64,000 nucleotides of DNA from Opitutia bacterium ISCC 52. GTDB lineage: Bacteria > Verrucomicrobiota > Verrucomicrobiia > Opitutales > UBA2995. Where the stretch lies: contig CP076040.1 in the NCBI GenBank assembly GCA_014529675.2, positions 2,871,894 to 2,935,893 on the forward strand. The letters run 5' to 3'. Each line of letters begins with the position of its first letter. Position 1 is the stretch's first letter. Position numbers and translations under genes: made by a program. This document shows positions 1 through 64,000 of this stretch, one piece after another. The notes below the pieces were generated by a model. That model was not told the origin of the DNA, searched no databases, and saw only the letters and a list, made by a program, of their open reading frames with translations.

Positions 1-567
1 AGAGATACGGTCATTCCATCTTCCTCGCGATTGTGCGACTCGATTCAAGTCACCCACAATTTCCAATTTGTCGTAAGTCAAAGACTGGCCACTGAATCCG
101 CCATTTTCATACATCCTGACTTCTCCCACCTTGATACTTGTGGTCGGTCTCGCTTGAGAAACAGAAGCCTGAGATGGTGGAGAAGCATACACCCCCGCCG
201 TGCGCAACAATCGCAGCGATCCAACAGGTCGGTTACGAATGCGTCTCATGTCAGAGATGCTCTGAGAAACCTTCATCAAGTTTCCTTGAAATCTCGAGTC
301 ATTGTAGAGGTGCAAAACAATGTCCCCATAAATTTCCACAGAACCGACCATATATTCCTGAGACGGCCAGAGTCCTGTGCTGTCCAATTGGCTTATAGCA
401 CCCATTTCTTCGCCCGGCACTAAGCGGTAGGAGGCCCCTGAGTAATTTTGCCCCGAATAAAGCACCGCATACCCATTCTCGATATTAGTTTGCGCTAGGC
501 TTGAGGTCGTAAGAAACGACAGCATAAGCAGCAAAACAACGGAATAAATAGGACGAGAATGATTCAT
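1..567 (-). CDS. Secreted beta/gamma-crystallin-like protein (3' end cut by window)
   Basis: The frame is open from ATG at 567 to the window edge, giving 189 residues with no stop. The N-terminus has a hydrophobic signal peptide ending near SSLAQT. Two Greek-key-like segments follow. The first contains YSGQNYSGASYRLVPGEE and LHLYNDSRFQGNL. The second begins VRMYENGGFSGQSLTYDK and ends WNDRIS, close to the N/D-N/D-x-x-S/T-S calcium site of beta/gamma-crystallins. The likely role is an exported, possibly calcium-stabilised, structural or binding domain; no enzyme motif is visible. The rest of the gene lies outside the window, so further domains cannot be excluded. The family call comes from motif spacing only. 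Confidence 0.6.
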   Translation of the reverse strand, partial: MNHSRPIYSVVLLLMLSFLTTSSLAQTNIENGYAVLYSGQNYSGASYRLVPGEEMGAISQLDSTGLWPSQEYMVGSVEIYGDIVLHLYNDSRFQGNLMKVSQSISDMRRIRNRPVGSLRLLRTAGVYASPPSQASVSQARPTTSIKVGEVRMYENGGFSGQSLTYDKLEIVGDLNRVAQSRGRWNDRIS

Positions 568-596
568 AAGCGGAATCGAAAAGCCAAGATACTAGA

Positions 597-1970
597 TCAA
601 GGTTGCCAAGTACCTAAAGGATCAAATGCGGGTTCTATCAATTCGCTTTTCCAAGCCTCAAACGCTTTGTTTAAGCGGTTTACCTCCTCTGGATGACCTG
701 CAGCAACATCTGTTTTTTCACCAATGTCTTTAGAAAGTTGATACATCGAAGTACTATTTTCATTCTCCAACACCACCAGTTTGTAATCTGCTACTCGTGC
801 GGCTCCTTGACCGGCATCCCATTTCAGCCAGAAGAGAGACTCGTGGGGCCTTCCTTTATTTTTGCCGGTTACAAAAGGCATCAAGTCCACACCGTCGAGC
901 GGACGATCAGTGGCAATTTCAACACCCGTCAGCTGGACCATGGTGGCCAGGATATCCAGTGAGCTGATCGGATAGTCGTAATCGATTCCCGCAGGAACCT
1001 TCCCCGCCCAACGGAAAGCAAACGGCACTCGCATACCACCTTCGTAGATCGAACCTTTCCGATCACGCAGTGGTGTATTGACCGAACCGTTGTTGGACGC
1101 TCCTCCGTTATCAGACAGAAAAAACACCAGGGTGTTTTTATCTAGATTCAGCTCGTCCAATTTATCGAGCACCCGCCCTACCCCGTCGTCCACTGCGCTG
1201 ATCATGGCCGCATAAGTCTTACGGAGTGGATCTTCAATATGATCAAATCGACTCAGGTATTTCTCCGTCGCCTGCATCGGCGTATGCGGGGCGTTGTAAC
1301 TCAGGTACAAAAAGAAGGGTTTTGTAGAATTTCGCTCAATGAAATCGACCGCCTCATTCGACAGCTCATCGGTTAAATATTCATCTGTCTCGATGCGCGT
1401 CTCATTTCGCAAGAGCTTCGTATTGTACCAACCACCTGCTCGATCAACCGATTCGATGTCCGGATAAATTAGGTCCTCGGGGAAGTAGCGGTGTCCTCCA
1501 GCAACAAACCCGTAGAACTCGGTAAAACCGCGCACATTGGGACGAAAGCGTGGATGCGTACCCAAATGCCACTTACCGATAACCCCCGAGTGGTAATTCA
1601 CCTTCTTTAGAATCTCAGCTATGTTCTCCTCTTCGACAGGGAGTCCCGCTTGCGAATCAAATGGATTGAGAGTCGGATTCCGTTGATAGCCAAATCGACC
1701 TTGATAACGACCGGTGATCAGCCCTGCTCTACTCGGTGAACAAACAGGATAAGTCACATAACCATTTGTGAACCGTACTCCTTCATTAGCTACTCGATCG
1801 ATATTTGGAGTCGGGATGTCAGTGCAGCCATTGAATCCTACATCCCAGTAGCCCTGGTCATCCGTAAGGATGATAACCAAGTTCGGATTGGGGTTTTGAG
1901 CAAAGCTACCCACACTCCCAATGAGAATAAGAATCAGCGCAGCAAAAGAAAATCGTTTCCCATAAAGCAT
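597..1970 (-). CDS. Secreted sulfatase (arylsulfatase family, formylglycine type)
   Basis: This is a type I sulfatase of 457 residues that hydrolyses sulfate esters of sugars or aryl compounds, probably outside the cytoplasm. A signal peptide (FAALILILIGSVGSFAQ) leads into the family start NLVIILTDDQGYWDVG with metal-binding Asp pair. The signature CSPSRAGLITGRY near residue 77 holds the Cys converted to formylglycine. Further conserved blocks are GKWHLG, YLSYNAPHTP and FFLSDNGG. ATG at 1970 is preferred over the in-frame TTG at 1976. It stands alone, facing away from neighbours. The natural substrate, possibly an algal sulfated polysaccharide, is inference. The required maturase is not in the window. 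Confidence 0.93.
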   Translation of the reverse strand: MLYGKRFSFAALILILIGSVGSFAQNPNPNLVIILTDDQGYWDVGFNGCTDIPTPNIDRVANEGVRFTNGYVTYPVCSPSRAGLITGRYQGRFGYQRNPTLNPFDSQAGLPVEEENIAEILKKVNYHSGVIGKWHLGTHPRFRPNVRGFTEFYGFVAGGHRYFPEDLIYPDIESVDRAGGWYNTKLLRNETRIETDEYLTDELSNEAVDFIERNSTKPFFLYLSYNAPHTPMQATEKYLSRFDHIEDPLRKTYAAMISAVDDGVGRVLDKLDELNLDKNTLVFFLSDNGGASNNGSVNTPLRDRKGSIYEGGMRVPFAFRWAGKVPAGIDYDYPISSLDILATMVQLTGVEIATDRPLDGVDLMPFVTGKNKGRPHESLFWLKWDAGQGAARVADYKLVVLENENSTSMYQLSKDIGEKTDVAAGHPEEVNRLNKAFEAWKSELIEPAFDPLGTWQP

Positions 1971-2033
1971 AAGCAAAATTACATAGCAGATTTGGCTGAA
2001 AAAAAGAAGCAGGAAGCTGAATCGACCCTAGTC

Positions 2034-2548
2034 TTAAGATTTTTCAAAATCTTGTTTCAGCGCCTCACCCTCTTCATTGGATCGAACTTCTAACTTCAAA
2101 CAGGTAAATTGATCAAACAACTTCCGATGCGCCTCTAGTGAAAACTCATCTTCTCTCGTTTCGTATTCTTTGACCCAATCTAAAAGAAAATCCAAGCACT
2201 CGTCTTGCTCTTCTTTGGAAGCATATTTGTGGGACTCCCAGGGTCGAGCCCTGCAATTGTCAATGCAGGTTTCAACTCCAGGGTTCATAAAAATCAATTG
2301 AGTTGCTTTAGGCATAAAGTGGCTGATTAAGCCGCTGTAACATCCTTCAACCACCCATTGTTCGGATGAGCCAATAAAAGCATCCATCTTTTCTATACTG
2401 ACAGCTTCATCTTCTCTTACACCTGGTTGATCCGCTTTCCACGCCACTGTATCCAAATCCAGGTACGCAACGAAGGGAGCCGACCCATTGATTTTTCCAG
2501 GGTCGATTTGCCAGAGCCCGAATTACCAAAAATGAGAATTCTATTCAC
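2034..2548 (-). pseudogene. P-loop kinase/ATPase (shikimate-kinase or FlaR-like), frameshifted
   Basis: The N-terminus begins with GTG at 2548 and reads MNRILIFGNSGSGKSTLE, a clear Walker A loop. The reading then leaves the frame at a run of five T (plus strand, 2492-2496). The remaining 140 residues lie in the next frame, starting AYLDLDTVAWKADQPGVR. Adding one base to the run restores a continuous protein of about 171 residues (STLEKINGSAPFVAYLDLD). This length and layout fit small P-loop kinases annotated as shikimate kinase or topology-modulation proteins. Either the copy is inactive or the base is an assembly error. The substrate is unknown. Confidence 0.7.
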
Positions 2549-2615
2549 AACAAATAGAAAGACAGTTTTCAACCGTGGAAGAAAACAAAAAAGCAAGTGA
2601 GCCTAAGCCCTCCGA

Positions 2616-4166
2616 CTATCCACGCATATGCTTGATGATGCGTTTAACCGAATCACTGACGTTGTCGAGATCGCCACGGTCGGATTCTCCAGCCAGACGC
2701 CGGGCCTCCTCAGCATTCTCAGCCATTTCTTCCACCGTCTTCGTTCTTAGACGGGCGGCTCCTTCATAATCATCCTTCGTAGGAATGGGCCAGCCAACCT
2801 CAGCGCGGTGAGTTTTTATCTTGGCGATCTCAGCTTTGTATTGAGGCATCCAGGGTTCAAGAGCGATGAGCATTTCATCCGCCATTTGCCAGACCTCCGG
2901 TGGGTTGCAAACCGCACCCGTCAGGGGGTCAAGCAGCATGGACTGCTTCAGTAACTCAACATCCCCATGAACCGCAGCTTCCATAGCCATCCGTTGAACG
3001 GTGATGCTGTTGTTACAAATTCCGGCAAGCCCCAGAGGAAGGTCACCAACAACAGGCATGTTGATGCCGTTAGCATCCACATAACCGGGTGCCTCAATTA
3101 TGGCATCGTCGGGCAAGTTGGTGATCACTCCATTATTTACCACGTTGAAATGTCCTCGATAAACATGTCCCGTTTCCAAGCCTTCGATGATCCAGCTACC
3201 ATGCTCATGACTGCGTGCCTCCTGTTTGTAATCAAAGGGCGGCTCTTTCAACCAATTGGGGAAATCCGTATCAAACCAGTTTCGTGACTCCGTACAAATA
3301 CGCAAATAGCCTCCCGTCTCACCCAAGATCCAACGATTCATGTTGATCCAGTTATTAATTTCATCGGGGCGCTTACGGTACCAAGCCAAATACTCGCTGA
3401 CGTGTCCGTTGGATTCGGTGCAGAAATAGCCAAAGCGTTTTAAGATATCGATGCGGAGTTTTTCCTCCTGACTGATCACCGGATGGCTCTCCATCGCATC
3501 GAGTAATTTTCCGGTAAGGTCTTCGCCTTTGTGTTTTAAAGAAACAAACCACGTCTGGTGATTTATGCCCGCGCAAATCACATCCAGTTCTTCCAGAGGA
3601 ATATCAAAAGCTTTAGCAATCAGCTTCGTGTCGTTTTGCACTCCATGACAAAGACCAATGGTGCGTACGCCGCCATACTTGTTACAGGCCCAGGTGTTCA
3701 TAGCCATGGGATTGGCGTAGTTGAGCATCAGACAATTCGGTGCCGCCACTTCGTGTATATCCTTACAAAAATCCAACAAAGTATTAATCCCACGCTGAGC
3801 ATAAAAGATGCCACCGGTGCAAAGCGTATCGCCAACGCATTGGTCCACCCCATATTTCAACGGGATGTCGACATCGTGCTGAAAGGCCTCCAATCCTCCA
3901 ACGCGGACCACGCATATAATGTATTTGGCATCCTTGAGCACCTCCCGACGGTCGGTGGTTGAGTAAATCTTAATATCCAATCCATTCGCGTCGATATCCC
4001 GCTGAGCCAGCTGCGTAACCATGTCCAGGTTTTGCTCAGATATATCTGTGAATGAAATACGGATGTTCCGAAATTCTGGGACTGCGAGGGTATCGCGAAG
4101 TATCTTGCGTGTGAAGCCGACACTACCGGCACCGATAAAAGCTATTTTGAAATCATTTCCCGCCAT
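2616..4166 (-). CDS. melA: Alpha-galactosidase, glycoside hydrolase family 4
   Basis: GH4 enzymes use NAD+ and a divalent metal to cleave glycosides by a redox-assisted mechanism. The protein starts KIAFIGAGSVGFTRKIL, a Rossmann NAD-binding loop. It continues with NYANPMAMNTWA and LCHGVQ, whose Cys and His bind the metal, and HVSEYLAWYRK. At 516 residues it has normal length. The longer frame from 4226 adds residues unlike the family, so ATG at 4166 is chosen. The gene is divergent from an AraC-type regulator only 73 bp away, with a palindrome between them, which suggests that regulator controlled it. Galactosidase rather than another GH4 specificity is inferred from resemblance to MelA. Cytoplasmic; no signal peptide. 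Confidence 0.85.
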   Translation of the reverse strand: MAGNDFKIAFIGAGSVGFTRKILRDTLAVPEFRNIRISFTDISEQNLDMVTQLAQRDIDANGLDIKIYSTTDRREVLKDAKYIICVVRVGGLEAFQHDVDIPLKYGVDQCVGDTLCTGGIFYAQRGINTLLDFCKDIHEVAAPNCLMLNYANPMAMNTWACNKYGGVRTIGLCHGVQNDTKLIAKAFDIPLEELDVICAGINHQTWFVSLKHKGEDLTGKLLDAMESHPVISQEEKLRIDILKRFGYFCTESNGHVSEYLAWYRKRPDEINNWINMNRWILGETGGYLRICTESRNWFDTDFPNWLKEPPFDYKQEARSHEHGSWIIEGLETGHVYRGHFNVVNNGVITNLPDDAIIEAPGYVDANGINMPVVGDLPLGLAGICNNSITVQRMAMEAAVHGDVELLKQSMLLDPLTGAVCNPPEVWQMADEMLIALEPWMPQYKAEIAKIKTHRAEVGWPIPTKDDYEGAARLRTKTVEEMAENAEEARRLAGESDRGDLDNVSDSVKRIIKHMRG

Positions 4167-4205
4167 AATACACTCAGCATAACCGATCTCAGAATAAAAT
4201 GCATT

Positions 4206-4225
4206 TGCAAAAATGTGTTTTTGCA
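4206..4225. promoter_or_regulatory. Palindromic operator candidate between GH4 and AraC genes
   Basis: The 73-bp divergent spacer holds a perfect inverted repeat, TGCAAAAA-TGTG-TTTTTGCA. It is followed at once by a second dyad, GCAC-TTTT-GTGC (4223-4234). Its place between the two divergent starts fits an operator serving both genes. AraC proteins often bind direct half-sites, and TTTTTGCAC/TTTTGTGC can also be read that way. Which protein binds is unknown. Confidence 0.45.
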
Positions 4226-4239
4226 CTTTTGTGCGTTTA

Positions 4240-5262
4240 ATGCGGATAAGAAATGTTCAATTCATTTCCGGCTCTAGCCTCAGGCTACCCCTTTACTGGC
4301 AGGCGGTGGGGCATGAGCACATAAAGACATATAAATACCGGTTCGAAGGGCATAAACGTCCGTAATTAAAGCTGCTCTGGCAAGTTACCCTATCCGGGAC
4401 TGACCACCTAAAAATCGCCAACAATCGGCCCATTAAATTGCCCAAAGGTGCGAGTTTTATGGCTCAATTCCCCAGCGACCACACCTACTACTATTCCAAA
4501 CAAGAGAGTCATTGGGAATTTGCCTACATCATCTTGGCAGGCCCTGCTATTCCTCATTTACTGGAGCGTATACGGAATCGCCCAGTAACCGTTTTCAACC
4601 ACTCCATAGATCCACAAATACAGAAGAAGGTGCTGGATATGATTCACCAGTATCAAGATGGCATGGATGATGGTTGGAAGTGCATGTCTGAAGCAGGTGA
4701 CATTCTATCCTTACTATTGAAAGAAGAAGCCCAGTGCGACGACCGAGTGAACACGAGTCGTAGAATAGCCCGCGATCCGGACATCCTCGATCCAATTGTA
4801 AAGAATCCGGGACTCACCATATCGAAGAGCGGTTGGGCGGAAGAAAAAGGTCAGCCGCGCTTTCAGCTCTACCGACAAGTAAAAGCCAAGACAGGCGTGA
4901 GCCCAAAAGATGTGCGAAACCAACAGCGTGTGAAAGAAGCCATCCGTTTTCTGAAGCGAGCCAAGCTCTCAGTGAAGGACATAGCCACCCTATCCGGATT
5001 TAAAGACCAGGCTTACTTCTGCCGCTTCTTCAAAAAGCAAACAGGATTTACGCCAACGCAGTGGCGGCAACGGTTTGGATCGGAAGGGTCAGCTGATTCG
5101 CGGAGCAAAGCAAAGGTGTCAGTGTTCAGGTGTCAGGAAATCGGTTCTTCCCTTAGCCTTTCTCTATTTCCAGTAAAATTTCATCAGGGATCCTTGAGCA
5201 ACGGCGCCCTCGGCGAGGTCGCCGAGCAAGCCGTCACGCGGAGGCAACAACGATGTCTTTAG
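4240..5262 (+). pseudogene. AraC-family regulator interrupted by in-frame TAA
   Basis: Reading from ATG at 4240 gives MRIRNVQFISG...YKYRFEGHKRP, then TAA at 4363-4365. The same frame resumes as LKLLWQVTLSGTDHLKIANN, a typical N-terminal cupin-like core of AraC regulators. A DNA-binding domain follows at the C-terminus: LSVKDIATLSGFKDQAYFCR is the first helix-turn-helix, then FFKKQTGFTPTQWRQR. The intact gene would start near the GH4 operator. Downstream TTG at 4438 could start only a shortened protein. The last 55 or so residues after WRQRFG resemble no AraC protein and are encoded by short direct repeats and a hairpin (5116-5226), so the native stop also seems lost. Probably a decayed regulator of the neighbouring alpha-galactosidase. 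Confidence 0.75.
5116..5226 (+). repeat. Repeat-derived tail: 7-nt tandem units plus degenerate REP-like hairpin
   Basis: Three 7-nt units GTGTCAG, TGTTCAG, GTGTCAG run at 5116-5136. Further on, ACGGCG at 5201 leads into an 8-bp hairpin CTCGGCGA-GG-TCGCCGAG (5209-5226). The hairpin half matches the element at 39140-39161 (ACGGCG, CGGCGAG, TCGCC in the same order) but lacks the terminal CTACC. It lies at the convergent ends of the AraC gene and tpiA. Confidence 0.5.
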
Positions 5263-5301
5263 AAATAGAGGAAGAGGAGGAGTATGAGAAAGAGCCCCAT
5301 G

Positions 5302-5337
5302 GGCATAAAAAAACCGCCTCCAAACGGAGATGGTTTT
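5302..5337 (-). terminator. Rho-independent terminator of the gap-pgk-tpiA operon
   Basis: The stem is AAAACCGCCTCC (5310-5321) paired with GGAGATGGTTTT (5326-5337), with one wobble and one mismatch. On the minus strand it is followed by a run of T (the A run before 5313). It sits just after the tpiA stop and could also stop plus-strand transcripts. Confidence 0.75.
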
Positions 5338-5360
5338 TAAAAGTATTAACTCTTCAGAAA

Positions 5361-6143
5361 CTACTCAGCTTCTTCGAGTTCTCGGGCTTCGTTAATGATC
5401 TCGGCAAAGGACTTGGCATCCAAGGATGCGCCTCCGATGAGACCTCCATCGATGTCGGTTTGCGAAAGAAGCTCCTTCGCATTACTACCCTTCATAGAAC
5501 CACCGTATTGGATGCGGATCTTTTGGGCGATTTCCTCGCCGAACAGATCGGTCAAAATCCCACGAATAGCAGCGTGTACTTCCTGAGCCATTTCTGGAGT
5601 CGCTGTTTTGCCAGTGCCGATGGCCCAAACGGGTTCATAGGCAACTACTAAACTTTCAGCATCTTCGTTTGAGACATTCGCAAGTCCTCCACGTGTTTGC
5701 GTTTCAACGACCTGCAATGTGCTTCCGGATTCGCGCTCCTCAAGAGATTCACCCACGCATAGGATGGGTTTCAGGTTATTGGCAAATGCAGCCAAGACCT
5801 TCTGATTGATAAAGGCATCTGATTCCTTGAAGTATTCACGACGCTCACTGTGCCCGAGGATCACATAGGTAGCGTAAAAGTAGCGCAGCATCTCAGCAGA
5901 GACCTCACCAGTGTAGGCTCCACTGGCAGCAGGGTGCATATTTTGACCACCCAGCTTTACTGGGGAATTTTCCACCACTGTGGCAACGGAATCCAAGGAA
6001 GTAAAAGGAGGACAGAGGACAGCTTCAACAACGGTCTGTTCTCCTACTTCTTTTACCACGCCTTCAGCGAGTTCAACGGACTCGCCAGCGGTTTTGTTCA
6101 TTTTCCAATTTCCAGCGATGATGTATTTACGGTGCTTTTCCAT
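5361..6143 (-). CDS. tpiA: Triosephosphate isomerase
   Basis: Interconverts dihydroxyacetone phosphate and glyceraldehyde 3-phosphate in glycolysis and gluconeogenesis. At 260 residues it is a normal-length TIM barrel. The N-terminus RKYIIAGNWKMNKT holds the catalytic Lys and Asn. YVILGHSERR holds the electrophilic His, VVAYEPVWAIGTGKTAT holds the catalytic Glu and the flexible loop 6, and RIQYGGSMKG binds phosphate. It is last in the minus-strand operon gap-pgk-tpiA, 21 bp after pgk, and is followed by a terminator. Cytoplasmic. Confidence 0.98.
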   Translation of the reverse strand: MEKHRKYIIAGNWKMNKTAGESVELAEGVVKEVGEQTVVEAVLCPPFTSLDSVATVVENSPVKLGGQNMHPAASGAYTGEVSAEMLRYFYATYVILGHSERREYFKESDAFINQKVLAAFANNLKPILCVGESLEERESGSTLQVVETQTRGGLANVSNEDAESLVVAYEPVWAIGTGKTATPEMAQEVHAAIRGILTDLFGEEIAQKIRIQYGGSMKGSNAKELLSQTDIDGGLIGGASLDAKSFAEIINEARELEEAE

Positions 6144-6164
6144 GTTCTAAAATGTCTGTTGTAG

Positions 6165-7367
6165 TTAAATGGTGTCGAGTGAGCTGACGCCGGGCAATTC
6201 CTTCCCTTCAAGAAAGTTCAAGCTAGCACCTCCTCCAGTGCTAATGAATGAGACTTTGTCGTCGTTGCCGCTGTTCTTGATGGCTTTTACCGAATCCCCT
6301 CCCCCAATAATAGAGATCGCATCCTGATTCGCAGCGACGGCATCGGCTACTGCAAATGTGCCTATGGAACAGGCTTCGATTTCGAATACGCCCATAGGAC
6401 CATTCCAGAGAACCGTTTTGGATTCAGCGACAACCTGTTTATAAAGTTCAACGGTTTTGGGTCCGATATCGACCCCTTCCCAACCATCGGGAATGTCGCC
6501 TTCAACAACGTCCATCTCACCCACTGAACGAGAACCAAAATCAAGTGCATTAGTGATCTTAGTATCGATCGGAAGCAGGAAGCGCACGCCCTTTTCGGCA
6601 GCCTTATCAATGGCTGATTGAGCGACGTCCACTTTGTCCGGCTCTGAAAGGCTATCCCCTACTTTCTTTCCATTGGCCAAGGCAAAGGTGTAAGCCATGG
6701 CACCTCCAATGATGATATTGTCGGCTTTTTCCAGGAGACGGTCGATGACCTTGATCTTATCGGAAACTTTGGCGCCGCCGAGGATGACCGTGAATGGCTT
6801 CACCGGATCTTCAGTCTTATCTCCAAGAAATGCTAATTCGCGTTCTATAAGCAATCCGGCAACATTCGTATCGACATGAGCAGTGATCCCTGCGGTGGAT
6901 GCATGGGCTCGGTGAGCGGTTCCAAAAGCATCGTTTACAAATACATCGGCCAAAGAACCGAGCTGTTTTGCAAACTCAGGATCGTTGCCTTCTTCGCCAG
7001 CGTGGTAGCGAACGTTCTCCAGCAAAAGGACTGACCCTGACTGGAGCGCATTCACAGCGGCCTCTACATCGGAGCCAACGCAGTCTTCTGCAAATTGCAC
7101 GGGCATACCCAGCTGCACGGCCAACTCTTCGGCGGCAGGCTTGAGGCTGAATGCCGGATTGGGCTGCCCCTTAGGGCGTCCCAAGTGACTGGCGAGGATT
7201 ACTTTGGCACCAGCCTCTATTAAACGCTTTATGGTTGGGAGTGCAGCAACGATACGGGTGTTGTCGCTTACTTTACCATTTTCGTCTAAAGGAACATTGA
7301 AATCGACACGAACGAAGACGCGTTTGTCCTGCACGTCGATATCACGGATAGTTTTCGTTTTGGCCAT
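6165..7367 (-). CDS. pgk: Phosphoglycerate kinase
   Basis: Transfers phosphate between 1,3-bisphosphoglycerate and ADP. The 400-residue length is normal. RVFVRVDFNVPLDENG is the N-terminal signature, followed by LASHLGRPKG and VLLLENVRYHAGEE. In the C-terminal half are ILGGAKVSDKI, VLWNGPMGVFE and the nucleotide loop SIIGGGDSVKAI. ATG at 7367 (MAKTKTIRD) is preferred to TTG at 7373. It lies between gap and tpiA on the same strand. A strong terminator separates it from gap, so part of its transcription probably depends on read-through or on its own promoter. Confidence 0.98.
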   Translation of the reverse strand: MAKTKTIRDIDVQDKRVFVRVDFNVPLDENGKVSDNTRIVAALPTIKRLIEAGAKVILASHLGRPKGQPNPAFSLKPAAEELAVQLGMPVQFAEDCVGSDVEAAVNALQSGSVLLLENVRYHAGEEGNDPEFAKQLGSLADVFVNDAFGTAHRAHASTAGITAHVDTNVAGLLIERELAFLGDKTEDPVKPFTVILGGAKVSDKIKVIDRLLEKADNIIIGGAMAYTFALANGKKVGDSLSEPDKVDVAQSAIDKAAEKGVRFLLPIDTKITNALDFGSRSVGEMDVVEGDIPDGWEGVDIGPKTVELYKQVVAESKTVLWNGPMGVFEIEACSIGTFAVADAVAANQDAISIIGGGDSVKAIKNSGNDDKVSFISTGGGASLNFLEGKELPGVSSLDTI

Positions 7368-7424
7368 GACCAACTAGGAAAAAATTTGAGGATGCGGATT
7401 TGAAGGCCTATATTGGCCTGAGTC

Positions 7425-7464
7425 AAAAAAGAAGCCGCGATCCATGGATGTGGTTCGCGGCTTC
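7425..7464 (-). terminator. Terminator between gap and pgk
   Basis: A perfect 10-bp stem, GAAGCCGCGA (7431-7440) with TCGCGGCTTC (7455-7464), has a 14-nt loop. On the minus strand it is followed by TTTTTT. It lies 17 bp after the gap stop and 58 bp before the pgk start, so it probably reduces expression of the downstream genes relative to gap. Confidence 0.8.
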
Positions 7465-7481
7465 CTGATGACATAAAGATG

Positions 7482-8507
<1,026 letters not shown>

Positions 8508-8714
8508 CTATTTTTTTAGGTTCTATGTCTGTGTAAAAAGTGATCAGAAAAACTGAAGCGGATACTTATGAACTTCAGGGGCACTGCATGGCAAGTGTTT
8601 ATATGTAACGAAAAGGGCAAATAAGAAACAGCTTACCATATCATTAGAAAAACAGGCAGAACGGCCCATCTCAGGCGCTAGCTACCCCAAATGGCCTCCT
8701 GAATTCGTCTCAGC

Positions 8715-11165
8715 TCAATTTTTCGATGAAATCCAGAGGGCGCAGGATACCGAGGGCATTTTGAGTCGAGACTCGAGCGGGATGAGAGCTGTCTCCAGGC
8801 CAGCAGCATCAAATCGCTCGGAATCAGCGACTTGAACCCAGTTTGAGTCTAAATCCAGATCATCCAGCTTAAATTTGCAGGAATAGGTCATCGGATTCAC
8901 CACAAACAGCAATTGTCCGCCATTCTGAGTCCTATTTGCATTATAAAACACGGCGAGCCCAGCTCCGGAAGTTGCCGGGTAAAACTCGAAAAATCCCTCT
9001 TCTGGGAATGTATCTAGTCGCAGGAGTTCGCCTGACTCAGATTTGCGAAATTCAATCCAATCACGGGAATAGCTGTGAGTGGCCGCATAATCCACCTGAC
9101 GTTGATAATCAAGTCCATTGATATCCCCCAGCTGATAGGTATTTTTAACACCCCACTTGCTCCGGAGGAAATCCTGCCCTTGAGCAAGCATCGGCGTGCC
9201 ATGACTCATCATCAATATACTGAGCATCAGATGTGTGCGACGACGGTCTATCGGCGTCGGGTAGTAGCCGTTATGCCCGGTGTTTAGAGTAATGTCGTCC
9301 AGCCAGGTCCGATCGTCATGTGACTCCGTATAATTTACCGTTTGGCTAGGGCGTGCCACCGAATCGCGTGAACCTTGCAAGAAATACCGAAGCGATCGGT
9401 AATCCCCCTTCCCCAAAATGTAGTGTTTAAGGAAATCACGATAGCCGTCATTCCAGGACAGATAATGGGTATGCTTGAGATCTGAGCCGAGGTGGCCTCG
9501 AAAGCTCCAAGGTTCGGCTATGAGGATCACATCGGGATGCTTTTCCCTCACCACATTCTCCACCTCGCGCAATGAATCCAGGCCAATCAGCTCCGCTAAA
9601 TCAAAACGAAACCCATCCACCCCGTAGAATTCGATCATATGCAACAGACTATCAATGATGAGCCGCTTGCCCATGGGAGTGCTGCAACGAAGGTCATTTC
9701 CACATCCACTCCAGTTACTCAGCGTGCCGTCAGATTGTAGCTCAAAATAGTAGAGCTTATCGACAAACAGAAGGTGAGCCGGCTCACCCACATGATTGTA
9801 AACCACATCAAGAATCACGGCCAACCCTGCTTCATGAAAAGCTTCAACGAGTTCCTTAAACTCACCCACCTGACTCGCTCCCAAAGGATCGCTCGCATAA
9901 GTGCTTTCAGGTGAGAAATAATTCACCGTCATGTAGCCCCAATGATATTCCTCCTTGGTGTGCGCGTCATTCTCCTGAATAGGCTGAAGCTCGACGGCAT
10001 TCACTCCCCACTCTTTTAAATAGCAATGATCAGACTGAAGCCACTGGATCAATCCACGATAACCTAGTCGATCTTGAGGAGATAACTTGATCGGTGCCTT
10101 CGCAATGAGATCCCGTAAATGTGCCTCACCAATGACCAGGTCTTTCTCCTTGGGAATCTTAAAGGGACTTGGCGCTTCGAATGCGTCCGTATCAACAACA
10201 ATGGCAGGACCCAAACGATTCACCACCGCCAATGCGTAGGGATCGAGAATGTTCTCCTCAGGATCAAAATGCGAAAAGCCGGCCTGAGACGGCCCATCCA
10301 TACGATACCAATAGAATTTTCCGGTGAGATCTGCATCAACCACCACTTCCCAAACTCCGTCACCAATTGGAATCAGTGGATGCCGAGTGGCCTCGTCCCA
10401 GTTGTATGGAGTCTCAAGGACAATTAATTCTACGGTTGAGGCACGAGGAGCAAAGATACGGAACAGCGTATTATTCTGATGCGGAAGGGCCCCGAGGCTT
10501 AACTGAGATCCCATTTTCAGGAAAAAGTCACCAGGTGCTATGGCTGCTGCACTTTCAGGCTGAGCATCGAGAACCAGGAAATAATCCTGTGCCAGATCAA
10601 TGGGCTCTTCCGTTTCGACTATGAGCAGGTGGCGACCAGAGCGATTCCGATCAATGTAGTAATTCGAGGTCCCTCCTGAATCCAAATACACATTGGTAGC
10701 TTCCGCTCTGACGGAAAACCAATGCCCTTCGTGAGACACAAATTTAAACCCATTGCCGGAATTGAAATCGATTTTCTGGATCGGGACAGAAATCGTTAGC
10801 CCATTAACACCATCCTCAGTGACTTCTTCAAGCAGCCATTCAGAGTCTCCAATCGCAGCATCCCAACCGTTAAAGTCGCCTGCCAGATAAACAGGATCCC
10901 CTTGACTCAACTGGCTTTGTGAAAGAATTTGAGGGCTGCAGTAAAAATGAACGTGCTCAGCGCTAATGAAATAAGCACTCGTCTCAGCAAATTCCCAAAA
11001 GTCAGCGTGACGGACGGAATCCAAGGGACCTTTCCCAGGGTCTATATAGAAATTCGGCATCCGAGAACGCATCCAATCAGCGGATAGTTCCGCCTGGATG
11101 GTCCGAGGAGATTGCAGCACTGCGTTTAATAAAGTAATACCTGCCATAAGGATAATTCCAGACAT
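8715..11165 (-). CDS. Secreted GH13 alpha-amylase/pullulanase-like enzyme
   Basis: The protein has 816 residues and begins with a signal-peptide-like stretch (GIILMAGITLLNAVL). A first carbohydrate-binding-like domain contains VYLAGDFNGWD (about residue 95). A CBM48-like domain follows near residues 220-310 (FRIFAPRASTVELIV). The GH13 barrel has all four conserved regions: VILDVVYNHVGEP (about 450), DGFRFDLAEL with the nucleophile Asp (about 518), ILIAEPWSF with the acid/base Glu (about 546) and NYTESHDD (about 610). This layout matches pullulanase and branching/debranching subfamilies more than simple amylases. The likely substrate is extracellular or periplasmic alpha-glucan. It is monocistronic and divergent from the next gene. 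The exact specificity is unresolved. Confidence 0.87.
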   Translation of the reverse strand: MSGIILMAGITLLNAVLQSPRTIQAELSADWMRSRMPNFYIDPGKGPLDSVRHADFWEFAETSAYFISAEHVHFYCSPQILSQSQLSQGDPVYLAGDFNGWDAAIGDSEWLLEEVTEDGVNGLTISVPIQKIDFNSGNGFKFVSHEGHWFSVRAEATNVYLDSGGTSNYYIDRNRSGRHLLIVETEEPIDLAQDYFLVLDAQPESAAAIAPGDFFLKMGSQLSLGALPHQNNTLFRIFAPRASTVELIVLETPYNWDEATRHPLIPIGDGVWEVVVDADLTGKFYWYRMDGPSQAGFSHFDPEENILDPYALAVVNRLGPAIVVDTDAFEAPSPFKIPKEKDLVIGEAHLRDLIAKAPIKLSPQDRLGYRGLIQWLQSDHCYLKEWGVNAVELQPIQENDAHTKEEYHWGYMTVNYFSPESTYASDPLGASQVGEFKELVEAFHEAGLAVILDVVYNHVGEPAHLLFVDKLYYFELQSDGTLSNWSGCGNDLRCSTPMGKRLIIDSLLHMIEFYGVDGFRFDLAELIGLDSLREVENVVREKHPDVILIAEPWSFRGHLGSDLKHTHYLSWNDGYRDFLKHYILGKGDYRSLRYFLQGSRDSVARPSQTVNYTESHDDRTWLDDITLNTGHNGYYPTPIDRRRTHLMLSILMMSHGTPMLAQGQDFLRSKWGVKNTYQLGDINGLDYQRQVDYAATHSYSRDWIEFRKSESGELLRLDTFPEEGFFEFYPATSGAGLAVFYNANRTQNGGQLLFVVNPMTYSCKFKLDDLDLDSNWVQVADSERFDAAGLETALIPLESRLKMPSVSCALWISSKN

Positions 11166-11265
11166 ACCAATACGTCTGCATTGAACAGAGCAAGTAGCGA
11201 AAGCAACAATTCAAAGAAATTTCATGATTGCGGCCGATTCTCGAAGAAAGGAGAACATTTTCCCG

Positions 11266-12953
11266 ATGCCAGGTCGCCGAAGAAATCTAATCCCACGCAT
11301 GCTTAATCGTAAGATCAGCGTCCCCCACTTCGGCATGGTTCTCTGTACCCTTATTCTCCTTACAGCTTGTAAAGGCCCACATGAGCAAGGAGTGAAATAC
11401 CAGAAAGGGAAAGGGCTCAGCTACATCCAAGATCAATTCGGAAATCACATACCCGATTACTCAACAGCAGGTTACAAAAACGGGTCCCCCATCCCGGACG
11501 TTCCCACTCGTTTGACACTTGAACCCTCGACGACGGATCAGGATGACACAGACCGTATTCAGCAAGCAATAGACGAACTCTCAAAGCAATCGCCGGATGC
11601 CCATGGCATCCGCGGAGCTATCCTTTTAGAAGCAGGGCATTACCAAGTAAATGGCAGGCTAAAGATCTCCACATCAGGGGTAATTCTTAGAGGTGAAGGT
11701 CAATTCGAAGACGGAACCGTCATTCATGAAACTGGGGCGGTCCGACGATCCCTCATCACGCTCAATGGCATTGATCCAGAACAAGAAGCTTACAACAAGG
11801 CTGCAGGAGGAGTGTTTCGTTATCAGCCCAGTTCAGACTCCACTTGGGAGATTGTGGATGAGTATATCCCCTCAGGAAATAGTGTCGTCCAAGTTGCGCC
11901 TGTCAGCGGTTTAAATGTGGGAGATGTGGTCATACTCGAACAGCGAATGAATCAGGAGTGGGTGAATCAGCTCGGCATGAATACGTTTCCCCCTAGACCT
12001 GACGAACAGCCCAGCGAGCCCTGGAATCCCTCAGACTTTTTTTTCAATTCGAGAGGCAAATCACCCAAATCGATGGAGGTCGCGTTCATCTGAATGCCGC
12101 GCTTGTAAATCCCATTTTCGCCCGTTTTGGAGAAAACCGTTTATTTAAGCCTACCCTGCCTGACCGCATTGAGCACTCAGGTGTTGAACAGCTTCGATTG
12201 ATTTCTGAGTTTCAAAATACAGAGGCAGCCAACGATGAAAACCATGCGTGGGATGCAGTAGAGCTGGGCTTTGCTCAAGATTGCTGGATAAGAGGAATCA
12301 CCAGTATCCATTTCGGTCAATCGACCGCCAAGGTTCTTCCAGAAGCCATTCGAATCACGATTGAAGACTGCGCCTTCCTAAGTCCCATCGCCAGGGACGG
12401 ATATGGCCGCAAGCATGGCTTCATTTCAGCCGGTCAACAGATCTTGGTTCAGCGTTCCTTTGCTGAGGAGTGCAGCTCTCCATTCTTCATACCTGGACGC
12501 ACTTGCGGCCCCAATGTATTTCTGGACTGCTACGCTGAAGGTGAAAAAAGCATCATAGGTCCGTGGAGGTATTGGGCCATGGGCACCCTTTGGGATAACG
12601 TGCATGCCAATGCACTCATGATCCGAAATCGCGGCTACGAGGGGAACGGCTGGGGTTGGAGTGGGATAAATCAACTGTTCTGGAACAGCACCGCTTTCGA
12701 CTGGATATCGGTTCAAAGCCCCATAAATGGATGGAACTGGTCCATCGGTTCGCATGGACGACGCATCGCTGGATCTTTTCAAGGACTAACTGGGCACATC
12801 AGCCATCATGGAAAACCACGGTCTCCCAGAAGTCTCTATGTTGAACAACTGAAGGATCGAAAAGGTCCAGAAGCTATCAACGGGGTCATTGCCCAGAATC
12901 AGGAATCCGGAACCGTCTTTTTTCATATTCGGGATACATTGGGCGAAAAATAG
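11266..12953 (+). pseudogene. Beta-helix (pectate-lyase-like) lipoprotein, frameshifted at T8
   Basis: The 5' part encodes a lipoprotein signal (CTLILLTACKG, lipobox LTAC) and a right-handed beta-helix start (DDTDRIQQAIDEL, GAILLEAGHYQVNGRL). It ends at a TGA at 12091-12093. The 3' part continues in another frame from about 12045 (FERQITQIDGGRVHLNAALV) to 12953. The switch falls exactly at a run of eight T (12037-12044); nine T would join the halves into about 560 residues. The ATG at 11266 has AAAGGAG upstream; ATGs at 11224 and 11299 are alternatives. A sugar-acting surface protein is likely, but no catalytic residues are certain. The lesion may be mutation, slippage switching or a sequencing error. 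Confidence 0.75.
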
Positions 12954-13109
12954 GATACCTGTTTCCTATGAGCCTTCTCCCTTAGGGTATCTTCCTTTGG
13001 ATAATGGAAATCCCTAGGGTTAAATCAATCAAGACCCTGTAGAGCGAAATCCCCAGGTATGGTAGAGTGTTCTCACAAAATATCTCATCGATATTTGCCT
13101 ATGACACGC

Positions 13110-13163
13110 TAAACCTACTAGGTTTAGACCCAATGAAAAGGCCGGCCTTGAGTCGGCCTTTTC
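13110..13163 (+). terminator. Dyad plus rho-independent terminator in a 328-bp spacer
   Basis: The spacer 12954-13281 between the beta-helix gene and mnmA has no convincing gene. It holds an 8-bp dyad TAAACCTA-C-TAGGTTTA (13110-13126). This is followed by a perfect 10-bp stem GAAAAGGCCG/CGGCCTTTTC (13135-13144 and 13154-13163) ending in a T-rich stretch. It would end transcription from the beta-helix gene before mnmA. Confidence 0.7.
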
Positions 13164-13281
13164 TCATTTTGGAGATGGACAATTCCATCCGCACAGCTCC
13201 GAGGGAAACCACCCCCATTTTAAAAATGAATTTGGACTCTGGTCTTGAGTTCCAAATGTTTCCCCGCATATACCCAGTTCA

Positions 13282-14358
13282 ATGCAACGAATCCTAGTAG
13301 CCATGTCCGGAGGAGTGGACAGCAGTGTTGCCGCTTACCTGTTAAAGGAAGCTAGGCACACTATAGAAGGTTGCTACATGAAAATATGGCTGGAGGAAAC
13401 AGACGTGTTTGGAGAATGTCCCTGGCAAAAGGATATTGACGATGCCCGAGCCGTTGCAGACAAACTTGGCATCCCCTTTCGGATTGTTAATCTCATCGAC
13501 GAATACCGAGAACGCGTGGTCGAATACATGATCAGTGGTTACCAATCCGGCATCACACCCAACCCGGATGTTATGTGTAACCGGGAAATCAAGTTTGGAG
13601 CCTTCCTGGAATATGCCCAGAAAGAAGGATTCGATGCGGTGGCAACGGGTCATTACGTTCAATCCAAAATCAACTCTGACGGACGAACTGAGCTCTGGGA
13701 GGGAAATGATAAAAACAAGGACCAGAGCTATTTCCTGGCTATGCTCAATCAAGCACAGGCAGCGAGGGGAATTTTCCCAGTGGGTCATCTCCCAAAACCC
13801 GAGCTCCGCCAGATCGCCCACGACGCGAATTTAGTGAACGCAGACAAAAAAGACAGCCAGGGGATCTGCTTCATTGGAAAAATTAAAATGGGCGATTTTC
13901 TGCAGGAATACATTCCAGACCATCCCGGCCCCATTGTTAATGCGGAGGGCAAACGCCTCGGTACACACCAAGGCTTGCATCGATTCACTTTGGGACAGCG
14001 TAAAGGATTGGGTATACCTTCCAACACCGATAATAAATTCTATGTGGTTATCGCCAAGGACTACGAAAGCAATCAGCTCGTGGTCGCCTTCGATGAACCC
14101 GACACACCCAAGCTTTTCTCAAAGGAAGTTGTCGTCCGAGACCTGAGCTGGAATGGAACTGCCATAAGCGAACCATCGGAGCTGCTCGCAAAACCGCGTT
14201 ATAGGGACCCCTCACAACAGATCGAAGTGATCCCAGAAGCAGACAAACTACGAGTACGATTCAAAGATCCCCAACGAGCGCTGACACCTGGTCAGATCAT
14301 CGCCTTTTACGAAGGAGAACGACTTTTAGGCGGGGGCGTTTACGAGACGATTGTTTAG
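13282..14358 (+). CDS. mnmA: tRNA-specific 2-thiouridylase MnmA
   Basis: Adds sulfur to U34 of Lys, Glu and Gln tRNAs, using ATP. At 358 residues it has normal length. The PP-loop [19 protein letters not shown] opens the protein. [15 protein letters not shown] carries the first catalytic Cys, ATGHYVQ follows, and [11 protein letters not shown] carries the second Cys that takes part in persulfide transfer. The C-terminal beta-barrel region includes [13 protein letters not shown]. It is a single gene, convergent with pilB and overlapping its end by 4 bp. Confidence 0.97.
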
Positions 14359-16106
14359 TATGAAACAGGCGCCTCTTCTTCTGTAAGACTACCAAGCTCC
14401 ATATCAGGTGGCACGGTGGAGATCGATTCCTCCATCGTAGTGATACCTTCCTGAACCTTCAGCATACTATCTTGGTGAAGCGTCTTCATATTGTTACGCA
14501 TCGCAATCTGCTTGATCACTGCCGTTTCGACTTGGCCATTGATACCTTCAATAAGCTGCTTACTCGTCGGCATCAGCTCATGAATACCTACACGGCCTTT
14601 GTAACCACTGTTGTTACAGTTGGGACAGCCATCGACATTAGCCCGTTTGATTTGGCCAGTCCATCCAATCGCATTTTGAAGAATTTCTTCCTCTCGCGAA
14701 GTTGGATCCTGAATTTTCCCGCAAGTCTTACAAATTCTACGCATCAAACGTTGAGCACAGATACAGACTAAGGACGCAGAAATCATAAACGGTTCCACTC
14801 CCATCTCAGTGAGACGAGCCACGGTACTTGGAGCATCATTGGTGTGCAAGGTACTGAAAAGCATGTGACCTGTAAGCGCCGCCTCTACAGCGATGCCAGC
14901 GGTTTCAGTGTCCCGAATCTCCCCTACCAGAATAATGTCAGGATCCTGACGTAAAAAGGCGCGAAGAGCAGCCGCAAATGTGAGACCGATTTTCCGGTTC
15001 ATTTGCATTTGACATAACCCATCAAGGGTATACTCAAAAGGACCCTCCGCAGTCCGAATAACCGTGTCAGGACTGTTAATTTCGTTCAGTGCTGAATAAA
15101 GCGTCATGGACTTACCAGAACCCGTAGGTCCGCAGTGCAAGACCATACCATAGGGTCGACGAATTAAACCTCGATACATTTCAAGGTTTGCTTCTGAAAA
15201 TCCAAGAGCAGGAAGTGGCAAAGTCGATTTTTGCTTATCCAAAATCCGCATCACAACCCCTTCACCGTGATTCAAGGGTGCGGTTGAAACACGTAAATCG
15301 ATATCCAGTGGTTTGCGCGTGAATTGCTTAAAGATGATTCGTCCATCCTGTGGCTTCCGTCTCTCAGCAATATCAAGTTCCGCCATCACTTTAAGGCGAG
15401 CAATCAACGATCCCGTAACTTTCTGAGGTAAGGTCAACTTTGTCTGACAGACTCCATCCACACGGACCCGGACACGGCATTCAGTTTCCGAAGGTTCAAT
15501 GTGAATATCACTACCACCAGAGAAATACGCATCTTCAATGATTCGATTTGCGAGCTGAATGATAGGAGCTGATTCCTCAGCGGACAAATCATCTTCATCC
15601 AAATCCTCGTCGGCATTATACTCCATGCCCAAAGCATCTACTACATCACCGAACTCAATCTCCGGTTTTTGCGGATCCTCAGTAAGATTTTTTTGGATAT
15701 CCGCGTCGGAAGCCAAAAAGCGTATTACTTTTCTTCCGGTCTTACTCTGAACTTCACTCGTTATCGAAAGTTCAAAGGGGTTAGACAAGGCAATCAATAT
15801 GTAATCCCCCACCGTGCCGAGCGGCAGTATATTCTTCTCAACACAGAAGTCTTTATCGAGATTCTCAAAGGTGTACTCAGTAACTCGATACCTTTTTGCT
15901 CGAAACGGAGGCAGACCAAAGGTTTGAGACTTTGCAATGAGTAGTTGAAATTCGCTTACACTAGACTCAGAGAGAAGCACGCTATCCAATTCCTCACCCG
16001 TGTATTCCGCTGGAGTCGCTTTTAGTTCTTCAAATTGATCATCTGCCAACCATTCCATTTCATGGAGTTTTGCGACGATCTTTAATTGGACTCTACCTAT
16101 GGCCAT
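14355..16106 (-). CDS. Type IV pilus/type II secretion ATPase (PilB/GspE family)
   Basis: Cytoplasmic hexameric ATPase that drives pilus assembly or type II secretion. The 583 residues comprise an N-terminal MshEN-like domain (about residues 40-150) and the motor domain. [19 protein letters not shown] is Walker [20 protein letters not shown] is Walker B with the Asp box region, followed by the His box [17 protein letters not shown] zinc-binding tetracysteine (CKTCG...[12 protein letters not shown]) lies near the C-terminus. It is 12 bp downstream of a small gene with a related N-terminal domain. Two damaged prepilin genes lie within 7 kb. Whether it serves a pilus or secretion system cannot be told from the window. 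Confidence 0.9.
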
Positions 16107-16118
16107 ATTATTTAAAAG

Positions 16119-16625
16119 TTAGGCATTTACGGTTGTGGTTTTTAACTCTTTTTCTGCGTTCTCCAATAGAGTCGAGAGCCCAACTAATTCAGTAGCAAAC
16201 CAAAGTATTTTGCCTGCCAACTTCTCTTCCCACATATCAATGACTGGCTGACTCAGATAATAAGCAGTCGCCAAAAAATAGAATCCATTTTCTTGATCAA
16301 AAGGCACTGTCCAGGTGGCCCAACAATCTTCTAGAGAATACAAGGGCTCTTCTCCTTCTTCAACTCCGAGATAAGAATAGAACCCCATATTGGCGAGACC
16401 GATTTCATATTGATCCACTAGGAAATTGATCAGATCACTTTCTTTCAGCATATCCAATTCCCACATTAGAATACGCAAGAGAGAAGCTTCTTTAACATTC
16501 TGGGCATCAATTTTATCGAGCAATGCGTTATTAGCTTCTTCCAGCTGATCCAGGGTAATTAATTCATGGTTAACCAGGTTATTACCCAGAAAGCGGTTCG
16601 ATCTAAGGATGATAGGTTGGATCAT
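16119..16625 (-). CDS. Small partner protein upstream of PilB/GspE
   Basis: This 168-residue protein has no signal peptide or membrane segment. Its first 60 residues (RFLGNNLVNHELITLDQLEE) resemble the N-terminal domain found ahead of GspE/PilB motor domains. The remainder is acidic and aromatic-rich (DCWATWTVPFDQENGFYF) and is not recognised. It is translated 12 bp before the ATPase gene in the same operon, so an accessory or regulatory subunit of the motor is a reasonable inference. The function is unproven. Confidence 0.6.
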   Translation of the reverse strand: MIQPIILRSNRFLGNNLVNHELITLDQLEEANNALLDKIDAQNVKEASLLRILMWELDMLKESDLINFLVDQYEIGLANMGFYSYLGVEEGEEPLYSLEDCWATWTVPFDQENGFYFLATAYYLSQPVIDMWEEKLAGKILWFATELVGLSTLLENAEKELKTTTVNA

Positions 16626-16912
16626 AATACTTTTCGGTTATAAGTCTCATCTCAACCAAGATTCAGGATACTATATCCTCAACCCTCCAAAACCTCAAAA
16701 TCATATTTCAAATTGATTTTACAGAATTCCTAATAAGAGGAGTTCAAATCCCTAAAAACCAACGCCTCTAACAATCCTATTGTATGTATAAGGATCATAA
16801 AGATTCCCTAGAGAACGAAAATATCTCCATTCAATTCGAAGAACTGAATCATATGGGGAGGTGTTTTTCTACCGATCCAAAATTCGGGGCGCATCCATAA
16901 TTCCACTGATCC

Positions 16913-17074
16913 ATGAAGTATCCGACTAAAGATCATTCTAGATTGCGATTGGGAGCTCGTAATCAAAAAAGCTCAAAAGGCTTCACCGTAGTAGAAGTGA
17001 TGGTCGGAGCAGTCCTTATGATGACGCTTATTGCAGGCATGCTGAACCTGATTCGACAAGGGAATCAATTATGA
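16913..17074 (+). pseudogene. Prepilin-like stub with N-terminal methylation motif
   Basis: The frame encodes 53 residues with a positively charged leader, SKGFTVVEVMVGAVLMM, and then stops at TGA. This is the type IV prepilin cleavage/methylation site and the first helix, with no globular domain. Family members are normally 120-250 residues, so this is a remnant. It is closely similar to the pilin remnant at 23028. The rest of 16626-17237 is AT-rich and holds no convincing gene. A 34-residue hydrophobic frame ending at about 17229 may be another scrap of the same locus. Confidence 0.55.
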
Positions 17075-17237
17075 AAATCCGAAAGTTAGTTGTCTCAGTA
17101 GCCTGATAGTAAACCTTTCTTCCTGATGCTTTCATTAACACTGATAGCAATCATGATGGTGAAACTTGACCTTACTCAAAAGCTGGTAGAAGAATATTAT
17201 TCCACTACAACACACCTTGTCCTAGACTAGAACCGCC

Positions 17238-18065
17238 TCACGGCAACCAGGGAAACTTATTAAACTCCGGTTTCCGTTTTTCCAGAAACGCTTGTTTCCC
17301 TTCTGAACCTTCTTCGTTCATATAGTAGAGAAGTGTAGCATTGCCTGCTAGTTCCTGAATCCCTGCCTGCCCATCGAGCGACGCATTAAAGGCCGACTTT
17401 AAACAGCGAATCGCCAGAGGACTCTTTTCTAAAATTTCGTTGGCCCATTGAACTCCCTCGGCTTCCAATTTATCGACTGGAACCACGGTATTCACCAGTC
17501 CCATATCCAACGCTTCATGAGCATTGTATTGGCGACATAGATACCAAATCTCTCGAGCCTTCTTTTGTCCCACAATACTGGCTAGATAGGAAGATCCAAA
17601 TCCTCCATCAAAACTTCCGACTTTCGGACCCGTTTGTCCAAAAATGGCATTGTCGGCAGCAATGGAGAGGTCACAGATCACATGAAGTACATGTCCCCCT
17701 CCAATCGCATAGCCGGATACCAAAGCGATGACGACTTTGGGCATTGAGCGAATGAGGCGTTGCAAATCGAGAACGTTCAAGCGAGGCACCCCACCCTTGT
17801 CAATATAGCCAGCCTTGCCGCGAATACCCTGGTCGCCTCCAGAACAAAAGGCATACTTTCCATCGGTATGCGGTCCAGCACCCGTTAGCAGTACAACTCC
17901 AACAGCCGGATCTTCACGCGCATCGGAAAAAGCATCATACATTTCAAATACAGTAGCAGGAGTAAATGCGTTGCGACGATGCGGTCGGTTGATCGTCACC
18001 TTGGCAATACCGCCTGCCTTTTCATAAATGATATCTTCGTAGTCCTTAACTGTCTCCCAATTCAT
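17238..18065 (-). CDS. menB: 1,4-dihydroxy-2-naphthoyl-CoA synthase
   Basis: Ring-closing crotonase-family enzyme of menaquinone synthesis, acting on o-succinylbenzoyl-CoA. At 275 residues it has normal length. [18 protein letters not shown] is the N-terminal region, [16 protein letters not shown] the oxyanion-hole and active-site loop, and [19 protein letters not shown] the second oxyanion element. [20 protein letters not shown] follows. Its start overlaps the menD stop by 4 bp, showing translational coupling. It is last in the order metG-menF-menD-menB. Confidence 0.97.
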
Positions 18066-19783
18066 ACTAGTATTTGGCTGATCGATTTAAAAAGTTGTTT
18101 TCGGTATTCAGAATCTCGATGCCGGTCAGTTTCAACCTCAATCACGCGAATTCCGCTTAATGGCATCGTGGAGAGGTACTCTTTGAGTTCATCTATTTGC
18201 TCAACGTGAATATACTCGCAACCGATACCCTCTACGCATTTTTTGAAATCCACTTCTTGAGGGGTCGCGAAAAAATCTTCAAAAGGAGGTTCAAAACTTG
18301 CGACAGGTAAATGGTTAAAAATACCACCCCCTCGATTATTGATCAGTATCACCGTAAGGTGTCCTTTCAATTTCGGGCGAATGAGCAAGCCATTTGAATC
18401 ATGCAAAAAGGCCAAATCTCCGGTGAGCAGCACCGAAGACTGATTATCATGGGCGATGCCCAAAGCAGTAGACAGCGTTCCGTCGATGCCATTCACACCG
18501 CGCGAAGCATAGACCTTAATCTGACTCTCATTGCTTGGCAAAAAATACTCCACATCGCGCACAGGCATGCTGCTGGCCACGAACAAAGGTGTGTTTGTCG
18601 GCAACCACTGCGGGAGTTTCCAGGCAATACGCCCTTCGAAGTTCTGCGAGGACTCACTTTCAAATGCATCCGCGATTTGCTCTGAGGCTTGGCGCTGTGC
18701 AACTGACCAGCGCTCGCAGTAGGGCTTATCCCCTCGCTCTAAAAATTTAAACACATTCCCTAATAGTTCCACCGGCTGATCCAATACTTGTACTACTTTA
18801 CCCGTTGGATCGAGATTCTTACCCATTGTGTGCACATGATAAATCTGTGCGTCGATTTCACTCAACCACTTCCTTAATTCCTTACTGGTAGGTAACGGCC
18901 CTAAGGCGATTACACACTCAGGCTTGAGAGACTTTCTTAAATCGGAATTCCTAAGGATCAGGTCGTAGCTCGTAATCGGCTGAACACCCGGTATTGCATG
19001 GTTTCTCGCAGGAGACAATCCATCTGCCAGAACAGGCCAATCCGTCTTCTCGGCCAATCTTGCGACAGCTTGGCAATAAGCTGCAGGGTTCTCAGGTGTC
19101 TCCGTTCCACATAGAATGAATCCTTTTCCTGATTGAATATCGATTTTAATGGGTTCGGTGGGCGTGCAGGATGATGCAACGGGAAGATCTGAGTAAAATC
19201 CATCCGAAAGCTGAAAGTCTCCTGGAACCGATTGATCTGGTGTTGGTGGCAGTGGATCACGAAATGGACAGTTTAAATGGACAGGTCCACGGAATCCTGC
19301 TGCAAACGTTCGGCCTAACTGATCCCTCATCTCCTCCAGCGCTTCCACCGATACAGATGGCAAAGCCATCTCCTCCTGACACACAGGATAGTTCCCATAG
19401 AGGCGTATCTGATCAATAGTCTGCCCTGCCCCACAATTGCGCAGTTCGTGCGGCCGATCAGCAGTCAGCACGAGAAGAGGAACGCAGGCTTCCGATGCTT
19501 CAACGACGGCAGGAAAATAATTAACAGCGGCGGTTCCTGAAGTACAAACCAAAGCAACCGGTTTGTGAGATTGTTTAGCCAAGCCCAGAGCAAAGAATCC
19601 CGCTGAGCGCTCGTCTAACACGGGAATGGCTTCAATACCTGAGTGTGAAGCAAAGGCCACCGTGAGTGGAGTGGAACGTGAGCCAGGGGAAATGACCACT
19701 TGGCGTAATCCGCACTGATAAAGACATTCCACCAAAACGGATGACCATAAGGAATTCGTATTCGCTCTATTGAGACTGTCCAT
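18062..19783 (-). CDS. menD: SEPHCHC synthase (menaquinone synthesis)
   Basis: Thiamine-diphosphate enzyme joining isochorismate and 2-oxoglutarate. The 573 residues match the family. The N-terminal Pyr domain contains [17 protein letters not shown], with [21 protein letters not shown] and [20 protein letters not shown]. The C-terminal PP domain contains [16 protein letters not shown] and [15 protein letters not shown], the metal- and ThDP-binding segment. It starts 3 bp after menF and overlaps menB by 4 bp. It thus lies in a compact operon for the first committed steps from chorismate. Confidence 0.96.
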
Positions 19784-19786
19784 GGA

Positions 19787-21211
19787 CTAATCCAAAACTG
19801 CACGCATGGCTTTAAATTTCAAATCCGTCTCCTCTTTTTCTTTTGCAGGATCCGATCCTTCTACAATACCTGCTCCGGAAAATAGTCGAAGCGAGCGGCC
19901 ATTGAGAATACCTGAACGAATTCCCACCACGAATTCGCCATCTCCTTTGGCGTCAAACCAACCGACTGGTCCAGCATAGGGGCCACGAGCAAAGGATTCA
20001 TAATGCTCAATCCTTGAACAAGCAGCCTCCCGAGGAGATCCACCGACAGCAGAGGTGGGGTGAAGGTTTTGAATAATATCGAGAATGTGAGCGTCCCTCG
20101 GCAATTCAGCTTCGATCGGTGTGTAAAGGTGCTGAACATTCGGCAGCTTCAGCAAACGCGGCTTGCTGGCTACCTGAGCCGTAAGCCCCAACTCACTTAA
20201 GCGATTAACAATCGATTGAACTACCGATTGATGCTCACGTGCATCCTTATCACTGTTCAATAAGGACGCTCCAAGAGCAGCATCCTCTCCAGCTGATTCT
20301 CCACGCCCTGTAGATCCCGCAATCGCATCTGCTTGCAAACGCCCATCCTTGACACGAATAAGCAGTTCTGGAGTTGAGCCAAGGAAAGTGCCATCTGCAC
20401 CGGCTGAGTAAGAAAAGGTATAGCAGCTCGGGAACCGGTTACGCAATCGATCCAGAATACCCAGAGGACTGATCTCACCGTCTGACTCCATATCGATAGC
20501 CCGTGCCAGCACAATCTTTTCAAATTCCTTATCGCGAATAGCACCACTTGCCTCGGCAACCGCTGCTTCAAATACATCACCACCACATTCGTCTTCACTC
20601 ACCCATTCTGGCTTGGAGTTTTCAGAGCCAGCCGTCTCCGTGCTATAGGGAAATGAGGAAAATCGCTGATGGGCTCCAAGTAAGCGTTTGGCAAGTATTT
20701 CTATAGACGTATCCGAATCAACCATACAGTTGGCAATCGCCAGACTGAATTGATCCTTCTTACTCACCTGCCACACAGGTACAAATGCTTGAGCCGGGGG
20801 AAACCCCGATACTTCCTGCCCTTCATCAAAGAAGTTAAAGGCGCAGAAGAAATGGATTCCACAATAGGGCGAATCAGTGCTCCCAGTATAAATGGTGGTC
20901 TCCAATAAATTATTGGCCCAATCTTTAATCTCAGTAAACCGGTTCAATCCGTTAGCGGTAGTCTGCAACACGGTTTCAATGGCCGAAATAGAGTTTTCCT
21001 TTCCTGGATTCTCTAAAAAGAAGTGCTGGTTCTGTGGTTCGTAGACCGCCTCCAAAATGGCCAACGGATCAATGTGGAATACATCCAGTGATATGTTTAC
21101 CAATTGACGAACTCCCAGTTCTTTCGCCCGTTTCTTGCAATCGCTTAAAAATGCCACCAATCCCACGGGGTTTTCTTGTCCGCCATACTGGCTGATGGGA
21201 AAATGCTCCAT
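19787..21211 (-). CDS. menF: Isochorismate synthase
   Basis: Converts chorismate to isochorismate, the entry to menaquinone synthesis. At 474 residues it belongs to the chorismate-binding enzyme family. EKIVLARAIDMESDGEISP contains the conserved catalytic Lys region, and FLGSTPELLIRVKDGRLQ the substrate-binding strand. AIAGSTGRGESAGED, LHPTSAVGGSPREAA and GPYAGPVGWFDAKGDGEF complete the signature. Isochorismate rather than anthranilate or aminodeoxychorismate synthase is supported by its place 3 bp before menD. It begins 7 bp after metG. Confidence 0.93.
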   Translation of the reverse strand: MEHFPISQYGGQENPVGLVAFLSDCKKRAKELGVRQLVNISLDVFHIDPLAILEAVYEPQNQHFFLENPGKENSISAIETVLQTTANGLNRFTEIKDWANNLLETTIYTGSTDSPYCGIHFFCAFNFFDEGQEVSGFPPAQAFVPVWQVSKKDQFSLAIANCMVDSDTSIEILAKRLLGAHQRFSSFPYSTETAGSENSKPEWVSEDECGGDVFEAAVAEASGAIRDKEFEKIVLARAIDMESDGEISPLGILDRLRNRFPSCYTFSYSAGADGTFLGSTPELLIRVKDGRLQADAIAGSTGRGESAGEDAALGASLLNSDKDAREHQSVVQSIVNRLSELGLTAQVASKPRLLKLPNVQHLYTPIEAELPRDAHILDIIQNLHPTSAVGGSPREAACSRIEHYESFARGPYAGPVGWFDAKGDGEFVVGIRSGILNGRSLRLFSGAGIVEGSDPAKEKEETDLKFKAMRAVLD

Positions 21212-21218
21212 GGAGTGC

Positions 21219-22751
21219 CTACTTCTTTTCAGGTCGTGGAAACAGTATGAGCTTATCTCCTACTTGATTCCCTTTAGTTCGAAAGTCCCAGTCGAGATTC
21301 CCTTCAAACAAAGTTACTGATTCTGATCCCAGAAGATTGAGAATCTTCTCACTGACCTGTGGCATGACCGGCCCCAGCACGACTGATGCAAGGCGAAGCC
21401 CTTCCGCGATCACAGCTAAAGACGTTAGCAGTCGGTCTCGGTCAGCTGGCTCTTCGGACTTGGCCAACATCCAGGGAGCTCGAATATCGGTATAGCGGTT
21501 CAGGCCCGTTAAAAACTGAAAGATTTCTTCAAGCATTCGGTGAAACTGAAACCCTTCGCCCAATTCGACGACTCGTTCCGCCGTTTTCGCCCACAACTCC
21601 TGAACCTCTTTCTCTTCTGGATCGTTGATAACCGCCTCGGGAATGATTCCCTCGTTGTAACGGGTAACCATATTCTGAATTCGACTGACAAGGTTTCCCA
21701 GATTCTTGGCCAACTCACCATTGTAACGGTTTAGAAACTGCTCCTCTGAAAAATCACTATCCTGCCCAACGTTCATTTCGCGAGTCACGAAATAGCGAAA
21801 CGAATCCACTCCAAACTGCTCAGCCAAATCGAGCGGATCAACGGTGTTTCCTGTAGACTTGGACATCTTGACTCCGGACATAGCCCAAAAGCCATGCACC
21901 AGAAGATGCTTCGGAAGCGGTATGTCACAGGTCTTCAACATAATGGGCCAATAAATACTGTGAGCTGGCACCATGATGTCTTTTCCAATCACGTGGTAGT
22001 CTGCCGGCCAACGAGACTTATCCCCATCCATATAGCCAGAGGCCGTCACGTAATTGATAAGGGCATCGAACCAAACGTAGGTGACATAGTCCTCATCGAA
22101 AGGAAGAGGAATCCCCCACTCCAAGCGCGACTTAGGCCGGGAAATGCATAGATCGTTTAAGGGCTCTTTGAGAAACTCCAATACCTGCTTCTGGCGAAAG
22201 CTGGGGAATACAAAGTCCTCATTGTCCTGGAGAAACTCAATCAGCCAATCTTGATACTGGCTCAGCTTGAAATAGTAGTTCTCCTCGGAGATCTCAGACA
22301 CTTCACCAAAGATTTCCGGCCAACTTCCATCTTCATTACGATCTTTTTCCTGAAGAAACTGCTCCTGACGGGCACTGTAGAACCCCTTGTATTCGCCTTT
22401 GTAAATTTCACCTTTGTCAAAAAGGGCTTGCTGAATATCGCGAACGACTTGTTTGTGCCGCTGCTCAGTGGTGCGAATGTAATCGTCGTTGGAGATCGTC
22501 AACATCTTGCAAAGCGCCTGGAACTCCTCGGCTACACCGTCGCAAAACTCCTGAGGCGATACCCCTTCCTTGGCAGCACTCTGCTGCACCTTTTGTCCAT
22601 GCTCATCCAACCCTGTGAGAAAGTAAACGGAGTCGCCGCGTGCGCGTCGAAACCGAGACACCACGTCGGTCAAAACCTTCTCATAGGCATGCCCTAAATG
22701 CGGAGAGCCATTCGCATAATCGATGGCAGTTGTTATATAGAAAGACTTCAT
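21219..22751 (-). CDS. metG: Methionyl-tRNA synthetase (short form)
   Basis: Class I synthetase charging tRNA-Met. ATG at 22751 (MKSFYITTAIDYANGSPHLG) is used because the extra eight codons upstream precede the conserved start. GSPHLGHAY is the HIGH motif and VKMSKSTGN the KMSKS loop. At about 510 residues it lacks the C-terminal tRNA-binding dimer domain. The knuckle region near YSARQEQFLQEKD has no zinc cysteines, as in one bacterial subgroup. It heads the menaquinone genes metG-menF-menD-menB, a coupling with no obvious functional reason. Confidence 0.95.
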   Translation of the reverse strand: MKSFYITTAIDYANGSPHLGHAYEKVLTDVVSRFRRARGDSVYFLTGLDEHGQKVQQSAAKEGVSPQEFCDGVAEEFQALCKMLTISNDDYIRTTEQRHKQVVRDIQQALFDKGEIYKGEYKGFYSARQEQFLQEKDRNEDGSWPEIFGEVSEISEENYYFKLSQYQDWLIEFLQDNEDFVFPSFRQKQVLEFLKEPLNDLCISRPKSRLEWGIPLPFDEDYVTYVWFDALINYVTASGYMDGDKSRWPADYHVIGKDIMVPAHSIYWPIMLKTCDIPLPKHLLVHGFWAMSGVKMSKSTGNTVDPLDLAEQFGVDSFRYFVTREMNVGQDSDFSEEQFLNRYNGELAKNLGNLVSRIQNMVTRYNEGIIPEAVINDPEEKEVQELWAKTAERVVELGEGFQFHRMLEEIFQFLTGLNRYTDIRAPWMLAKSEEPADRDRLLTSLAVIAEGLRLASVVLGPVMPQVSEKILNLLGSESVTLFEGNLDWDFRTKGNQVGDKLILFPRPEKK

Positions 22752-23027
22752 AAAATTGGGAAAAGAGGACCACATTAGGAGTCACTGCCTGAAAGGAAAC
22801 TGAAAAAACACTCAGAATTCAGGAGGAACCAATTCATTTTCTCAATGCGACTGGTCCGTTTGATACCTAATGAAAATACTATGAAACCAGTCGTTTCAAA
22901 AGAAATAGGTAGGGGTTCGTGTAAAAGGAAGTAAAACATCAGAATGCGCTTCCCATTAGTTTTCGGTTTAAATTCAAACTCTGTGGACTAGGTCCAGATG
23001 TATCTGTAACCCAAACCATCACCCTCG

Positions 23028-23477
23028 ATGATTTATCCTTCTAAAACCAGCTCCATGTCAGAGAAAGGCTTCACCTTAGTCGAAGTCATCGTAGGCGCCG
23101 TTATCTTTGTAATGCTCTTGGCGGCTGGATCCTCAGCCATAGTGCAAACTCAAAAGCTGGCTCATAGCAATATCATGCACAACACCGCCCGGACGGTGCT
23201 GGAGGGGTATATGGAACAGATGAAAGGTCTCCCATTCAGTCACTACCAGGATGTTCTTGCCGATCCGACATAAGTACCATTCGAAACCAAAGGTATCGAT
23301 TCTCTGAAAACAGCAAAGGTCATCCAATATGACGACCCACTCTACCTGAAAACGGAAAATAAAAAGAGCATTCTACTAGATATCGAGGATGAAGGCGGAG
23401 TTCGGAACACGAGACGCCTTCTACGTTTCAGACCTGCGTTGGATTGTACGAAACAGGGAATTGAATCTACATTGTGA
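23028..23477 (+). pseudogene. Prepilin-type protein interrupted by in-frame TAA
   Basis: ATG at 23028 starts a leader with SEKGFTLVEVIVGAVIFV, the prepilin cleavage and methylation motif. It runs to a TAA at 23271-23273. The same frame stays open afterwards for 67 codons (VPFETKGIDSLKTAKVIQYD, LLDIEDEGG), ending at 23477. Protein-like sequence then appears in other frames (ETPSTFQTCVGLYETGN; YNNSPHLEYTTHNANEF), suggesting additional frameshifts. It is a paralogue of the stub at 16913. The 252 bp upstream (22776-23027) hold only a spaced 8-bp dyad. An inactive pseudopilin gene is the best reading. Confidence 0.6.
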
Positions 23478-23757
23478 AGATTACGTTTGTAAGGGAGAAG
23501 TTCATAGTTGGTATAATAATTCTCCACACCTCGAATACACGACTCACAACGCAAATGAATTTCTAATAAGCATTGGCTTCTTAGATCGTGAACCCATCGT
23601 TGAATTACCCCACAAACCTATAAACCCGAACCGAAACCAAATTCAGGACGGCAAATACAGTGGTAAAAAAGACTGGGACGACATTGAAAAATATAAACAA
23701 TTCAGAGAAAACAAGCAAATCGAACTCATTCCCTTCAACCATTACAAGACTCCCTAA
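23389..23757 (+). CDS. Hypothetical protein overlapping the pilin remnant
   Basis: This 122-residue frame overlaps the end of the pilin remnant in another phase and stops 5 bp before the next operon. Its second half (GKKDWDDIEKYKQFRENKQI) is charged and looks protein-like, while its first third may be out-of-frame pilin sequence. No domain, signal peptide or membrane segment is recognised. It may be a real small gene, or the tail of the decayed pilin gene. Low certainty. Confidence 0.3.
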   Translation: MKAEFGTRDAFYVSDLRWIVRNRELNLHCEDYVCKGEVHSWYNNSPHLEYTTHNANEFLISIGFLDREPIVELPHKPINPNRNQIQDGKYSGKKDWDDIEKYKQFRENKQIELIPFNHYKTP

Positions 23758-23762
23758 TACCT

Positions 23763-24464
23763 ATGAAACCCATTGTTCAAATCTCCCTCGACATAGTTAA
23801 CATCCCGGAAGCTCTGGAAACTGCCGATATGGCCATGCGCGCCGGAGTCGACTGGCTTGAAGCTGGAACGCCGCTTATAATCGCTGAAGGCATGAATGGC
23901 GTAAAAGAACTACGTAACCGCTTTCCCGATACACCCATTGTGGCTGACTTAAAAACCATGGATGGCGGTTGGCTTGAAGCCGAACTCATGGCAAAGGCTG
24001 GCGCGACCCAAGTCGTGGTCATGTCGCAAGCCCACGAGGAAACGATTCGTTGCGTTGTGCAGGCTGGTAAAGATTTGGGGATTGAGGTGATGGGTGACAA
24101 TCTGGCGGCCGAGAATATGGTTGATGGAGCCAAGCGCCTGGCCGACCTAGGCTGCGACTACGTTATCCACCATATTGGCTACGATGAACGCCGAGGCATT
24201 GCCGCGAGAGGTGAGCGAATGCCCAATCCACTCGACGAACTTAGAGAAATTATTGAAGCCGTTCATGTGCCTGTCCAAGCAGTTGGAGGACTCACCATCG
24301 AGCAGGCCATAAAAACACCCGAGTATGGGGCACCTCTTGTTGTTCTGGGAGCGCCCCTGACGATTGATGCGGATTCATTTCGCACAGCAGATGGGAATGT
24401 TGAGGATTCTCTGCGTCTGATATGCGAGGCGGTGCATGCTTATGGTGATATACCGGTAGTTTAG
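23763..24464 (+). CDS. HUMPS-family decarboxylase/aldolase (hexulose-phosphate synthase or ketogulonate-phosphate decarboxylase like)
   Basis: This 233-residue TIM barrel belongs to the orotidine-monophosphate-decarboxylase superfamily. IVADLKTMDGGWLEAELM contains the DxKxxD metal/catalytic motif that defines the HPS and 3-keto-L-gulonate-6-phosphate decarboxylase group. WLEAGTPLIIAEGM and VQAVGGLTIEQA mark strands near the substrate. The phosphate-binding end (LVVLGAPLTIDADSF) differs from classic members. No 6-phospho-3-hexuloisomerase lies next to it, which argues against formaldehyde fixation. It begins an operon with two dehydrogenases and an isomerase, so decarboxylation or aldol cleavage of a ketosugar acid is inferred. 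Confidence 0.75.
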   Translation: MKPIVQISLDIVNIPEALETADMAMRAGVDWLEAGTPLIIAEGMNGVKELRNRFPDTPIVADLKTMDGGWLEAELMAKAGATQVVVMSQAHEETIRCVVQAGKDLGIEVMGDNLAAENMVDGAKRLADLGCDYVIHHIGYDERRGIAARGERMPNPLDELREIIEAVHVPVQAVGGLTIEQAIKTPEYGAPLVVLGAPLTIDADSFRTADGNVEDSLRLICEAVHAYGDIPVV

Positions 24465-24503
24465 ACTTTTATATTCCTCCAGAAGCCTTCTTAATCCCAT
24501 TCA

Positions 24504-25532
24504 ATGCCTCAACCAGCCGTTGTTAATTTTGAGAATAAAAAGGGAGCTGTAGACTTCCGTGAAATAGAAAAACCACAAATTGGAGAAGAGGATGTTCTCC
24601 TCCAAGTTAAGGCCGTTAGTGTCTGCGGAAGTGATTTACACCAGTGGGAGGCTTGCCATAGCTGGCCAGTCAATTACCCGGTAGTGCTAGGTCATGAGTT
24701 CGGAGGACTCATCGCAGAGACCGGAAAGCGCGTCAAAGGATGGCAGGAAGGAGACCAGGTCGTCAGTGAAACTGCCGCAGTCATTGATCCCAATAATCCG
24801 ATGAGCCGCCAAGGGTTATACAACCTTGATCCAACACGCCTTGGCTTTGGCTACGGAGTCAATGGAGCCATGACCGAGTACGTCAAAGTCCCCGCCCGCT
24901 GCCTCCATCATATCCCACAGGGTCTTTCATTTGAAAAGGCGGCTCTCACGGAGCCTTGTTGCGTCGCCTACAATGCAGTTATGAATCAATCCGACATCAC
25001 TCCCGGTGACCGTGTGGTGGTGATTGGTCCTGGCCCCATTGGTATTCTCTGTGCAGCTATGGCAAAAATCTGTGGTGCTGAAGTCGCCATTCTCGGCCTC
25101 GAGTCCGACCGCAAGCGCTTGGCAGTGGCCGAACAATACGGCTGCACCGCCTTGGTTGATAACCTGGATGAATGGGCATTCGCGGGCGACGGATTAGGGG
25201 TCGACGGAGTCGTCGATGCTGCTGGAATTTCAAAGACCCTCCAAATAGCCCTTCGAATCACTCGTCCGGCAGGATGGATCAGCAAAGTTGGCTGGGGGCC
25301 GCAACCTCTTGATTTCAGCCTTGATCCCCTGGTCCAAAAAGCCATCACCCTACGAGGCAGTTTCAGTCACAACTGGCCCATTTGGGAACGTGTTTTGCAA
25401 CTTACTGGATCCGGACAATTGAATCTCGATCCAATCATCGGGGGTGTTTGGCCACTCGAGGAATGGCATACCGCTTTTGAAACCATGCACTCCGCACAAA
25501 TCGTCAAATCCGTATTAGTACCAAACAGTTAA
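24504..25532 (+). CDS. Zinc-dependent medium-chain dehydrogenase (polyol/threonine dehydrogenase-like)
   Basis: This 342-residue MDR enzyme probably oxidises a sugar, polyol or sugar acid with NAD(P). VCGSDLHQWEACHSWPV carries the catalytic zinc Cys, and YPVVLGHEFGGLI the His-Glu pair. VVVIGPGPIGILCAAMAK is the Rossmann loop. The lobe that usually carries four structural-zinc cysteines reads SETAAVIDPNNPMSRQGL and has none, so that zinc site is lost. It lies 39 bp after the HUMPS gene and 3 bp before an SDR gene. The substrate is unknown. Confidence 0.82.
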   Translation: MPQPAVVNFENKKGAVDFREIEKPQIGEEDVLLQVKAVSVCGSDLHQWEACHSWPVNYPVVLGHEFGGLIAETGKRVKGWQEGDQVVSETAAVIDPNNPMSRQGLYNLDPTRLGFGYGVNGAMTEYVKVPARCLHHIPQGLSFEKAALTEPCCVAYNAVMNQSDITPGDRVVVIGPGPIGILCAAMAKICGAEVAILGLESDRKRLAVAEQYGCTALVDNLDEWAFAGDGLGVDGVVDAAGISKTLQIALRITRPAGWISKVGWGPQPLDFSLDPLVQKAITLRGSFSHNWPIWERVLQLTGSGQLNLDPIIGGVWPLEEWHTAFETMHSAQIVKSVLVPNS

Positions 25533-25535
25533 ACT

Positions 25536-26339
25536 ATGAGCCTAGCTGATCTAACGAACAAAGTCATACTCGTAACCGGAGCCAACACAGGTGTAGGAGA
25601 ACACACTGCCCGCCTCTGCGCAAAATTGGGGGCCAAAGTCGCCGTTCATGGACGTAGACCTGATGCGGTGGACAAGGTAGTCGCAGATATCGGTGAAAAC
25701 GCGGTAGGCGTTTATGGTAGCTTGGATACAGCCGATGAACCGGCCAAGGTAGTGGAGCAAACCGTTGAAAAGCTGGGTCGTATCGATGGCGTTGTAAACA
25801 ATGCAGCTCTAACCACACGGATGCACTTTGAAGAGACGGATGTAGAGTTTTTCGATAATATGATGGCCGTAAATGTGCGGGCCCCTTTCCTCATCTGCCA
25901 GGCAGCACTCCCCTATCTTAAAGAATCTAAGGGTAGCGTGGTTAACATAGGCTCAATCAACGCATTAGGTGGAGAACGAATGCTGGCTGCCTACAGTATC
26001 TCTAAAGGCGCGCTTTTGACCATGTCGAAGCACCTGGCAAATCTGTATGACCGGGATTCAGTTCGATTCACCCACATCAACCTCGGGTGGATTCTTACTG
26101 AGAATGAATATAGCCTAAAGATTTCCGATGGATTTCCGGAAGGCTGGGATAAGAATGTCCCCCAAATGATGGTTCCAACTGGCAAGATGTCTTCCCCCGA
26201 AGAAGTAGCCAAAGTGATCGCCTTCTGGTTGAGCGACGATGGAAAGCCATTTAGCGGAACCGTATTCGAACTTGAACAATATCCCTTCAAAGGACGCATC
26301 CCTACTTTGGATGCAGACTTCCTGGAAGGTAAAATGTAG
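25536..26339 (+). CDS. Short-chain dehydrogenase/reductase
   Basis: Classical SDR of 267 residues. VILVTGANTGVGEHTARL is the NAD(P)-binding TGxxxGxG motif, VNNAAL the NNAG-type motif, and GSINALGGERMLAAYSISKG carries the catalytic Ser and YxxxK. It starts 3 bp after the MDR dehydrogenase stop and 14 bp before the isomerase gene, so all are likely co-translated. It probably reduces or oxidises an intermediate of the same carbohydrate pathway. Specificity cannot be read from sequence. Confidence 0.88.
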   Translation: MSLADLTNKVILVTGANTGVGEHTARLCAKLGAKVAVHGRRPDAVDKVVADIGENAVGVYGSLDTADEPAKVVEQTVEKLGRIDGVVNNAALTTRMHFEETDVEFFDNMMAVNVRAPFLICQAALPYLKESKGSVVNIGSINALGGERMLAAYSISKGALLTMSKHLANLYDRDSVRFTHINLGWILTENEYSLKISDGFPEGWDKNVPQMMVPTGKMSSPEEVAKVIAFWLSDDGKPFSGTVFELEQYPFKGRIPTLDADFLEGKM

Positions 26340-26353
26340 TAGGAACAAAATCT

Positions 26354-27241
26354 ATGGCAAATCTTGCGGCGTTTCCTAAAGCATGGATGGATCCACTCTG
26401 TATTGACGGATCCATGACATTGAATGAATGGATCGACTTATCGGGCAAACTCGACGTGGATGGCCTGGAGTTTTACTCAGACTTCCTGGACCTCAAGGAT
26501 CGATCCAAGTGGAAGGATTATCGAGCCAGAGTCGAAGATCAAGGGCGCTCTATTCCGATGCTTTGCTGCTCTCCTGACTTCACACACCCGGAACTTTTTT
26601 TTCGCCAGGAACAAATCGACAAAGAAAAAAACTGGATCGATATGTGCGGCGAGCTGGGGGGAAAATTCTGCAGAGTTTTGTCTGGCCAACGCCGGCCAGA
26701 AGTTTCTCGAGAAGCAGGCATCGGCTATGCAGTAGAATGCATCGAAGCCTGTATTCCGCATGCAGCCGAGCAAGGGATCACGCTGATCATTGAAAATCAC
26801 TACAAAGACAATTACTGGTCCTACCCAGAGTTTGCCCAACACATGGACGTCTTTTGCGATCTGGTCGCTCGCATCGACTCTCCCCACTTCGGCGTTAATT
26901 ACGACCCAAGCAATACAGTCCTGGCTGGAGAAGATCCACTTGAGCTCCTGGAACGCGTAAAGCATCGAGTCATTAGCATGCATGCCAGCGACCGTTTTCT
27001 TTTGGAAGGCAATCTTGAGGATCTTCGCAAAGAGGAAATGGACAGTGTAGGTTACGCCGAACGTCTCAGCCATGGAGAAATCGGGAAAGGCCTCAACGAC
27101 TACGATAAGATTTTCAGCACACTTAAGGAGGTTGGTTTCAATGGCTGGGTGAGCATCGAAGACGGTTTAGACGGATTCGAGCAAATGAAGCGAAGCGTTA
27201 CTTTCTTACGCAAGAAGATGGCGAAGTATTGGCCTGAGTGA
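26354..27241 (+). CDS. Sugar phosphate isomerase/epimerase-like TIM barrel
   Basis: This 295-residue protein belongs to the xylose-isomerase-like TIM barrel (AP endonuclease 2) family. Metal-ligand segments appear in the expected order: LIIENHYKDNYWSYPEF (Glu), HFGVNYDPSNTVLAGED (Asp), VISMHASDRF (His) and GWVSIEDGLDGFEQM (Glu). Such proteins interconvert or cleave small ketosugars and inositol derivatives. It is the last gene of the HUMPS-MDR-SDR operon. Six bp after its stop begins an inverted-repeat element. Function inferred only at family level. Confidence 0.85.
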   Translation: MANLAAFPKAWMDPLCIDGSMTLNEWIDLSGKLDVDGLEFYSDFLDLKDRSKWKDYRARVEDQGRSIPMLCCSPDFTHPELFFRQEQIDKEKNWIDMCGELGGKFCRVLSGQRRPEVSREAGIGYAVECIEACIPHAAEQGITLIIENHYKDNYWSYPEFAQHMDVFCDLVARIDSPHFGVNYDPSNTVLAGEDPLELLERVKHRVISMHASDRFLLEGNLEDLRKEEMDSVGYAERLSHGEIGKGLNDYDKIFSTLKEVGFNGWVSIEDGLDGFEQMKRSVTFLRKKMAKYWPE

Positions 27242-27246
27242 TTTAA

Positions 27247-27699
27247 AACTACGAAATGCGCTAAATTTCGCGAAAGCTAAGACTACGTTTCGTTAATGAA
27301 TCTTTCATGCTCCAAGCGCGGGTAATGACCAAAATTCACAAGCAAACCCAACTTTAAGCCAGTGGCTTTGAGGTAATTAATTATTTGCGCTCGATGTTCA
27401 TCAGTAAGATTTTTGACAGCTTTTATTTCCAGAATAATTTTTCCGAAACACAAAAAATCGGGATGATAGCCCTGCTTTAACGGCTTGCCCTTATAAGTTA
27501 ATTTCAATCGTTCCTGCTGAACAAAAGGAACTGAGACCTCTTCAAATTCAATACAAAGACACTCCTGATACACGGGTTCCAAAAACCCATTACTCTTGTC
27601 TTTGTATACTTAAAAGCATGCGCCAATAATTTGATAGCTCTCATGCTTGAACAATATATTCTCAGTCATTTTTCGCGTACTTTAGCGCATTTCGTAGTT
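27247..27699. mobile_element. Inverted-repeat-bounded GxxExxY cassette (453 bp)
   Basis: The left arm 27247-27275 and the right arm 27671-27699 are reverse complements at 26 of 29 positions. They share the 19-mer AACTACGAAATGCGCTAAA, then three unlike bases, then CGCGAAA. Between them lies only the GxxExxY gene; its start codon is 2 bp from one arm and its stop 7 bp from the other. The arms themselves are built from 9-10-nt units ending in AAA. The compact IR-gene-IR form suggests a mobile or repeat-propagated unit. No transposase or clear target-site duplication is visible. Confidence 0.55.
27283..27669 (-). pseudogene. GxxExxY protein interrupted by in-frame TAA
   Basis: ATG at 27669 gives MTENILFKHESYQIIGACF, then TAA at 27610-27612. 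The frame continues VYKDKSNGFLEPVYQECL, the family-defining GxxExxY. Homologues, as I recall them, have Glu where the stop stands (CFEVYK), so one G-to-T change in GAA would explain it. The whole frame is 128 residues, the normal family size. The C-terminal half has HPDFLCFGKIILEIKAVKNL, matching the D...ExK core of PD-(D/E)XK nucleases. A downstream start could yield only the last 99 residues. The family's role is unknown. Confidence 0.8.
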
Positions 27700-27921
27700 C
27701 CTATTCAACACCAGTTCCAGCTTCCATTATACTCATTATAATCAATGTGCAGAATTTGTTCAGCAGATTGATACGTCACAGAATAGAAATAATATCTCAT
27801 GCATGAGAAATGGGATACTCAGATTACTTTTTTCTGTTACTAGTGGCTTCGAGTTGCCATAAACATTGGTAACTCAATCAATCGACACCATGCTATTATT
27901 AATCTCAGAACTGACAAAGAT

Positions 27922-29436
27922 ATGACGACCAAGCTTCCTTGGAAAAGCACCGGGTCGATTATCGGAGCCGCAGTATTTTTGGGATTACTTTTATTTTTCA
28001 ACCCGCGACCGGATAATCCGGAAGTGGGGCACATGGCTGCCATCGCCGCGCTCATGGCCATCCTATGGATCTCAGAAGCCATTCCTTTGGCGGCCACAGC
28101 CTTGATTCCCATCATTCTATTTCCTTTAACCGGGGTGTTAGATGGCCCCTCGACAACTAAGGCCTACGTAAACTCCATCATCTTTCTTTTTATCGGAGGA
28201 TTCCTAATTGCATTGTCCATGGAACGTTGGAACTTACACCGACGAATCGCGCTCAACATTATCAACGCTATAGGCAAACGGGCCGACCTCCTGATTCTCG
28301 GCTTCATGGCCGCTTCGGGCTTTCTGTCGATGTGGATCTCCAATACAGCTACGGCAGTGATGATGCTGCCCATTGGGCTGGCTATCATTTTGAAAATGGA
28401 AGAGGAGTTTGGAAAGGAACGATCTAAAAAGTTGTCGTTAGCTTTGATGCTGGGCATCGCCTATGGTTGCTCTATCGGGGGCGTCGCCACATTAGTCGGT
28501 ACGCCGACCAATCTGGCCTTTGTCCGTATCTTCCAAGAATCATTTCCCAACGCACCACAAATATCCTTTGGGAATTGGATGATTATCGGAATCCCCTACT
28601 CACTTGTTATGTTAGGTGCAACTTGGGTGCTACTCACACGAGTACTCTGTCGCTTCGACAAGGATCTGACCCTGGATCGGTCCATCATCCGAAAAGAAAT
28701 CAATGACCTCGGGCCAATCCGCTATGAAGAGAAAGCGGTCTTAATTGTATTCGTGATGACCGTGTTCCTTTGGACCTTCCGACGAGACTTGAACCTCGGA
28801 GCCTTTTCGATTCCCGGTTGGTCAAACTTATGGGAGCCCTTCAAAGGAATTGATGATGGTACCGTTGCCATAACCATGGCACTCACCCTGTTCTTCATTC
28901 CTGCAAAAAATGACCCGAACTATGCAAGGATTCTGCAGAAAGATATTTTCGCAAGAATTCCATGGGGTATCATCCTTTTGTTTGGAGGAGGATTTGCCTT
29001 GGCTTCAGGCTTTAACTCCAGTGGCCTTTCGACCTACATCGGAGAATCCTTCCGAGCGATCGGCCCTGTTCCAGTGATCGTACTCGTGATTATTATTTGC
29101 ATCAGCGTTACCTTCCTAACTGAGCTGACATCCAATGTAGCGACCCTCTCCATGCTCTTGCCCATACTCGCAAGCTGGGCAGTAAGCCTGCACACTCATC
29201 CACTGGTATTTATCTTACCAGCAACCATCTCCTCATCCATGGCTTTCATGATGCCTGTGGCAACACCGCCCAACGCGGTTGTTTTCGGTAGTGAGCGCAT
29301 ACGCATCATAGAAATGGCTCGCACGGGTCTGTTTCTCAACTTTGTGGCGATAGGATTTACCTTGTTGATGGTGTACCTCCTTTTTCCTTATGTCACCGGC
29401 ACACCCATGGGAGAATTCCCAGCCTGGGCAAAATAA
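27922..29436 (+). CDS. DASS-family sodium/dicarboxylate (or anion) symporter
   Basis: Inner-membrane protein of 504 residues with about a dozen hydrophobic segments. Both family signatures are present: WISNTATAVMMLPIGLAII near residue 140 and LTELTSNVATLSMLLPILA near residue 400, the inverted-repeat SNT-type substrate and sodium sites seen in VcINDY-like transporters. VGTPTNLAFVRIF and VATPPNAVVFGSERI are also typical. It would import succinate, malate, citrate or similar anions. It is a single gene after a 222-bp spacer with no visible feature. The substrate is not predictable. Confidence 0.9.
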   Translation: MTTKLPWKSTGSIIGAAVFLGLLLFFNPRPDNPEVGHMAAIAALMAILWISEAIPLAATALIPIILFPLTGVLDGPSTTKAYVNSIIFLFIGGFLIALSMERWNLHRRIALNIINAIGKRADLLILGFMAASGFLSMWISNTATAVMMLPIGLAIILKMEEEFGKERSKKLSLALMLGIAYGCSIGGVATLVGTPTNLAFVRIFQESFPNAPQISFGNWMIIGIPYSLVMLGATWVLLTRVLCRFDKDLTLDRSIIRKEINDLGPIRYEEKAVLIVFVMTVFLWTFRRDLNLGAFSIPGWSNLWEPFKGIDDGTVAITMALTLFFIPAKNDPNYARILQKDIFARIPWGIILLFGGGFALASGFNSSGLSTYIGESFRAIGPVPVIVLVIIICISVTFLTELTSNVATLSMLLPILASWAVSLHTHPLVFILPATISSSMAFMMPVATPPNAVVFGSERIRIIEMARTGLFLNFVAIGFTLLMVYLLFPYVTGTPMGEFPAWAK

Positions 29437-29531
29437 CCAATATAGCTAGCCTCTAAGCTGTAACCTTTTGTATGGAAACTGGACTCAGCTGAGCGAGCAG
29501 AGTTTTAGATCCCAGAATAGAGTGATTTTAT

Positions 29532-29574
29532 ATAGGCCCTGAGACTCTCTCAGGGCCTATCCCGCAAATACGGG
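29532..29574 (+). terminator. Strong stem-loop after the DASS gene
   Basis: A perfect 12-bp stem ATAGGCCCTGAG/CTCAGGGCCTAT (29532-29543 and 29549-29560) has the loop ACTCT. A second small stem CCCG/CGGG follows at 29561-29574. No T tract follows, so it may be a weak terminator, an mRNA-protecting structure or a small repeat. The remainder of 29437-29717 shows nothing else clear. Confidence 0.45.
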
Positions 29575-29717
29575 ATGGGCGTAATCTGAGAATTTGATAT
29601 TTTAGGGATACAGTCCCCAGTCTCATATTTATTCAGTTAGCTCATCATTTTTGTTAAATAAAATAGTCGATCAGGCAGGAGGATTGCCTAGATTGAAGAG
29701 CTACAAACATTTACCCT

Positions 29718-30692
29718 ATGAATAAAGTAAAATGGATCTCACTGGCAGTGCTTTGCACAATCTCCCTTTTGTCAAATGCCTGTGGACAAAAGGAAAGCTG
29801 GGAAGAACGCGCCGCAGCTCGCTTGAAGCCTCTGACAGACGACCAAAAACGCCAGATCACACGAGCCATTCCTAAGGAAACGACCGCCCAGCCTCAGAAA
29901 GCACGCAAGATTTTGGTGTTTTGGAGGAGCGAAGAATGGATTCATATTTCCATTCCCAGTGGCAATTTTGCCCTAAAGGAAATGGGCCGCGTATCCAGCG
30001 CGTTTACGGTCGACCTAGCAGAAGATTACGAGGTCTTCACTGCAGAGAACCTAAGCCAATACGACGCTATTGTTTTCAACAACACCACCCATCTTAAATT
30101 GCCTTCTGACAGTCATCGAGCTGCGATCAAGGACTTTATCGAAAGTGGAAAGGGCATCGCAGGTATCCATGCGGCCACCGACAATTTCTACGAATGGAAA
30201 GAAGGCGCTGACATCATGGGCGGACAATTTTGTGGTCACCCGTGGACAGCCGATGGCACCTACGCATTCAAACTCGATGATCCAGAGCACACGCTCAACG
30301 AGGCCTTCCATGGTCGTGGATTTTGGCACAAAGATGAAATTTACCAATACGATCCGGATACTTACCAAGGAGAAGAAAATCTTCGAATCCTTGTCAGCCT
30401 AGATATGAGCAAACCTGCTACATCCGAACGTCTATTCGATGAGAAATATACCAAGCACAATGCGAAGTTCAAACCCGGAATGCGCGAAGTCCCCGTTTCA
30501 TGGGTTAGCACTCACGGGAAAGGTCGTCTTTTCAACACCAATTTCGGCCACAACGAATCGACCTACACCAAACCAGTCATGATGCGCCATTTGCTGGATG
30601 GTATTCAGTACGCCCTAGGTGATCTCGAAGCCGATGCCACACCAACAGCGGATACGAAAAACTTTATCCCTGCTTTGGCCCCGAATTTGTAA
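29718..30692 (+). CDS. ThuA-like domain lipoprotein
   Basis: The 324-residue protein starts with a lipoprotein signal (AVLCTISLLSNACGQ), so it is probably membrane-anchored outside the cytoplasm. The ThuA domain, a glutamine-amidotransferase-like fold, spans about residues 60-300. Hallmarks are SQYDAIVFNNTTHLKL, GKGIAGIHAATDNFYEW, GGQFCGHPW and KGRLFNTNFGHNEST. ThuA proteins in this phylum are linked to carbohydrate degradation, but the reaction is not established. It directly precedes a cytochrome/DUF1549 protein and a DUF1501 protein, a recurrent combination. Confidence 0.85.
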   Translation: MNKVKWISLAVLCTISLLSNACGQKESWEERAAARLKPLTDDQKRQITRAIPKETTAQPQKARKILVFWRSEEWIHISIPSGNFALKEMGRVSSAFTVDLAEDYEVFTAENLSQYDAIVFNNTTHLKLPSDSHRAAIKDFIESGKGIAGIHAATDNFYEWKEGADIMGGQFCGHPWTADGTYAFKLDDPEHTLNEAFHGRGFWHKDEIYQYDPDTYQGEENLRILVSLDMSKPATSERLFDEKYTKHNAKFKPGMREVPVSWVSTHGKGRLFNTNFGHNESTYTKPVMMRHLLDGIQYALGDLEADATPTADTKNFIPALAPNL

Positions 30693-30711
30693 TAGTCAGC
30701 TAATTTACCAC

Positions 30712-33700
30712 TTGCCTTCACTACCCTTCAGAAAACCGATTTATTGTTTCTGCCTATTATGGTTGGGAGCCGTTTTACTTATTGAATCAACTGCGTGGTC
30801 GTCTGAACCAACGCTTGATTTCAACCAGGACATTCGCCCTATCCTCTCCGATAAGTGTTATCGCTGTCACGGTCCCGATGCCAACAATCAAGAATCGGAC
30901 TTTCGATTAAACTCACGAGAAGAAGCTGTCGCTGATTTAGGGGGCTACGCTGGCATCGTTCCCGGAGACGCAGAAACCAGTGAAATTCACTTTCGCATCT
31001 GGGAGGATGTGGTCGATGAGGAACGCATGCCCCCTCCCGATTCACGGCTAAGCCTGGCAGACGAAGAGAAACGCATTCTCGATCAGTGGATCAACGAAGG
31101 GGCTCACTACGACCAACATTGGTCCTTTAAGCCTATTGAAAAACCGAAGTCGCCACATCTCGGTAAAACGAATCAGTTATGGGCTACTAATGATATCGAT
31201 CATTTCATTGCGGCTCGACTTGATCAGGAAGAGTTAACCCCCTCAAAAAGGGCCTCGAAAGAAACCCTCATCCGCAGAGTGACCCTGGACCTCACAGGAC
31301 TTCCTCCAACAACCGAAGAGGTAGATCAGTTTCTGAAAGATAAGAGTCCGAATGCCTTTGAGAAGGTAGTCGACCGACTACTCGCATCGCCTCGCTACGG
31401 TGAGCGTATGGCTCTGGTCTGGTTGGACGCTTCGCGTTATGCAGATTCCGGTGGCTATCAGAATGATATACTGAGAAGCCAATGGCCGTGGCGCGACTGG
31501 GTCATCCAAGCTTACAATGAGAACATGCCCTTCGATCAATTCACGATCGAACAACTGGCTGGGGATATGTTGCCCAATCCGACCAAAGACCAAATACTTG
31601 CCACGGCGTTTAACCGAAATCACAGGATCAACAACGAAGGCGGCATCGTCCCCGAAGAGTTTCTCGTCGAATATGTAGCTGACCGGGTTGAAACCACATC
31701 GACGGTATGGCTCGGCCTCACCATGGGCTGTGCGCGCTGTCACGACCACAAATACGATCCGCTTAGCCAAGAGGACTTCTTCGAGCTCTTCGCTTTTTTC
31801 AATAACATAGACGAAAATGGCAAAGATGGGAATATCGCGCCCCGCCCCAACATGACCGTCTATACAACCGGCAGGGAAGAGGAGCACAAAGCACTTCAAA
31901 GCGATCTCGAATTTTCAAATCAGAAACTAAACTCTCTTCCTAAAGACCGAGCAGACTTCTTCTCTGCATGGATTGAAAAACAGGAGGTAGCCAGTGGAAG
32001 CCTCATCGCTCAATTGGTCAAATTACCAACACCATCCCACCACTACCCCTTAGACACCATCGACGAGGCGACTACGCCCAATGTCCACAACCCAAAGACC
32101 AAAGGGCAACTAAGTGGTCGTGGTGCCAGAAACCGCCCTACCCTGGTTGAAGAAACGACTTACGATCGCGGCCTCCAATTTGGAACGACCAATTACGTTT
32201 GGGTTAAAGATCCCTATGAAGGTGGATTCCAATCCGATGTTCCGCAGTCATGGATGGTCCAACTAACCACTCCTAAAATCTTTTCTGGTTCAGAAGGCCC
32301 TATCCTGGCATTAGTAGAAGATGGAACAGAAAAAGGTTACCGACTGATCTTGGAGGCGACCGGACTGAAAGCCAATTTCCGCGTATCCTTTAGGCTGATA
32401 CTCGACAGTAATCAGGATCTTGGCATTGAGGTCGTATCTGATCCTATCATCATCCCAGGCTCTACCATAAGGTTAGGCGTCACATGGGATGGTAGTGGCA
32501 AGGGATCGGGCATCCGACTCTACGTGAATGGAGAAGCAGTAGTTACAAATGTAATACAAGAAAATCTACCGAATCACTATGAGACACCCCAGATCCTTTT
32601 AATCGGAGCCAGAGCAGAGCAGGACGCAAAAGACGGTCTGCGTGATGCGACCCTCAATAGAGGTATCATCGATGATGTGCAAATTTACCCTGTCCAACTC
32701 AGCGAAGCTGAGATGGGATTCATTTCAAAAACAAATCCCAGAAGCCAATTACTGGCCCAAAACAGCAACGCTTCGAAAGCCGTACTCCAAGCGGCTTGGC
32801 TAAAAGAAGATCCAGAAGGCCAGCGCCTTAGAAATCAAATTGCAAAGCAGGAAAGAGCCCTGGCTACTTTTGAAAAGACTCACGTAGCAGCCGTTAGCAT
32901 CATGGAAGAAATGCCGGAGCCACGAGACACTTACCTACTCGATCGCGGCGCCTACGATCATCCCAACGAGGATAGAAAACTATTTCCTGCTACACCAGAT
33001 GTGTTGCCCTCAATGGATACGTCCCTACCGAGGAACCGGCTCGGGCTCGCTCAGTGGATAATCGATCCAAATAATCCGCTAACGGCCCGGGTAACCGTAA
33101 ACCGCTATTGGCAAACTTACTTTGGCACCGGGTTGGTAAAAACACCGGAGGACTTTGGATCACAGGGAGAATCACCCAGTCATCCAGGACTTCTGGACTA
33201 TTTGGCAGCCACCTTCATTGCAAGCGGTTGGGATGTGAAAGCCATGCAGAAGCTCATCGTCATGAGTTCTACCTATCAACAATCTTCCCATGTCACTCCT
33301 GATTTAATCGAAATCGATCCCGACAATCGATTGCTTGCCCGAGGCCCACGATTCCGCCTCAACGGACAATTCTTAAGAGACCAAGCACTGGCAGTATCCG
33401 GCCTTTTGGCTCCGCAAATAGGTGGCCCACCCGTCATGCCCTATCAACCCGAAGGCCTTTGGGACGAAGTAAGCGCGAAGGGTTATAAATACATCGTGGG
33501 CGAAGGAGATGACCTGTACCGAAGGAGTCTATACACCTTCTGGCGAAGAACGGTCCCTCCTCCATCGATGATGAATTTCGATAACTCCGCCCGTGAAATT
33601 TGTTCGGTCAAATCGAATCGCACCAACACTCCCCTTCAGGCGCTTAACCTATTGAATGATCCGCAGTTCGTGGAAGCAGCTCGTGGACTGGCAGAACGCA

Positions 33701-33975
33701 TGATCAAAGACGGAGGAGAGACGGTTGAACATCAAATCACATTCGGACACCGTTTACTGCTTGCCAGACCCCCTGACGAAGAGGTGCTCAGCATACTCAC
33801 TCGGGGCCACGAGGATTACTTAACTACTTTCCAAGCACACCCAGAACGAGCCAACAAACTCGCAAACGTCGGAGCCTCAGGGTTTGATATCTCCATCGAC
33901 CCTGTTCAATTGGCTGCGATGACTACTATCGCGAATATCCTACTGAACTTGGATGAAACCCTGACGAAAGAGTAA
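30712..33975 (+). CDS. Cytochrome c (PSCyt1) - DUF1549 - LamG-like - DUF1553 secreted protein
   Basis: This very large exported protein (about 1087 residues) has a signal peptide (IYCFCLLWLGAVLLIE). KCYRCHGPD is a c-type heme site opening the PSCyt1 domain. DUF1549 follows, with WVIQAYNENMPFDQFTIEQ and a second heme-like CARCHDHKYDP. A concanavalin/LamG-like middle region covers about residues 460-690 (SGIRLYVNGEAVV). DUF1553 is last (NRYWQTYFGTGLVKTPEDFG, NRTNTPLQALNLLNDPQFV). Planctomycetes and Verrucomicrobia pair it with DUF1501. TTG at 30712 gives the best signal peptide; the frame extends to 30619 inside the ThuA gene. The start is uncertain. A redox role on extracellular carbohydrate is inference. 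Confidence 0.88.
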   Translation: MPSLPFRKPIYCFCLLWLGAVLLIESTAWSSEPTLDFNQDIRPILSDKCYRCHGPDANNQESDFRLNSREEAVADLGGYAGIVPGDAETSEIHFRIWEDVVDEERMPPPDSRLSLADEEKRILDQWINEGAHYDQHWSFKPIEKPKSPHLGKTNQLWATNDIDHFIAARLDQEELTPSKRASKETLIRRVTLDLTGLPPTTEEVDQFLKDKSPNAFEKVVDRLLASPRYGERMALVWLDASRYADSGGYQNDILRSQWPWRDWVIQAYNENMPFDQFTIEQLAGDMLPNPTKDQILATAFNRNHRINNEGGIVPEEFLVEYVADRVETTSTVWLGLTMGCARCHDHKYDPLSQEDFFELFAFFNNIDENGKDGNIAPRPNMTVYTTGREEEHKALQSDLEFSNQKLNSLPKDRADFFSAWIEKQEVASGSLIAQLVKLPTPSHHYPLDTIDEATTPNVHNPKTKGQLSGRGARNRPTLVEETTYDRGLQFGTTNYVWVKDPYEGGFQSDVPQSWMVQLTTPKIFSGSEGPILALVEDGTEKGYRLILEATGLKANFRVSFRLILDSNQDLGIEVVSDPIIIPGSTIRLGVTWDGSGKGSGIRLYVNGEAVVTNVIQENLPNHYETPQILLIGARAEQDAKDGLRDATLNRGIIDDVQIYPVQLSEAEMGFISKTNPRSQLLAQNSNASKAVLQAAWLKEDPEGQRLRNQIAKQERALATFEKTHVAAVSIMEEMPEPRDTYLLDRGAYDHPNEDRKLFPATPDVLPSMDTSLPRNRLGLAQWIIDPNNPLTARVTVNRYWQTYFGTGLVKTPEDFGSQGESPSHPGLLDYLAATFIASGWDVKAMQKLIVMSSTYQQSSHVTPDLIEIDPDNRLLARGPRFRLNGQFLRDQALAVSGLLAPQIGGPPVMPYQPEGLWDEVSAKGYKYIVGEGDDLYRRSLYTFWRRTVPPPSMMNFDNSAREICSVKSNRTNTPLQALNLLNDPQFVEAARGLAERMIKDGGETVEHQITFGHRLLLARPPDEEVLSILTRGHEDYLTTFQAHPERANKLANVGASGFDISIDPVQLAAMTTIANILLNLDETLTKE

Positions 33976-33980
33976 GCATC

Positions 33981-35420
33981 ATGGATCCCATTTTAGAAGC
34001 ACAACTCCGCATGAACCGGCGTCATTTCTTTAGCAAGACGGCGACTGGCCTCGGATCCATGGCATTGGGCAGCCTGCTCAATCCTAGCCTGTTTGCCTCT
34101 GATCCCGCACAACAGTTTCCCAACTTCACACCCAAAGCCAAACGGGTCATCTATCTCTTTCAATCCGGCGCTCCTTCTCAGATGGATCTCTTCGATTGGA
34201 AACCGGAGATGCGAAAGATGTACGATACGGACTTGCCAGACTCGATTCGGCAAGGTCAACGGCTGACAGGAATGACGGTTGGCCAAAAGCGCTTCCCAGT
34301 GGCACCCACCATTTTCGATTTTAAACAACACGGCCAGAGCGGAGCTTGGGTAAGTGAATTAATGCCCAAAGTGGCGAGGATTGCCGACAAGTTGTGTTTC
34401 ATCAAATCCATGCACACGGAAGCGATCAACCACGACCCTGCCATCACCTTTTTCCAAACAGGTTCCCAGATTGCAGGTCGTCCCAGTATCGGTGCGTGGC
34501 TTTCCTATGGTCTGGGTAGTATGAATAAAGACCTTCCGAATTTTGTATCCATGATATCCACCGGTACCGGCCGTCCCGGAGGCCAACCGCTCTATGACAG
34601 GCTCTGGGGTAGTGGATTTCTCCCTACAACTCACCAAGGTGTAAAATTTCGCGGCATTGGTGACCCCGTATTGTATTTAAAAAATCCTCAAGGGATCGAC
34701 CATAGCACCCGTCGACGTATGCTCGATGACCTCAACGCGATTAATCAGCGCAAGTATGAAGAAGCTGGCGATCCCGAGATTGCTACTCGGATTTCCCAAT
34801 ACGAATTGGCTTACCGTATGCAAACATCCATCCCGAACCTCACGGACACTTCGGATGAACCGGATTCTACTTTCGAAGCCTATGGACCTGAGTCGCGCAA
34901 GCGTGGCACCTACGCCAGCAATTGCATCATGGCTCGTCGCTTGATCGAACGCGATGTCCGCTTCGTGCAACTGTTCCACATGGGTTGGGATCAGCATAAA
35001 ACGCTGCCTAATCAAATTAAAGGCCAGTGCTACGATACAGACCAGGCCACCGCAGCACTCATCGAAGATCTCGAACAACGTGGTTTATTGGAGGACACGC
35101 TCATTGTATGGGGAGGCGAATTTGGTCGAACCATCTATAGCCAAGGCACTTTAACAGAAACGAACTATGGTCGCGATCACCACCCTCGGTGTTTTACTAT
35201 TTTCCTAACGGGGGCTGGCATCAAACCCGGCATGACTTATGGCGCAACGGATGAGTATTGCTACAACATCACCGAGGATCCCGTTCATGTTCACGACCTG
35301 CACGCGACCATCCTGCACATATTGGGAATCGATCATAAGCGCCTCACCTACAAATTCCAGGGACGCCACTACCGATTGACCGACGTGCATGGCAAGTTGG
35401 TTAAGGGGATTTTGGCGTAG
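33981..35420 (+). CDS. DUF1501 secreted protein (sulfatase-fold, Tat signal)
   Basis: The N-terminus MNRRHFFSKTATGLGSMALG is a twin-arginine signal, so the folded protein is exported. ATG at 34011 may be the true start rather than 33981. The 479-residue DUF1501 domain has an alkaline-phosphatase/sulfatase-like fold, with KRVIYLFQSGAPSQMDLFDW, VWGGEFGRT and GRDHHPRCF. It begins 5 bp after the DUF1549/DUF1553 gene, the standard partner pair in this phylum, and closes the ThuA-PSCyt1-DUF1501 operon. The enzyme activity is unknown. Confidence 0.9.
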   Translation: MDPILEAQLRMNRRHFFSKTATGLGSMALGSLLNPSLFASDPAQQFPNFTPKAKRVIYLFQSGAPSQMDLFDWKPEMRKMYDTDLPDSIRQGQRLTGMTVGQKRFPVAPTIFDFKQHGQSGAWVSELMPKVARIADKLCFIKSMHTEAINHDPAITFFQTGSQIAGRPSIGAWLSYGLGSMNKDLPNFVSMISTGTGRPGGQPLYDRLWGSGFLPTTHQGVKFRGIGDPVLYLKNPQGIDHSTRRRMLDDLNAINQRKYEEAGDPEIATRISQYELAYRMQTSIPNLTDTSDEPDSTFEAYGPESRKRGTYASNCIMARRLIERDVRFVQLFHMGWDQHKTLPNQIKGQCYDTDQATAALIEDLEQRGLLEDTLIVWGGEFGRTIYSQGTLTETNYGRDHHPRCFTIFLTGAGIKPGMTYGATDEYCYNITEDPVHVHDLHATILHILGIDHKRLTYKFQGRHYRLTDVHGKLVKGILA

Positions 35421-35424
35421 TTAG

Positions 35425-35465
35425 AAAAACCGCAGATGCACGCAGATAGACACAAATTTGTCTAT
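35425..35465 (+). repeat. 10-nt periodic array with hairpin after the DUF1501 gene
   Basis: Three successive 10-mers (AACCGCAGAT, GCACGCAGAT, AGACACAAAT) run from 35428. The 3' end folds as ATAGACA-CAAATT-TGTCTAT (35446-35465). The periodic layout resembles the arms of the GxxExxY cassette at 27247, though the units differ. It may also end transcription. Confidence 0.45.
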
Positions 35466-35485
35466 TGAGAGTAACGACTGAGGTG

Positions 35486-35593
35486 GTAGGGCTATTGCTT
35501 CTAGCAATGCCGCACGCTCTTGTTCGAAACGGCATAGCGAGGACGCTATTGCCCTACCCTTTTGGATATGCAGCCGCGGTCGAAAGACCGTGG
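35486..35593. repeat. REP-like array A: mirror pair plus third hairpin
   Basis: Element A1 is GTAG (35486-35489) followed by the hairpin ATTGC-TTCTA-GCAAT inside GGC/GCC. Element A2 is the hairpin ATAGCG-AGGA-CGCTAT inside GGC/GCC, followed by CTAC (35554-35557). Together they are mirror images that start GTAGGGC and end GCCCTAC. A third hairpin CCGCGGTC-GAAA-GACCGTGG sits at 35574-35593, next to the esterase stop. The array fills the gap between two convergent genes. Confidence 0.7.
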
Positions 35594-35602
35594 AAATTCC
35601 GT

Positions 35603-36424
35603 CTAGGGATATGTCTTCAGCACGCGATTCATTTCCTTCAGCAGCAATGGATAAAACGGTTCTCCAGGAGCGTGACCGTAGCCCTGAAGTTCGAGCAGTC
35701 CCACGTCGGGATGACCCACTTCAAGCATCATGCGATACATGTAGGCATTCTCTTCCCATCGCGCGATCATCTCCATCGCCCTATCACCGGTTACAAACAA
35801 GATCGGCGGACCGTCGTTTCGTATATGAGAGATGGGAGCCAAGTCATCGACTAGGACTTGGTGTTTTCCGATGCCTCGCTCTTCTCGAATGGTGAAATGC
35901 GTAAACATCTGGCCGGCTAACGGGATAAGGCCTGCAATCCGATCAGCATCAATATCATGAGCCGCAAGCCACCGCTTATCCAAACCTACCATGGCTGTCA
36001 GGTAGCCACCAGCTGAGCTTCCGGAAATAAAGATCTTATCGGGATCACCTCCTAAAGATTCGATATGCTGAAAAACCCAGGCAACGGAGGCCGCTGTATC
36101 TTCCAGGTAGGCTGGAGCCTTGGCTTTTGGAAACAATCGGTAGTTGACGGCAGCGACCGCAATGCCCTGGTTTTTCAAGCGGTCGGCGATTTTCTTGTTT
36201 CCGTTTTTTAATCCTCCGCCATGAAACCAAACGACGGTCGCGTAATCCTTTTTATTTTTGGGATAATATAGATCGAGCTTACAACGTTCTTGAAGATAAG
36301 CGTCCGAATGAGAATCGGTGTAGTAAGACACATTCTCTTTAAGCGCGTAGGAGTCGTCCTTAGCGAATGTAGATAGAGCCGAGATACTAAGGGTGATAAG
36401 GCAGAGGTAGAAGATTCGGAGCAT
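35603..36424 (-). CDS. Secreted alpha/beta-hydrolase esterase
   Basis: ATG at 36424 gives a clean signal peptide (LRIFYLCLITLSISALSTFA) and about 273 residues. The oxyanion motif is VVWFHGGGLKNGN, and the nucleophile elbow is FISGSSAGGYL. The acid and His lie near GDRAME and LQGYGHAPGEPF. It fits the BD-FAE/esterase-lipase group that removes acyl groups from carbohydrates. It is the last gene on its side of the 35.6-44.4 kb minus-strand cluster, which also holds a sialate O-acetylesterase and sulfatases, so carbohydrate de-esterification is a reasonable inference. Confidence 0.85.
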   Translation of the reverse strand: MLRIFYLCLITLSISALSTFAKDDSYALKENVSYYTDSHSDAYLQERCKLDLYYPKNKKDYATVVWFHGGGLKNGNKKIADRLKNQGIAVAAVNYRLFPKAKAPAYLEDTAASVAWVFQHIESLGGDPDKIFISGSSAGGYLTAMVGLDKRWLAAHDIDADRIAGLIPLAGQMFTHFTIREERGIGKHQVLVDDLAPISHIRNDGPPILFVTGDRAMEMIARWEENAYMYRMMLEVGHPDVGLLELQGYGHAPGEPFYPLLLKEMNRVLKTYP

Positions 36425-36479
36425 TCTCAGGGTAGTGGTTGGATTAGACGTTTTTAAATATAGAAGAAGACAGAGATCC

Positions 36480-37400
36480 TTAGGCAATCGGGAAGTACAC
36501 ATTCGTTATGAGCTCATTTTCCGGAGTCGTTTCAGGATTGTTCGCATAAGTCTCGAAGGGGTGAATCTTCTTACTTTGCTTAAAGACCTTGGCACGAGCG
36601 TGCATCATGGCACTTGACCAGGCATTGCCAAGATGACGATAAGGTCCTGTGTGAGTGACCTCATAGGCTTCGCAAGCAGGGAACTCACCCGCAACAAATC
36701 CTTCAGGCAAAGATTCCGGCGCAGACTCCACAGCCAAACCCGTCGTATACACCACCATACCTTTAATCGGATCCCACTTGTGGTAGATTGAAAATATAGA
36801 ATCGGGATTCACCTCCTGTCCCTGGAAATAGTTTTTCAATTTTCCAAAATCATCCGCCATGGCTGGACCCACCGCTTCCATCGTGGTGGTCGTTTTTATC
36901 CCGACATAAGGAAAGCGTTCGAATGATTCATTTCCGTTAAACGCTAACTTGGAGGGGACTTCACCGGTTTCTAAATAATCTTTGAGCATCTTCAATCCAC
37001 GCTCGTAATCCATCCCCACAAATACCCCCATCATCTTGGTCAAGAAGAAGAGAAAGAAGGGCATTGATCCTTCCATCGTCCAAGTGAGTTTGGTTCCACT
37101 TCCCTCAGGTTCAAAAAGAAAGCTGACCGGAGAGATAGCCTTCCAGGGTTTTAAGAAAGTGAGCGTGTAGTAAATGGCCTGGTTTTCTTCGGCGCCCTCA
37201 ATGAGCATTTTACCAGAGCCGATAATATCTCCTTCCCAAGAGTTTTGCATGCCATCGGGAGATACGCTTCCCTTGGATTCGGGCTCGGCGATCACCCAGG
37301 GTGACCAAACAGGCCCTTGAGTAAAATCTCGAACAACCGAGAACGCTTTTTCCAAAGGAACATCGACGACAATTGACTTCTCAGCATTGAACTTAGGCAT
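36480..37400 (-). CDS. SRPBCC - GyrI-like (effector-binding) fusion protein
   Basis: The 306-residue protein fuses two small-ligand-binding folds. Residues 1-150 form an SRPBCC (polyketide cyclase/START-like) domain: VVDVPLEKAFSVVRDFTQGP and SGTKLTWTMEGSMPFFLF. Residues 160-306 form a GyrI-like AraC effector-binding domain: IFSIYHKWDPIKGMVVYTTG and CEAYEVTHTGPYRHLGNAW. There is no DNA-binding region, signal peptide or membrane span. Such proteins may sequester or sense hydrophobic or cationic ligands. It stands 55 bp upstream of the esterase gene. Function unknown. Confidence 0.8.
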   Translation of the reverse strand: MPKFNAEKSIVVDVPLEKAFSVVRDFTQGPVWSPWVIAEPESKGSVSPDGMQNSWEGDIIGSGKMLIEGAEENQAIYYTLTFLKPWKAISPVSFLFEPEGSGTKLTWTMEGSMPFFLFFLTKMMGVFVGMDYERGLKMLKDYLETGEVPSKLAFNGNESFERFPYVGIKTTTTMEAVGPAMADDFGKLKNYFQGQEVNPDSIFSIYHKWDPIKGMVVYTTGLAVESAPESLPEGFVAGEFPACEAYEVTHTGPYRHLGNAWSSAMMHARAKVFKQSKKIHPFETYANNPETTPENELITNVYFPIA

Positions 37401-37451
37401 GATACCCCAGGAGGGTTGAATCAGTGGTTTCTTCCAGGATTTTGACAGACT

Positions 37452-39101
37452 TTATTGCGTCATCTCCGGGCGATCAACCTCAACTTGCACATATCCATCT
37501 GGTTTATCCGGCTTGATTTGTTCAACTGGAACATAGTTCTCAGGATCAAAGAGAGGCCAATCATCGGTTCGAAATGGTGATGCCGGTATTCCCTCCTCAT
37601 TATAGAGCAAATTACGTCGAGATGGATTGTCAGCCCAGGCATAGCGCACGGCTTTGGGTTCAGAGATACCCTTTCCGGACACCACGATGCTTTCACCGAC
37701 AATCTTGGCATTAGCCAAAACGAAAACTTGATCGTCCCCTGCGATGGCAAAGCTATCCAATTCCCCTTCCCTGCTCGACCGGAGTCCACTTCCTACTGAG
37801 TCGAACTGTAGAATCATTTTATTACCCTTAACTTTGTGGGATACATAACGTGGACCTGAATCGACAAAATCCTGATCATAAGTACCTTTTAACGCGAGGT
37901 AGGCCATACGAATGCCAATGGGCTTCTTGTCTTGAGGGTGCAATAAGACCGCATCACCGGTATCGATGGCAACCGCAGTGCCTGTATTAGGAACCGTATT
38001 CGCAACCAAGCGCATTGATTCACGATTAACCGCCCAAGCCGCATGAGGCTCTACCGGTTCTGTTTGCTCCGGTAACCAGGCAGGAAGTTGTACAAAATAG
38101 AACGGGAAATCGTCGGACACATTTCCACCGGACAGCTCATGCCATGAGGATCGGTAGTAGTTAATCATCATGGGCAGCTGATTCACGTAGTTAGCCGCTT
38201 GAGCAACGTCCTTTGCATTTCGTTCGCCCTGATACCATATAGCACCGCGGATTCCATAGGGGCGTACGGGATGAATCATGCCATTGAAAATGTTGCCTGG
38301 ATATTGGTGACCCCAATTACTCGGTGTCCGTAACTTCGGTTCGCCTCGACGTTTGCCGTCTTTCCACAATTGAGTGGCGCGCTCCAATTGTTTTTGTGCA
38401 GCTACCAGATCGTACTTCGCCGATTCGGCATCCATTTCCTCAATATCCGCAAGCGTCCTGGGATCTTCCATTTGTATGTCGCGAGGCGTCCAACCTTCAA
38501 TGGGTGTTCCAGCGTAAGGTTGCAATACGACACCGATGGGAATACCCAACTCTTGATGAAGCTTCTTGGCGAAATAGAAGGTAACTGCGGAACAAGTTCC
38601 GGCCGACTCCGGGTTGCAGACTTTCCACTCTGCCTTCACATCCGTTTGTGGCTCGTGACTGTGAGAACGTTCAGAACGAAAAATGCGGATACCAGGATAA
38701 TCAGCCGTCTTCGCTTCTTCCTGCCCACCAATGGTAGCCGTTAATCGCCAACCCATATTGGATTGTCCAGCACACAGCCAGACTTCACCCACCAAAACAT
38801 TGGTGAACGCAATACGATTTCGACCTTCCACCGTAACTTGGTAAGGCCCCCCATAGGATGGCGTTCTCAAAAAAACTTTCCAAGCTCCGTCGCTTCCTGC
38901 GGCTGTCGAAGCCTGCTCTCCCCAACTACCAGATACCGTTACTTTCTCCCCCGACTCGGCCCATCCCCAGATCGGAGCACCCGTCTTTTGCTGAAGTATC
39001 ATGTTGTCGTCAAATATGGCAGGCATGGACACGTCTGCCTGGATGATTGAAGAACAGACTACCAGAAGGAGCGTGAAAGCAGAAAATGTGGAAGATTTCA
39101 T
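37452..39101 (-). CDS. Sialate O-acetylesterase family protein, secreted
   Basis: This 549-residue SGNH-type esterase has a signal peptide (FSAFTLLLVVCSSIIQADV). A beta-rich N-terminal domain contains IFDDNMILQQKTGAPIWGWA. The catalytic block I is VWLCAGQSNMGWRL with the Ser, followed by GIRGAIWYQGERNA and, late in the protein, the Asp-His region around AIDTGDAVLLHPQDKKPIG. The family removes O-acetyl groups from sialic acids and also from plant or algal polysaccharides. In this sulfatase-rich cluster a polysaccharide role is more likely. Cell location: periplasm or outside. Confidence 0.9.
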   Translation of the reverse strand: MKSSTFSAFTLLLVVCSSIIQADVSMPAIFDDNMILQQKTGAPIWGWAESGEKVTVSGSWGEQASTAAGSDGAWKVFLRTPSYGGPYQVTVEGRNRIAFTNVLVGEVWLCAGQSNMGWRLTATIGGQEEAKTADYPGIRIFRSERSHSHEPQTDVKAEWKVCNPESAGTCSAVTFYFAKKLHQELGIPIGVVLQPYAGTPIEGWTPRDIQMEDPRTLADIEEMDAESAKYDLVAAQKQLERATQLWKDGKRRGEPKLRTPSNWGHQYPGNIFNGMIHPVRPYGIRGAIWYQGERNAKDVAQAANYVNQLPMMINYYRSSWHELSGGNVSDDFPFYFVQLPAWLPEQTEPVEPHAAWAVNRESMRLVANTVPNTGTAVAIDTGDAVLLHPQDKKPIGIRMAYLALKGTYDQDFVDSGPRYVSHKVKGNKMILQFDSVGSGLRSSREGELDSFAIAGDDQVFVLANAKIVGESIVVSGKGISEPKAVRYAWADNPSRRNLLYNEEGIPASPFRTDDWPLFDPENYVPVEQIKPDKPDGYVQVEVDRPEMTQ

Positions 39102-39131
39102 ATCAACAGTCTCGACAAATACAGCTGAAGG

Positions 39132-39166
39132 GTACGAAACGGCGCTTTCGGCGAGATCGCCCTACC
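39132..39166 (+). repeat. REP-like element C
   Basis: CGAAACGGCGC leads into the hairpin GGCGA-GA-TCGCC and the closing CTACC (39162-39166). The leading CGAAACGGC and closing GCCCTACC are shared with element A2 at 35525-35558. It fills the gap between two minus-strand genes, and no other feature is visible there. Confidence 0.6.
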
Positions 39167-39203
39167 TTAGCCAGCGATAAAGAGAAATCCATTTGGTCTC
39201 CAG

Positions 39204-40694
39204 TCATTCCCCGACTCCATGTCTTTTGAAGTGCTCTACAAACCACGCATTCACAGGACCGTCCCCAACCGAAGTATGGTAAGCAGCTTCGGACTTGGGA
39301 AGCTGCTTGCGAAACGCAGCAATCACATTTCGATGCGCTTCACTGGTAGCCAGATTGTGCCACTCATTGCGATCGGTCTTGTGATCATATAATTCCTCAG
39401 TCCCATCATCGTATCGAATATATCGGTACTGTTCCGAACGTAGGGAATGATTCCCCAGAGCATAAGTTGTCAGAATGGAGTGCCGCCAATCCGAATCTGG
39501 ATTCTCGAGTAATGGAACGAGGCTCTTACCCGCGTTCGCAGAACGTTCAGGCAAACCACAGAGTTCGATCAAAGTAGGATACAGATCGATTAACCCGGTT
39601 GGTTTTGAAGATTGCTGCGCTTTAGTCGAATCCAGCGTAATGATCATCATAGGAACACGAGTCGCTTCTTCCCAAAGACTATGCTTGGACACCCGAGACT
39701 TTTCACCGAGGTGATAACCGTGGTCGCTAAACAAAACGATGATGGTGTCATCGGCATGGGACGAAGCTTCCAGGGCATTCAGCACCTTCCCCACTTGAGC
39801 ATCTACGAAACTCGTGCAGGCCAGATAGGCTTGAGTGCAACGCCTCAGCTCATCGCTATCGTTTTCACGCAGCCAGTCGAGTTGAGGATACCTGGGTAAT
39901 TCATGTATCCGGCTTCCGGTCTCAGGAACATCATTTAAGTCGTAATCGCGAACCTCTGTAAGCACAACTTCATCCAAGGGATGCATATCAAACCATTCCT
40001 GAGGTGCGTAGAAAGGCACGTGTGGACGGTGAAATCCAACAGCCATAAAGAAGGGTTTGTCGTGCTTCTTCTTCAACTGATCAACCGCCCATTCGGCGGT
40101 CTCAAAATCGGGCATCTCTTCATTCCTCTCAGGAAATACTCCCCAGTCAGTTTGAGTTCCGGTAAAAGGCAGCGAGTAATCGGGGCGGTGATGAAAGCGA
40201 ACGTCGTTGGGTGGCTTGGGTCCTTTAGGCTTCGGACCCGAATTGCCAGAAGAACCAGCAACCTGGACAGCATCCTTTAAATCATAACCATGGGTGATCT
40301 TCCCTACCCCCAGTGTTTTGTAACCATGCTTGGCAAAATACTGAGGCATCAAGTGGCCATCAAAAAAATGGGAATCTGAACTTAAGCCCGGTTTGCCCCG
40401 CGGTTGATTGTACAAGCCAGTCTGGTGAGGATACAGCCCGGAGAGAAATGATCCACGAGAAGGCCCACAAATGGGCGCCTGACAATGCGCGTTGGTGAAC
40501 AAGGTACCTCGCGAAGCCAAGGAATCCATATGAGGGGTCTTGGCTTGCGGATGGCCATCCATGCTTCCGATCCAGTCATTGAGATCGTCAATGACGATGA
40601 ACAAGACGTTAGGTTTGTCCGTTTGCCCGAAGAGAGCTGTTGAACAAAACAGACAGCTCACCAGGAGCATGATTGGGGCAAATGCTCGTACCAT
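39204..40694 (-). CDS. Secreted sulfatase (iduronate-2-sulfatase-like)
   Basis: The 496-residue sulfatase has a signal peptide (FAPIMLLVSCLFCSTALFG). NVLFIVIDDLNDWIGSMDGH is the metal-binding start typical of iduronate-2-sulfatase-like S1 subfamilies. PICGPSRGSFLSGLYPHQTG holds the formylglycine Cys near residue 75. GVGKITHGYD, FMAVGFHRPHVPF and IIVLFSDHGYHLGEKSRVSK complete the active site. It is followed after 102 bp, holding a REP-like element, by the acetylesterase gene. A sulfated uronic-acid polymer is the likely substrate class; this is inferred from resemblance. Confidence 0.93.
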   Translation of the reverse strand: MVRAFAPIMLLVSCLFCSTALFGQTDKPNVLFIVIDDLNDWIGSMDGHPQAKTPHMDSLASRGTLFTNAHCQAPICGPSRGSFLSGLYPHQTGLYNQPRGKPGLSSDSHFFDGHLMPQYFAKHGYKTLGVGKITHGYDLKDAVQVAGSSGNSGPKPKGPKPPNDVRFHHRPDYSLPFTGTQTDWGVFPERNEEMPDFETAEWAVDQLKKKHDKPFFMAVGFHRPHVPFYAPQEWFDMHPLDEVVLTEVRDYDLNDVPETGSRIHELPRYPQLDWLRENDSDELRRCTQAYLACTSFVDAQVGKVLNALEASSHADDTIIVLFSDHGYHLGEKSRVSKHSLWEEATRVPMMIITLDSTKAQQSSKPTGLIDLYPTLIELCGLPERSANAGKSLVPLLENPDSDWRHSILTTYALGNHSLRSEQYRYIRYDDGTEELYDHKTDRNEWHNLATSEAHRNVIAAFRKQLPKSEAAYHTSVGDGPVNAWFVEHFKRHGVGE

Positions 40695-40722
40695 AAGGCA
40701 GCTTGATTGAAATTTGGGCAGC

Positions 40723-42597
40723 TTAATTAGCCATGGATTGCGCTTTCAGGAATTCCATCACACGAACGTCATAAGCCTTGTAGCGCCCCATCCAATCAGC
40801 AGTTAGGTCTTTGGGGTTGATAGGCCAAATAGCAGCCGATTTCTCAAAGACACCTTCGTCGTAAGGATAATCTTCTTGTACGTGATCCAGAGCATTGATC
40901 GCCTGCAAACGAGCCATCACGTTCGAATCGTTTAAAAGGACTTCGTTTAACACAGGACGTGGATCAGCTTCTCCAAGTCGGGCAAGGTGCTCGGCAGCTG
41001 CTATACGAATCGCCGCGATAGGACTGTGAGTTAACTCTTTAATCTGCCTGGTAGCCCGAGCGGCATTTTTTCCTAGAATCATGCAATTCACCAGCGCCCA
41101 GTATTGAACGACTGGATTGGACGACTTCAGCAGTGATTGCAGTTTAGGCAGCGCATTCCGCCCTTCAATTAACAGGGCATCAGCCGCGTCCATGATTTCT
41201 GCAAGCGGATATTGAACATCGTCATGACCTATGGCGTAGGGTGTCTTTCCTGATCCTCTACTCCATTCGATCAATAAGGCCTCGGGAATAAATCCGGTAT
41301 CCCGAATCTTCATCATGTGGTCGCGATTAGCCTTCCGAAAACGCTCCAGGGTTTTGCGGTGCTTGGGATCCTTCGCTAAATTATTTACTTCATCCGGATC
41401 ATTTTGGAGATCGAATAGCTCTTCCATAGGGGCAGGCAAGAAGAAGGCGCTTTGGGCTGCTGTCGCTTCACCAGATCTAAACAAGTCTTCAACTTCACCC
41501 GTCGCAGGATTGTCCCACAGATAGTTCACATGCTGCCCCGTTGGTAGATAGGCGAGGTAGTTGCGGATGTAATTAAACCGACCGTCTGTAACACCACGCT
41601 TGAAATCAATTCGCTCATCGGCACGAGCACGAAAGGTATGACCAAACTCCAGAGGCCGAGTTCGTTTCTCACCAAGGAACGGACGTCCATGCATATGATC
41701 CGGAATATCTGCTCCAGCTAGACTCAGCAGGGTTGCCGCAAAATCGACAAAACCAACCACTTCCTTTGTTTCTGTTCCTGGTTTGTGGGGTGAAAGATGA
41801 GCCCATTTTTCAGGAAAGCGAATGACCAAGGGAACATTGGTTCCACTATTGTAGATAAAACGCTTAGACCGTGGCATGACTCCACCGTGATCCGAATAAT
41901 AAAATACGATGGTGTCATCAGCCAAACCAGCATCCTCAAGCTCTTGCAAGCGTTCACCGAAAAAGGTATCCATGAGAGAGATACAGTGGTAGTAAGTAGC
42001 AATACGATTTCGGGTTGTTTCTGAGTCAACCAGATAGGCAGGCACTCGCACGTCCGCTGGGTCCGCTCCTAAAGGGTGAGTTTTTCGTGAAGGGTGCAAG
42101 TTACTCTCGTGAGTGATGTTCGTATTAAAGATGGCAAAGAAAGGCTTTCCTTCAGGTCGATTTTTCCAATGGGCCTTGTTGCTGCTCTCATCCCAACCAT
42201 CGATGGCATGGTCCACATTGTAATCGGTTTTGCTATTATTGGTGGTGTAGTAGCCAGCCTCCTTCAAATAATTAGGATAGCCTTTCACAAAGGAAGGAAG
42301 CGGAGCCTCACTTCGCATATGCTCGGCACCCAACGCAGGCGGATACATGCCGGTAAGAAGCGTAGTGCGCGCTGGAGCACAGACCGCAGCCGTAGAAAAG
42401 GCATTACGATAAAGAACTCCGTCCTGAGCCATCGCGTCGATATTGGGCGTTTTGGCTAACTTGTCTCCATACGCGCCGATATAGGGGCTGTTGTCTTCGC
42501 TGGTGATCCAGAGAATATTGGGTTTATCAGCGGCCTGAAGACCAAGAGAAACCACAATAAGTGTAAGTAGTATACGTGTAATAACTGAATTTATCAT
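40723..42597 (-). CDS. Secreted sulfatase with C-terminal HEAT-like repeats
   Basis: The 624-residue protein combines a sulfatase domain with alpha-helical repeats. The signal peptide is ITRILLTLIVVSLGLQA. NILWITSEDNSPYIGAYGD starts the domain and AAVCAPARTTLLTGMYP carries the formylglycine Cys in a C-x-P-A-R variant. VFYYSDHGGVMPRSKRFIY closes the active site. After about residue 470 the sequence becomes helical repeats (PVVQYWALVNCMILG, IAAIRIAAAEHLARLGEA, NVMARLQAINALDHV). It stops 28 bp before the next sulfatase gene, so the two are probably co-transcribed. Heparan-N-sulfatase-like S1 subgroups share this fusion. Confidence 0.92.
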   Translation of the reverse strand: MINSVITRILLTLIVVSLGLQAADKPNILWITSEDNSPYIGAYGDKLAKTPNIDAMAQDGVLYRNAFSTAAVCAPARTTLLTGMYPPALGAEHMRSEAPLPSFVKGYPNYLKEAGYYTTNNSKTDYNVDHAIDGWDESSNKAHWKNRPEGKPFFAIFNTNITHESNLHPSRKTHPLGADPADVRVPAYLVDSETTRNRIATYYHCISLMDTFFGERLQELEDAGLADDTIVFYYSDHGGVMPRSKRFIYNSGTNVPLVIRFPEKWAHLSPHKPGTETKEVVGFVDFAATLLSLAGADIPDHMHGRPFLGEKRTRPLEFGHTFRARADERIDFKRGVTDGRFNYIRNYLAYLPTGQHVNYLWDNPATGEVEDLFRSGEATAAQSAFFLPAPMEELFDLQNDPDEVNNLAKDPKHRKTLERFRKANRDHMMKIRDTGFIPEALLIEWSRGSGKTPYAIGHDDVQYPLAEIMDAADALLIEGRNALPKLQSLLKSSNPVVQYWALVNCMILGKNAARATRQIKELTHSPIAAIRIAAAEHLARLGEADPRPVLNEVLLNDSNVMARLQAINALDHVQEDYPYDEGVFEKSAAIWPINPKDLTADWMGRYKAYDVRVMEFLKAQSMAN

Positions 42598-42682
42598 AAG
42601 AGTAGTCCTCGGTTGTAAGCGGCGATCTCCGAAAGGTCACCAAAAAGTTTAGGAAACTTTTGAGAAGAACCAGCGAAATCAT

Positions 42683-42768
42683 CCACGGTGTCTCCACCGT
42701 GGCTACAATGTAGCGATGGTCGTGAGACCATCGAATTTCGAGGCAAAGCAGGGATGCTCTTAACCTAC
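42683..42768. repeat. REP-like array B: symmetric pair plus third element
   Basis: Hairpin B1 CCACGGTG-TCTC-CACCGTGG (42683-42702) is followed by CTAC, then AAT, then GTAG, then hairpin B2 CGATGGTC-GTGA-GACCATCG (42714-42733). Both stems are perfect 8-bp. B3 (AGCA-GGGA-TGCT, 42747-42758) ends in CTAC (42765-42768). B1 matches A3 (35574-35593) on the opposite strand. The array lies between the sulfatase start and the DUF1552 remnant, both minus. Confidence 0.72.
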
Positions 42769-42770
42769 CC

Positions 42771-43415
42771 TTAAGCCAAATCCAGCCCGGTCATCGTGCC
42801 TGTGGAAGAGGCAAACTGATCTGCTTCAATGCCCATGCTCTGCAGCATACTGACAAATAAGTTGGGCAATGGATAATTCCTATCCCGATCAAAGGCCAGA
42901 TGTTGCCCATGCTTAAAACCGCCACCCGCAATCAATACCGGCATATTGTTGGTGGTGTGCTTGTTGGCGTCTCCAAAGTTACTGCCAAACAGAATCATGG
43001 TATTGTCTAACATATCAGTATTGCCTTCGGTCGAGGACTTTAAATCCCCTAACAACTGAGCCAATAACTTCATCTGGGCATGATCGATCGCTTTTAGCTG
43101 ATTCAGCTTTCTCTCACTCTTCCCGTGATGAGATAGATTGTGGTAACCGTCTGAAATATCTACGCCCCTTACATTAATCGTCGGGGAATTATTACTATCC
43201 AATAACAAGGTAACGCTTCGTGACGAATCCGTTTCAAAGGCCAAACGTGCCATCTGGTACATCAGGGCTGTTTTGTCCATATAATCACTGGGCGAGTTTG
43301 GATCGAGGGGCATTTCGACTGGAGCCGAGGGCTTCGCTTTGAGTTCCCACTCACTACCCTTCTCCATGCGTTTCTCGACGTCCCTGATGGCCGGCTGAAC
43401 CTGTAACCAGGATCC
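42771..43415 (-). pseudogene. DUF1552 protein, C-terminal half only
   Basis: The readable part (about 214 codons) matches the C-terminal half of the DUF1552 family. It contains RLAFETDSSRSVTLLLDSNN, YHNLSHHGKSERKLNQL, LDNTMILFGSNFGDANKH, NMPVLIAGGGFKHGQHLAF and NYPLPNLFVSMLQSMGIEAD. Full proteins are about 430 residues with a Tat signal; that half is missing. Homologous sequence begins right after two consecutive TGA codons that end the upstream dehydrogenase (43416-43421). A deletion or rearrangement fused the two loci. DUF1552 normally works with DUF1592/DUF1588 cytochrome-like proteins, absent here. An ATG at 43367 could make only a headless fragment. Confidence 0.8.
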
Positions 43416-43418
43416 TCA

Positions 43419-44417
43419 TCAGGAAATGCTCAGCACATACTTCCCAAACTGGGGAGAAACTTTCATCTGAGCAATCGCCTCATTACCTTCTTCAAGAGGA
43501 TAAGTCGCATCGACCACCGGCTTGATCGCTTGCTGATTCACGAAATCCAACATGGCTTCGAAATCGGCTGGTGACCCCATCGTCGAACCCTGCAGACAGA
43601 GTTGCTTCCAGAAGACCTTCCGCATTTCGAGGATATCAGGTGGACCCAGGGTCGCTCCAAAATTCACAATACGCCCTCCCATCTCAACCAAATCAATCAA
43701 GGTATCATAGATGGGGCCGGCGGCACTATCGACAATGATGCTGGGTGCACCTGCAGCTTCCAAAAACTGGGCCGGCCACTCGTCATTCGTATAAAGAAAC
43801 CCGCCTTGAGCTCCCATCCTAATGGCTCGATCGATTTTACTTTGAGAAGATGAAGTCACCCAGACCTTGGCCTTTGCAGCTACGGAAAATTGCAGTAGAA
43901 AGGTTGCGACTCCCCCTCCTACTCCGGTGATTAACATGGTTTCACCTGCCTCAAGGTTGCCTTGTGAAAAAAGCGCACGATAGGCGGTGAGACCGGCCAG
44001 AGGCAATGCCGCTGCTTCGTGCCAATCCAAATGATCCGGCTTGGCGTGGAGTTGAGAAACAGGAATTTTAATTTCCGTGGCGAAGGTCCCATCTAAGGGG
44101 AGTCCCAGAATAGAAAACTCATCTCCAAATGCGGCCTGGCGATTCCCCCAATCAAGGCTCGGGTTGAGAATAACTTCTTTACCCAGCCAAGTTTCATCCA
44201 CGCCTTCACCTACTTGAGCAACGACGCCTGCCCCATCCGAACCCAGGATCACTCCGGATTTAATCCCCGGATACATGCCTTGAGTAATCCAAAAATCGCG
44301 ACGGTTGAGAGCCGCTGATTTGAGCTTGATGACCGCCTCTCCTGGGCCCGCTTCCAAATCGGCTCGTTCCTGTAGTTCCAGAGGTTTATGTGGTTCGTTG
44401 ATGACAAGTGCTTTCAT
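43419..44417 (-). CDS. Zinc-type alcohol dehydrogenase/quinone oxidoreductase (MDR)
   Basis: The 332-residue MDR protein is NAD(P)H-dependent. ALNRRDFWITQGMYPGIKSG and VILGSDGAGVVAQVGEGVDE form the catalytic GroES-like domain; no catalytic-zinc cysteine appears in the usual place, which fits the quinone oxidoreductase branch. EAAALPLAGLTAYRALFSQG and MLITGVGGGVATFLLQFSVA give the Rossmann fold. It probably reduces enones or quinones. It stands divergent from a small tautomerase gene. Its stop codon directly abuts the DUF1552 remnant. The substrate is unknown. Confidence 0.87.
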   Translation of the reverse strand: MKALVINEPHKPLELQERADLEAGPGEAVIKLKSAALNRRDFWITQGMYPGIKSGVILGSDGAGVVAQVGEGVDETWLGKEVILNPSLDWGNRQAAFGDEFSILGLPLDGTFATEIKIPVSQLHAKPDHLDWHEAAALPLAGLTAYRALFSQGNLEAGETMLITGVGGGVATFLLQFSVAAKAKVWVTSSSQSKIDRAIRMGAQGGFLYTNDEWPAQFLEAAGAPSIIVDSAAGPIYDTLIDLVEMGGRIVNFGATLGPPDILEMRKVFWKQLCLQGSTMGSPADFEAMLDFVNQQAIKPVVDATYPLEEGNEAIAQMKVSPQFGKYVLSIS

Positions 44418-44495
44418 AAATGTAATTTCTTAATCAAGCCATACACAGTGTAAGCAAGTATATGCCAGAACTTATTATTCACATCCTAATTCAAC

Positions 44496-44699
44496 ATGCC
44501 GTTCGTAAATATAAAAATCACCAACGAAGGAGTTACTCCCGAGAAAAAAGAACAACTCATTTCCGGAGCCACTCAACTACTTGTTGATGTTCTGGGTAAG
44601 AATCCAAAGACCACTGTGGTCATCATCGATGAGGTCGAAACAGATAACTGGGGTCTGGGCGGCGAGTCGGTATCCACTCGGCGAAAACGAGGGGAGTAA
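44496..44699 (+). CDS. 4-oxalocrotonate tautomerase-like protein
   Basis: The 67-residue protein starts Met-Pro-Phe-Val-Asn-Ile, exposing the catalytic Pro after Met removal. VTPEKKEQLISGATQLLVDV is the helix region, NPKTTVVIIDEVETDNWGLG the second strand, and the C-terminal arm is SVSTRRKRGE. Length and layout match 4-OT family tautomerases, which convert enols to ketones as small oligomers. It is divergent from an MDR reductase gene, and the two might act on the same unsaturated carbonyl. Its end is 11 bp from the convergent CNNM-type gene. Confidence 0.85.
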   Translation: MPFVNIKITNEGVTPEKKEQLISGATQLLVDVLGKNPKTTVVIIDEVETDNWGLGGESVSTRRKRGE

Positions 44700-44710
44700 T
44701 TCGCTCGGTT

Positions 44711-45796
44711 CTAAGCGTCAGGCTCGGCTTCCGGCTCTTTCTGAAGTTCGGGCACTACAATTCCCAATTTACGGGCCCGCTCTTCCCACCGCTTACGAGC
44801 CAGATCACGCATGTCTTCAGTTTCATCGGATTCATCCGTAATTTCTAAGCCCAGCAGTGTCTCGATCAAATCTTCGCTAGTAACCAGCCCCGACATACCG
44901 CCATACTCATCTACGACCAAAGCCATATGCTCTTTATGAGAAAACAGGCTGTTGAAGAGATTGGAAAGCGATTCGTCCTCATGAATTAATCGAATGGGAC
45001 GTTTGATATCAGAAAGCAGAGTGTCATGCTTATCGAAAGCCACTTGCTCCAAGACCTTTTGCTTCAACACATAACCAGTAATATGCTCTGCATCCTCAGA
45101 ATGAACGGGTATGCGGGAAAACCGCGATAGAGAATCCTGCTTTACAGCTTCACCACAAGCCATGGATTCAGGCAATTTGCTCACGACCGTACGGGGGGTC
45201 ATGATATCATCGACTTGAATTCTTCGAAATCGAATTAAGTTACGAATGATCTTACTCTCGCGTTCAGCAATGACACCTTCACTGTGACCGAGCTGAGCCA
45301 TCGCCACCACTTCGTCACGGCTTATTTGCCCCTCGTGAGGACCTCTGGGAGACAACAGTTTCGTAAGCTTCTCTGAGATAAGGACTAATGGATAAAGGGC
45401 TACAATGATAAACTTGCAGGTATAGGCGGTGAATGCAGCCAACTGCTTCCAGTAAAGGGCCCCAAGCGTTTTGGGAATAATTTCTGAGAAAAACAGAATC
45501 AGCAATGTTAGCACCGCGGAGATGACTCCAAAATATCCTTCGCCAAAAACCGAAGCTGCTTGAGCGCCCACACCGGCAGCACCGACCGTGTGAGCAATCG
45601 TATTGAGAGAAAGGATACCTGCCAAGGGACGGTCGATATTCTCTTTTAAGGAAGCAAGTATGACACCTGTTTTGGTGCCCTTGCCCTCGGTATCCTTTAC
45701 GAAAGAAGGCGACATGGACAAAAGACTGGCCTCGAGAATCGAACACAAAAAGGACACACCGAGAGCCAGAATAAGGTAAAGGATGAGCAAAGTCAT
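44711..45796 (-). CDS. CNNM/hemolysin-like membrane protein with CBS pair
   Basis: The 361-residue protein has an N-terminal DUF21 transmembrane domain of about four helices (LYLILALGVSFLCSILEASL, VISAVLTLLILFFSEIIPKT). A CBS pair follows at about residues 200-330 (DDIMTPRTVVSKLPES, HMALVVDEYGGMSGLVTSED, LIETLLGLEITDESDETED). Proteins of this family (CorC/YhdP/CNNM) are thought to export magnesium or other divalent cations, gated by nucleotide binding to CBS. The C-terminal CorC-HlyC domain is absent, so this is the short form. Single gene. Confidence 0.9.
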   Translation of the reverse strand: MTLLILYLILALGVSFLCSILEASLLSMSPSFVKDTEGKGTKTGVILASLKENIDRPLAGILSLNTIAHTVGAAGVGAQAASVFGEGYFGVISAVLTLLILFFSEIIPKTLGALYWKQLAAFTAYTCKFIIVALYPLVLISEKLTKLLSPRGPHEGQISRDEVVAMAQLGHSEGVIAERESKIIRNLIRFRRIQVDDIMTPRTVVSKLPESMACGEAVKQDSLSRFSRIPVHSEDAEHITGYVLKQKVLEQVAFDKHDTLLSDIKRPIRLIHEDESLSNLFNSLFSHKEHMALVVDEYGGMSGLVTSEDLIETLLGLEITDESDETEDMRDLARKRWEERARKLGIVVPELQKEPEAEPDA

Positions 45797-45917
45797 GGAA
45801 TATGGAAAGATGTTCGCCTCGTTCCACTCACCGATTCAAGAGAAATCGGGCTTTCTTAGGAGACATCAGTAATCTCGACAGATGAAGTAGATTGAGCCAT
45901 AGAATAAAACATACCCT

Positions 45918-46868
45918 ATGAAACAAAATTCATTCTTTCGCTCCTGTATCTCGGTTTTCTCGCTGATCTGCGTCTCCTCCATCATGGTTCAGGCAGAGGT
46001 AACTTTTGAGAAGACAGAAGATCAATTGACTTATTTCGCATCCGAAAAACCCATATTGAGCTATCAAATCAATACGGTACAACCCCCGGAGGGCATGAAT
46101 AAGATCTACGCACGCAGCGGTTTTATTCACCCACTCTATTCACCTTCTGGCAAAGTGCTGACCGATCCCTTCCCGATCGGACATGTGCATCAGCATGCGG
46201 TCTTTTCAGCGTGGACGCGAGCTACTTTCAAACACGAAGTAGTCGATTTCTGGAATCAACACCAGGGTCGAGGAACGGCCAAGCACGTAAAACTCGGATC
46301 CGTGAAATCCGACTCCTTCGAAGCGGCACTCCAACAAGTGAGCCGCAAGGGAGGACCTGCCATTGATGAAGAATGGGAAGTCAAAATAGAAGAATCAGAC
46401 GATGCGTACTTCATCGACATTGAGATTGAACAAAGCTGCGCCACTGAAAATGAAGTGTATTTCCATCCCCATCATTACGGAGGATTTGGTTTTAGGGGAA
46501 GTGCCCATTGGAGCGAAGAAGACGAAGCTCACTATGAGGGCCGAATGAAAGTCCTAACCGGAGATGGACTCACAAGCATAGAAGAAAGCAATCACACGAC
46601 TCCTCGATGGGTCGCGGTCTATGGAAACATTGATGGAGAGATGGCTGGGTTTGTGGTGATGGACCATGTGTCAAATTTTCGCCACCCACAACCGGTTCGC
46701 GTGCACCCAAGGATGCCGTATTTTGTATTCACGCCGGTCTACAAAGGATCTTTTATTCTCAAGCCCGGGTTTAGCTATGAAGCAAAATACCGAATAGTGA
46801 CCTTCGATGGTGAGCCGGATGCGGAAACCATTGAGGATTGGTATAAGGCGTATACGGTAAAGAAGTAG
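45918..46868 (+). CDS. DUF6807 (PmoA-like) secreted protein
   Basis: The 316-residue protein has a signal peptide (ISVFSLICVSSIMVQAEV). It is mostly beta-strand with the family blocks SGFIHPLYSPSGKVLTDPF, HVHQHAVFSAWTRATF, VYFHPHHYGGFGFRGSA and FRHPQPVRVHPRMPYFVFTP. The His-rich HVHQHAV and HPHHYGG segments could bind metal. Databases sometimes call the family 'methane oxygenase PmoA', but there is no evidence for such activity; in this phylum it travels with carbohydrate genes. It is convergent with the FG-GAP gene, with a REP-like element between. Confidence 0.85.
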   Translation: MKQNSFFRSCISVFSLICVSSIMVQAEVTFEKTEDQLTYFASEKPILSYQINTVQPPEGMNKIYARSGFIHPLYSPSGKVLTDPFPIGHVHQHAVFSAWTRATFKHEVVDFWNQHQGRGTAKHVKLGSVKSDSFEAALQQVSRKGGPAIDEEWEVKIEESDDAYFIDIEIEQSCATENEVYFHPHHYGGFGFRGSAHWSEEDEAHYEGRMKVLTGDGLTSIEESNHTTPRWVAVYGNIDGEMAGFVVMDHVSNFRHPQPVRVHPRMPYFVFTPVYKGSFILKPGFSYEAKYRIVTFDGEPDAETIEDWYKAYTVKK

Positions 46869-46918
46869 AGTCATTTGCTTGCAAATCGGCCTTAAAAGAA
46901 GCCCTGGAACGATGAAAG

Positions 46919-46946
46919 GCGTCGATGCAAGCATCGAGCCCTACCT
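46919..46946 (+). repeat. REP-like element D
   Basis: A 7-bp hairpin TCGATGC-AA-GCATCGA (46923-46938) is preceded by GGCG and followed by GCCCTACC (46939-46946). It lies between the stops of two convergent genes and immediately next to the FG-GAP protein stop. Its closing 8-mer is identical to that of A2 and shares CCCTACC with C. Confidence 0.65.
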
Positions 46947-46947
46947 T

Positions 46948-48150
46948 TTAGCCTTCGTTGAAATATATGCGGAGGTTTTTAGTCGAGCGACCGCAGGCCA
47001 CGATATCCAAACGACCATCACCATCGAGGTCTCCTAGCTTTAAGTCTTCACAAGCCATTCCATCAGGATCGATATCGATAGATTCCCAATTGTTACCTTC
47101 CTCATCTTGTGGTATAAATAGTTTGATGCCAAAGTGGTCGGGATTTTGGCGGTTACCGCGCCATCCGGCCACGATTTGATCCGAGCCGACTCCGAGCACG
47201 TCTCCACAAGCGATCGCGTGACCTTCGATCATTCCATCAAAAATGGGATTCCGAAGCCCCATACGGGTAAGACCACCAGGAGGCGGAGGCGTATAGCTCA
47301 CTAAATTTTGCCCATGCATGGGTTCCACAGTCGCGATAAATAATCCACCGCCAGGCAGTTTCCCGTGACGAACTTCTCCTGCCCCAAGAAAGCCAACGTC
47401 ACCTTCGTCGTTACCGATTATTTTCTGGCTGTTTAGTGCCCCATTACTCTGTCGAAATAAAAGCACCCCTTCCGCTCCAGCTATTAAAATCGATTCATGC
47501 CCATTCGCTGAAGGCCTGAAGGCCACCAAGTCCAGGTTGTGCGTTTTATGCATGGAATCGTCGATCACAGTTTGCTCCCACTCATCACGTGGATTGGATG
47601 GCATCTTATAAGCAATGGCTTTTACTCCGGCGCCCTCTCCTCCTTTATTTCCCCGGCCATGGAGAGGAAGAACCAACAGCTCATACTCGCCTGAGCTTGT
47701 CTGAAACCAGCGCATCCGGTGAATGGTCGGCTCATGTGGTAATTGGACGGGCGTCCATCCCTGAGTCCTATCCTCAGGTGGGATTAAGTAATGAACACTT
47801 CCGCTCTTGGCTTCATCGGAAGTCTCCCCCGGATTCCATTGAGCCCCGACGGCGACCTCGGCTTTGCCGTCTCCATCAATGTCGCGCGCATCGATACAAA
47901 CATGGTCACGATCGGTCAGATTCTCGACCATGATGTGTTTTTGCCAGGAAGGGTTCTCATACCAGGCAAACTGATTCTTGTCGGCCAAGACAATATCGAG
48001 TTTGGCATCGCCATTCATATCGGCCAAGACGACACCGTATCCAATTTCCAGCCCGTCATCGATTTCAACCGTGCGAAACTCGGGGATGTTTGCAGCGGCA
48101 AGGACTGAAGAGACCCAAAGGAATAATAATAGAAAGAAGCTATTTTTCAC
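46948..48150 (-). CDS. Secreted FG-GAP/VCBS repeat protein
   Basis: GTG at 48150 gives a normal signal peptide (MKNSFFLLLFLWVSSVLAAA); the frame also extends to TTG at 48186. The mature protein of about 380 residues is a probable beta-propeller. Calcium-binding repeats are visible at both ends: VLADMNGDAKLDIVLADKN, DARDIDGDGKAEVAVGAQWN and KLGDLDGDGRLDIVACGRST. Such repeats mediate binding or structural roles on secreted proteins in this phylum. No catalytic domain is seen. Its start is 54 bp from the stop of the upstream lytic transglycosylase gene on the same strand. Confidence 0.83.
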   Translation of the reverse strand: MKNSFFLLLFLWVSSVLAAANIPEFRTVEIDDGLEIGYGVVLADMNGDAKLDIVLADKNQFAWYENPSWQKHIMVENLTDRDHVCIDARDIDGDGKAEVAVGAQWNPGETSDEAKSGSVHYLIPPEDRTQGWTPVQLPHEPTIHRMRWFQTSSGEYELLVLPLHGRGNKGGEGAGVKAIAYKMPSNPRDEWEQTVIDDSMHKTHNLDLVAFRPSANGHESILIAGAEGVLLFRQSNGALNSQKIIGNDEGDVGFLGAGEVRHGKLPGGGLFIATVEPMHGQNLVSYTPPPPGGLTRMGLRNPIFDGMIEGHAIACGDVLGVGSDQIVAGWRGNRQNPDHFGIKLFIPQDEEGNNWESIDIDPDGMACEDLKLGDLDGDGRLDIVACGRSTKNLRIYFNEG

Positions 48151-48203
48151 GCAACTAGCGCTATCCGTTAGTGGATTAAGTGGCAACTGGTTTTCGAAGT
48201 GGC

Positions 48204-48743
48204 TTAACGATTGATGGGAGCCAGGTTCCCATTGAACAGCTGTTGGTAGGTTCGATTCGTCGTCTTCCCCACCTTCTCAATGTCAAATTGGTTTTTCCTC
48301 ACATGATCGGGGCCCTTATTGTAACAAGCTGCCAAAAGTGGATAGGAAAAGCGCTTTTTCCGCTCTAAATAGTCTTTGCACCAACCCAGATAAGCCGTGC
48401 CGACCTCTATATTCACCTGCCAATCCCAAACAATGTCGTAGGGTTGGTTCGACATATCTCCCCAAGTTCCAGAGCTTACCTGCATAATCCCGTTGCCGCC
48501 CGTGTTTCTGGCCCGAGGGCGAAACGAGCTTTCAGCAAAAACAATCGCAAATACAAATTCTGGCTCCAGGTCATAAACAGCAGCCTCTTGCCGGACTTTC
48601 TTCCAGACGAGCTCGGCAGGCACCGTGTAATTGCGATAGAAAAACCGGTCAATGGTTACAAGCAGTGCAAGAAGAATCATGAATCCAAGTATTGAATACA
48701 AGATTCTCTCAAAACGTGTACCGGTATAGAGAGGTTTAGTCAC
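48204..48743 (-). CDS. Lytic murein transglycosylase (SLT domain), membrane-anchored
   Basis: A small protein of about 180 residues with an N-terminal membrane helix (LYSILGFMILLALLVTIDRF) and one SLT domain. FVFAIVFAESSFRPRARNTG contains the catalytic Glu in ESSF. GNGIMQVSSGTWGDM is the GxMQ motif, and AACYNKGPDHVRK the AYNxG-like motif. It cleaves peptidoglycan glycan strands to form anhydro ends, from the periplasmic face. GTG at 48743 (MTKPLYTG) or TTG at 48755 could be the start; neither has a clear ribosome site. Confidence 0.88.
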   Translation of the reverse strand: MTKPLYTGTRFERILYSILGFMILLALLVTIDRFFYRNYTVPAELVWKKVRQEAAVYDLEPEFVFAIVFAESSFRPRARNTGGNGIMQVSSGTWGDMSNQPYDIVWDWQVNIEVGTAYLGWCKDYLERKKRFSYPLLAACYNKGPDHVRKNQFDIEKVGKTTNRTYQQLFNGNLAPINR

Positions 48744-48781
48744 GCGACAACCCAAGCAGGCTCAATCCATCAGGGCAATTG

Positions 48782-48808
48782 GAACTTTTTTCTCAAATAA
48801 AAAAGTTC
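48782..48808 (-). terminator. A/T-rich 10-bp hairpin, possible terminator
   Basis: A perfect stem GAACTTTTTT/AAAAAAGTTC (48782-48791 and 48799-48808) with a 7-nt loop lies between the lytic transglycosylase and RluA genes. It is placed to end minus-strand transcripts from the RluA gene. A nearby wobble hairpin GGAGTGAT/ATCGCTCC with TAACC (48840-48862) may be a worn REP-like copy. Confidence 0.45.
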
Positions 48809-48925
48809 ACTCTACTCAAAGTTCAGGTCGTCTAAAATGCCTGGAGTGATGGATCGCTCCTAACCTCACCCAAGCCGTCCGATGGATTGTTGGGTAACTC
48901 AATTCTTCGACTGCAAACAAGCAGT

Positions 48926-49708
48926 TTATCGAGAAGATAAATCGAGCCCCAAAAGCTCCTGAAACAGTCCCGGCAATGGAGACTCAGCCAGAAACTCATG
49001 TTGACGATTCTGCCAATCCCAAGTAATTCGAATGGAACTGGCGTGAAGAAATAAGCGCTGACTACCCATGGCCTTTTGAACTCGACGATTGAATGAAAAA
49101 TCGCCGTATGTGCTATCGCCTACAATTGGTAGCTGGCGCTTGGCACTCTGCACCCGAAGCTGGTGAGTCCGTCCCGTTCTCGGATGGAGTCGAAGCAGAC
49201 TGAGTTTTGGGAAGCTCTTCTTTAACTGCAAAATTTTCACGTGAGTCTCCGCCGGGGATCCACGACTGTTATTGGCATCCATACGCAGATTGCTTCCGAC
49301 CCGACGCTTCCTCAGTAGATCTTTCCAGTGGGTATCGTTCTCCCTAGCCAGCCCCATGACGACCGCATGATAGCTCTTCGATACCCTTCGCTTTGAAAAC
49401 TGACTTTTCAGCTCGCGAGACAAATTTGGGTTAATGCAGCCGAGAATCACACCCGAGGTCGCTGAGTCCAACCGATGGAGTAAATAAAAACGATGGGATT
49501 TATCCCCGACTTTCCACATGTAACGCTCTCGGTCTTTGCTCCAAGATGCGTTTAACAGACTTTTGCGCCGATCAGCCTCCACGTTAGGATGGGACAATAT
49601 ACGGGTTGGTTTTTCCAAGGCCACTAATCCTTCGGCGTGTATAGCGAGTACTTTGACGCCCTTGCCAAGTGGAATTTCCGGAATGATGTCAGAAGAATTA
49701 ACGGACAT
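48926..49708 (-). CDS. RluA-family pseudouridine synthase
   Basis: The 260-residue enzyme isomerises specific uridines in rRNA or tRNA. FYLLHRLDSATSGVILG is the catalytic motif with Asp in HRLD. Further blocks are LSLLRLHPRTGRTHQLRVQ and QLPIVGDSTYGD. There is no N-terminal S4 domain, as in the shorter RluA/RluC-like forms. The target position cannot be predicted. It follows the TonB-like gene by 21 bp on the same strand and is probably co-transcribed with it. Confidence 0.92.
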   Translation of the reverse strand: MSVNSSDIIPEIPLGKGVKVLAIHAEGLVALEKPTRILSHPNVEADRRKSLLNASWSKDRERYMWKVGDKSHRFYLLHRLDSATSGVILGCINPNLSRELKSQFSKRRVSKSYHAVVMGLARENDTHWKDLLRKRRVGSNLRMDANNSRGSPAETHVKILQLKKSFPKLSLLRLHPRTGRTHQLRVQSAKRQLPIVGDSTYGDFSFNRRVQKAMGSQRLFLHASSIRITWDWQNRQHEFLAESPLPGLFQELLGLDLSSR

Positions 49709-49729
49709 TCCAGTGATGGATAGCTCCCA

Positions 49730-50893
49730 TTAGTAAAACAGGAAATTAACGATGATTCGTTCTGGATCTTCCAAGGTACTGCGCATCTCAGCAGTCCAAT
49801 CCCCAAAGGGCGCCCGATTATTGATGGCCGCAGCGCAGATGACCTGGGCCTGTAAGGTCGAGGAGGCGGATACAATTTCCCAGTCCTCGATTTCACCATA
49901 TTCGTTGATTAGAAATGCGATTGAAACCCTAGACCGTTTTTCAGCAAGGCGTTGCTTGTTCAGCAGATTGTGCCACTCGATTTCAATGGTTTCAAACATG
50001 CGCTCCAGATAATCGCCATATTCACTGAACTCAGCTGAATACTGAGCCATTTGAGCAATCCTCGAAACTCCGGCCATGTGGTTTTTCAAAGGCCCGGTAT
50101 TAGCATAACGAACTCTAGGTTGAGGCAACCGCTGTGGGCGATCTTCTGGACTTGGCTCCGGTGATGGATCAACTGGTGGAGTTAATGGCCGTTGATCCTG
50201 GACCACTCCATCGTCAATTCGAGTGCGGTCCTCCAAAGCATCATCTTCACTTTCCACGACTTCATCTGCCTCCTCATCTTCTGGGAGATCTGGAATTTCT
50301 GGTAATGACCGAGGACTATCCTCATCCAAGGCTTCATCTTCCAGGGCTACCGGTGCCCGCGCCTGGCGTTCATCCAACTGATCCTGACCGATAGGGTTGT
50401 TTATTCGAATTTGCGGAAGACTAGGCGTTTGTTGCTGCTGAGCTTGGGTATTGCTAGCTTGAACTGGCGGAATGTAGGGCGAAGGAGGCACCTGCACAGG
50501 CTGCCCTTGTACCAGGTTGTTAAATTCCTCTGATTCTCCCTCAATAAAAGGCGTATCTTCATTCAACTCTTCACGTAGCTCTGTATTTTTCGCCTGCGCA
50601 TCTTGGGAGGCAAAATTCTCCGTCTCATCAGGAGCATTCGGAATGTCATCTTTGTTGATTGGAACGTACTGTTGCATGACTTCCGGTTCCTCCTCGGCGA
50701 GGATGATATCAAACTCCTGCCAAGTCTGGGGCTCAACGTCCGAAGCCATGATCATAAGCGTCTCCGGAATAAAAAGATACAATAATCCGTGAGCTGCGAT
50801 GGAACCAACAACGGCCCACAAAATGGGACGCCACCTAATGCGTTCATCTCTGGTGAACTCGTTTTGTATAGAACTGTGGGGACTATCGGGCAA
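49730..50893 (-). CDS. TonB-like energy transducer protein
   Basis: The 387-residue protein has one N-terminal membrane helix (ILWAVVGSIAAHGLLYLFIP), typical of TonB. A long acidic, Pro/Gln-rich linker covers about residues 60-260 (EIPDLPEDEEADEVVESEDD, LPQPRVRYANTG). The C-terminal TonB-like domain contains VSIAFLINEYGEIEDWEIVS and AAAINNRAPFGDW. It would pass proton-motive energy to outer-membrane receptors. No ExbB/ExbD or receptor lies nearby. The start is TTG at 50893, since no ATG lies at the right place. The linker is unusually acidic rather than Pro-Lys. Confidence 0.8.
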   Translation of the reverse strand: MPDSPHSSIQNEFTRDERIRWRPILWAVVGSIAAHGLLYLFIPETLMIMASDVEPQTWQEFDIILAEEEPEVMQQYVPINKDDIPNAPDETENFASQDAQAKNTELREELNEDTPFIEGESEEFNNLVQGQPVQVPPSPYIPPVQASNTQAQQQQTPSLPQIRINNPIGQDQLDERQARAPVALEDEALDEDSPRSLPEIPDLPEDEEADEVVESEDDALEDRTRIDDGVVQDQRPLTPPVDPSPEPSPEDRPQRLPQPRVRYANTGPLKNHMAGVSRIAQMAQYSAEFSEYGDYLERMFETIEIEWHNLLNKQRLAEKRSRVSIAFLINEYGEIEDWEIVSASSTLQAQVICAAAINNRAPFGDWTAEMRSTLEDPERIIVNFLFY

Positions 50894-51073
50894 TGGATCT
50901 ATTATTAAAGCATCTGTTTCTTGAGCCTATCCCCGTTTTATGGCGAATGAAAAATAAGGATATGGATACAAATAATCACCGATTCCTATGGACGGCAAAA
51001 ATCCCAAGCGGTTCCTGTGATTTGACGAATAAGGATCTTGTTTTTAAGGGGCGAATAAGTAAAAACCGATCTT

Positions 51074-51373
51074 ATGTTAGTTCACTCTGTATTTTTCACA
51101 CTCAAAGAGGGTCTACCCGACGACCAAAAGTCGGCCTTCGTTGAACAAGTCAAAACACTCGGCTCCATCGATACGGTGAAGTCGATCCATGTAGGAAGTC
51201 CGGCCGCGACCCCCGATCGCCCAGTCATTCAAAAGAACTACGATGTCGGACTGACTGTAATTTTCGACTCGATCGAAGAACACGACGTTTACCAGGATGC
51301 CCAAGCCCATCTGGATTTTATAGAAAATAACAAGGATCTCTGGGAAAACGTCGTTATTTACGACGTGGACTAG
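51074..51373 (+). CDS. Dabb (stress-responsive A/B barrel) protein
   Basis: A 99-residue single-domain protein of the Dabb family (dimeric alpha/beta barrel). LVHSVFFTLKEGLPDDQKSA is the standard opening. SIHVGSPAATPDRPVIQKNY and YDVGLTVIFDSIEEHDVYQD are the core strands, and AHLDFIENNKDLWENVVIYD the end. Functions of Dabb proteins are mostly unknown. It is a single gene. Two hairpins follow: CTGAGTC/GACTCAG (51468-51489) and a terminator at 51505. Confidence 0.9.
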   Translation: MLVHSVFFTLKEGLPDDQKSAFVEQVKTLGSIDTVKSIHVGSPAATPDRPVIQKNYDVGLTVIFDSIEEHDVYQDAQAHLDFIENNKDLWENVVIYDVD

Positions 51374-51504
51374 ACAAATGGGCTGCTCAGAAAGTGCTTG
51401 AAAAGAGGGTTAAATACCTCATATACAGCACCCTACTAAAACCCCCGGTGATGTAAAACACGTCATCCTGAGTCCAAGTTTAGACTCAGCAGCTTAAGGT
51501 TTTG

Positions 51505-51533
51505 AAGCGGACTGAAAAGTCCGCTTTATTTTT
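51505..51533 (+). terminator. Rho-independent terminator after the Dabb gene
   Basis: A perfect 9-bp stem AAGCGGACT-GAAA-AGTCCGCTT (51505-51526) is followed by TATTTTTT. It lies between the Dabb gene and the LysE gene, and rules out the longer LysE start at 51502, which would run through the stem. Confidence 0.85.
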
Positions 51534-51549
51534 TGTACAATCATCAAAA

Positions 51550-52170
51550 ATGACCCAAACGCTAGTAATTCTGCTCGTAACGCAAATTTTTGCGATGATG
51601 AGCCCGGGGCCAGATATGCTCCTCATCATCCGCAATACTTTGGGTACTGCTGGGAAACAAACAGCCTTTTTCACCATTCTAGGAATAGCGGCAGGATTAA
51701 CGGTCCATATCTCCGTATCCATAGCAGGATTGGCAATTGTACTATCACAAAGCGACCTCCTCTACTCCATTGTTCGCTACTTGGGTGCAGCTTACCTGGC
51801 CTATATCGGGTTGAAATCGCTGTTGAACCGATCTCAATTTAAAATCCAAAGTGGAGAGAATACAGATCTGGAAAAGTCCAATTCAGAAGCATTTCGGGAG
51901 GGGTTTTTCACAAATCTCCTAAACCCAAAGGTCACACTCTACATTCTGAGCTTATTCACTCAGTTGATAGCTCCTGCCAGCCCCATTTGGCAAAAGCTTA
52001 TCTATGGATCCGTTCTTGTAATAGAAGCGATGGCGGTCTGGCTTATATTTTCAGCCATCATTGGCATCCCAATCATTCGGAGGCTCACTCAAGAATGGGC
52101 GCTATGGATTGACCGACTATTCGGCCTGATGCTGATCGCTATCGCCTTGTCCGTCGTCTTGGTAAAGTGA
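51550..52170 (+). CDS. LysE/RhtB-family amino-acid exporter
   Basis: An inner-membrane protein of 206 residues with six likely helices. VTQIFAMMSPGPDMLLIIRN is the family signature, and NLLNPKVTLYILSLFTQL the conserved NPK segment. ATG at 51550 (MTQTLVILLV) is chosen because the frame upstream crosses a terminator. It probably exports amino acids such as homoserine, threonine or lysine. Its last 54 bp overlap the 3' end of a sensor-kinase remnant on the other strand. Confidence 0.9.
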   Translation: MTQTLVILLVTQIFAMMSPGPDMLLIIRNTLGTAGKQTAFFTILGIAAGLTVHISVSIAGLAIVLSQSDLLYSIVRYLGAAYLAYIGLKSLLNRSQFKIQSGENTDLEKSNSEAFREGFFTNLLNPKVTLYILSLFTQLIAPASPIWQKLIYGSVLVIEAMAVWLIFSAIIGIPIIRRLTQEWALWIDRLFGLMLIAIALSVVLVK

Positions 52171-53085
52171 TTTCGTTTTTCCCATCACCGTCTGAATCGC
52201 TCGACTCAATTCCTCAACGCGGAAAGGTTTTTCCACCACACCACTGAAGCCATAGGATTCAAAATTAGACATAATGGGATCCGTAGAGTATCCACTGCTT
52301 ACAATACCACAGACGTTGGGATCAATTTTAAGTAGCTCCTTAATCGCGTCTTTTCCACCCATGTGACCGGGGATCGTTAAATCCATAATGACCACATCGA
52401 ATTCTCGTTCGGTGCCCATAGCTTCTTTATAAACCGCAATAGCATCCTCACCCTTGGTCGTACCAGTAACGGTGTATCCAAGACGTTCCAAAATCAATTT
52501 CGCAACTTCACGGATAGCGGAATCGTCATCCATCAGCAAAATTTTCCCATTTCCATGCATTACTTCAGTCACTTGTTTTTCTTCTTTTTCAACAGTCTTA
52601 TGCGTAGCCGGGATGTAAATAGAAAAACGCGTTCCATAACCCAGCTTCGAGTTCACCTCTACATGGCCGAAGTGGCGTTTTACGATAGAGTATGAAGTTG
52701 TGAGACCTAAGCCTGTCCCGAAAGACTTGGTCGAAAAGAAAGGATCAAAAATTTTAGAGATATTCTCTTCGGGGACACCCATTCCGGTATCCTGAAGATC
52801 GATACAGATATATTTACCTGGCGCAAGCGGCAAGGGAGAATCATTTTCGAGGTCAATCTGGAGAAGGGAAACATTATAACTCCCACCATCCGGCATAGCT
52901 TGAACCGCATTAATCGAGAGGTTTTGAATCACCTGATTCATTTGACTCGGATCCGCTTCAACAAAGAGACCATCATCCCCAACCGTGAAATTCGCTTCAA
53001 CATTAGAACCGGTCAAAGACAACCTCACCGAGCGTTCTACGAGCTCCTGCAGATCAACTACCTTCTTAATCGGAGCCCCATGATA
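52117..53085 (-). pseudogene. Hybrid histidine kinase remnant: HATPase plus receiver, sensor lost
   Basis: From 53085 the frame reads GAPIKKVVDLQELVERSVRL, normally the linker after the H-box, but a TGA at 53086-53088 stands directly upstream and no H-box follows in any frame. The HATPase domain is complete (NQVIQNLSINAVQAMPDGG, DTGMGVPEENISKIFDPFFS, FGTGLGLTTSYSIVKRHFG). A receiver domain follows from about residue 150 (KILLMDDDSAIREVAKLILE, phosphoacceptor in DVVIMDLTIPGHMGG, VVEKPFRVEEL). Only GTG at 53028 could start it. Either a degraded hybrid kinase or a stand-alone HATPase-receiver protein. It overlaps lysE tail-to-tail by 54 bp. Confidence 0.65.
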
Positions 53086-53232
53086 TCAATATGACTGATT
53101 TAAGTTCAAATAGGTGAGTTGATAGAGGATTAGAACCCAGGCTCTATTGGGCTGAAACAATTACTTTGAATCCCCGCCACTTTATCACATATTTTACTCC
53201 CTTCCGAAACCAAACCCTCTGCACGACTATTT

Positions 53233-53850
53233 ATGCCTGTTCACGTCATCGATCATCCGCTAGCAAAAGTACTCATCTCTCAATTGAGAAATGTAGATTC
53301 CGAAGGAGAAGCCTTTCGTCTAGCTGCACGGAAAATAACCCAATTACTTCTTATAGAAGCGACTCGCAATTTGCCATTGGCTACCGGGAGGGTCTCTACC
53401 CCACTGGAAGAAACGGAAGCTTACACCTGGGCCAAAGAGTTAACGATTGTTCCTATCATAAGAGCGGGAATTTCTATGGCCGAACCAGCCTTAGACTTAT
53501 TCCCTTCTGCGGTAGTCGGGTTCGTAGGCCTTGAACGTGACGAAGCAACCGCTGTCGCAAGAAGTTACTACTCCAAAGTGCCTCCACTAGCAGGCAGAAA
53601 GACGATGATAGTTGATCCTATGCTGGCAACAGGAGGATCCACTCTCCAGGCAATTGAAAGTTGTAAGGAGAACCAAGCAGATGACCTATGTGTGGTAACC
53701 ATCATATCCAGCCCAGAGGGCGTCGAAGCGATCCAAAGCCAGCACCCAGAAATCCAACTCTATACAGCTACAGTGGACAGGGAACTCAATGACAAGAAGT
53801 ACATTCTTCCCGGCTTAGGGGATTTCGGGGATCGCCTTTACAATACTTAA
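53233..53850 (+). CDS. upp: Uracil phosphoribosyltransferase
   Basis: Salvages uracil to UMP with PRPP. At 205 residues it has normal length. VHVIDHPLAKVLISQLRN is the N-terminal start, LTIVPIIRAGISMAEPALDL the uracil-side region, and MIVDPMLATGGSTLQAIESC the PRPP-binding loop. YILPGLGDFGDRLYNT is the conserved C-terminus that contacts uracil. It is followed 42 bp later by a SIS-domain gene on the same strand. Confidence 0.97.
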   Translation: MPVHVIDHPLAKVLISQLRNVDSEGEAFRLAARKITQLLLIEATRNLPLATGRVSTPLEETEAYTWAKELTIVPIIRAGISMAEPALDLFPSAVVGFVGLERDEATAVARSYYSKVPPLAGRKTMIVDPMLATGGSTLQAIESCKENQADDLCVVTIISSPEGVEAIQSQHPEIQLYTATVDRELNDKKYILPGLGDFGDRLYNT

Positions 53851-53892
53851 TGGAGCTACGAGTAATAAAATTTCCAATACAGCACACCACAT

Positions 53893-55425
53893 ATGTCAGA
53901 CGACACCTGCGAAGACTTTCTTAACGTTGCAGATAACTTTAAGCTGGGCACACTCGAAACCGAGAAGCCCCACCCTCTTACCGAGGCCCTCTCCGAAGAA
54001 GTTCACTCAAACTTGGAAAAAGCGATATCGAGCTTGAAAGCGGTGGATTCAGAGGCTCTTCAACGGCTTCGTGACTATCTTCCTCAATTGGGCCAGCTGG
54101 GGTCAGACCTATGGGATGCCTTGAGTACTGGAGGAAACATATATCTATGCGGATGTGGCGCAACCGGACGCCTTTCAATTTCATTGGAAGTATTTTGCCG
54201 ACAAGGACTGGTGCCGGATGAATACCAGGAACGTTTCATTGGATTTATGGCCGGAGGGGACGCAGCTCTCATAAAATCGATAGAAAACTTCGAAGATTTC
54301 CCAGAGTACGGTAAGCGACAGTTGTTGGAGTTGGGATATTCTGAAAACGATTTATTGATATCTACAACTGAAGGCGGGGAAACACCTTTCGTAATAGGCG
54401 CAACAGAGGCAGCAACAACAGTGAGTAAACGAAGCCCGTGGTTTATTCATTGCAACCCTGATGACCAGCTCGTCCAAGAAGTAGAGCGGTCGAGACGTGT
54501 AATCGAAAACCCAAAAATAAAACACTTGAGCTTGTATGTAGGGTCTATGGGGCTGTCTGGCAGTACACGCATGCAAGCTAGCACCGTACTTATGGCTGCT
54601 GTAGGCTGGGCGATCAGATTTGGAAACAATGCAGAACAATTCACCTCTCAATTTGAGAAATTCCGAAACACCTGGGACCAGCTTGATCTATCTCCAATCA
54701 CCTCCTTCATAGAGTCTGAAGCCGACACGTATTCACAAAATGAATTCGTTATTTATGAGACAGAAAGCTATGCAGTAACCGTTTTAACGGACACGACCGA
54801 ACGATCCCCTACTTTTAGCCTACCTCCCTTTGAAAACGAAACGGATCCTGACGATCCCCCGGCCTGGTGCTACCTATCTATCCCATCGACCATTGATTCA
54901 CAATCAGCCTGGAAAAAAGTCCTGGAACGGGCGCCTCGCTGCCTCGATTGGAAAGGAATCGAGGCAAACACAGAAGTCGATTACCTGAGAGGGTTTTACA
55001 TCGACCAAAGTTGCCGAAATAAACGTAGCAAGAAGACCCAAAAAACTCCTCACCACATCTTCGAGATCAAGGATACGCCCCGGGGATTTGAACTTAGATA
55101 CAGAGGACACAATTGGAGTATCTGCGCTTCCGAGCTAGAGTTTTTCGAAGTCAACTTGCTCCTGAAGCTCATCCTTAACATTCATTCAACGCTTATTATG
55201 GGGCGACTGAACAGGTTTGAGAGCAATTTAATGACCTACGTAAAACCTACCAATTTCAAACTAATCGACCGAACCATTCGGTATGTGCAAAGATTAGCTG
55301 AATTGAGAGGAGCACCAAAACCGAACTATGAAGCAGTTTCCAGAAAGCTCTTCGCTGTGAAAGACCAGTTGTCCAACGATGAAGCCATTGTTTTACGGCT
55401 TTTAGAAGAACTCGACATCGGCTAG
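53893..55425 (+). CDS. Large SIS-domain protein (MurQ/GckR-like)
   Basis: The 510-residue protein contains a sugar-isomerase (SIS) domain in its first half: GGNIYLCGCGATGRLSISLE, LISTTEGGETPFVIGATEA and LSLYVGSMGLSGSTRMQAST. These fit the N-acetylmuramic acid 6-phosphate etherase (MurQ) and glucokinase-regulator group. At 510 residues it is far longer than MurQ (about 300), closer to the double-SIS GckR layout; the second half is divergent (FELRYRGHNWSICASELEF). It probably binds a phosphosugar, as enzyme or regulator. Not enough motifs to call it MurQ. Confidence 0.75.
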   Translation: MSDDTCEDFLNVADNFKLGTLETEKPHPLTEALSEEVHSNLEKAISSLKAVDSEALQRLRDYLPQLGQLGSDLWDALSTGGNIYLCGCGATGRLSISLEVFCRQGLVPDEYQERFIGFMAGGDAALIKSIENFEDFPEYGKRQLLELGYSENDLLISTTEGGETPFVIGATEAATTVSKRSPWFIHCNPDDQLVQEVERSRRVIENPKIKHLSLYVGSMGLSGSTRMQASTVLMAAVGWAIRFGNNAEQFTSQFEKFRNTWDQLDLSPITSFIESEADTYSQNEFVIYETESYAVTVLTDTTERSPTFSLPPFENETDPDDPPAWCYLSIPSTIDSQSAWKKVLERAPRCLDWKGIEANTEVDYLRGFYIDQSCRNKRSKKTQKTPHHIFEIKDTPRGFELRYRGHNWSICASELEFFEVNLLLKLILNIHSTLIMGRLNRFESNLMTYVKPTNFKLIDRTIRYVQRLAELRGAPKPNYEAVSRKLFAVKDQLSNDEAIVLRLLEELDIG

Positions 55426-55571
55426 GTAATTTACTCCGCTGCACTGAGGATTTCAGAGACTATAGGGTAGTTGTAACGGGGTTGTTAAAATAGGCCATTA
55501 AAACCCTGTCTACTGGAATGTAAGGCCCACTCTATGAAAGAGTTTTGGGATCTTTGATTAATTTCAAACCC

Positions 55572-56303
55572 ATGCAACTCATGAACTCTAAAAAGCTTAC
55601 CTTAGCCATTCTCGGCGCATTCATGCTTCTCAGTCAGGTTTTCCTGAATGCAGCATCAGTCGATATTGCTCCTCGCCCTATTAAAACGCCGAATCCTACT
55701 TTCTTTGGTCAGATCATCACTTCAGATGCTTATGTCAACCTTGCCATTGAGATCGATGCCAAGGGTAATGTCAGTAACGCCATTGTAAGAAACTCTTCTC
55801 ATCCAGATCTTGAAAAACCGACCTTGAGAGCGGTACGCAAATGGGAGTTCGAACCAGCCTTCAGGAATGGAAAGCCTGTATCTTGCAAAATCATTCAGCC
55901 TTTGACTTTTGGTTCATACCATCTGACCGCCATCGATACTAAGGCAGTTCCATTATACAGCCCCAAGCCAGCACTGGCAAAAAAGCTACAGGAAGTAGAA
56001 GGTGAAGTTGGCGTGGCCGTCTCCGTTGACTCAGCAGGTTTTGTGACACGCGTAAAAGTGCTTTATTCAAGCGATCAAAGACTAAACCTGCCAGTTCTAA
56101 AGGCCATTCGCCAGTGGCAATACGAGCCAGCAAGACGCAAAGGTCGCTCTATTGCATCCAAGCAGATACAGCCCTTCACATTTGGTAAAAACACCAAATA
56201 TAAGGACAACCAAGTGATAAATGCAGCTGCCAGATCTATTTCGGTTAATCCGATGAGGCCCGAATCAGTTGAATTAGCCCAGGTTGATTCCGATCAGGAC
56301 TAA
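55572..56303 (+). CDS. Secreted protein with two tandem TonB C-terminal domains
   Basis: The protein begins with a cleavable-looking signal peptide (KLTLAILGAFMLLSQVFLNA) and has about 243 residues. Two repeats of a TonB C-terminal-like domain follow. The first has NLAIEIDAKGNVSNAIVRNS and AVRKWEFEPAFRNGKPVSC; the second has VAVSVDSAGFVTRVKVLYSS and AIRQWQYEPARRKGRSIAS. Both end QP(L/F)TFG. There is no proline-rich linker or permanent membrane anchor, so it is not a normal TonB. It may be a periplasmic partner in TonB-type systems. ATG at 55572 or 55581 is the start. Confidence 0.72.
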   Translation: MQLMNSKKLTLAILGAFMLLSQVFLNAASVDIAPRPIKTPNPTFFGQIITSDAYVNLAIEIDAKGNVSNAIVRNSSHPDLEKPTLRAVRKWEFEPAFRNGKPVSCKIIQPLTFGSYHLTAIDTKAVPLYSPKPALAKKLQEVEGEVGVAVSVDSAGFVTRVKVLYSSDQRLNLPVLKAIRQWQYEPARRKGRSIASKQIQPFTFGKNTKYKDNQVINAAARSISVNPMRPESVELAQVDSDQD

Positions 56304-56351
56304 TCCCGAGGATTCCAAAAAATATTTCCAACCAACTATCCATAGAGCATC

Positions 56352-56409
56352 AAGTCCGAGCGATCGGACTTACCCAAACAAAAGGCAAGCCCCCAGGGGC
56401 TTGCCTTTT
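56352..56409 (+). terminator. Twin hairpins ending in a rho-independent terminator
   Basis: An 8-bp stem AAGTCCGA-GCGA-TCGGACTT (56352-56371) is followed by a long stem AAAAGGCAAGCCCC with GGGGCTTGCCTTTT (56380-56393 and 56396-56409) and a T run. It ends transcription of the TonB-domain gene before metA. The first hairpin, followed by ACCC, may be another small repeat. Confidence 0.8.
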
Positions 56410-56495
56410 TTGGTGCCGTAAGGACGCAGAAGCTTCAGAATTTAAGCTTTCACTGAGAAATCGATTTACATATACCTAGGCGTTTTCGAGTTCCG

Positions 56496-57413
56496 ATGCC
56501 TATAAGAATCCCCAACAACCTGCCCGCCAAACAACGTTTAGAGCAGGAAAATATTTTTGTAATGCCCGAAAATCGGGCTGTTCAGCAGGACATCCGTGCC
56601 CTGGAGGTCGTGGTGTTGAATCTAATGCCGAACAAGATCGATACAGAAACGCAACTCATGCGCTTACTGGGCAATACTCCCTTACAGATAAACATTACCC
56701 TGCTGACAACGGCTTCTTATGAATCGAAGAATACCAGCAAGGAACATCTTCTTAATTTCTATCACACCTGGGATCAAATAAAGCACCGCAAATTTGACGG
56801 CCTGATCGTAACAGGGGCTCCCATTGAGCAAATGCCCTGGGAGGAAGTTGCCTACTGGAAAGAACTTACACGTATTTTAGAATGGAGTGAAACCCATGTG
56901 TGGTCCTGCTTTTTCATATGCTGGGGGGCCCAAGCAGCTCTTCATCATTTTTATGGGATAGAAAAGTATGACCTTCCTGAGAAAAAGTTTGGAGTATTTA
57001 ACCACAAACGCATCAAGAAGGACTCTATCCTACTTAGGGGATTCGACGAAGAATTCATGGTTCCAGTCAGCCGACACACAGAAGTCCGCAAGGAAGAAGT
57101 TGAAGCAGTTTCCGACTTAGATGTGCTCTCAGAATCATATGAATCAGGATTATACATAGTCCGAGATAAATCAACGCGTCGCCTTTACGTATTCAATCAC
57201 TCCGAGTATGAGGCAGATTCACTGAAGAAGGAGTATGACAGGGACGTAGCAAAGAATGTCCCCATCGAAGTTCCCAAAAACTACTACCCTGACGATGATC
57301 CGACGCAAACTCCAGTACTCTGCTGGAGAGCACACTCCAATTTGCTTTATAATAATTGGCTTAATTATTACGTCTATCAGTCGACGCCCTTTGACCTTGA
57401 TGAAATAGATTAA
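56496..57413 (+). CDS. metAA: Homoserine O-acetyltransferase, MetA type
   Basis: Acylates homoserine in methionine synthesis. The 305-residue protein is a class I amidotransferase-like MetA. SCFFICWGAQAAL holds the catalytic Cys, counted at residue 142, and RHTEVR and HSEYEAD supply the His-Glu partners. GLIVTGAPIEQM places Glu at residue 111. In characterised MetA enzymes, Glu111 marks acetyl-CoA use (as in Bacillus cereus) and Gly111 succinyl-CoA use (as in E. coli). Acetyl transfer is therefore the better prediction, although many databases would label it succinyltransferase. Its stop overlaps the convergent SelW-like gene by 4 bp. Confidence 0.9.
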   Translation: MPIRIPNNLPAKQRLEQENIFVMPENRAVQQDIRALEVVVLNLMPNKIDTETQLMRLLGNTPLQINITLLTTASYESKNTSKEHLLNFYHTWDQIKHRKFDGLIVTGAPIEQMPWEEVAYWKELTRILEWSETHVWSCFFICWGAQAALHHFYGIEKYDLPEKKFGVFNHKRIKKDSILLRGFDEEFMVPVSRHTEVRKEEVEAVSDLDVLSESYESGLYIVRDKSTRRLYVFNHSEYEADSLKKEYDRDVAKNVPIEVPKNYYPDDDPTQTPVLCWRAHSNLLYNNWLNYYVYQSTPFDLDEID

Positions 57414-57685
57414 GGCCGATCGCTGTGCCCTAAATCTCTTCCTGGAGCAATCCGATCACGAATTAACTGCTTGAGCTCTTTGGATTCAGGGAAACGTCCC
57501 TCTTCGGATCTATCAAAAATGACTTCGTTGTTCAAACTGACAACAAATGCTCCCCCACTTCCAGGCTCAAGAGAGACTTCCTTCAAATCCTGCCCAAAAG
57601 TGAAAAGTATTTCCTGACTCAACCAAGTCGCTCGAAGAACGAACCGGCACTGACTGCAATAGAGGATGCGAATCTTGTATTCCAT
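57410..57685 (-). CDS. SelT/SelW/SelH-family (Rdx) protein, Cys form
   Basis: The 91-residue protein has a thioredoxin-like fold with the redox motif ILYCSQCRFVLRATWLSQEI near residue 10; both positions are Cys rather than selenocysteine. The middle contains EVSLEPGSGGAFVVSLNNEV, with the family's GGxF element, and EGRFPESKELKQLIRDRI closes it. The role is unproven, probably thiol redox. It is convergent with metA, overlapping by 4 bp. The 223 bp upstream (57686-57908) show no other feature. Confidence 0.88.
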   Translation of the reverse strand: MEYKIRILYCSQCRFVLRATWLSQEILFTFGQDLKEVSLEPGSGGAFVVSLNNEVIFDRSEEGRFPESKELKQLIRDRIAPGRDLGHSDRP

Positions 57686-57908
57686 AGCACAATAATGATG
57701 AGGTTCGATCTGCCAGAAGTCTTTGCCAGCTGATTACCCAACCCAGGTTGAAGCAACAACTTTACTTACTCTCCAACAAGCCTTTTTAATAGAACTCATT
57801 CTCAAAAAATCCAGTTGTATAAACCGTAATATTGGCCCATAAACCGAATTTTATAAAGTTCCCAACTATTGCCGCAAGAGGCTACTCGACTCACCATCCA
57901 TTTTTACC

Positions 57909-58679
57909 TTGGAAAGCGCATCCGAAAATCAACCAAATATCCAACATGTAGCGGTAATCATGGATGGAAATGGCCGCTGGGCCAATCGCCGGGGATTAGC
58001 AAGAAATGAGGGGCACCTAAAAGGCGTAGAGAATGTTGAAAAGATAGTTGAAAAATCGGGTGAGCTGGGCATTCGATACCTCACACTATACGCGTTTTCT
58101 GCGGAAAACTGGAAACGGCCCAAAGCGGAAGTCAACGCTCTCATGGGACTCCTAGAGTCGTTTCTGAAAAAACAAAGAAAACAGCTTCTGAAGCAGAAAA
58201 TCCGATTACATACCATTGGCCGTGTAGAAGAGCTACCACCTTCAGTTGTTAATTTATTAAACCAAGTAAAATCTGATACTTCACATTTTGAAGAAAATCA
58301 CCTCGTACTGGCCTTGAATTACGGTGCAAGGAATGAAGTGCTAGATGCAGTAGAACGGTACACCGCTGCTATCCAAAACGGCACCGAAGACCATGAAGGA
58401 GATCTTCAATGGGAGAGCTTCAGCAAATACTTGGATACTTCAGGAATTCCTGACCCCGAGCTTGTCATTAGAACTTCGGGCGAGCAGCGGATAAGTAATT
58501 TCCTTCTCATGCAGAGCGCATACTCCGAATACTTGTTTAGCCCCGTGTGCTGGCCCGACTTTGGACCCGATTTGTTCGAGGAAGCACTATTAGAATACAA
58601 AAACAGAGAACGCCGCTTTGGTAAAACCGGAGCACAAATTGAGCAGGAAAAACTGCTCTCTGCTAAATCGAGCTCTTAA
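57909..58679 (+). CDS. uppS: Undecaprenyl diphosphate synthase (isoprenyl transferase)
   Basis: Builds the C55 carrier lipid for peptidoglycan from farnesyl and isopentenyl diphosphate. The 256-residue protein has HVAVIMDGNGRWANRRGL with the catalytic Asp, then GHLKGVENVEKIVE and LTLYAFSAENWKRPKAEV. PELVIRTSGEQRISNFLLMQ, FSPVCWPDF and the C-terminal arm EYKNRERRFGK complete the signature. The start is TTG at 57909. It is the first gene of uppS-cdsA-dxr-rseP-ispG, linking carrier-lipid synthesis with its MEP-pathway precursors. Confidence 0.97.
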   Translation: MESASENQPNIQHVAVIMDGNGRWANRRGLARNEGHLKGVENVEKIVEKSGELGIRYLTLYAFSAENWKRPKAEVNALMGLLESFLKKQRKQLLKQKIRLHTIGRVEELPPSVVNLLNQVKSDTSHFEENHLVLALNYGARNEVLDAVERYTAAIQNGTEDHEGDLQWESFSKYLDTSGIPDPELVIRTSGEQRISNFLLMQSAYSEYLFSPVCWPDFGPDLFEEALLEYKNRERRFGKTGAQIEQEKLLSAKSSS

Positions 58680-58685
58680 CAAACC

Positions 58686-59528
58686 GTGGGCAAAAGAATC
58701 ATCAGTACCGTTGCTCTCTGGAGCCTGCTCGCGTGCCTTCTCTATTTTTGGAGACTGACGGCCGCAGTCTGGCTGATTACCGTCCTCGCCGTGGTTGCTC
58801 AAAATGAGGTCTACAATATGGCCAGGAATCTGGGATGGAAGGCCTACCGAGTTTTGGGACTGATCATCGGTGGCTGCTTGCCACTTGCCACTTACTACGA
58901 AGAATTTTTGCACAATTACACGGGGGGGGTCGTGGATGATGCTACGGTAATGGCAGTAGGATTTACCGTTTGTGCCCTCGCCAGTATCAGGAATCGTGAA
59001 ATCAAGGACAACTTTCAACGAATTGGCGGTACCTTTTTTGGAATCCTACTAATCCCCTACATGCTAACCTTCTTCATAAGGATAGTGGAGCTGTTTCCTC
59101 ACGAATCCATGGGACTGGCAGCAGGCATCTGGGTAGTTATAGTTGGAAAGTTCTCAGATGTCGGTGGATTGTTATTTGGCAGTTGGCTGGGAAAAAACAA
59201 AATGGCACCCAAAATCAGTCCTGCCAAAACCTGGGAAGGCTTCCTCGGCGGAATATTCACATCCGCGACTTTAGGCTTTCTAGCCGTATTTCTCTTTCCG
59301 GACTATTTCCCCACAGGATTTAAGCCTTGGATTGCTGCCATTTGCGCATTGCCGATCGCGGCAATGGCAGTCCTTTCCGACCTTATTGAGTCCGTTATCA
59401 AACGACAAGCCGAGGTCAAAGACAGCGGGAAATCCATACCGGGAATCGGAGGTGCCTTCGATCTGGTAGATAGCCTCCTATTGAGCGCACCCGTCGCGTT
59501 CATACTTCTGTCGTTTTTTGCATACTGA
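58686..59528 (+). CDS. cdsA: Phosphatidate cytidylyltransferase
   Basis: An integral membrane enzyme making CDP-diacylglycerol for phospholipid synthesis. The 280 residues hold about eight hydrophobic segments. The signature at the C-terminal side is KFSDVGGLLFGSWLGKNKMA, PKISPAKTWEGFLGGI and, further on, LIESVIKRQAEVKDSGKSIP with GIGGAFDLVDSLL. The start is GTG at 58686, 6 bp after the uppS stop. Its stop overlaps the dxr start by 1 bp (TGATG). Confidence 0.95.
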   Translation: MGKRIISTVALWSLLACLLYFWRLTAAVWLITVLAVVAQNEVYNMARNLGWKAYRVLGLIIGGCLPLATYYEEFLHNYTGGVVDDATVMAVGFTVCALASIRNREIKDNFQRIGGTFFGILLIPYMLTFFIRIVELFPHESMGLAAGIWVVIVGKFSDVGGLLFGSWLGKNKMAPKISPAKTWEGFLGGIFTSATLGFLAVFLFPDYFPTGFKPWIAAICALPIAAMAVLSDLIESVIKRQAEVKDSGKSIPGIGGAFDLVDSLLLSAPVAFILLSFFAY

Positions 59529-60694
59529 TGAGTGAAGCTCTGAAGAAAATTGTTATCCTGGGGGCAACAGGATCCATAGGTGAGAATACACTCAATGTGG
59601 TTCGACAGCACCGAGATAAAATCCAGATTGTGGGCGTTGCATGCGATCGGTCCTACCAAAAATTAGCGGCCATTTGCGACGAATTCGATGTTCAAAACGC
59701 GGCCATTTTCAACGAAGAAGCATTCGACGAAGCAGAGAAATCCGATCGTTTTCATAATAAAAACCTTCTTTGCGGTCTTGAAGGCTTAGTCCAACTGTCG
59801 TGCATGAAGGAAGTCGATACCGTGCTGGTAGCCGTCGTTGGAACGCTGGGATTACAACCCGCCTTGAAAGCAGTTCAACACGGGAAAGACCTGGCACTTG
59901 CAAGCAAGGAAATCCTAGTCATGGCCGGGAAATTTTTCACAGAGGCAGTCAAGGAGGCCCATGTTCGACTTCTGCCCGTAGACAGTGAACACAATGCCAT
60001 ATTTCAATGTCTCCATGGTGAATCCACTGCTTCCCTCGACCGCATCATCCTTACCGCTTCGGGGGGTATGTTTCGAGACCGTGATCTAAAATCATTCGAT
60101 AGCATTACACCCGAAGAAGCCACCCAGCATCCAAATTGGAGTATGGGCAGAAAAATTACCGTCGATTCAGCAACGATGGCCAACAAAGGCTTGGAAGTCA
60201 TTGAAGCTCACTGGCTATTCAATTTACCGGGCAATAAGATCAAGGTAATGATCCACCCAGAAAGTATTATTCACTCCTTGGTGGAATTTGTGGATGGCTC
60301 CATCCTCGCACAACTAAGCCCACCTTCTATGACTTTCGCCATCCAACACGCGCTCCTCTATCCACTTCGGACCCATAGGACAGAGCCGAGTTTGGACTTT
60401 GAGGAACGAATAAACCTGGATTTAAGCCCACCTGACCTCGAACGCTACCCCTGCCTTCGCCTGGCATACGAGAGCCTTGAAAGCAGTGGCATTTCACCTA
60501 CTACCTTTAATGCCGCTAACGAAATAGGGGTTGATGCATTTCTGAAAAAGGAGATTGGCTTCACTACAATTTCCAAAATCATTGAGAAAACTTTAGAAAA
60601 AACGCGAAACCGTGAACCTGAAAGCTTACAAGAAGTCATTCAAGCTGACCAGGAAGCTCGCAGTCTAGCTACCCGTTATCTGAACGACTTTTAA
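59528..60694 (+). CDS. dxr: 1-deoxy-D-xylulose 5-phosphate reductoisomerase
   Basis: Second enzyme of the MEP isoprenoid pathway, using NADPH and a divalent metal. At 388 residues it is normal. KIVILGATGSIGENTLNVV is the NADPH-binding start. LALASKEILVMAGKFF, LLPVDSEHNAIFQCLHGE with metal and substrate ligands, and MGRKITVDSATMANKGLEVI follow. HPESIIHSLVEFVDGSI closes the catalytic domain. It lies inside the uppS-cdsA-dxr-rseP-ispG operon. Confidence 0.97.
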   Translation: MSEALKKIVILGATGSIGENTLNVVRQHRDKIQIVGVACDRSYQKLAAICDEFDVQNAAIFNEEAFDEAEKSDRFHNKNLLCGLEGLVQLSCMKEVDTVLVAVVGTLGLQPALKAVQHGKDLALASKEILVMAGKFFTEAVKEAHVRLLPVDSEHNAIFQCLHGESTASLDRIILTASGGMFRDRDLKSFDSITPEEATQHPNWSMGRKITVDSATMANKGLEVIEAHWLFNLPGNKIKVMIHPESIIHSLVEFVDGSILAQLSPPSMTFAIQHALLYPLRTHRTEPSLDFEERINLDLSPPDLERYPCLRLAYESLESSGISPTTFNAANEIGVDAFLKKEIGFTTISKIIEKTLEKTRNREPESLQEVIQADQEARSLATRYLNDF

Positions 60695-60700
60695 GTATAC

Positions 60701-62164
60701 ATGGAAATACTCACAAATTTCAAAGCGCTCGCAATGGTGTTCCTTTTCTTTGGAGCCTCCATATTCGTCCATGAATTAGGCCACTTTCTGGCTGCTCGTT
60801 GGCGAGGACTAAAAGTAACCCGCTTTTCAATCGGCTTTGGCCCGAAACTCTTTAGTTGGACACGAAACGGAGTCGAATACATAGTCGCCGCACTTCCGAT
60901 CGGCGGATACGTCGCGCTCCCCCAGCTCGGCCACATGGAAATCATCGAAGGAGAGGCTGAAGAAGTAGATCCCGTTAAAATTTCCTGGAGCTCTAAGGTC
61001 ATCGTTCTCGTAGCAGGTGCCTTTTTCAACGTTCTGTTCGCCTTATGCCTAGGACTCTGGCTGTTCCAGTTAGGCGGTAGACCAGAACCCGTTTACTATG
61101 ACGTCACAGAACTGGGGGCAATTAGTGAATCCATCGCTATCTCAGAAGATGAAATCGTTCCTAATCCTGCCTACCAAGCCGGACTTCGCCAGGGCGATAA
61201 GATTCTCTCCATTGATGGGACATCAGTTTCACTTTGGAAGAATGTAGCAAAAAGAATCGTTTTTGGAACCCTTCGCTCAGACGACGGGAGACCTCTATCG
61301 CAATTTAAAGTCCAAAGAGGTTCAGAAGTTCTTGAATTTGAAGTCTATCCAGTTGTCGGAGGTCCTGAGAATATGAGAATGGTGGGAATTAGCCCCCAAC
61401 TGCCAGAAAAACTACCTGCCTTGATACACTATACCTACGAAGGATTCCCTGCTGATATCGCAAATATTCTTCCTGGAGATGAAATCGTTAGCTTCGATGG
61501 AAATCCAGTAGACTCCAGAGATCAAATCGCCAGCTATATTCGCGATAGACTCGACCAACCCATCGCACTTGAAGTTTCTCGCGAAGGTGAGACGTTTTCC
61601 ACAACAGTAACTCCAAAACTAGCAGTCCCAAGAAAAGGAGAAGCTCCCTCACCCATGATCGGTGTGGGCTGGGGACTTCCAGACATTCTAGTTAAAGAAT
61701 CGCCGGTGGCATTAGTCAAATCAGCGGTGAGTGAGACCTTAGAAACACTGCAAAAACTAATTAACCCAAGATCCGACATAAGGTTGAGCCACATGAGCGG
61801 ACCCGTCGGTATGGGGAACATCATCTACCAAACCGCAAAACGAGATTTTAGGTGGGTTCTGTTCATCGTAATCATCATCAATGTAAATTTGGCCATTATT
61901 AATCTACTCCCGATTCCTGTACTGGATGGTGGACATATCACATTTGCGACGATTGAGAAATTCCGAGGACGAGCATTGCCAGAAAACGTTATGATGAGCC
62001 TGCAAGGCTCCTTCGTAATACTGCTTCTTTCTCTTATGCTTTATGTAACTGTATTTGATGGGAAACGTATATCACGAGAACGGGCAGATGTGAAAGCAAG
62101 CTCGACTGATTCTACACAGCCTCAACTTGTAACAGAAGAAGATTCTCCGACTGGTCAGCCATGA
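60701..62164 (+). CDS. rseP: Site-2 zinc metalloprotease RseP family
   Basis: A membrane protease that cuts anti-sigma factors or signal-peptide remnants within the membrane. The 487-residue protein has FVHELGHFLAARWRGLKVTR, the HExxH zinc site in the first helix. LPIGGYVALPQLG follows, then two PDZ-like regions (AGLRQGDKILSIDGTSVSLW; NILPGDEIVSFDGNPVDSRD). NLLPIPVLDGGHITFATIEK is the C-terminal motif with the third zinc ligand Asp. It starts 6 bp after dxr and overlaps ispG by 4 bp. The last 25 or so residues are polar and not conserved. Confidence 0.95.
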   Translation: MEILTNFKALAMVFLFFGASIFVHELGHFLAARWRGLKVTRFSIGFGPKLFSWTRNGVEYIVAALPIGGYVALPQLGHMEIIEGEAEEVDPVKISWSSKVIVLVAGAFFNVLFALCLGLWLFQLGGRPEPVYYDVTELGAISESIAISEDEIVPNPAYQAGLRQGDKILSIDGTSVSLWKNVAKRIVFGTLRSDDGRPLSQFKVQRGSEVLEFEVYPVVGGPENMRMVGISPQLPEKLPALIHYTYEGFPADIANILPGDEIVSFDGNPVDSRDQIASYIRDRLDQPIALEVSREGETFSTTVTPKLAVPRKGEAPSPMIGVGWGLPDILVKESPVALVKSAVSETLETLQKLINPRSDIRLSHMSGPVGMGNIIYQTAKRDFRWVLFIVIIINVNLAIINLLPIPVLDGGHITFATIEKFRGRALPENVMMSLQGSFVILLLSLMLYVTVFDGKRISRERADVKASSTDSTQPQLVTEEDSPTGQP

Positions 62165-64000
62165 CCCAGTACTGCTCCTCCAGATTCACTTCCGTACGAA
62201 GAAACACCCGAGAGGTAAAAGTCGGTAGTGTAGGCGTAGGCGGATCAAATCCCATACGGATTCAGTCGATGACTACAACATTGACGACCGACGTGGCGGC
62301 AACCGTAAAACAAGCCAGAGCACTTGTAGAAGCTGGCTGCGAGATTGTCAGAATTACGGCCCCGAATGTAACCGCAGCAGAAGCGCTGGGCCCTATCCGA
62401 GATGCCTTGCGCAAAGACAAAATCCAAGTCCCTTTAGTAGCCGACATTCATTTTCTACCCTCAGCGGCCATGGAGGCGGTCGAACATGTTGAGAAAGTCA
62501 GAATCAATCCTGGCAACTATGCAGACAAAAAGAAGTTCGCCATTCGGGAGTATTCAGACAACGAATACGATATCGAAATAGAGCGCCTTTACGAAGTATT
62601 TACTCCCTTAGTGCTTAGATGCAAAGAGCTGGGGCGATCCATGAGAATTGGAACCAACCACGGCTCACTATCCGATCGAATCATGAATCGGTTTGGAGAT
62701 TCCCCATTAGGAATGGTCGAATCTGCGCTGGAATTCATTCGAATCGCGGAATCTCACAATTACAAAGATATCATCCTGTCCATGAAGGCCAGTAATCCGA
62801 AGGTGATGATCCAAGCCTATCGATTAGTTGTAGCAAAGATGGATGAAGAGGACATGAACTATCCACTTCACCTAGGAGTAACTGAAGCGGGAGACGGTGA
62901 GGATGGTAGAATTAAAAGTGCCATAGGAATAGGAAGCCTACTCATGGACGGACTAGGCGATACTATAAGGGTATCTTTAACAGAAGACCCCGTCTATGAA
63001 ATCCCCGTTGCAAAGGCACTTGCCGAAAAAACCAGAACATTGTGGCGGTCCACTAAAGACGCGCTCGATGCAACAGAAACTATCGATCCTTTTGATTTCA
63101 CAAGGCGCGCCATTTCACCCATTAAGATCTCAGAATCTGTCTCCACAGGCTCGAACATACCTCCAAGCGTATTTATTAAGGCCCCAGGTAACTTAAATAT
63201 CGCAGAATCATTCGTTCAACTAAGCCAAATAGCTCGCTCAAGAAGCACCAAAGACACTCCCCTAGAAGGTTGGCTGATAGAACTGAAAAATACAGAAGAT
63301 ATTAAAGCAGTTTTAAGCGAAGAGAATCTCCCTGACAGCAACACGGGCCTTATTCTAGAAATAGAAGGCAAGCTGGCTTTTGACCCAGAGTCCCTAGATC
63401 CGCTACTAAAGTCAGACCTTTCTATTATCCCAGCGATTTCACTCCACAACAATAGGGTTTCCACAATAGAGGCGTGGATCAAATGGACCTTCAAACATTC
63501 AATTCCCTTAGCCCTAGGAATAAATGCCGGTTTGCTGGCCAAAAACAGTCACTTATTTTTATCTAACGATCTACCAGACCTCATTGTTTGGGCAGATTAC
63601 CAAGACTCGAAAGTGCATAATCTAGGGGAACATCGGCTTCTGTCTTCAGTACTGGAATCCATCCATCTTAAAGCCTCTATCTGGATTCGATGCAAATCAG
63701 ATACCTATATCAGCCAGGACGCAGGCTTTCTGAATGATCTACTCGAAGCATCCTTAATTTCAGGCGGGCTTCTTGCAGATGGGATCGGAGATATTCTCAG
63801 CATTGAGTCAGTAGGAGATCCAAGGAAGGCGCTCTCCCTGGCATACAACACACTTCAAGGAGCTGGTGCACGCATTTCAAAAACAGAATACGTTGCCTGC
63901 CCTAGTTGCGGCAGAACTTTGTTCGATCTTCAGAAAACGACACAAAAAATAAGAGAAGCCACTGATCACCTCAAAGGAGTCAAAATTGCAGTAATGGGTT
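62161..64000 (+). CDS. ispG: (E)-4-hydroxy-3-methylbut-2-enyl-diphosphate synthase, long form (3' end cut)
   Basis: Iron-sulfur enzyme of the MEP pathway. ATG at 62161 overlaps the rseP stop (ATGA). The N-terminal TIM barrel contains VGGSNPIRIQSMTTTLTTDV, PLVADIHFLPSAAMEAVEHV and VRINPGNYADKKKF. A first iron-sulfur Cys pair sits near the window end (YVACPSCGRTLFDLQ). More than 613 codons are open before the window stops, far above the roughly 370 of E. coli IspG. The long insertion between about residues 290 and 560 matches the plant, chlamydial and verrucomicrobial three-domain type. The C-terminus with the remaining ligands lies outside. Confidence 0.95.
   Translation, partial: MTQYCSSRFTSVRRNTREVKVGSVGVGGSNPIRIQSMTTTLTTDVAATVKQARALVEAGCEIVRITAPNVTAAEALGPIRDALRKDKIQVPLVADIHFLPSAAMEAVEHVEKVRINPGNYADKKKFAIREYSDNEYDIEIERLYEVFTPLVLRCKELGRSMRIGTNHGSLSDRIMNRFGDSPLGMVESALEFIRIAESHNYKDIILSMKASNPKVMIQAYRLVVAKMDEEDMNYPLHLGVTEAGDGEDGRIKSAIGIGSLLMDGLGDTIRVSLTEDPVYEIPVAKALAEKTRTLWRSTKDALDATETIDPFDFTRRAISPIKISESVSTGSNIPPSVFIKAPGNLNIAESFVQLSQIARSRSTKDTPLEGWLIELKNTEDIKAVLSEENLPDSNTGLILEIEGKLAFDPESLDPLLKSDLSIIPAISLHNNRVSTIEAWIKWTFKHSIPLALGINAGLLAKNSHLFLSNDLPDLIVWADYQDSKVHNLGEHRLLSSVLESIHLKASIWIRCKSDTYISQDAGFLNDLLEASLISGGLLADGIGDILSIESVGDPRKALSLAYNTLQGAGARISKTEYVACPSCGRTLFDLQKTTQKIREATDHLKGVKIAVMG

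Follow-up and report, generated by a model that had tools for sequence, protein, structure and literature searches.

Two short hairpins lie at positions 42683-42733 of the window (the whole 64,000-nucleotide stretch of the Opitutia bacterium ISCC 52 chromosome that was analysed), in a 173-bp gap between two co-directional minus-strand genes for a sulfatase and a fragment of a DUF1552 protein. The features of the locus are listed here with the only other family match in the window.

40723..42597, minus strand: sulfatase gene, start 85 bp from the pair; syntenic anchor
42683..42706, minus strand: REP element 1, GTAG CCACGGTG GAGA CACCGTGG, 0 mismatches to the family pattern; genome 2914576-2914599
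42707..42709, no strand: spacer AAT, 3 nt, separating the two GTAG tags
42710..42733, plus strand: REP element 2, GTAG CGATGGTC GTGA GACCATCG, 0 mismatches to the family pattern; genome 2914603-2914626
42771..43367, minus strand: DUF1552 protein, C-terminal fragment, 198 aa, end 37 bp from the pair
35570..35593, plus strand: degenerate single REP of the family, GCAGCCGCGGTCGAAAGACCGTGG, 2 mismatches; genome 2907463-2907486

The DUF1552 fragment (window 42771-43419) has 198 aa versus ~440 in congeners and abuts a zinc-dehydrogenase-like gene. Sulfatases are very abundant in this genome: the one in the window by itself has 66 matches there.

On the plus strand the pair reads CCACGGTG-TCTC-CACCGTGG (42683-42702), CTAC-AAT-GTAG (42703-42713) and CGATGGTC-GTGA-GACCATCG (42714-42733), in exact agreement with the two perfect 8-bp hairpins with 4-nt loops flanking CTAC-AAT-GTAG that had been described previously. 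Each arm is a GTAG followed by a perfect 8-bp stem and a 4-nt loop; the arms sit head to head on opposite strands, and the central 11-nt dyad is the two GTAG tags face to face. A GTAG directly 5' of a hairpin with a short loop is what defines GTAG REPs and BIMEs (GTAG or GTGG; stem of 6-20 bp). Folded as single-stranded DNA, both hairpins formed, at -17.7 kcal/mol (z ~ -6), and none of 200 shuffles was as stable. Chance would yield CTACNATGTAG 0.02 times per window; for the whole head-to-head pair with its tags the figure is ~2e-10, assuming equal base frequencies. The stems had been called unrelated; instead they are variants within a family, since both fit one consensus, with five of eight bases identical and mismatches at the other three positions (2, 4 and 8). 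Folding a longer stretch added a 6-bp outer stem around the pair (CGAAAT/ATTTCG), which looks incidental because no similar stem was seen by eye beside two other closely spaced head-to-head pairs. The site is intergenic and an Rfam search of the region returned no relevant match, so the pair is neither coding nor tRNA-like sequence, the finding that the original prediction had named as its refutation.

A BLAST-type search of the same genome gave 17 further partial matches, most of them GTAG-tagged hairpins of the same layout. A family census was taken by searching for patterns and examining a limited set of genome stretches: a degenerate pattern, whose variable stem positions were free on each side so that pairing there was not forced by the search, matched 82 times in the 4.8-Mb genome, versus 0 for the reversed pattern. 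The sequence CTACNNNGTAG alone was uninformative genome-wide (54 sites versus 86 in the reversed control). Over 50 distinct sequences the 8-pair stem was 96% paired. Changed but compensated stems, which the original prediction had proposed seeking elsewhere, were abundant: 64 doubly compensated cells were counted, whereas shuffles would give 23 and none of 500 reached the observed number, and the covariation signal was destroyed when the partners were slid. Sixty of 65 tested copies lay outside ORFs, the comparison figure for random positions being 446/2650 (17%), and these 60 were found between co-directional (32), convergent (22) and divergent (6) genes. The hairpins of the window are therefore members of a dispersed GTAG-class REP family whose copies are extragenic and keep their palindromes. 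A second REP family, GTAG-CACAGGCA-TCT-TGCCTGTG, is also present in the genome (46 matches with <=3 mismatches versus 0 in the reversed control; e.g. 3190172-3190194), and one of its copies has a LexA-like gene on one side and an interrupted Y1-transposase relative on the other.

Two RAYT genes in the genome are bordered by repeats of the same family.

Genome 1538018-1538557, minus strand: intact RAYT (TnpA-REP) homologue, 180 aa, with a head-to-head REP pair of the window-pair family on each side
Genome 2670117-2670614: RAYT paralogue, ~60% identical to the intact copy, with family REPs on both flanks and two in-frame stops

The intact protein matches the NCBIfam model REP_Tyr_transpos over nearly the full profile (52.7 bits, E 4e-14), below its curated equivalog cut-off of 80 bits, and also falls below the Pfam Y1_Tnp cut-off (17.9 versus 23). 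A cut-off of this kind is an annotation threshold rather than a biological criterion, and the score marks a divergent homologue. While phmmer with the single sequence against the PDB gave only a chance match, a profile built from 17 RAYT relatives matched E. coli TnpA-REP (PDB 4ER8) at 9e-10, so an alignment profile was needed. The resulting alignment places PDHxH over PEHMH and Y128 over Y115, the residue whose Y115F substitution is the catalytic mutant of E. coli TnpA-REP (PMC8266576). The intact RAYT reads PDHIH and YILQNP at these places and carries the HUH motif and the Tyr in a Y---NP context. Its counterpart of the E. coli GTAG-contact region, W94-Q95...E100-H101...R104, is L-Q...D-H...R; the D variant at the E100 position also occurs in published RAYT subclasses 2.5 and 2.7 (PMC6006769). 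In the paralogue, one of the stops falls exactly at the codon of the Tyr in YILQNP. An initial suspicion that this stop-bearing copy had lost its catalytic Tyr at 'AHDH' was dropped, as the alignment puts the Tyr in YI..NP, where the stop falls. Another two ORFs (158 and 177 aa; loci L002 and L004) are also RAYT-like. The repeat on their flanks is a different one, roughly GTAGGAGG..CTTG.., and a search with a guessed consensus found no copies of it.

We conclude, with a probability of roughly 0.93, that the window pair belongs to a GTAG-class REP family and forms a BIME/REPIN-like head-to-head heterodimer in a gap between co-directional genes, the family having very probably been spread by a RAYT, a hairpin-cutting enzyme whose gene lies elsewhere in the same genome. 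The identification as a head-to-head REP pair, already made in the original prediction, now has behind it the copy family with its covarying, compensated stems, the intergenic bias, and a cognate REPtron with conserved HUH and Tyr motifs. As single-stranded DNA, each arm would fold into a GTAG-tagged hairpin. The RAYT, an HUH-tyrosine enzyme whose gene lies in a REPtron built of the same repeats, would recognise the GTAG foot and the hairpin, nick and rejoin the DNA beside them, and so copy or move the pair to new intergenic sites. Cleavage and mobilisation in Opitutia bacterium ISCC 52 are steps that we infer; neither a target footprint nor a transposition event was observed for the family. 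Points against spread by the RAYT are its sub-cut-off scores, the Leu in place of W94, the congener G005, in which a cognate RAYT was not detected, and the copy number, since ~80 copies are fewer than the hundreds of classical REP families.

Comparison with close relatives, suggested at the outset as a check, showed that four congeners lack the pair at the corresponding position. In one (G001) a full DUF1552 gene and a short plain gap are found, in a second (G002) a methyltransferase-like gene lies between, and in a third (G004) the neighbouring gene is different. The fourth, G005, has a 97% identical sulfatase, and an epimerase-like gene replaces the DUF1552 fragment (this gene and the methyltransferase-like gene were named by reading their translations). 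Because the neighbouring gene has been exchanged in G005, the insertion of the pair cannot be dated against it; the pair was either gained in the window genome or lost in the congeners. G005 itself has 51 family matches; of 20 REP loci sampled in it, about 9 lie at sites that also have a REP in the window genome, mostly with intact stems and with flanking DNA of ~77-90% identity. The perfection of a stem is therefore not evidence of a young copy, and the recent origin that had been read from it is not shown. The REP-RAYT-REP arrangement of the window genome at the interrupted-RAYT locus (genome 2668000-2673000) has a lone REP as its counterpart in G005 (contig C243), which fits either a deletion between direct repeats or an insertion.

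These comparisons bear most on a variant of the favoured explanation that differs from it over present activity rather than identity, namely that the REPs of the genus are relics, passed on by vertical inheritance only, with no active RAYT. That many copies have an orthologous counterpart in G005 would suit such relics, as would the second RAYT copy with its stop at the Tyr position and the failure to detect a cognate RAYT in G005 (assembly ~90% complete) despite its REPs. Set against this, the ORF at 1538018 is intact with all motifs, and the pair is missing from the syntenic locus of the other congeners; we regard an inert remnant as clearly less likely than not. Far less probably, the hairpins serve the flanking operon as transcription terminators or mRNA-stability elements and are repeated by coincidence. 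The pair does lie downstream of one gene and upstream of its co-directional neighbour, and PMC3733652 considers it likely that REPs are often transcribed and function as RNA elements. However, a terminator scan at the pair found no intrinsic terminator-like site and Rfam gave no match, the GTAG tag is conserved yet lies outside the stem, and the same family flanks the RAYT gene. A chance or locus-specific regulatory palindrome, such as a protein-binding operator with nested dyads, has the symmetric layout in its favour and is highly improbable, being already contradicted by the census of 82 dispersed copies beside unrelated genes, by the variable spacer length and by the four congeners that lack the pair at this position.

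Returning to the RAYT-spread REP family, we considered how its copies are paired. REP neighbours within 200 bp were opposite-oriented in 23 cases and same-oriented in 3, and the opposite pairs comprised 9 head-to-head and 14 tail-to-tail arrangements. Spacers of the head-to-head pairs were 3, 3, 5, 6, 9, 9, 12, 12 and 28 nt, a spread that makes a fixed 11-nt centre no feature of the family. The proposal that this is the geometry expected for a dimeric nuclease is not supported, given these spacers, the predominance of tail-to-tail arrangements and the description of E. coli TnpA-REP as apparently monomeric (PMC6006769), although other authors have suggested that RAYTs form dimers (PMC2817692, PMC3116915).

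The two arms of a pair differ in a regular way. In analyses that were post hoc, on small and partly related samples, stem position 2 differed between the arms in 19 of 23 opposite pairs versus 10.7 expected (p ~0.0004; re-pairing p 0.002), and differences between partners were mostly flipped base pairs (44 flips versus 31.7 on re-pairing, p 0.001). Across 15 RAYT loci of other genomes plus the window pair, with one representative pair per locus, 22 of 35 differences were flips and 12 were transitions; none of the 16 outside RAYT loci with opposite pairs had only identical arms, and inverted pairs at RAYT loci very rarely had identical stems. We tentatively suggest, as a conjecture that may well prove wrong, that in Verrucomicrobiota RAYT systems the arms of inverted pairs systematically differ by flips (C-G to G-C, A-T to T-A) that would leave each hairpin perfect and spoil pairing between the arms, through a selected rule that would prevent one long cruciform or mark the two ends differently for the enzyme. 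A preference for REP heterodimers has been published and called unexplained (PMC3733652), and the flip pattern gives it a concrete, testable form. No mention of base-pair flips was found in the passages of the literature that were consulted. What is slightly new is the regular rule for the difference between the pair halves; the kind of repeat is already known.

Compared with known systems, the window family resembles the GTAG-class REPs and BIMEs of Di Nocera et al. 2013 (PMC3733652), a likeness judged from the text description of those repeats. Features in common there are the GTAG foot, a 6-9 bp stem, intergenic and RAYT-adjacent placement, and head-to-head and tail-to-tail dimers including heterodimers; the intergenic bias and the rarity at divergent gene pairs (6/60) also match. 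Another member of the Verrucomicrobia, Opitutus terrae, was already noted in that text for its many GTAG repeats, which have very short spacers. In a scan of named genomes, the closest RAYT relatives were nearly all Verrucomicrobiota, with a few Planctomycetes, a distribution that points to a probable verrucomicrobial host, and GTAG-tagged 8-bp hairpins were found at 26 of 55 related RAYT loci (next commonest tetramer, 6). The present case thus adds a divergent REP-RAYT pairing from a little-studied lineage.

With the REPINs of Pseudomonas fluorescens (Bertels and Rainey 2011, PMC3116915) the family shares a cognate RAYT and the inverted REP doublet, which is the likely replicative unit there and may be so here. 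It differs in its shorter, variable spacers and many singlets, and the folding prediction for its doublet gives two separate hairpins, in contrast to the one long hairpin of the REPIN definition. The E. coli REPtron, represented by TnpA-REP (PDB 4ER8), is alike in the HUH motif, the Tyr in Y---NP and the residues equivalent to Q95, H101 and R104. Unlike it, the RAYT of the window genome has Leu for W94 and Asp for E100, and the REP stem of the window family is short and unbulged.
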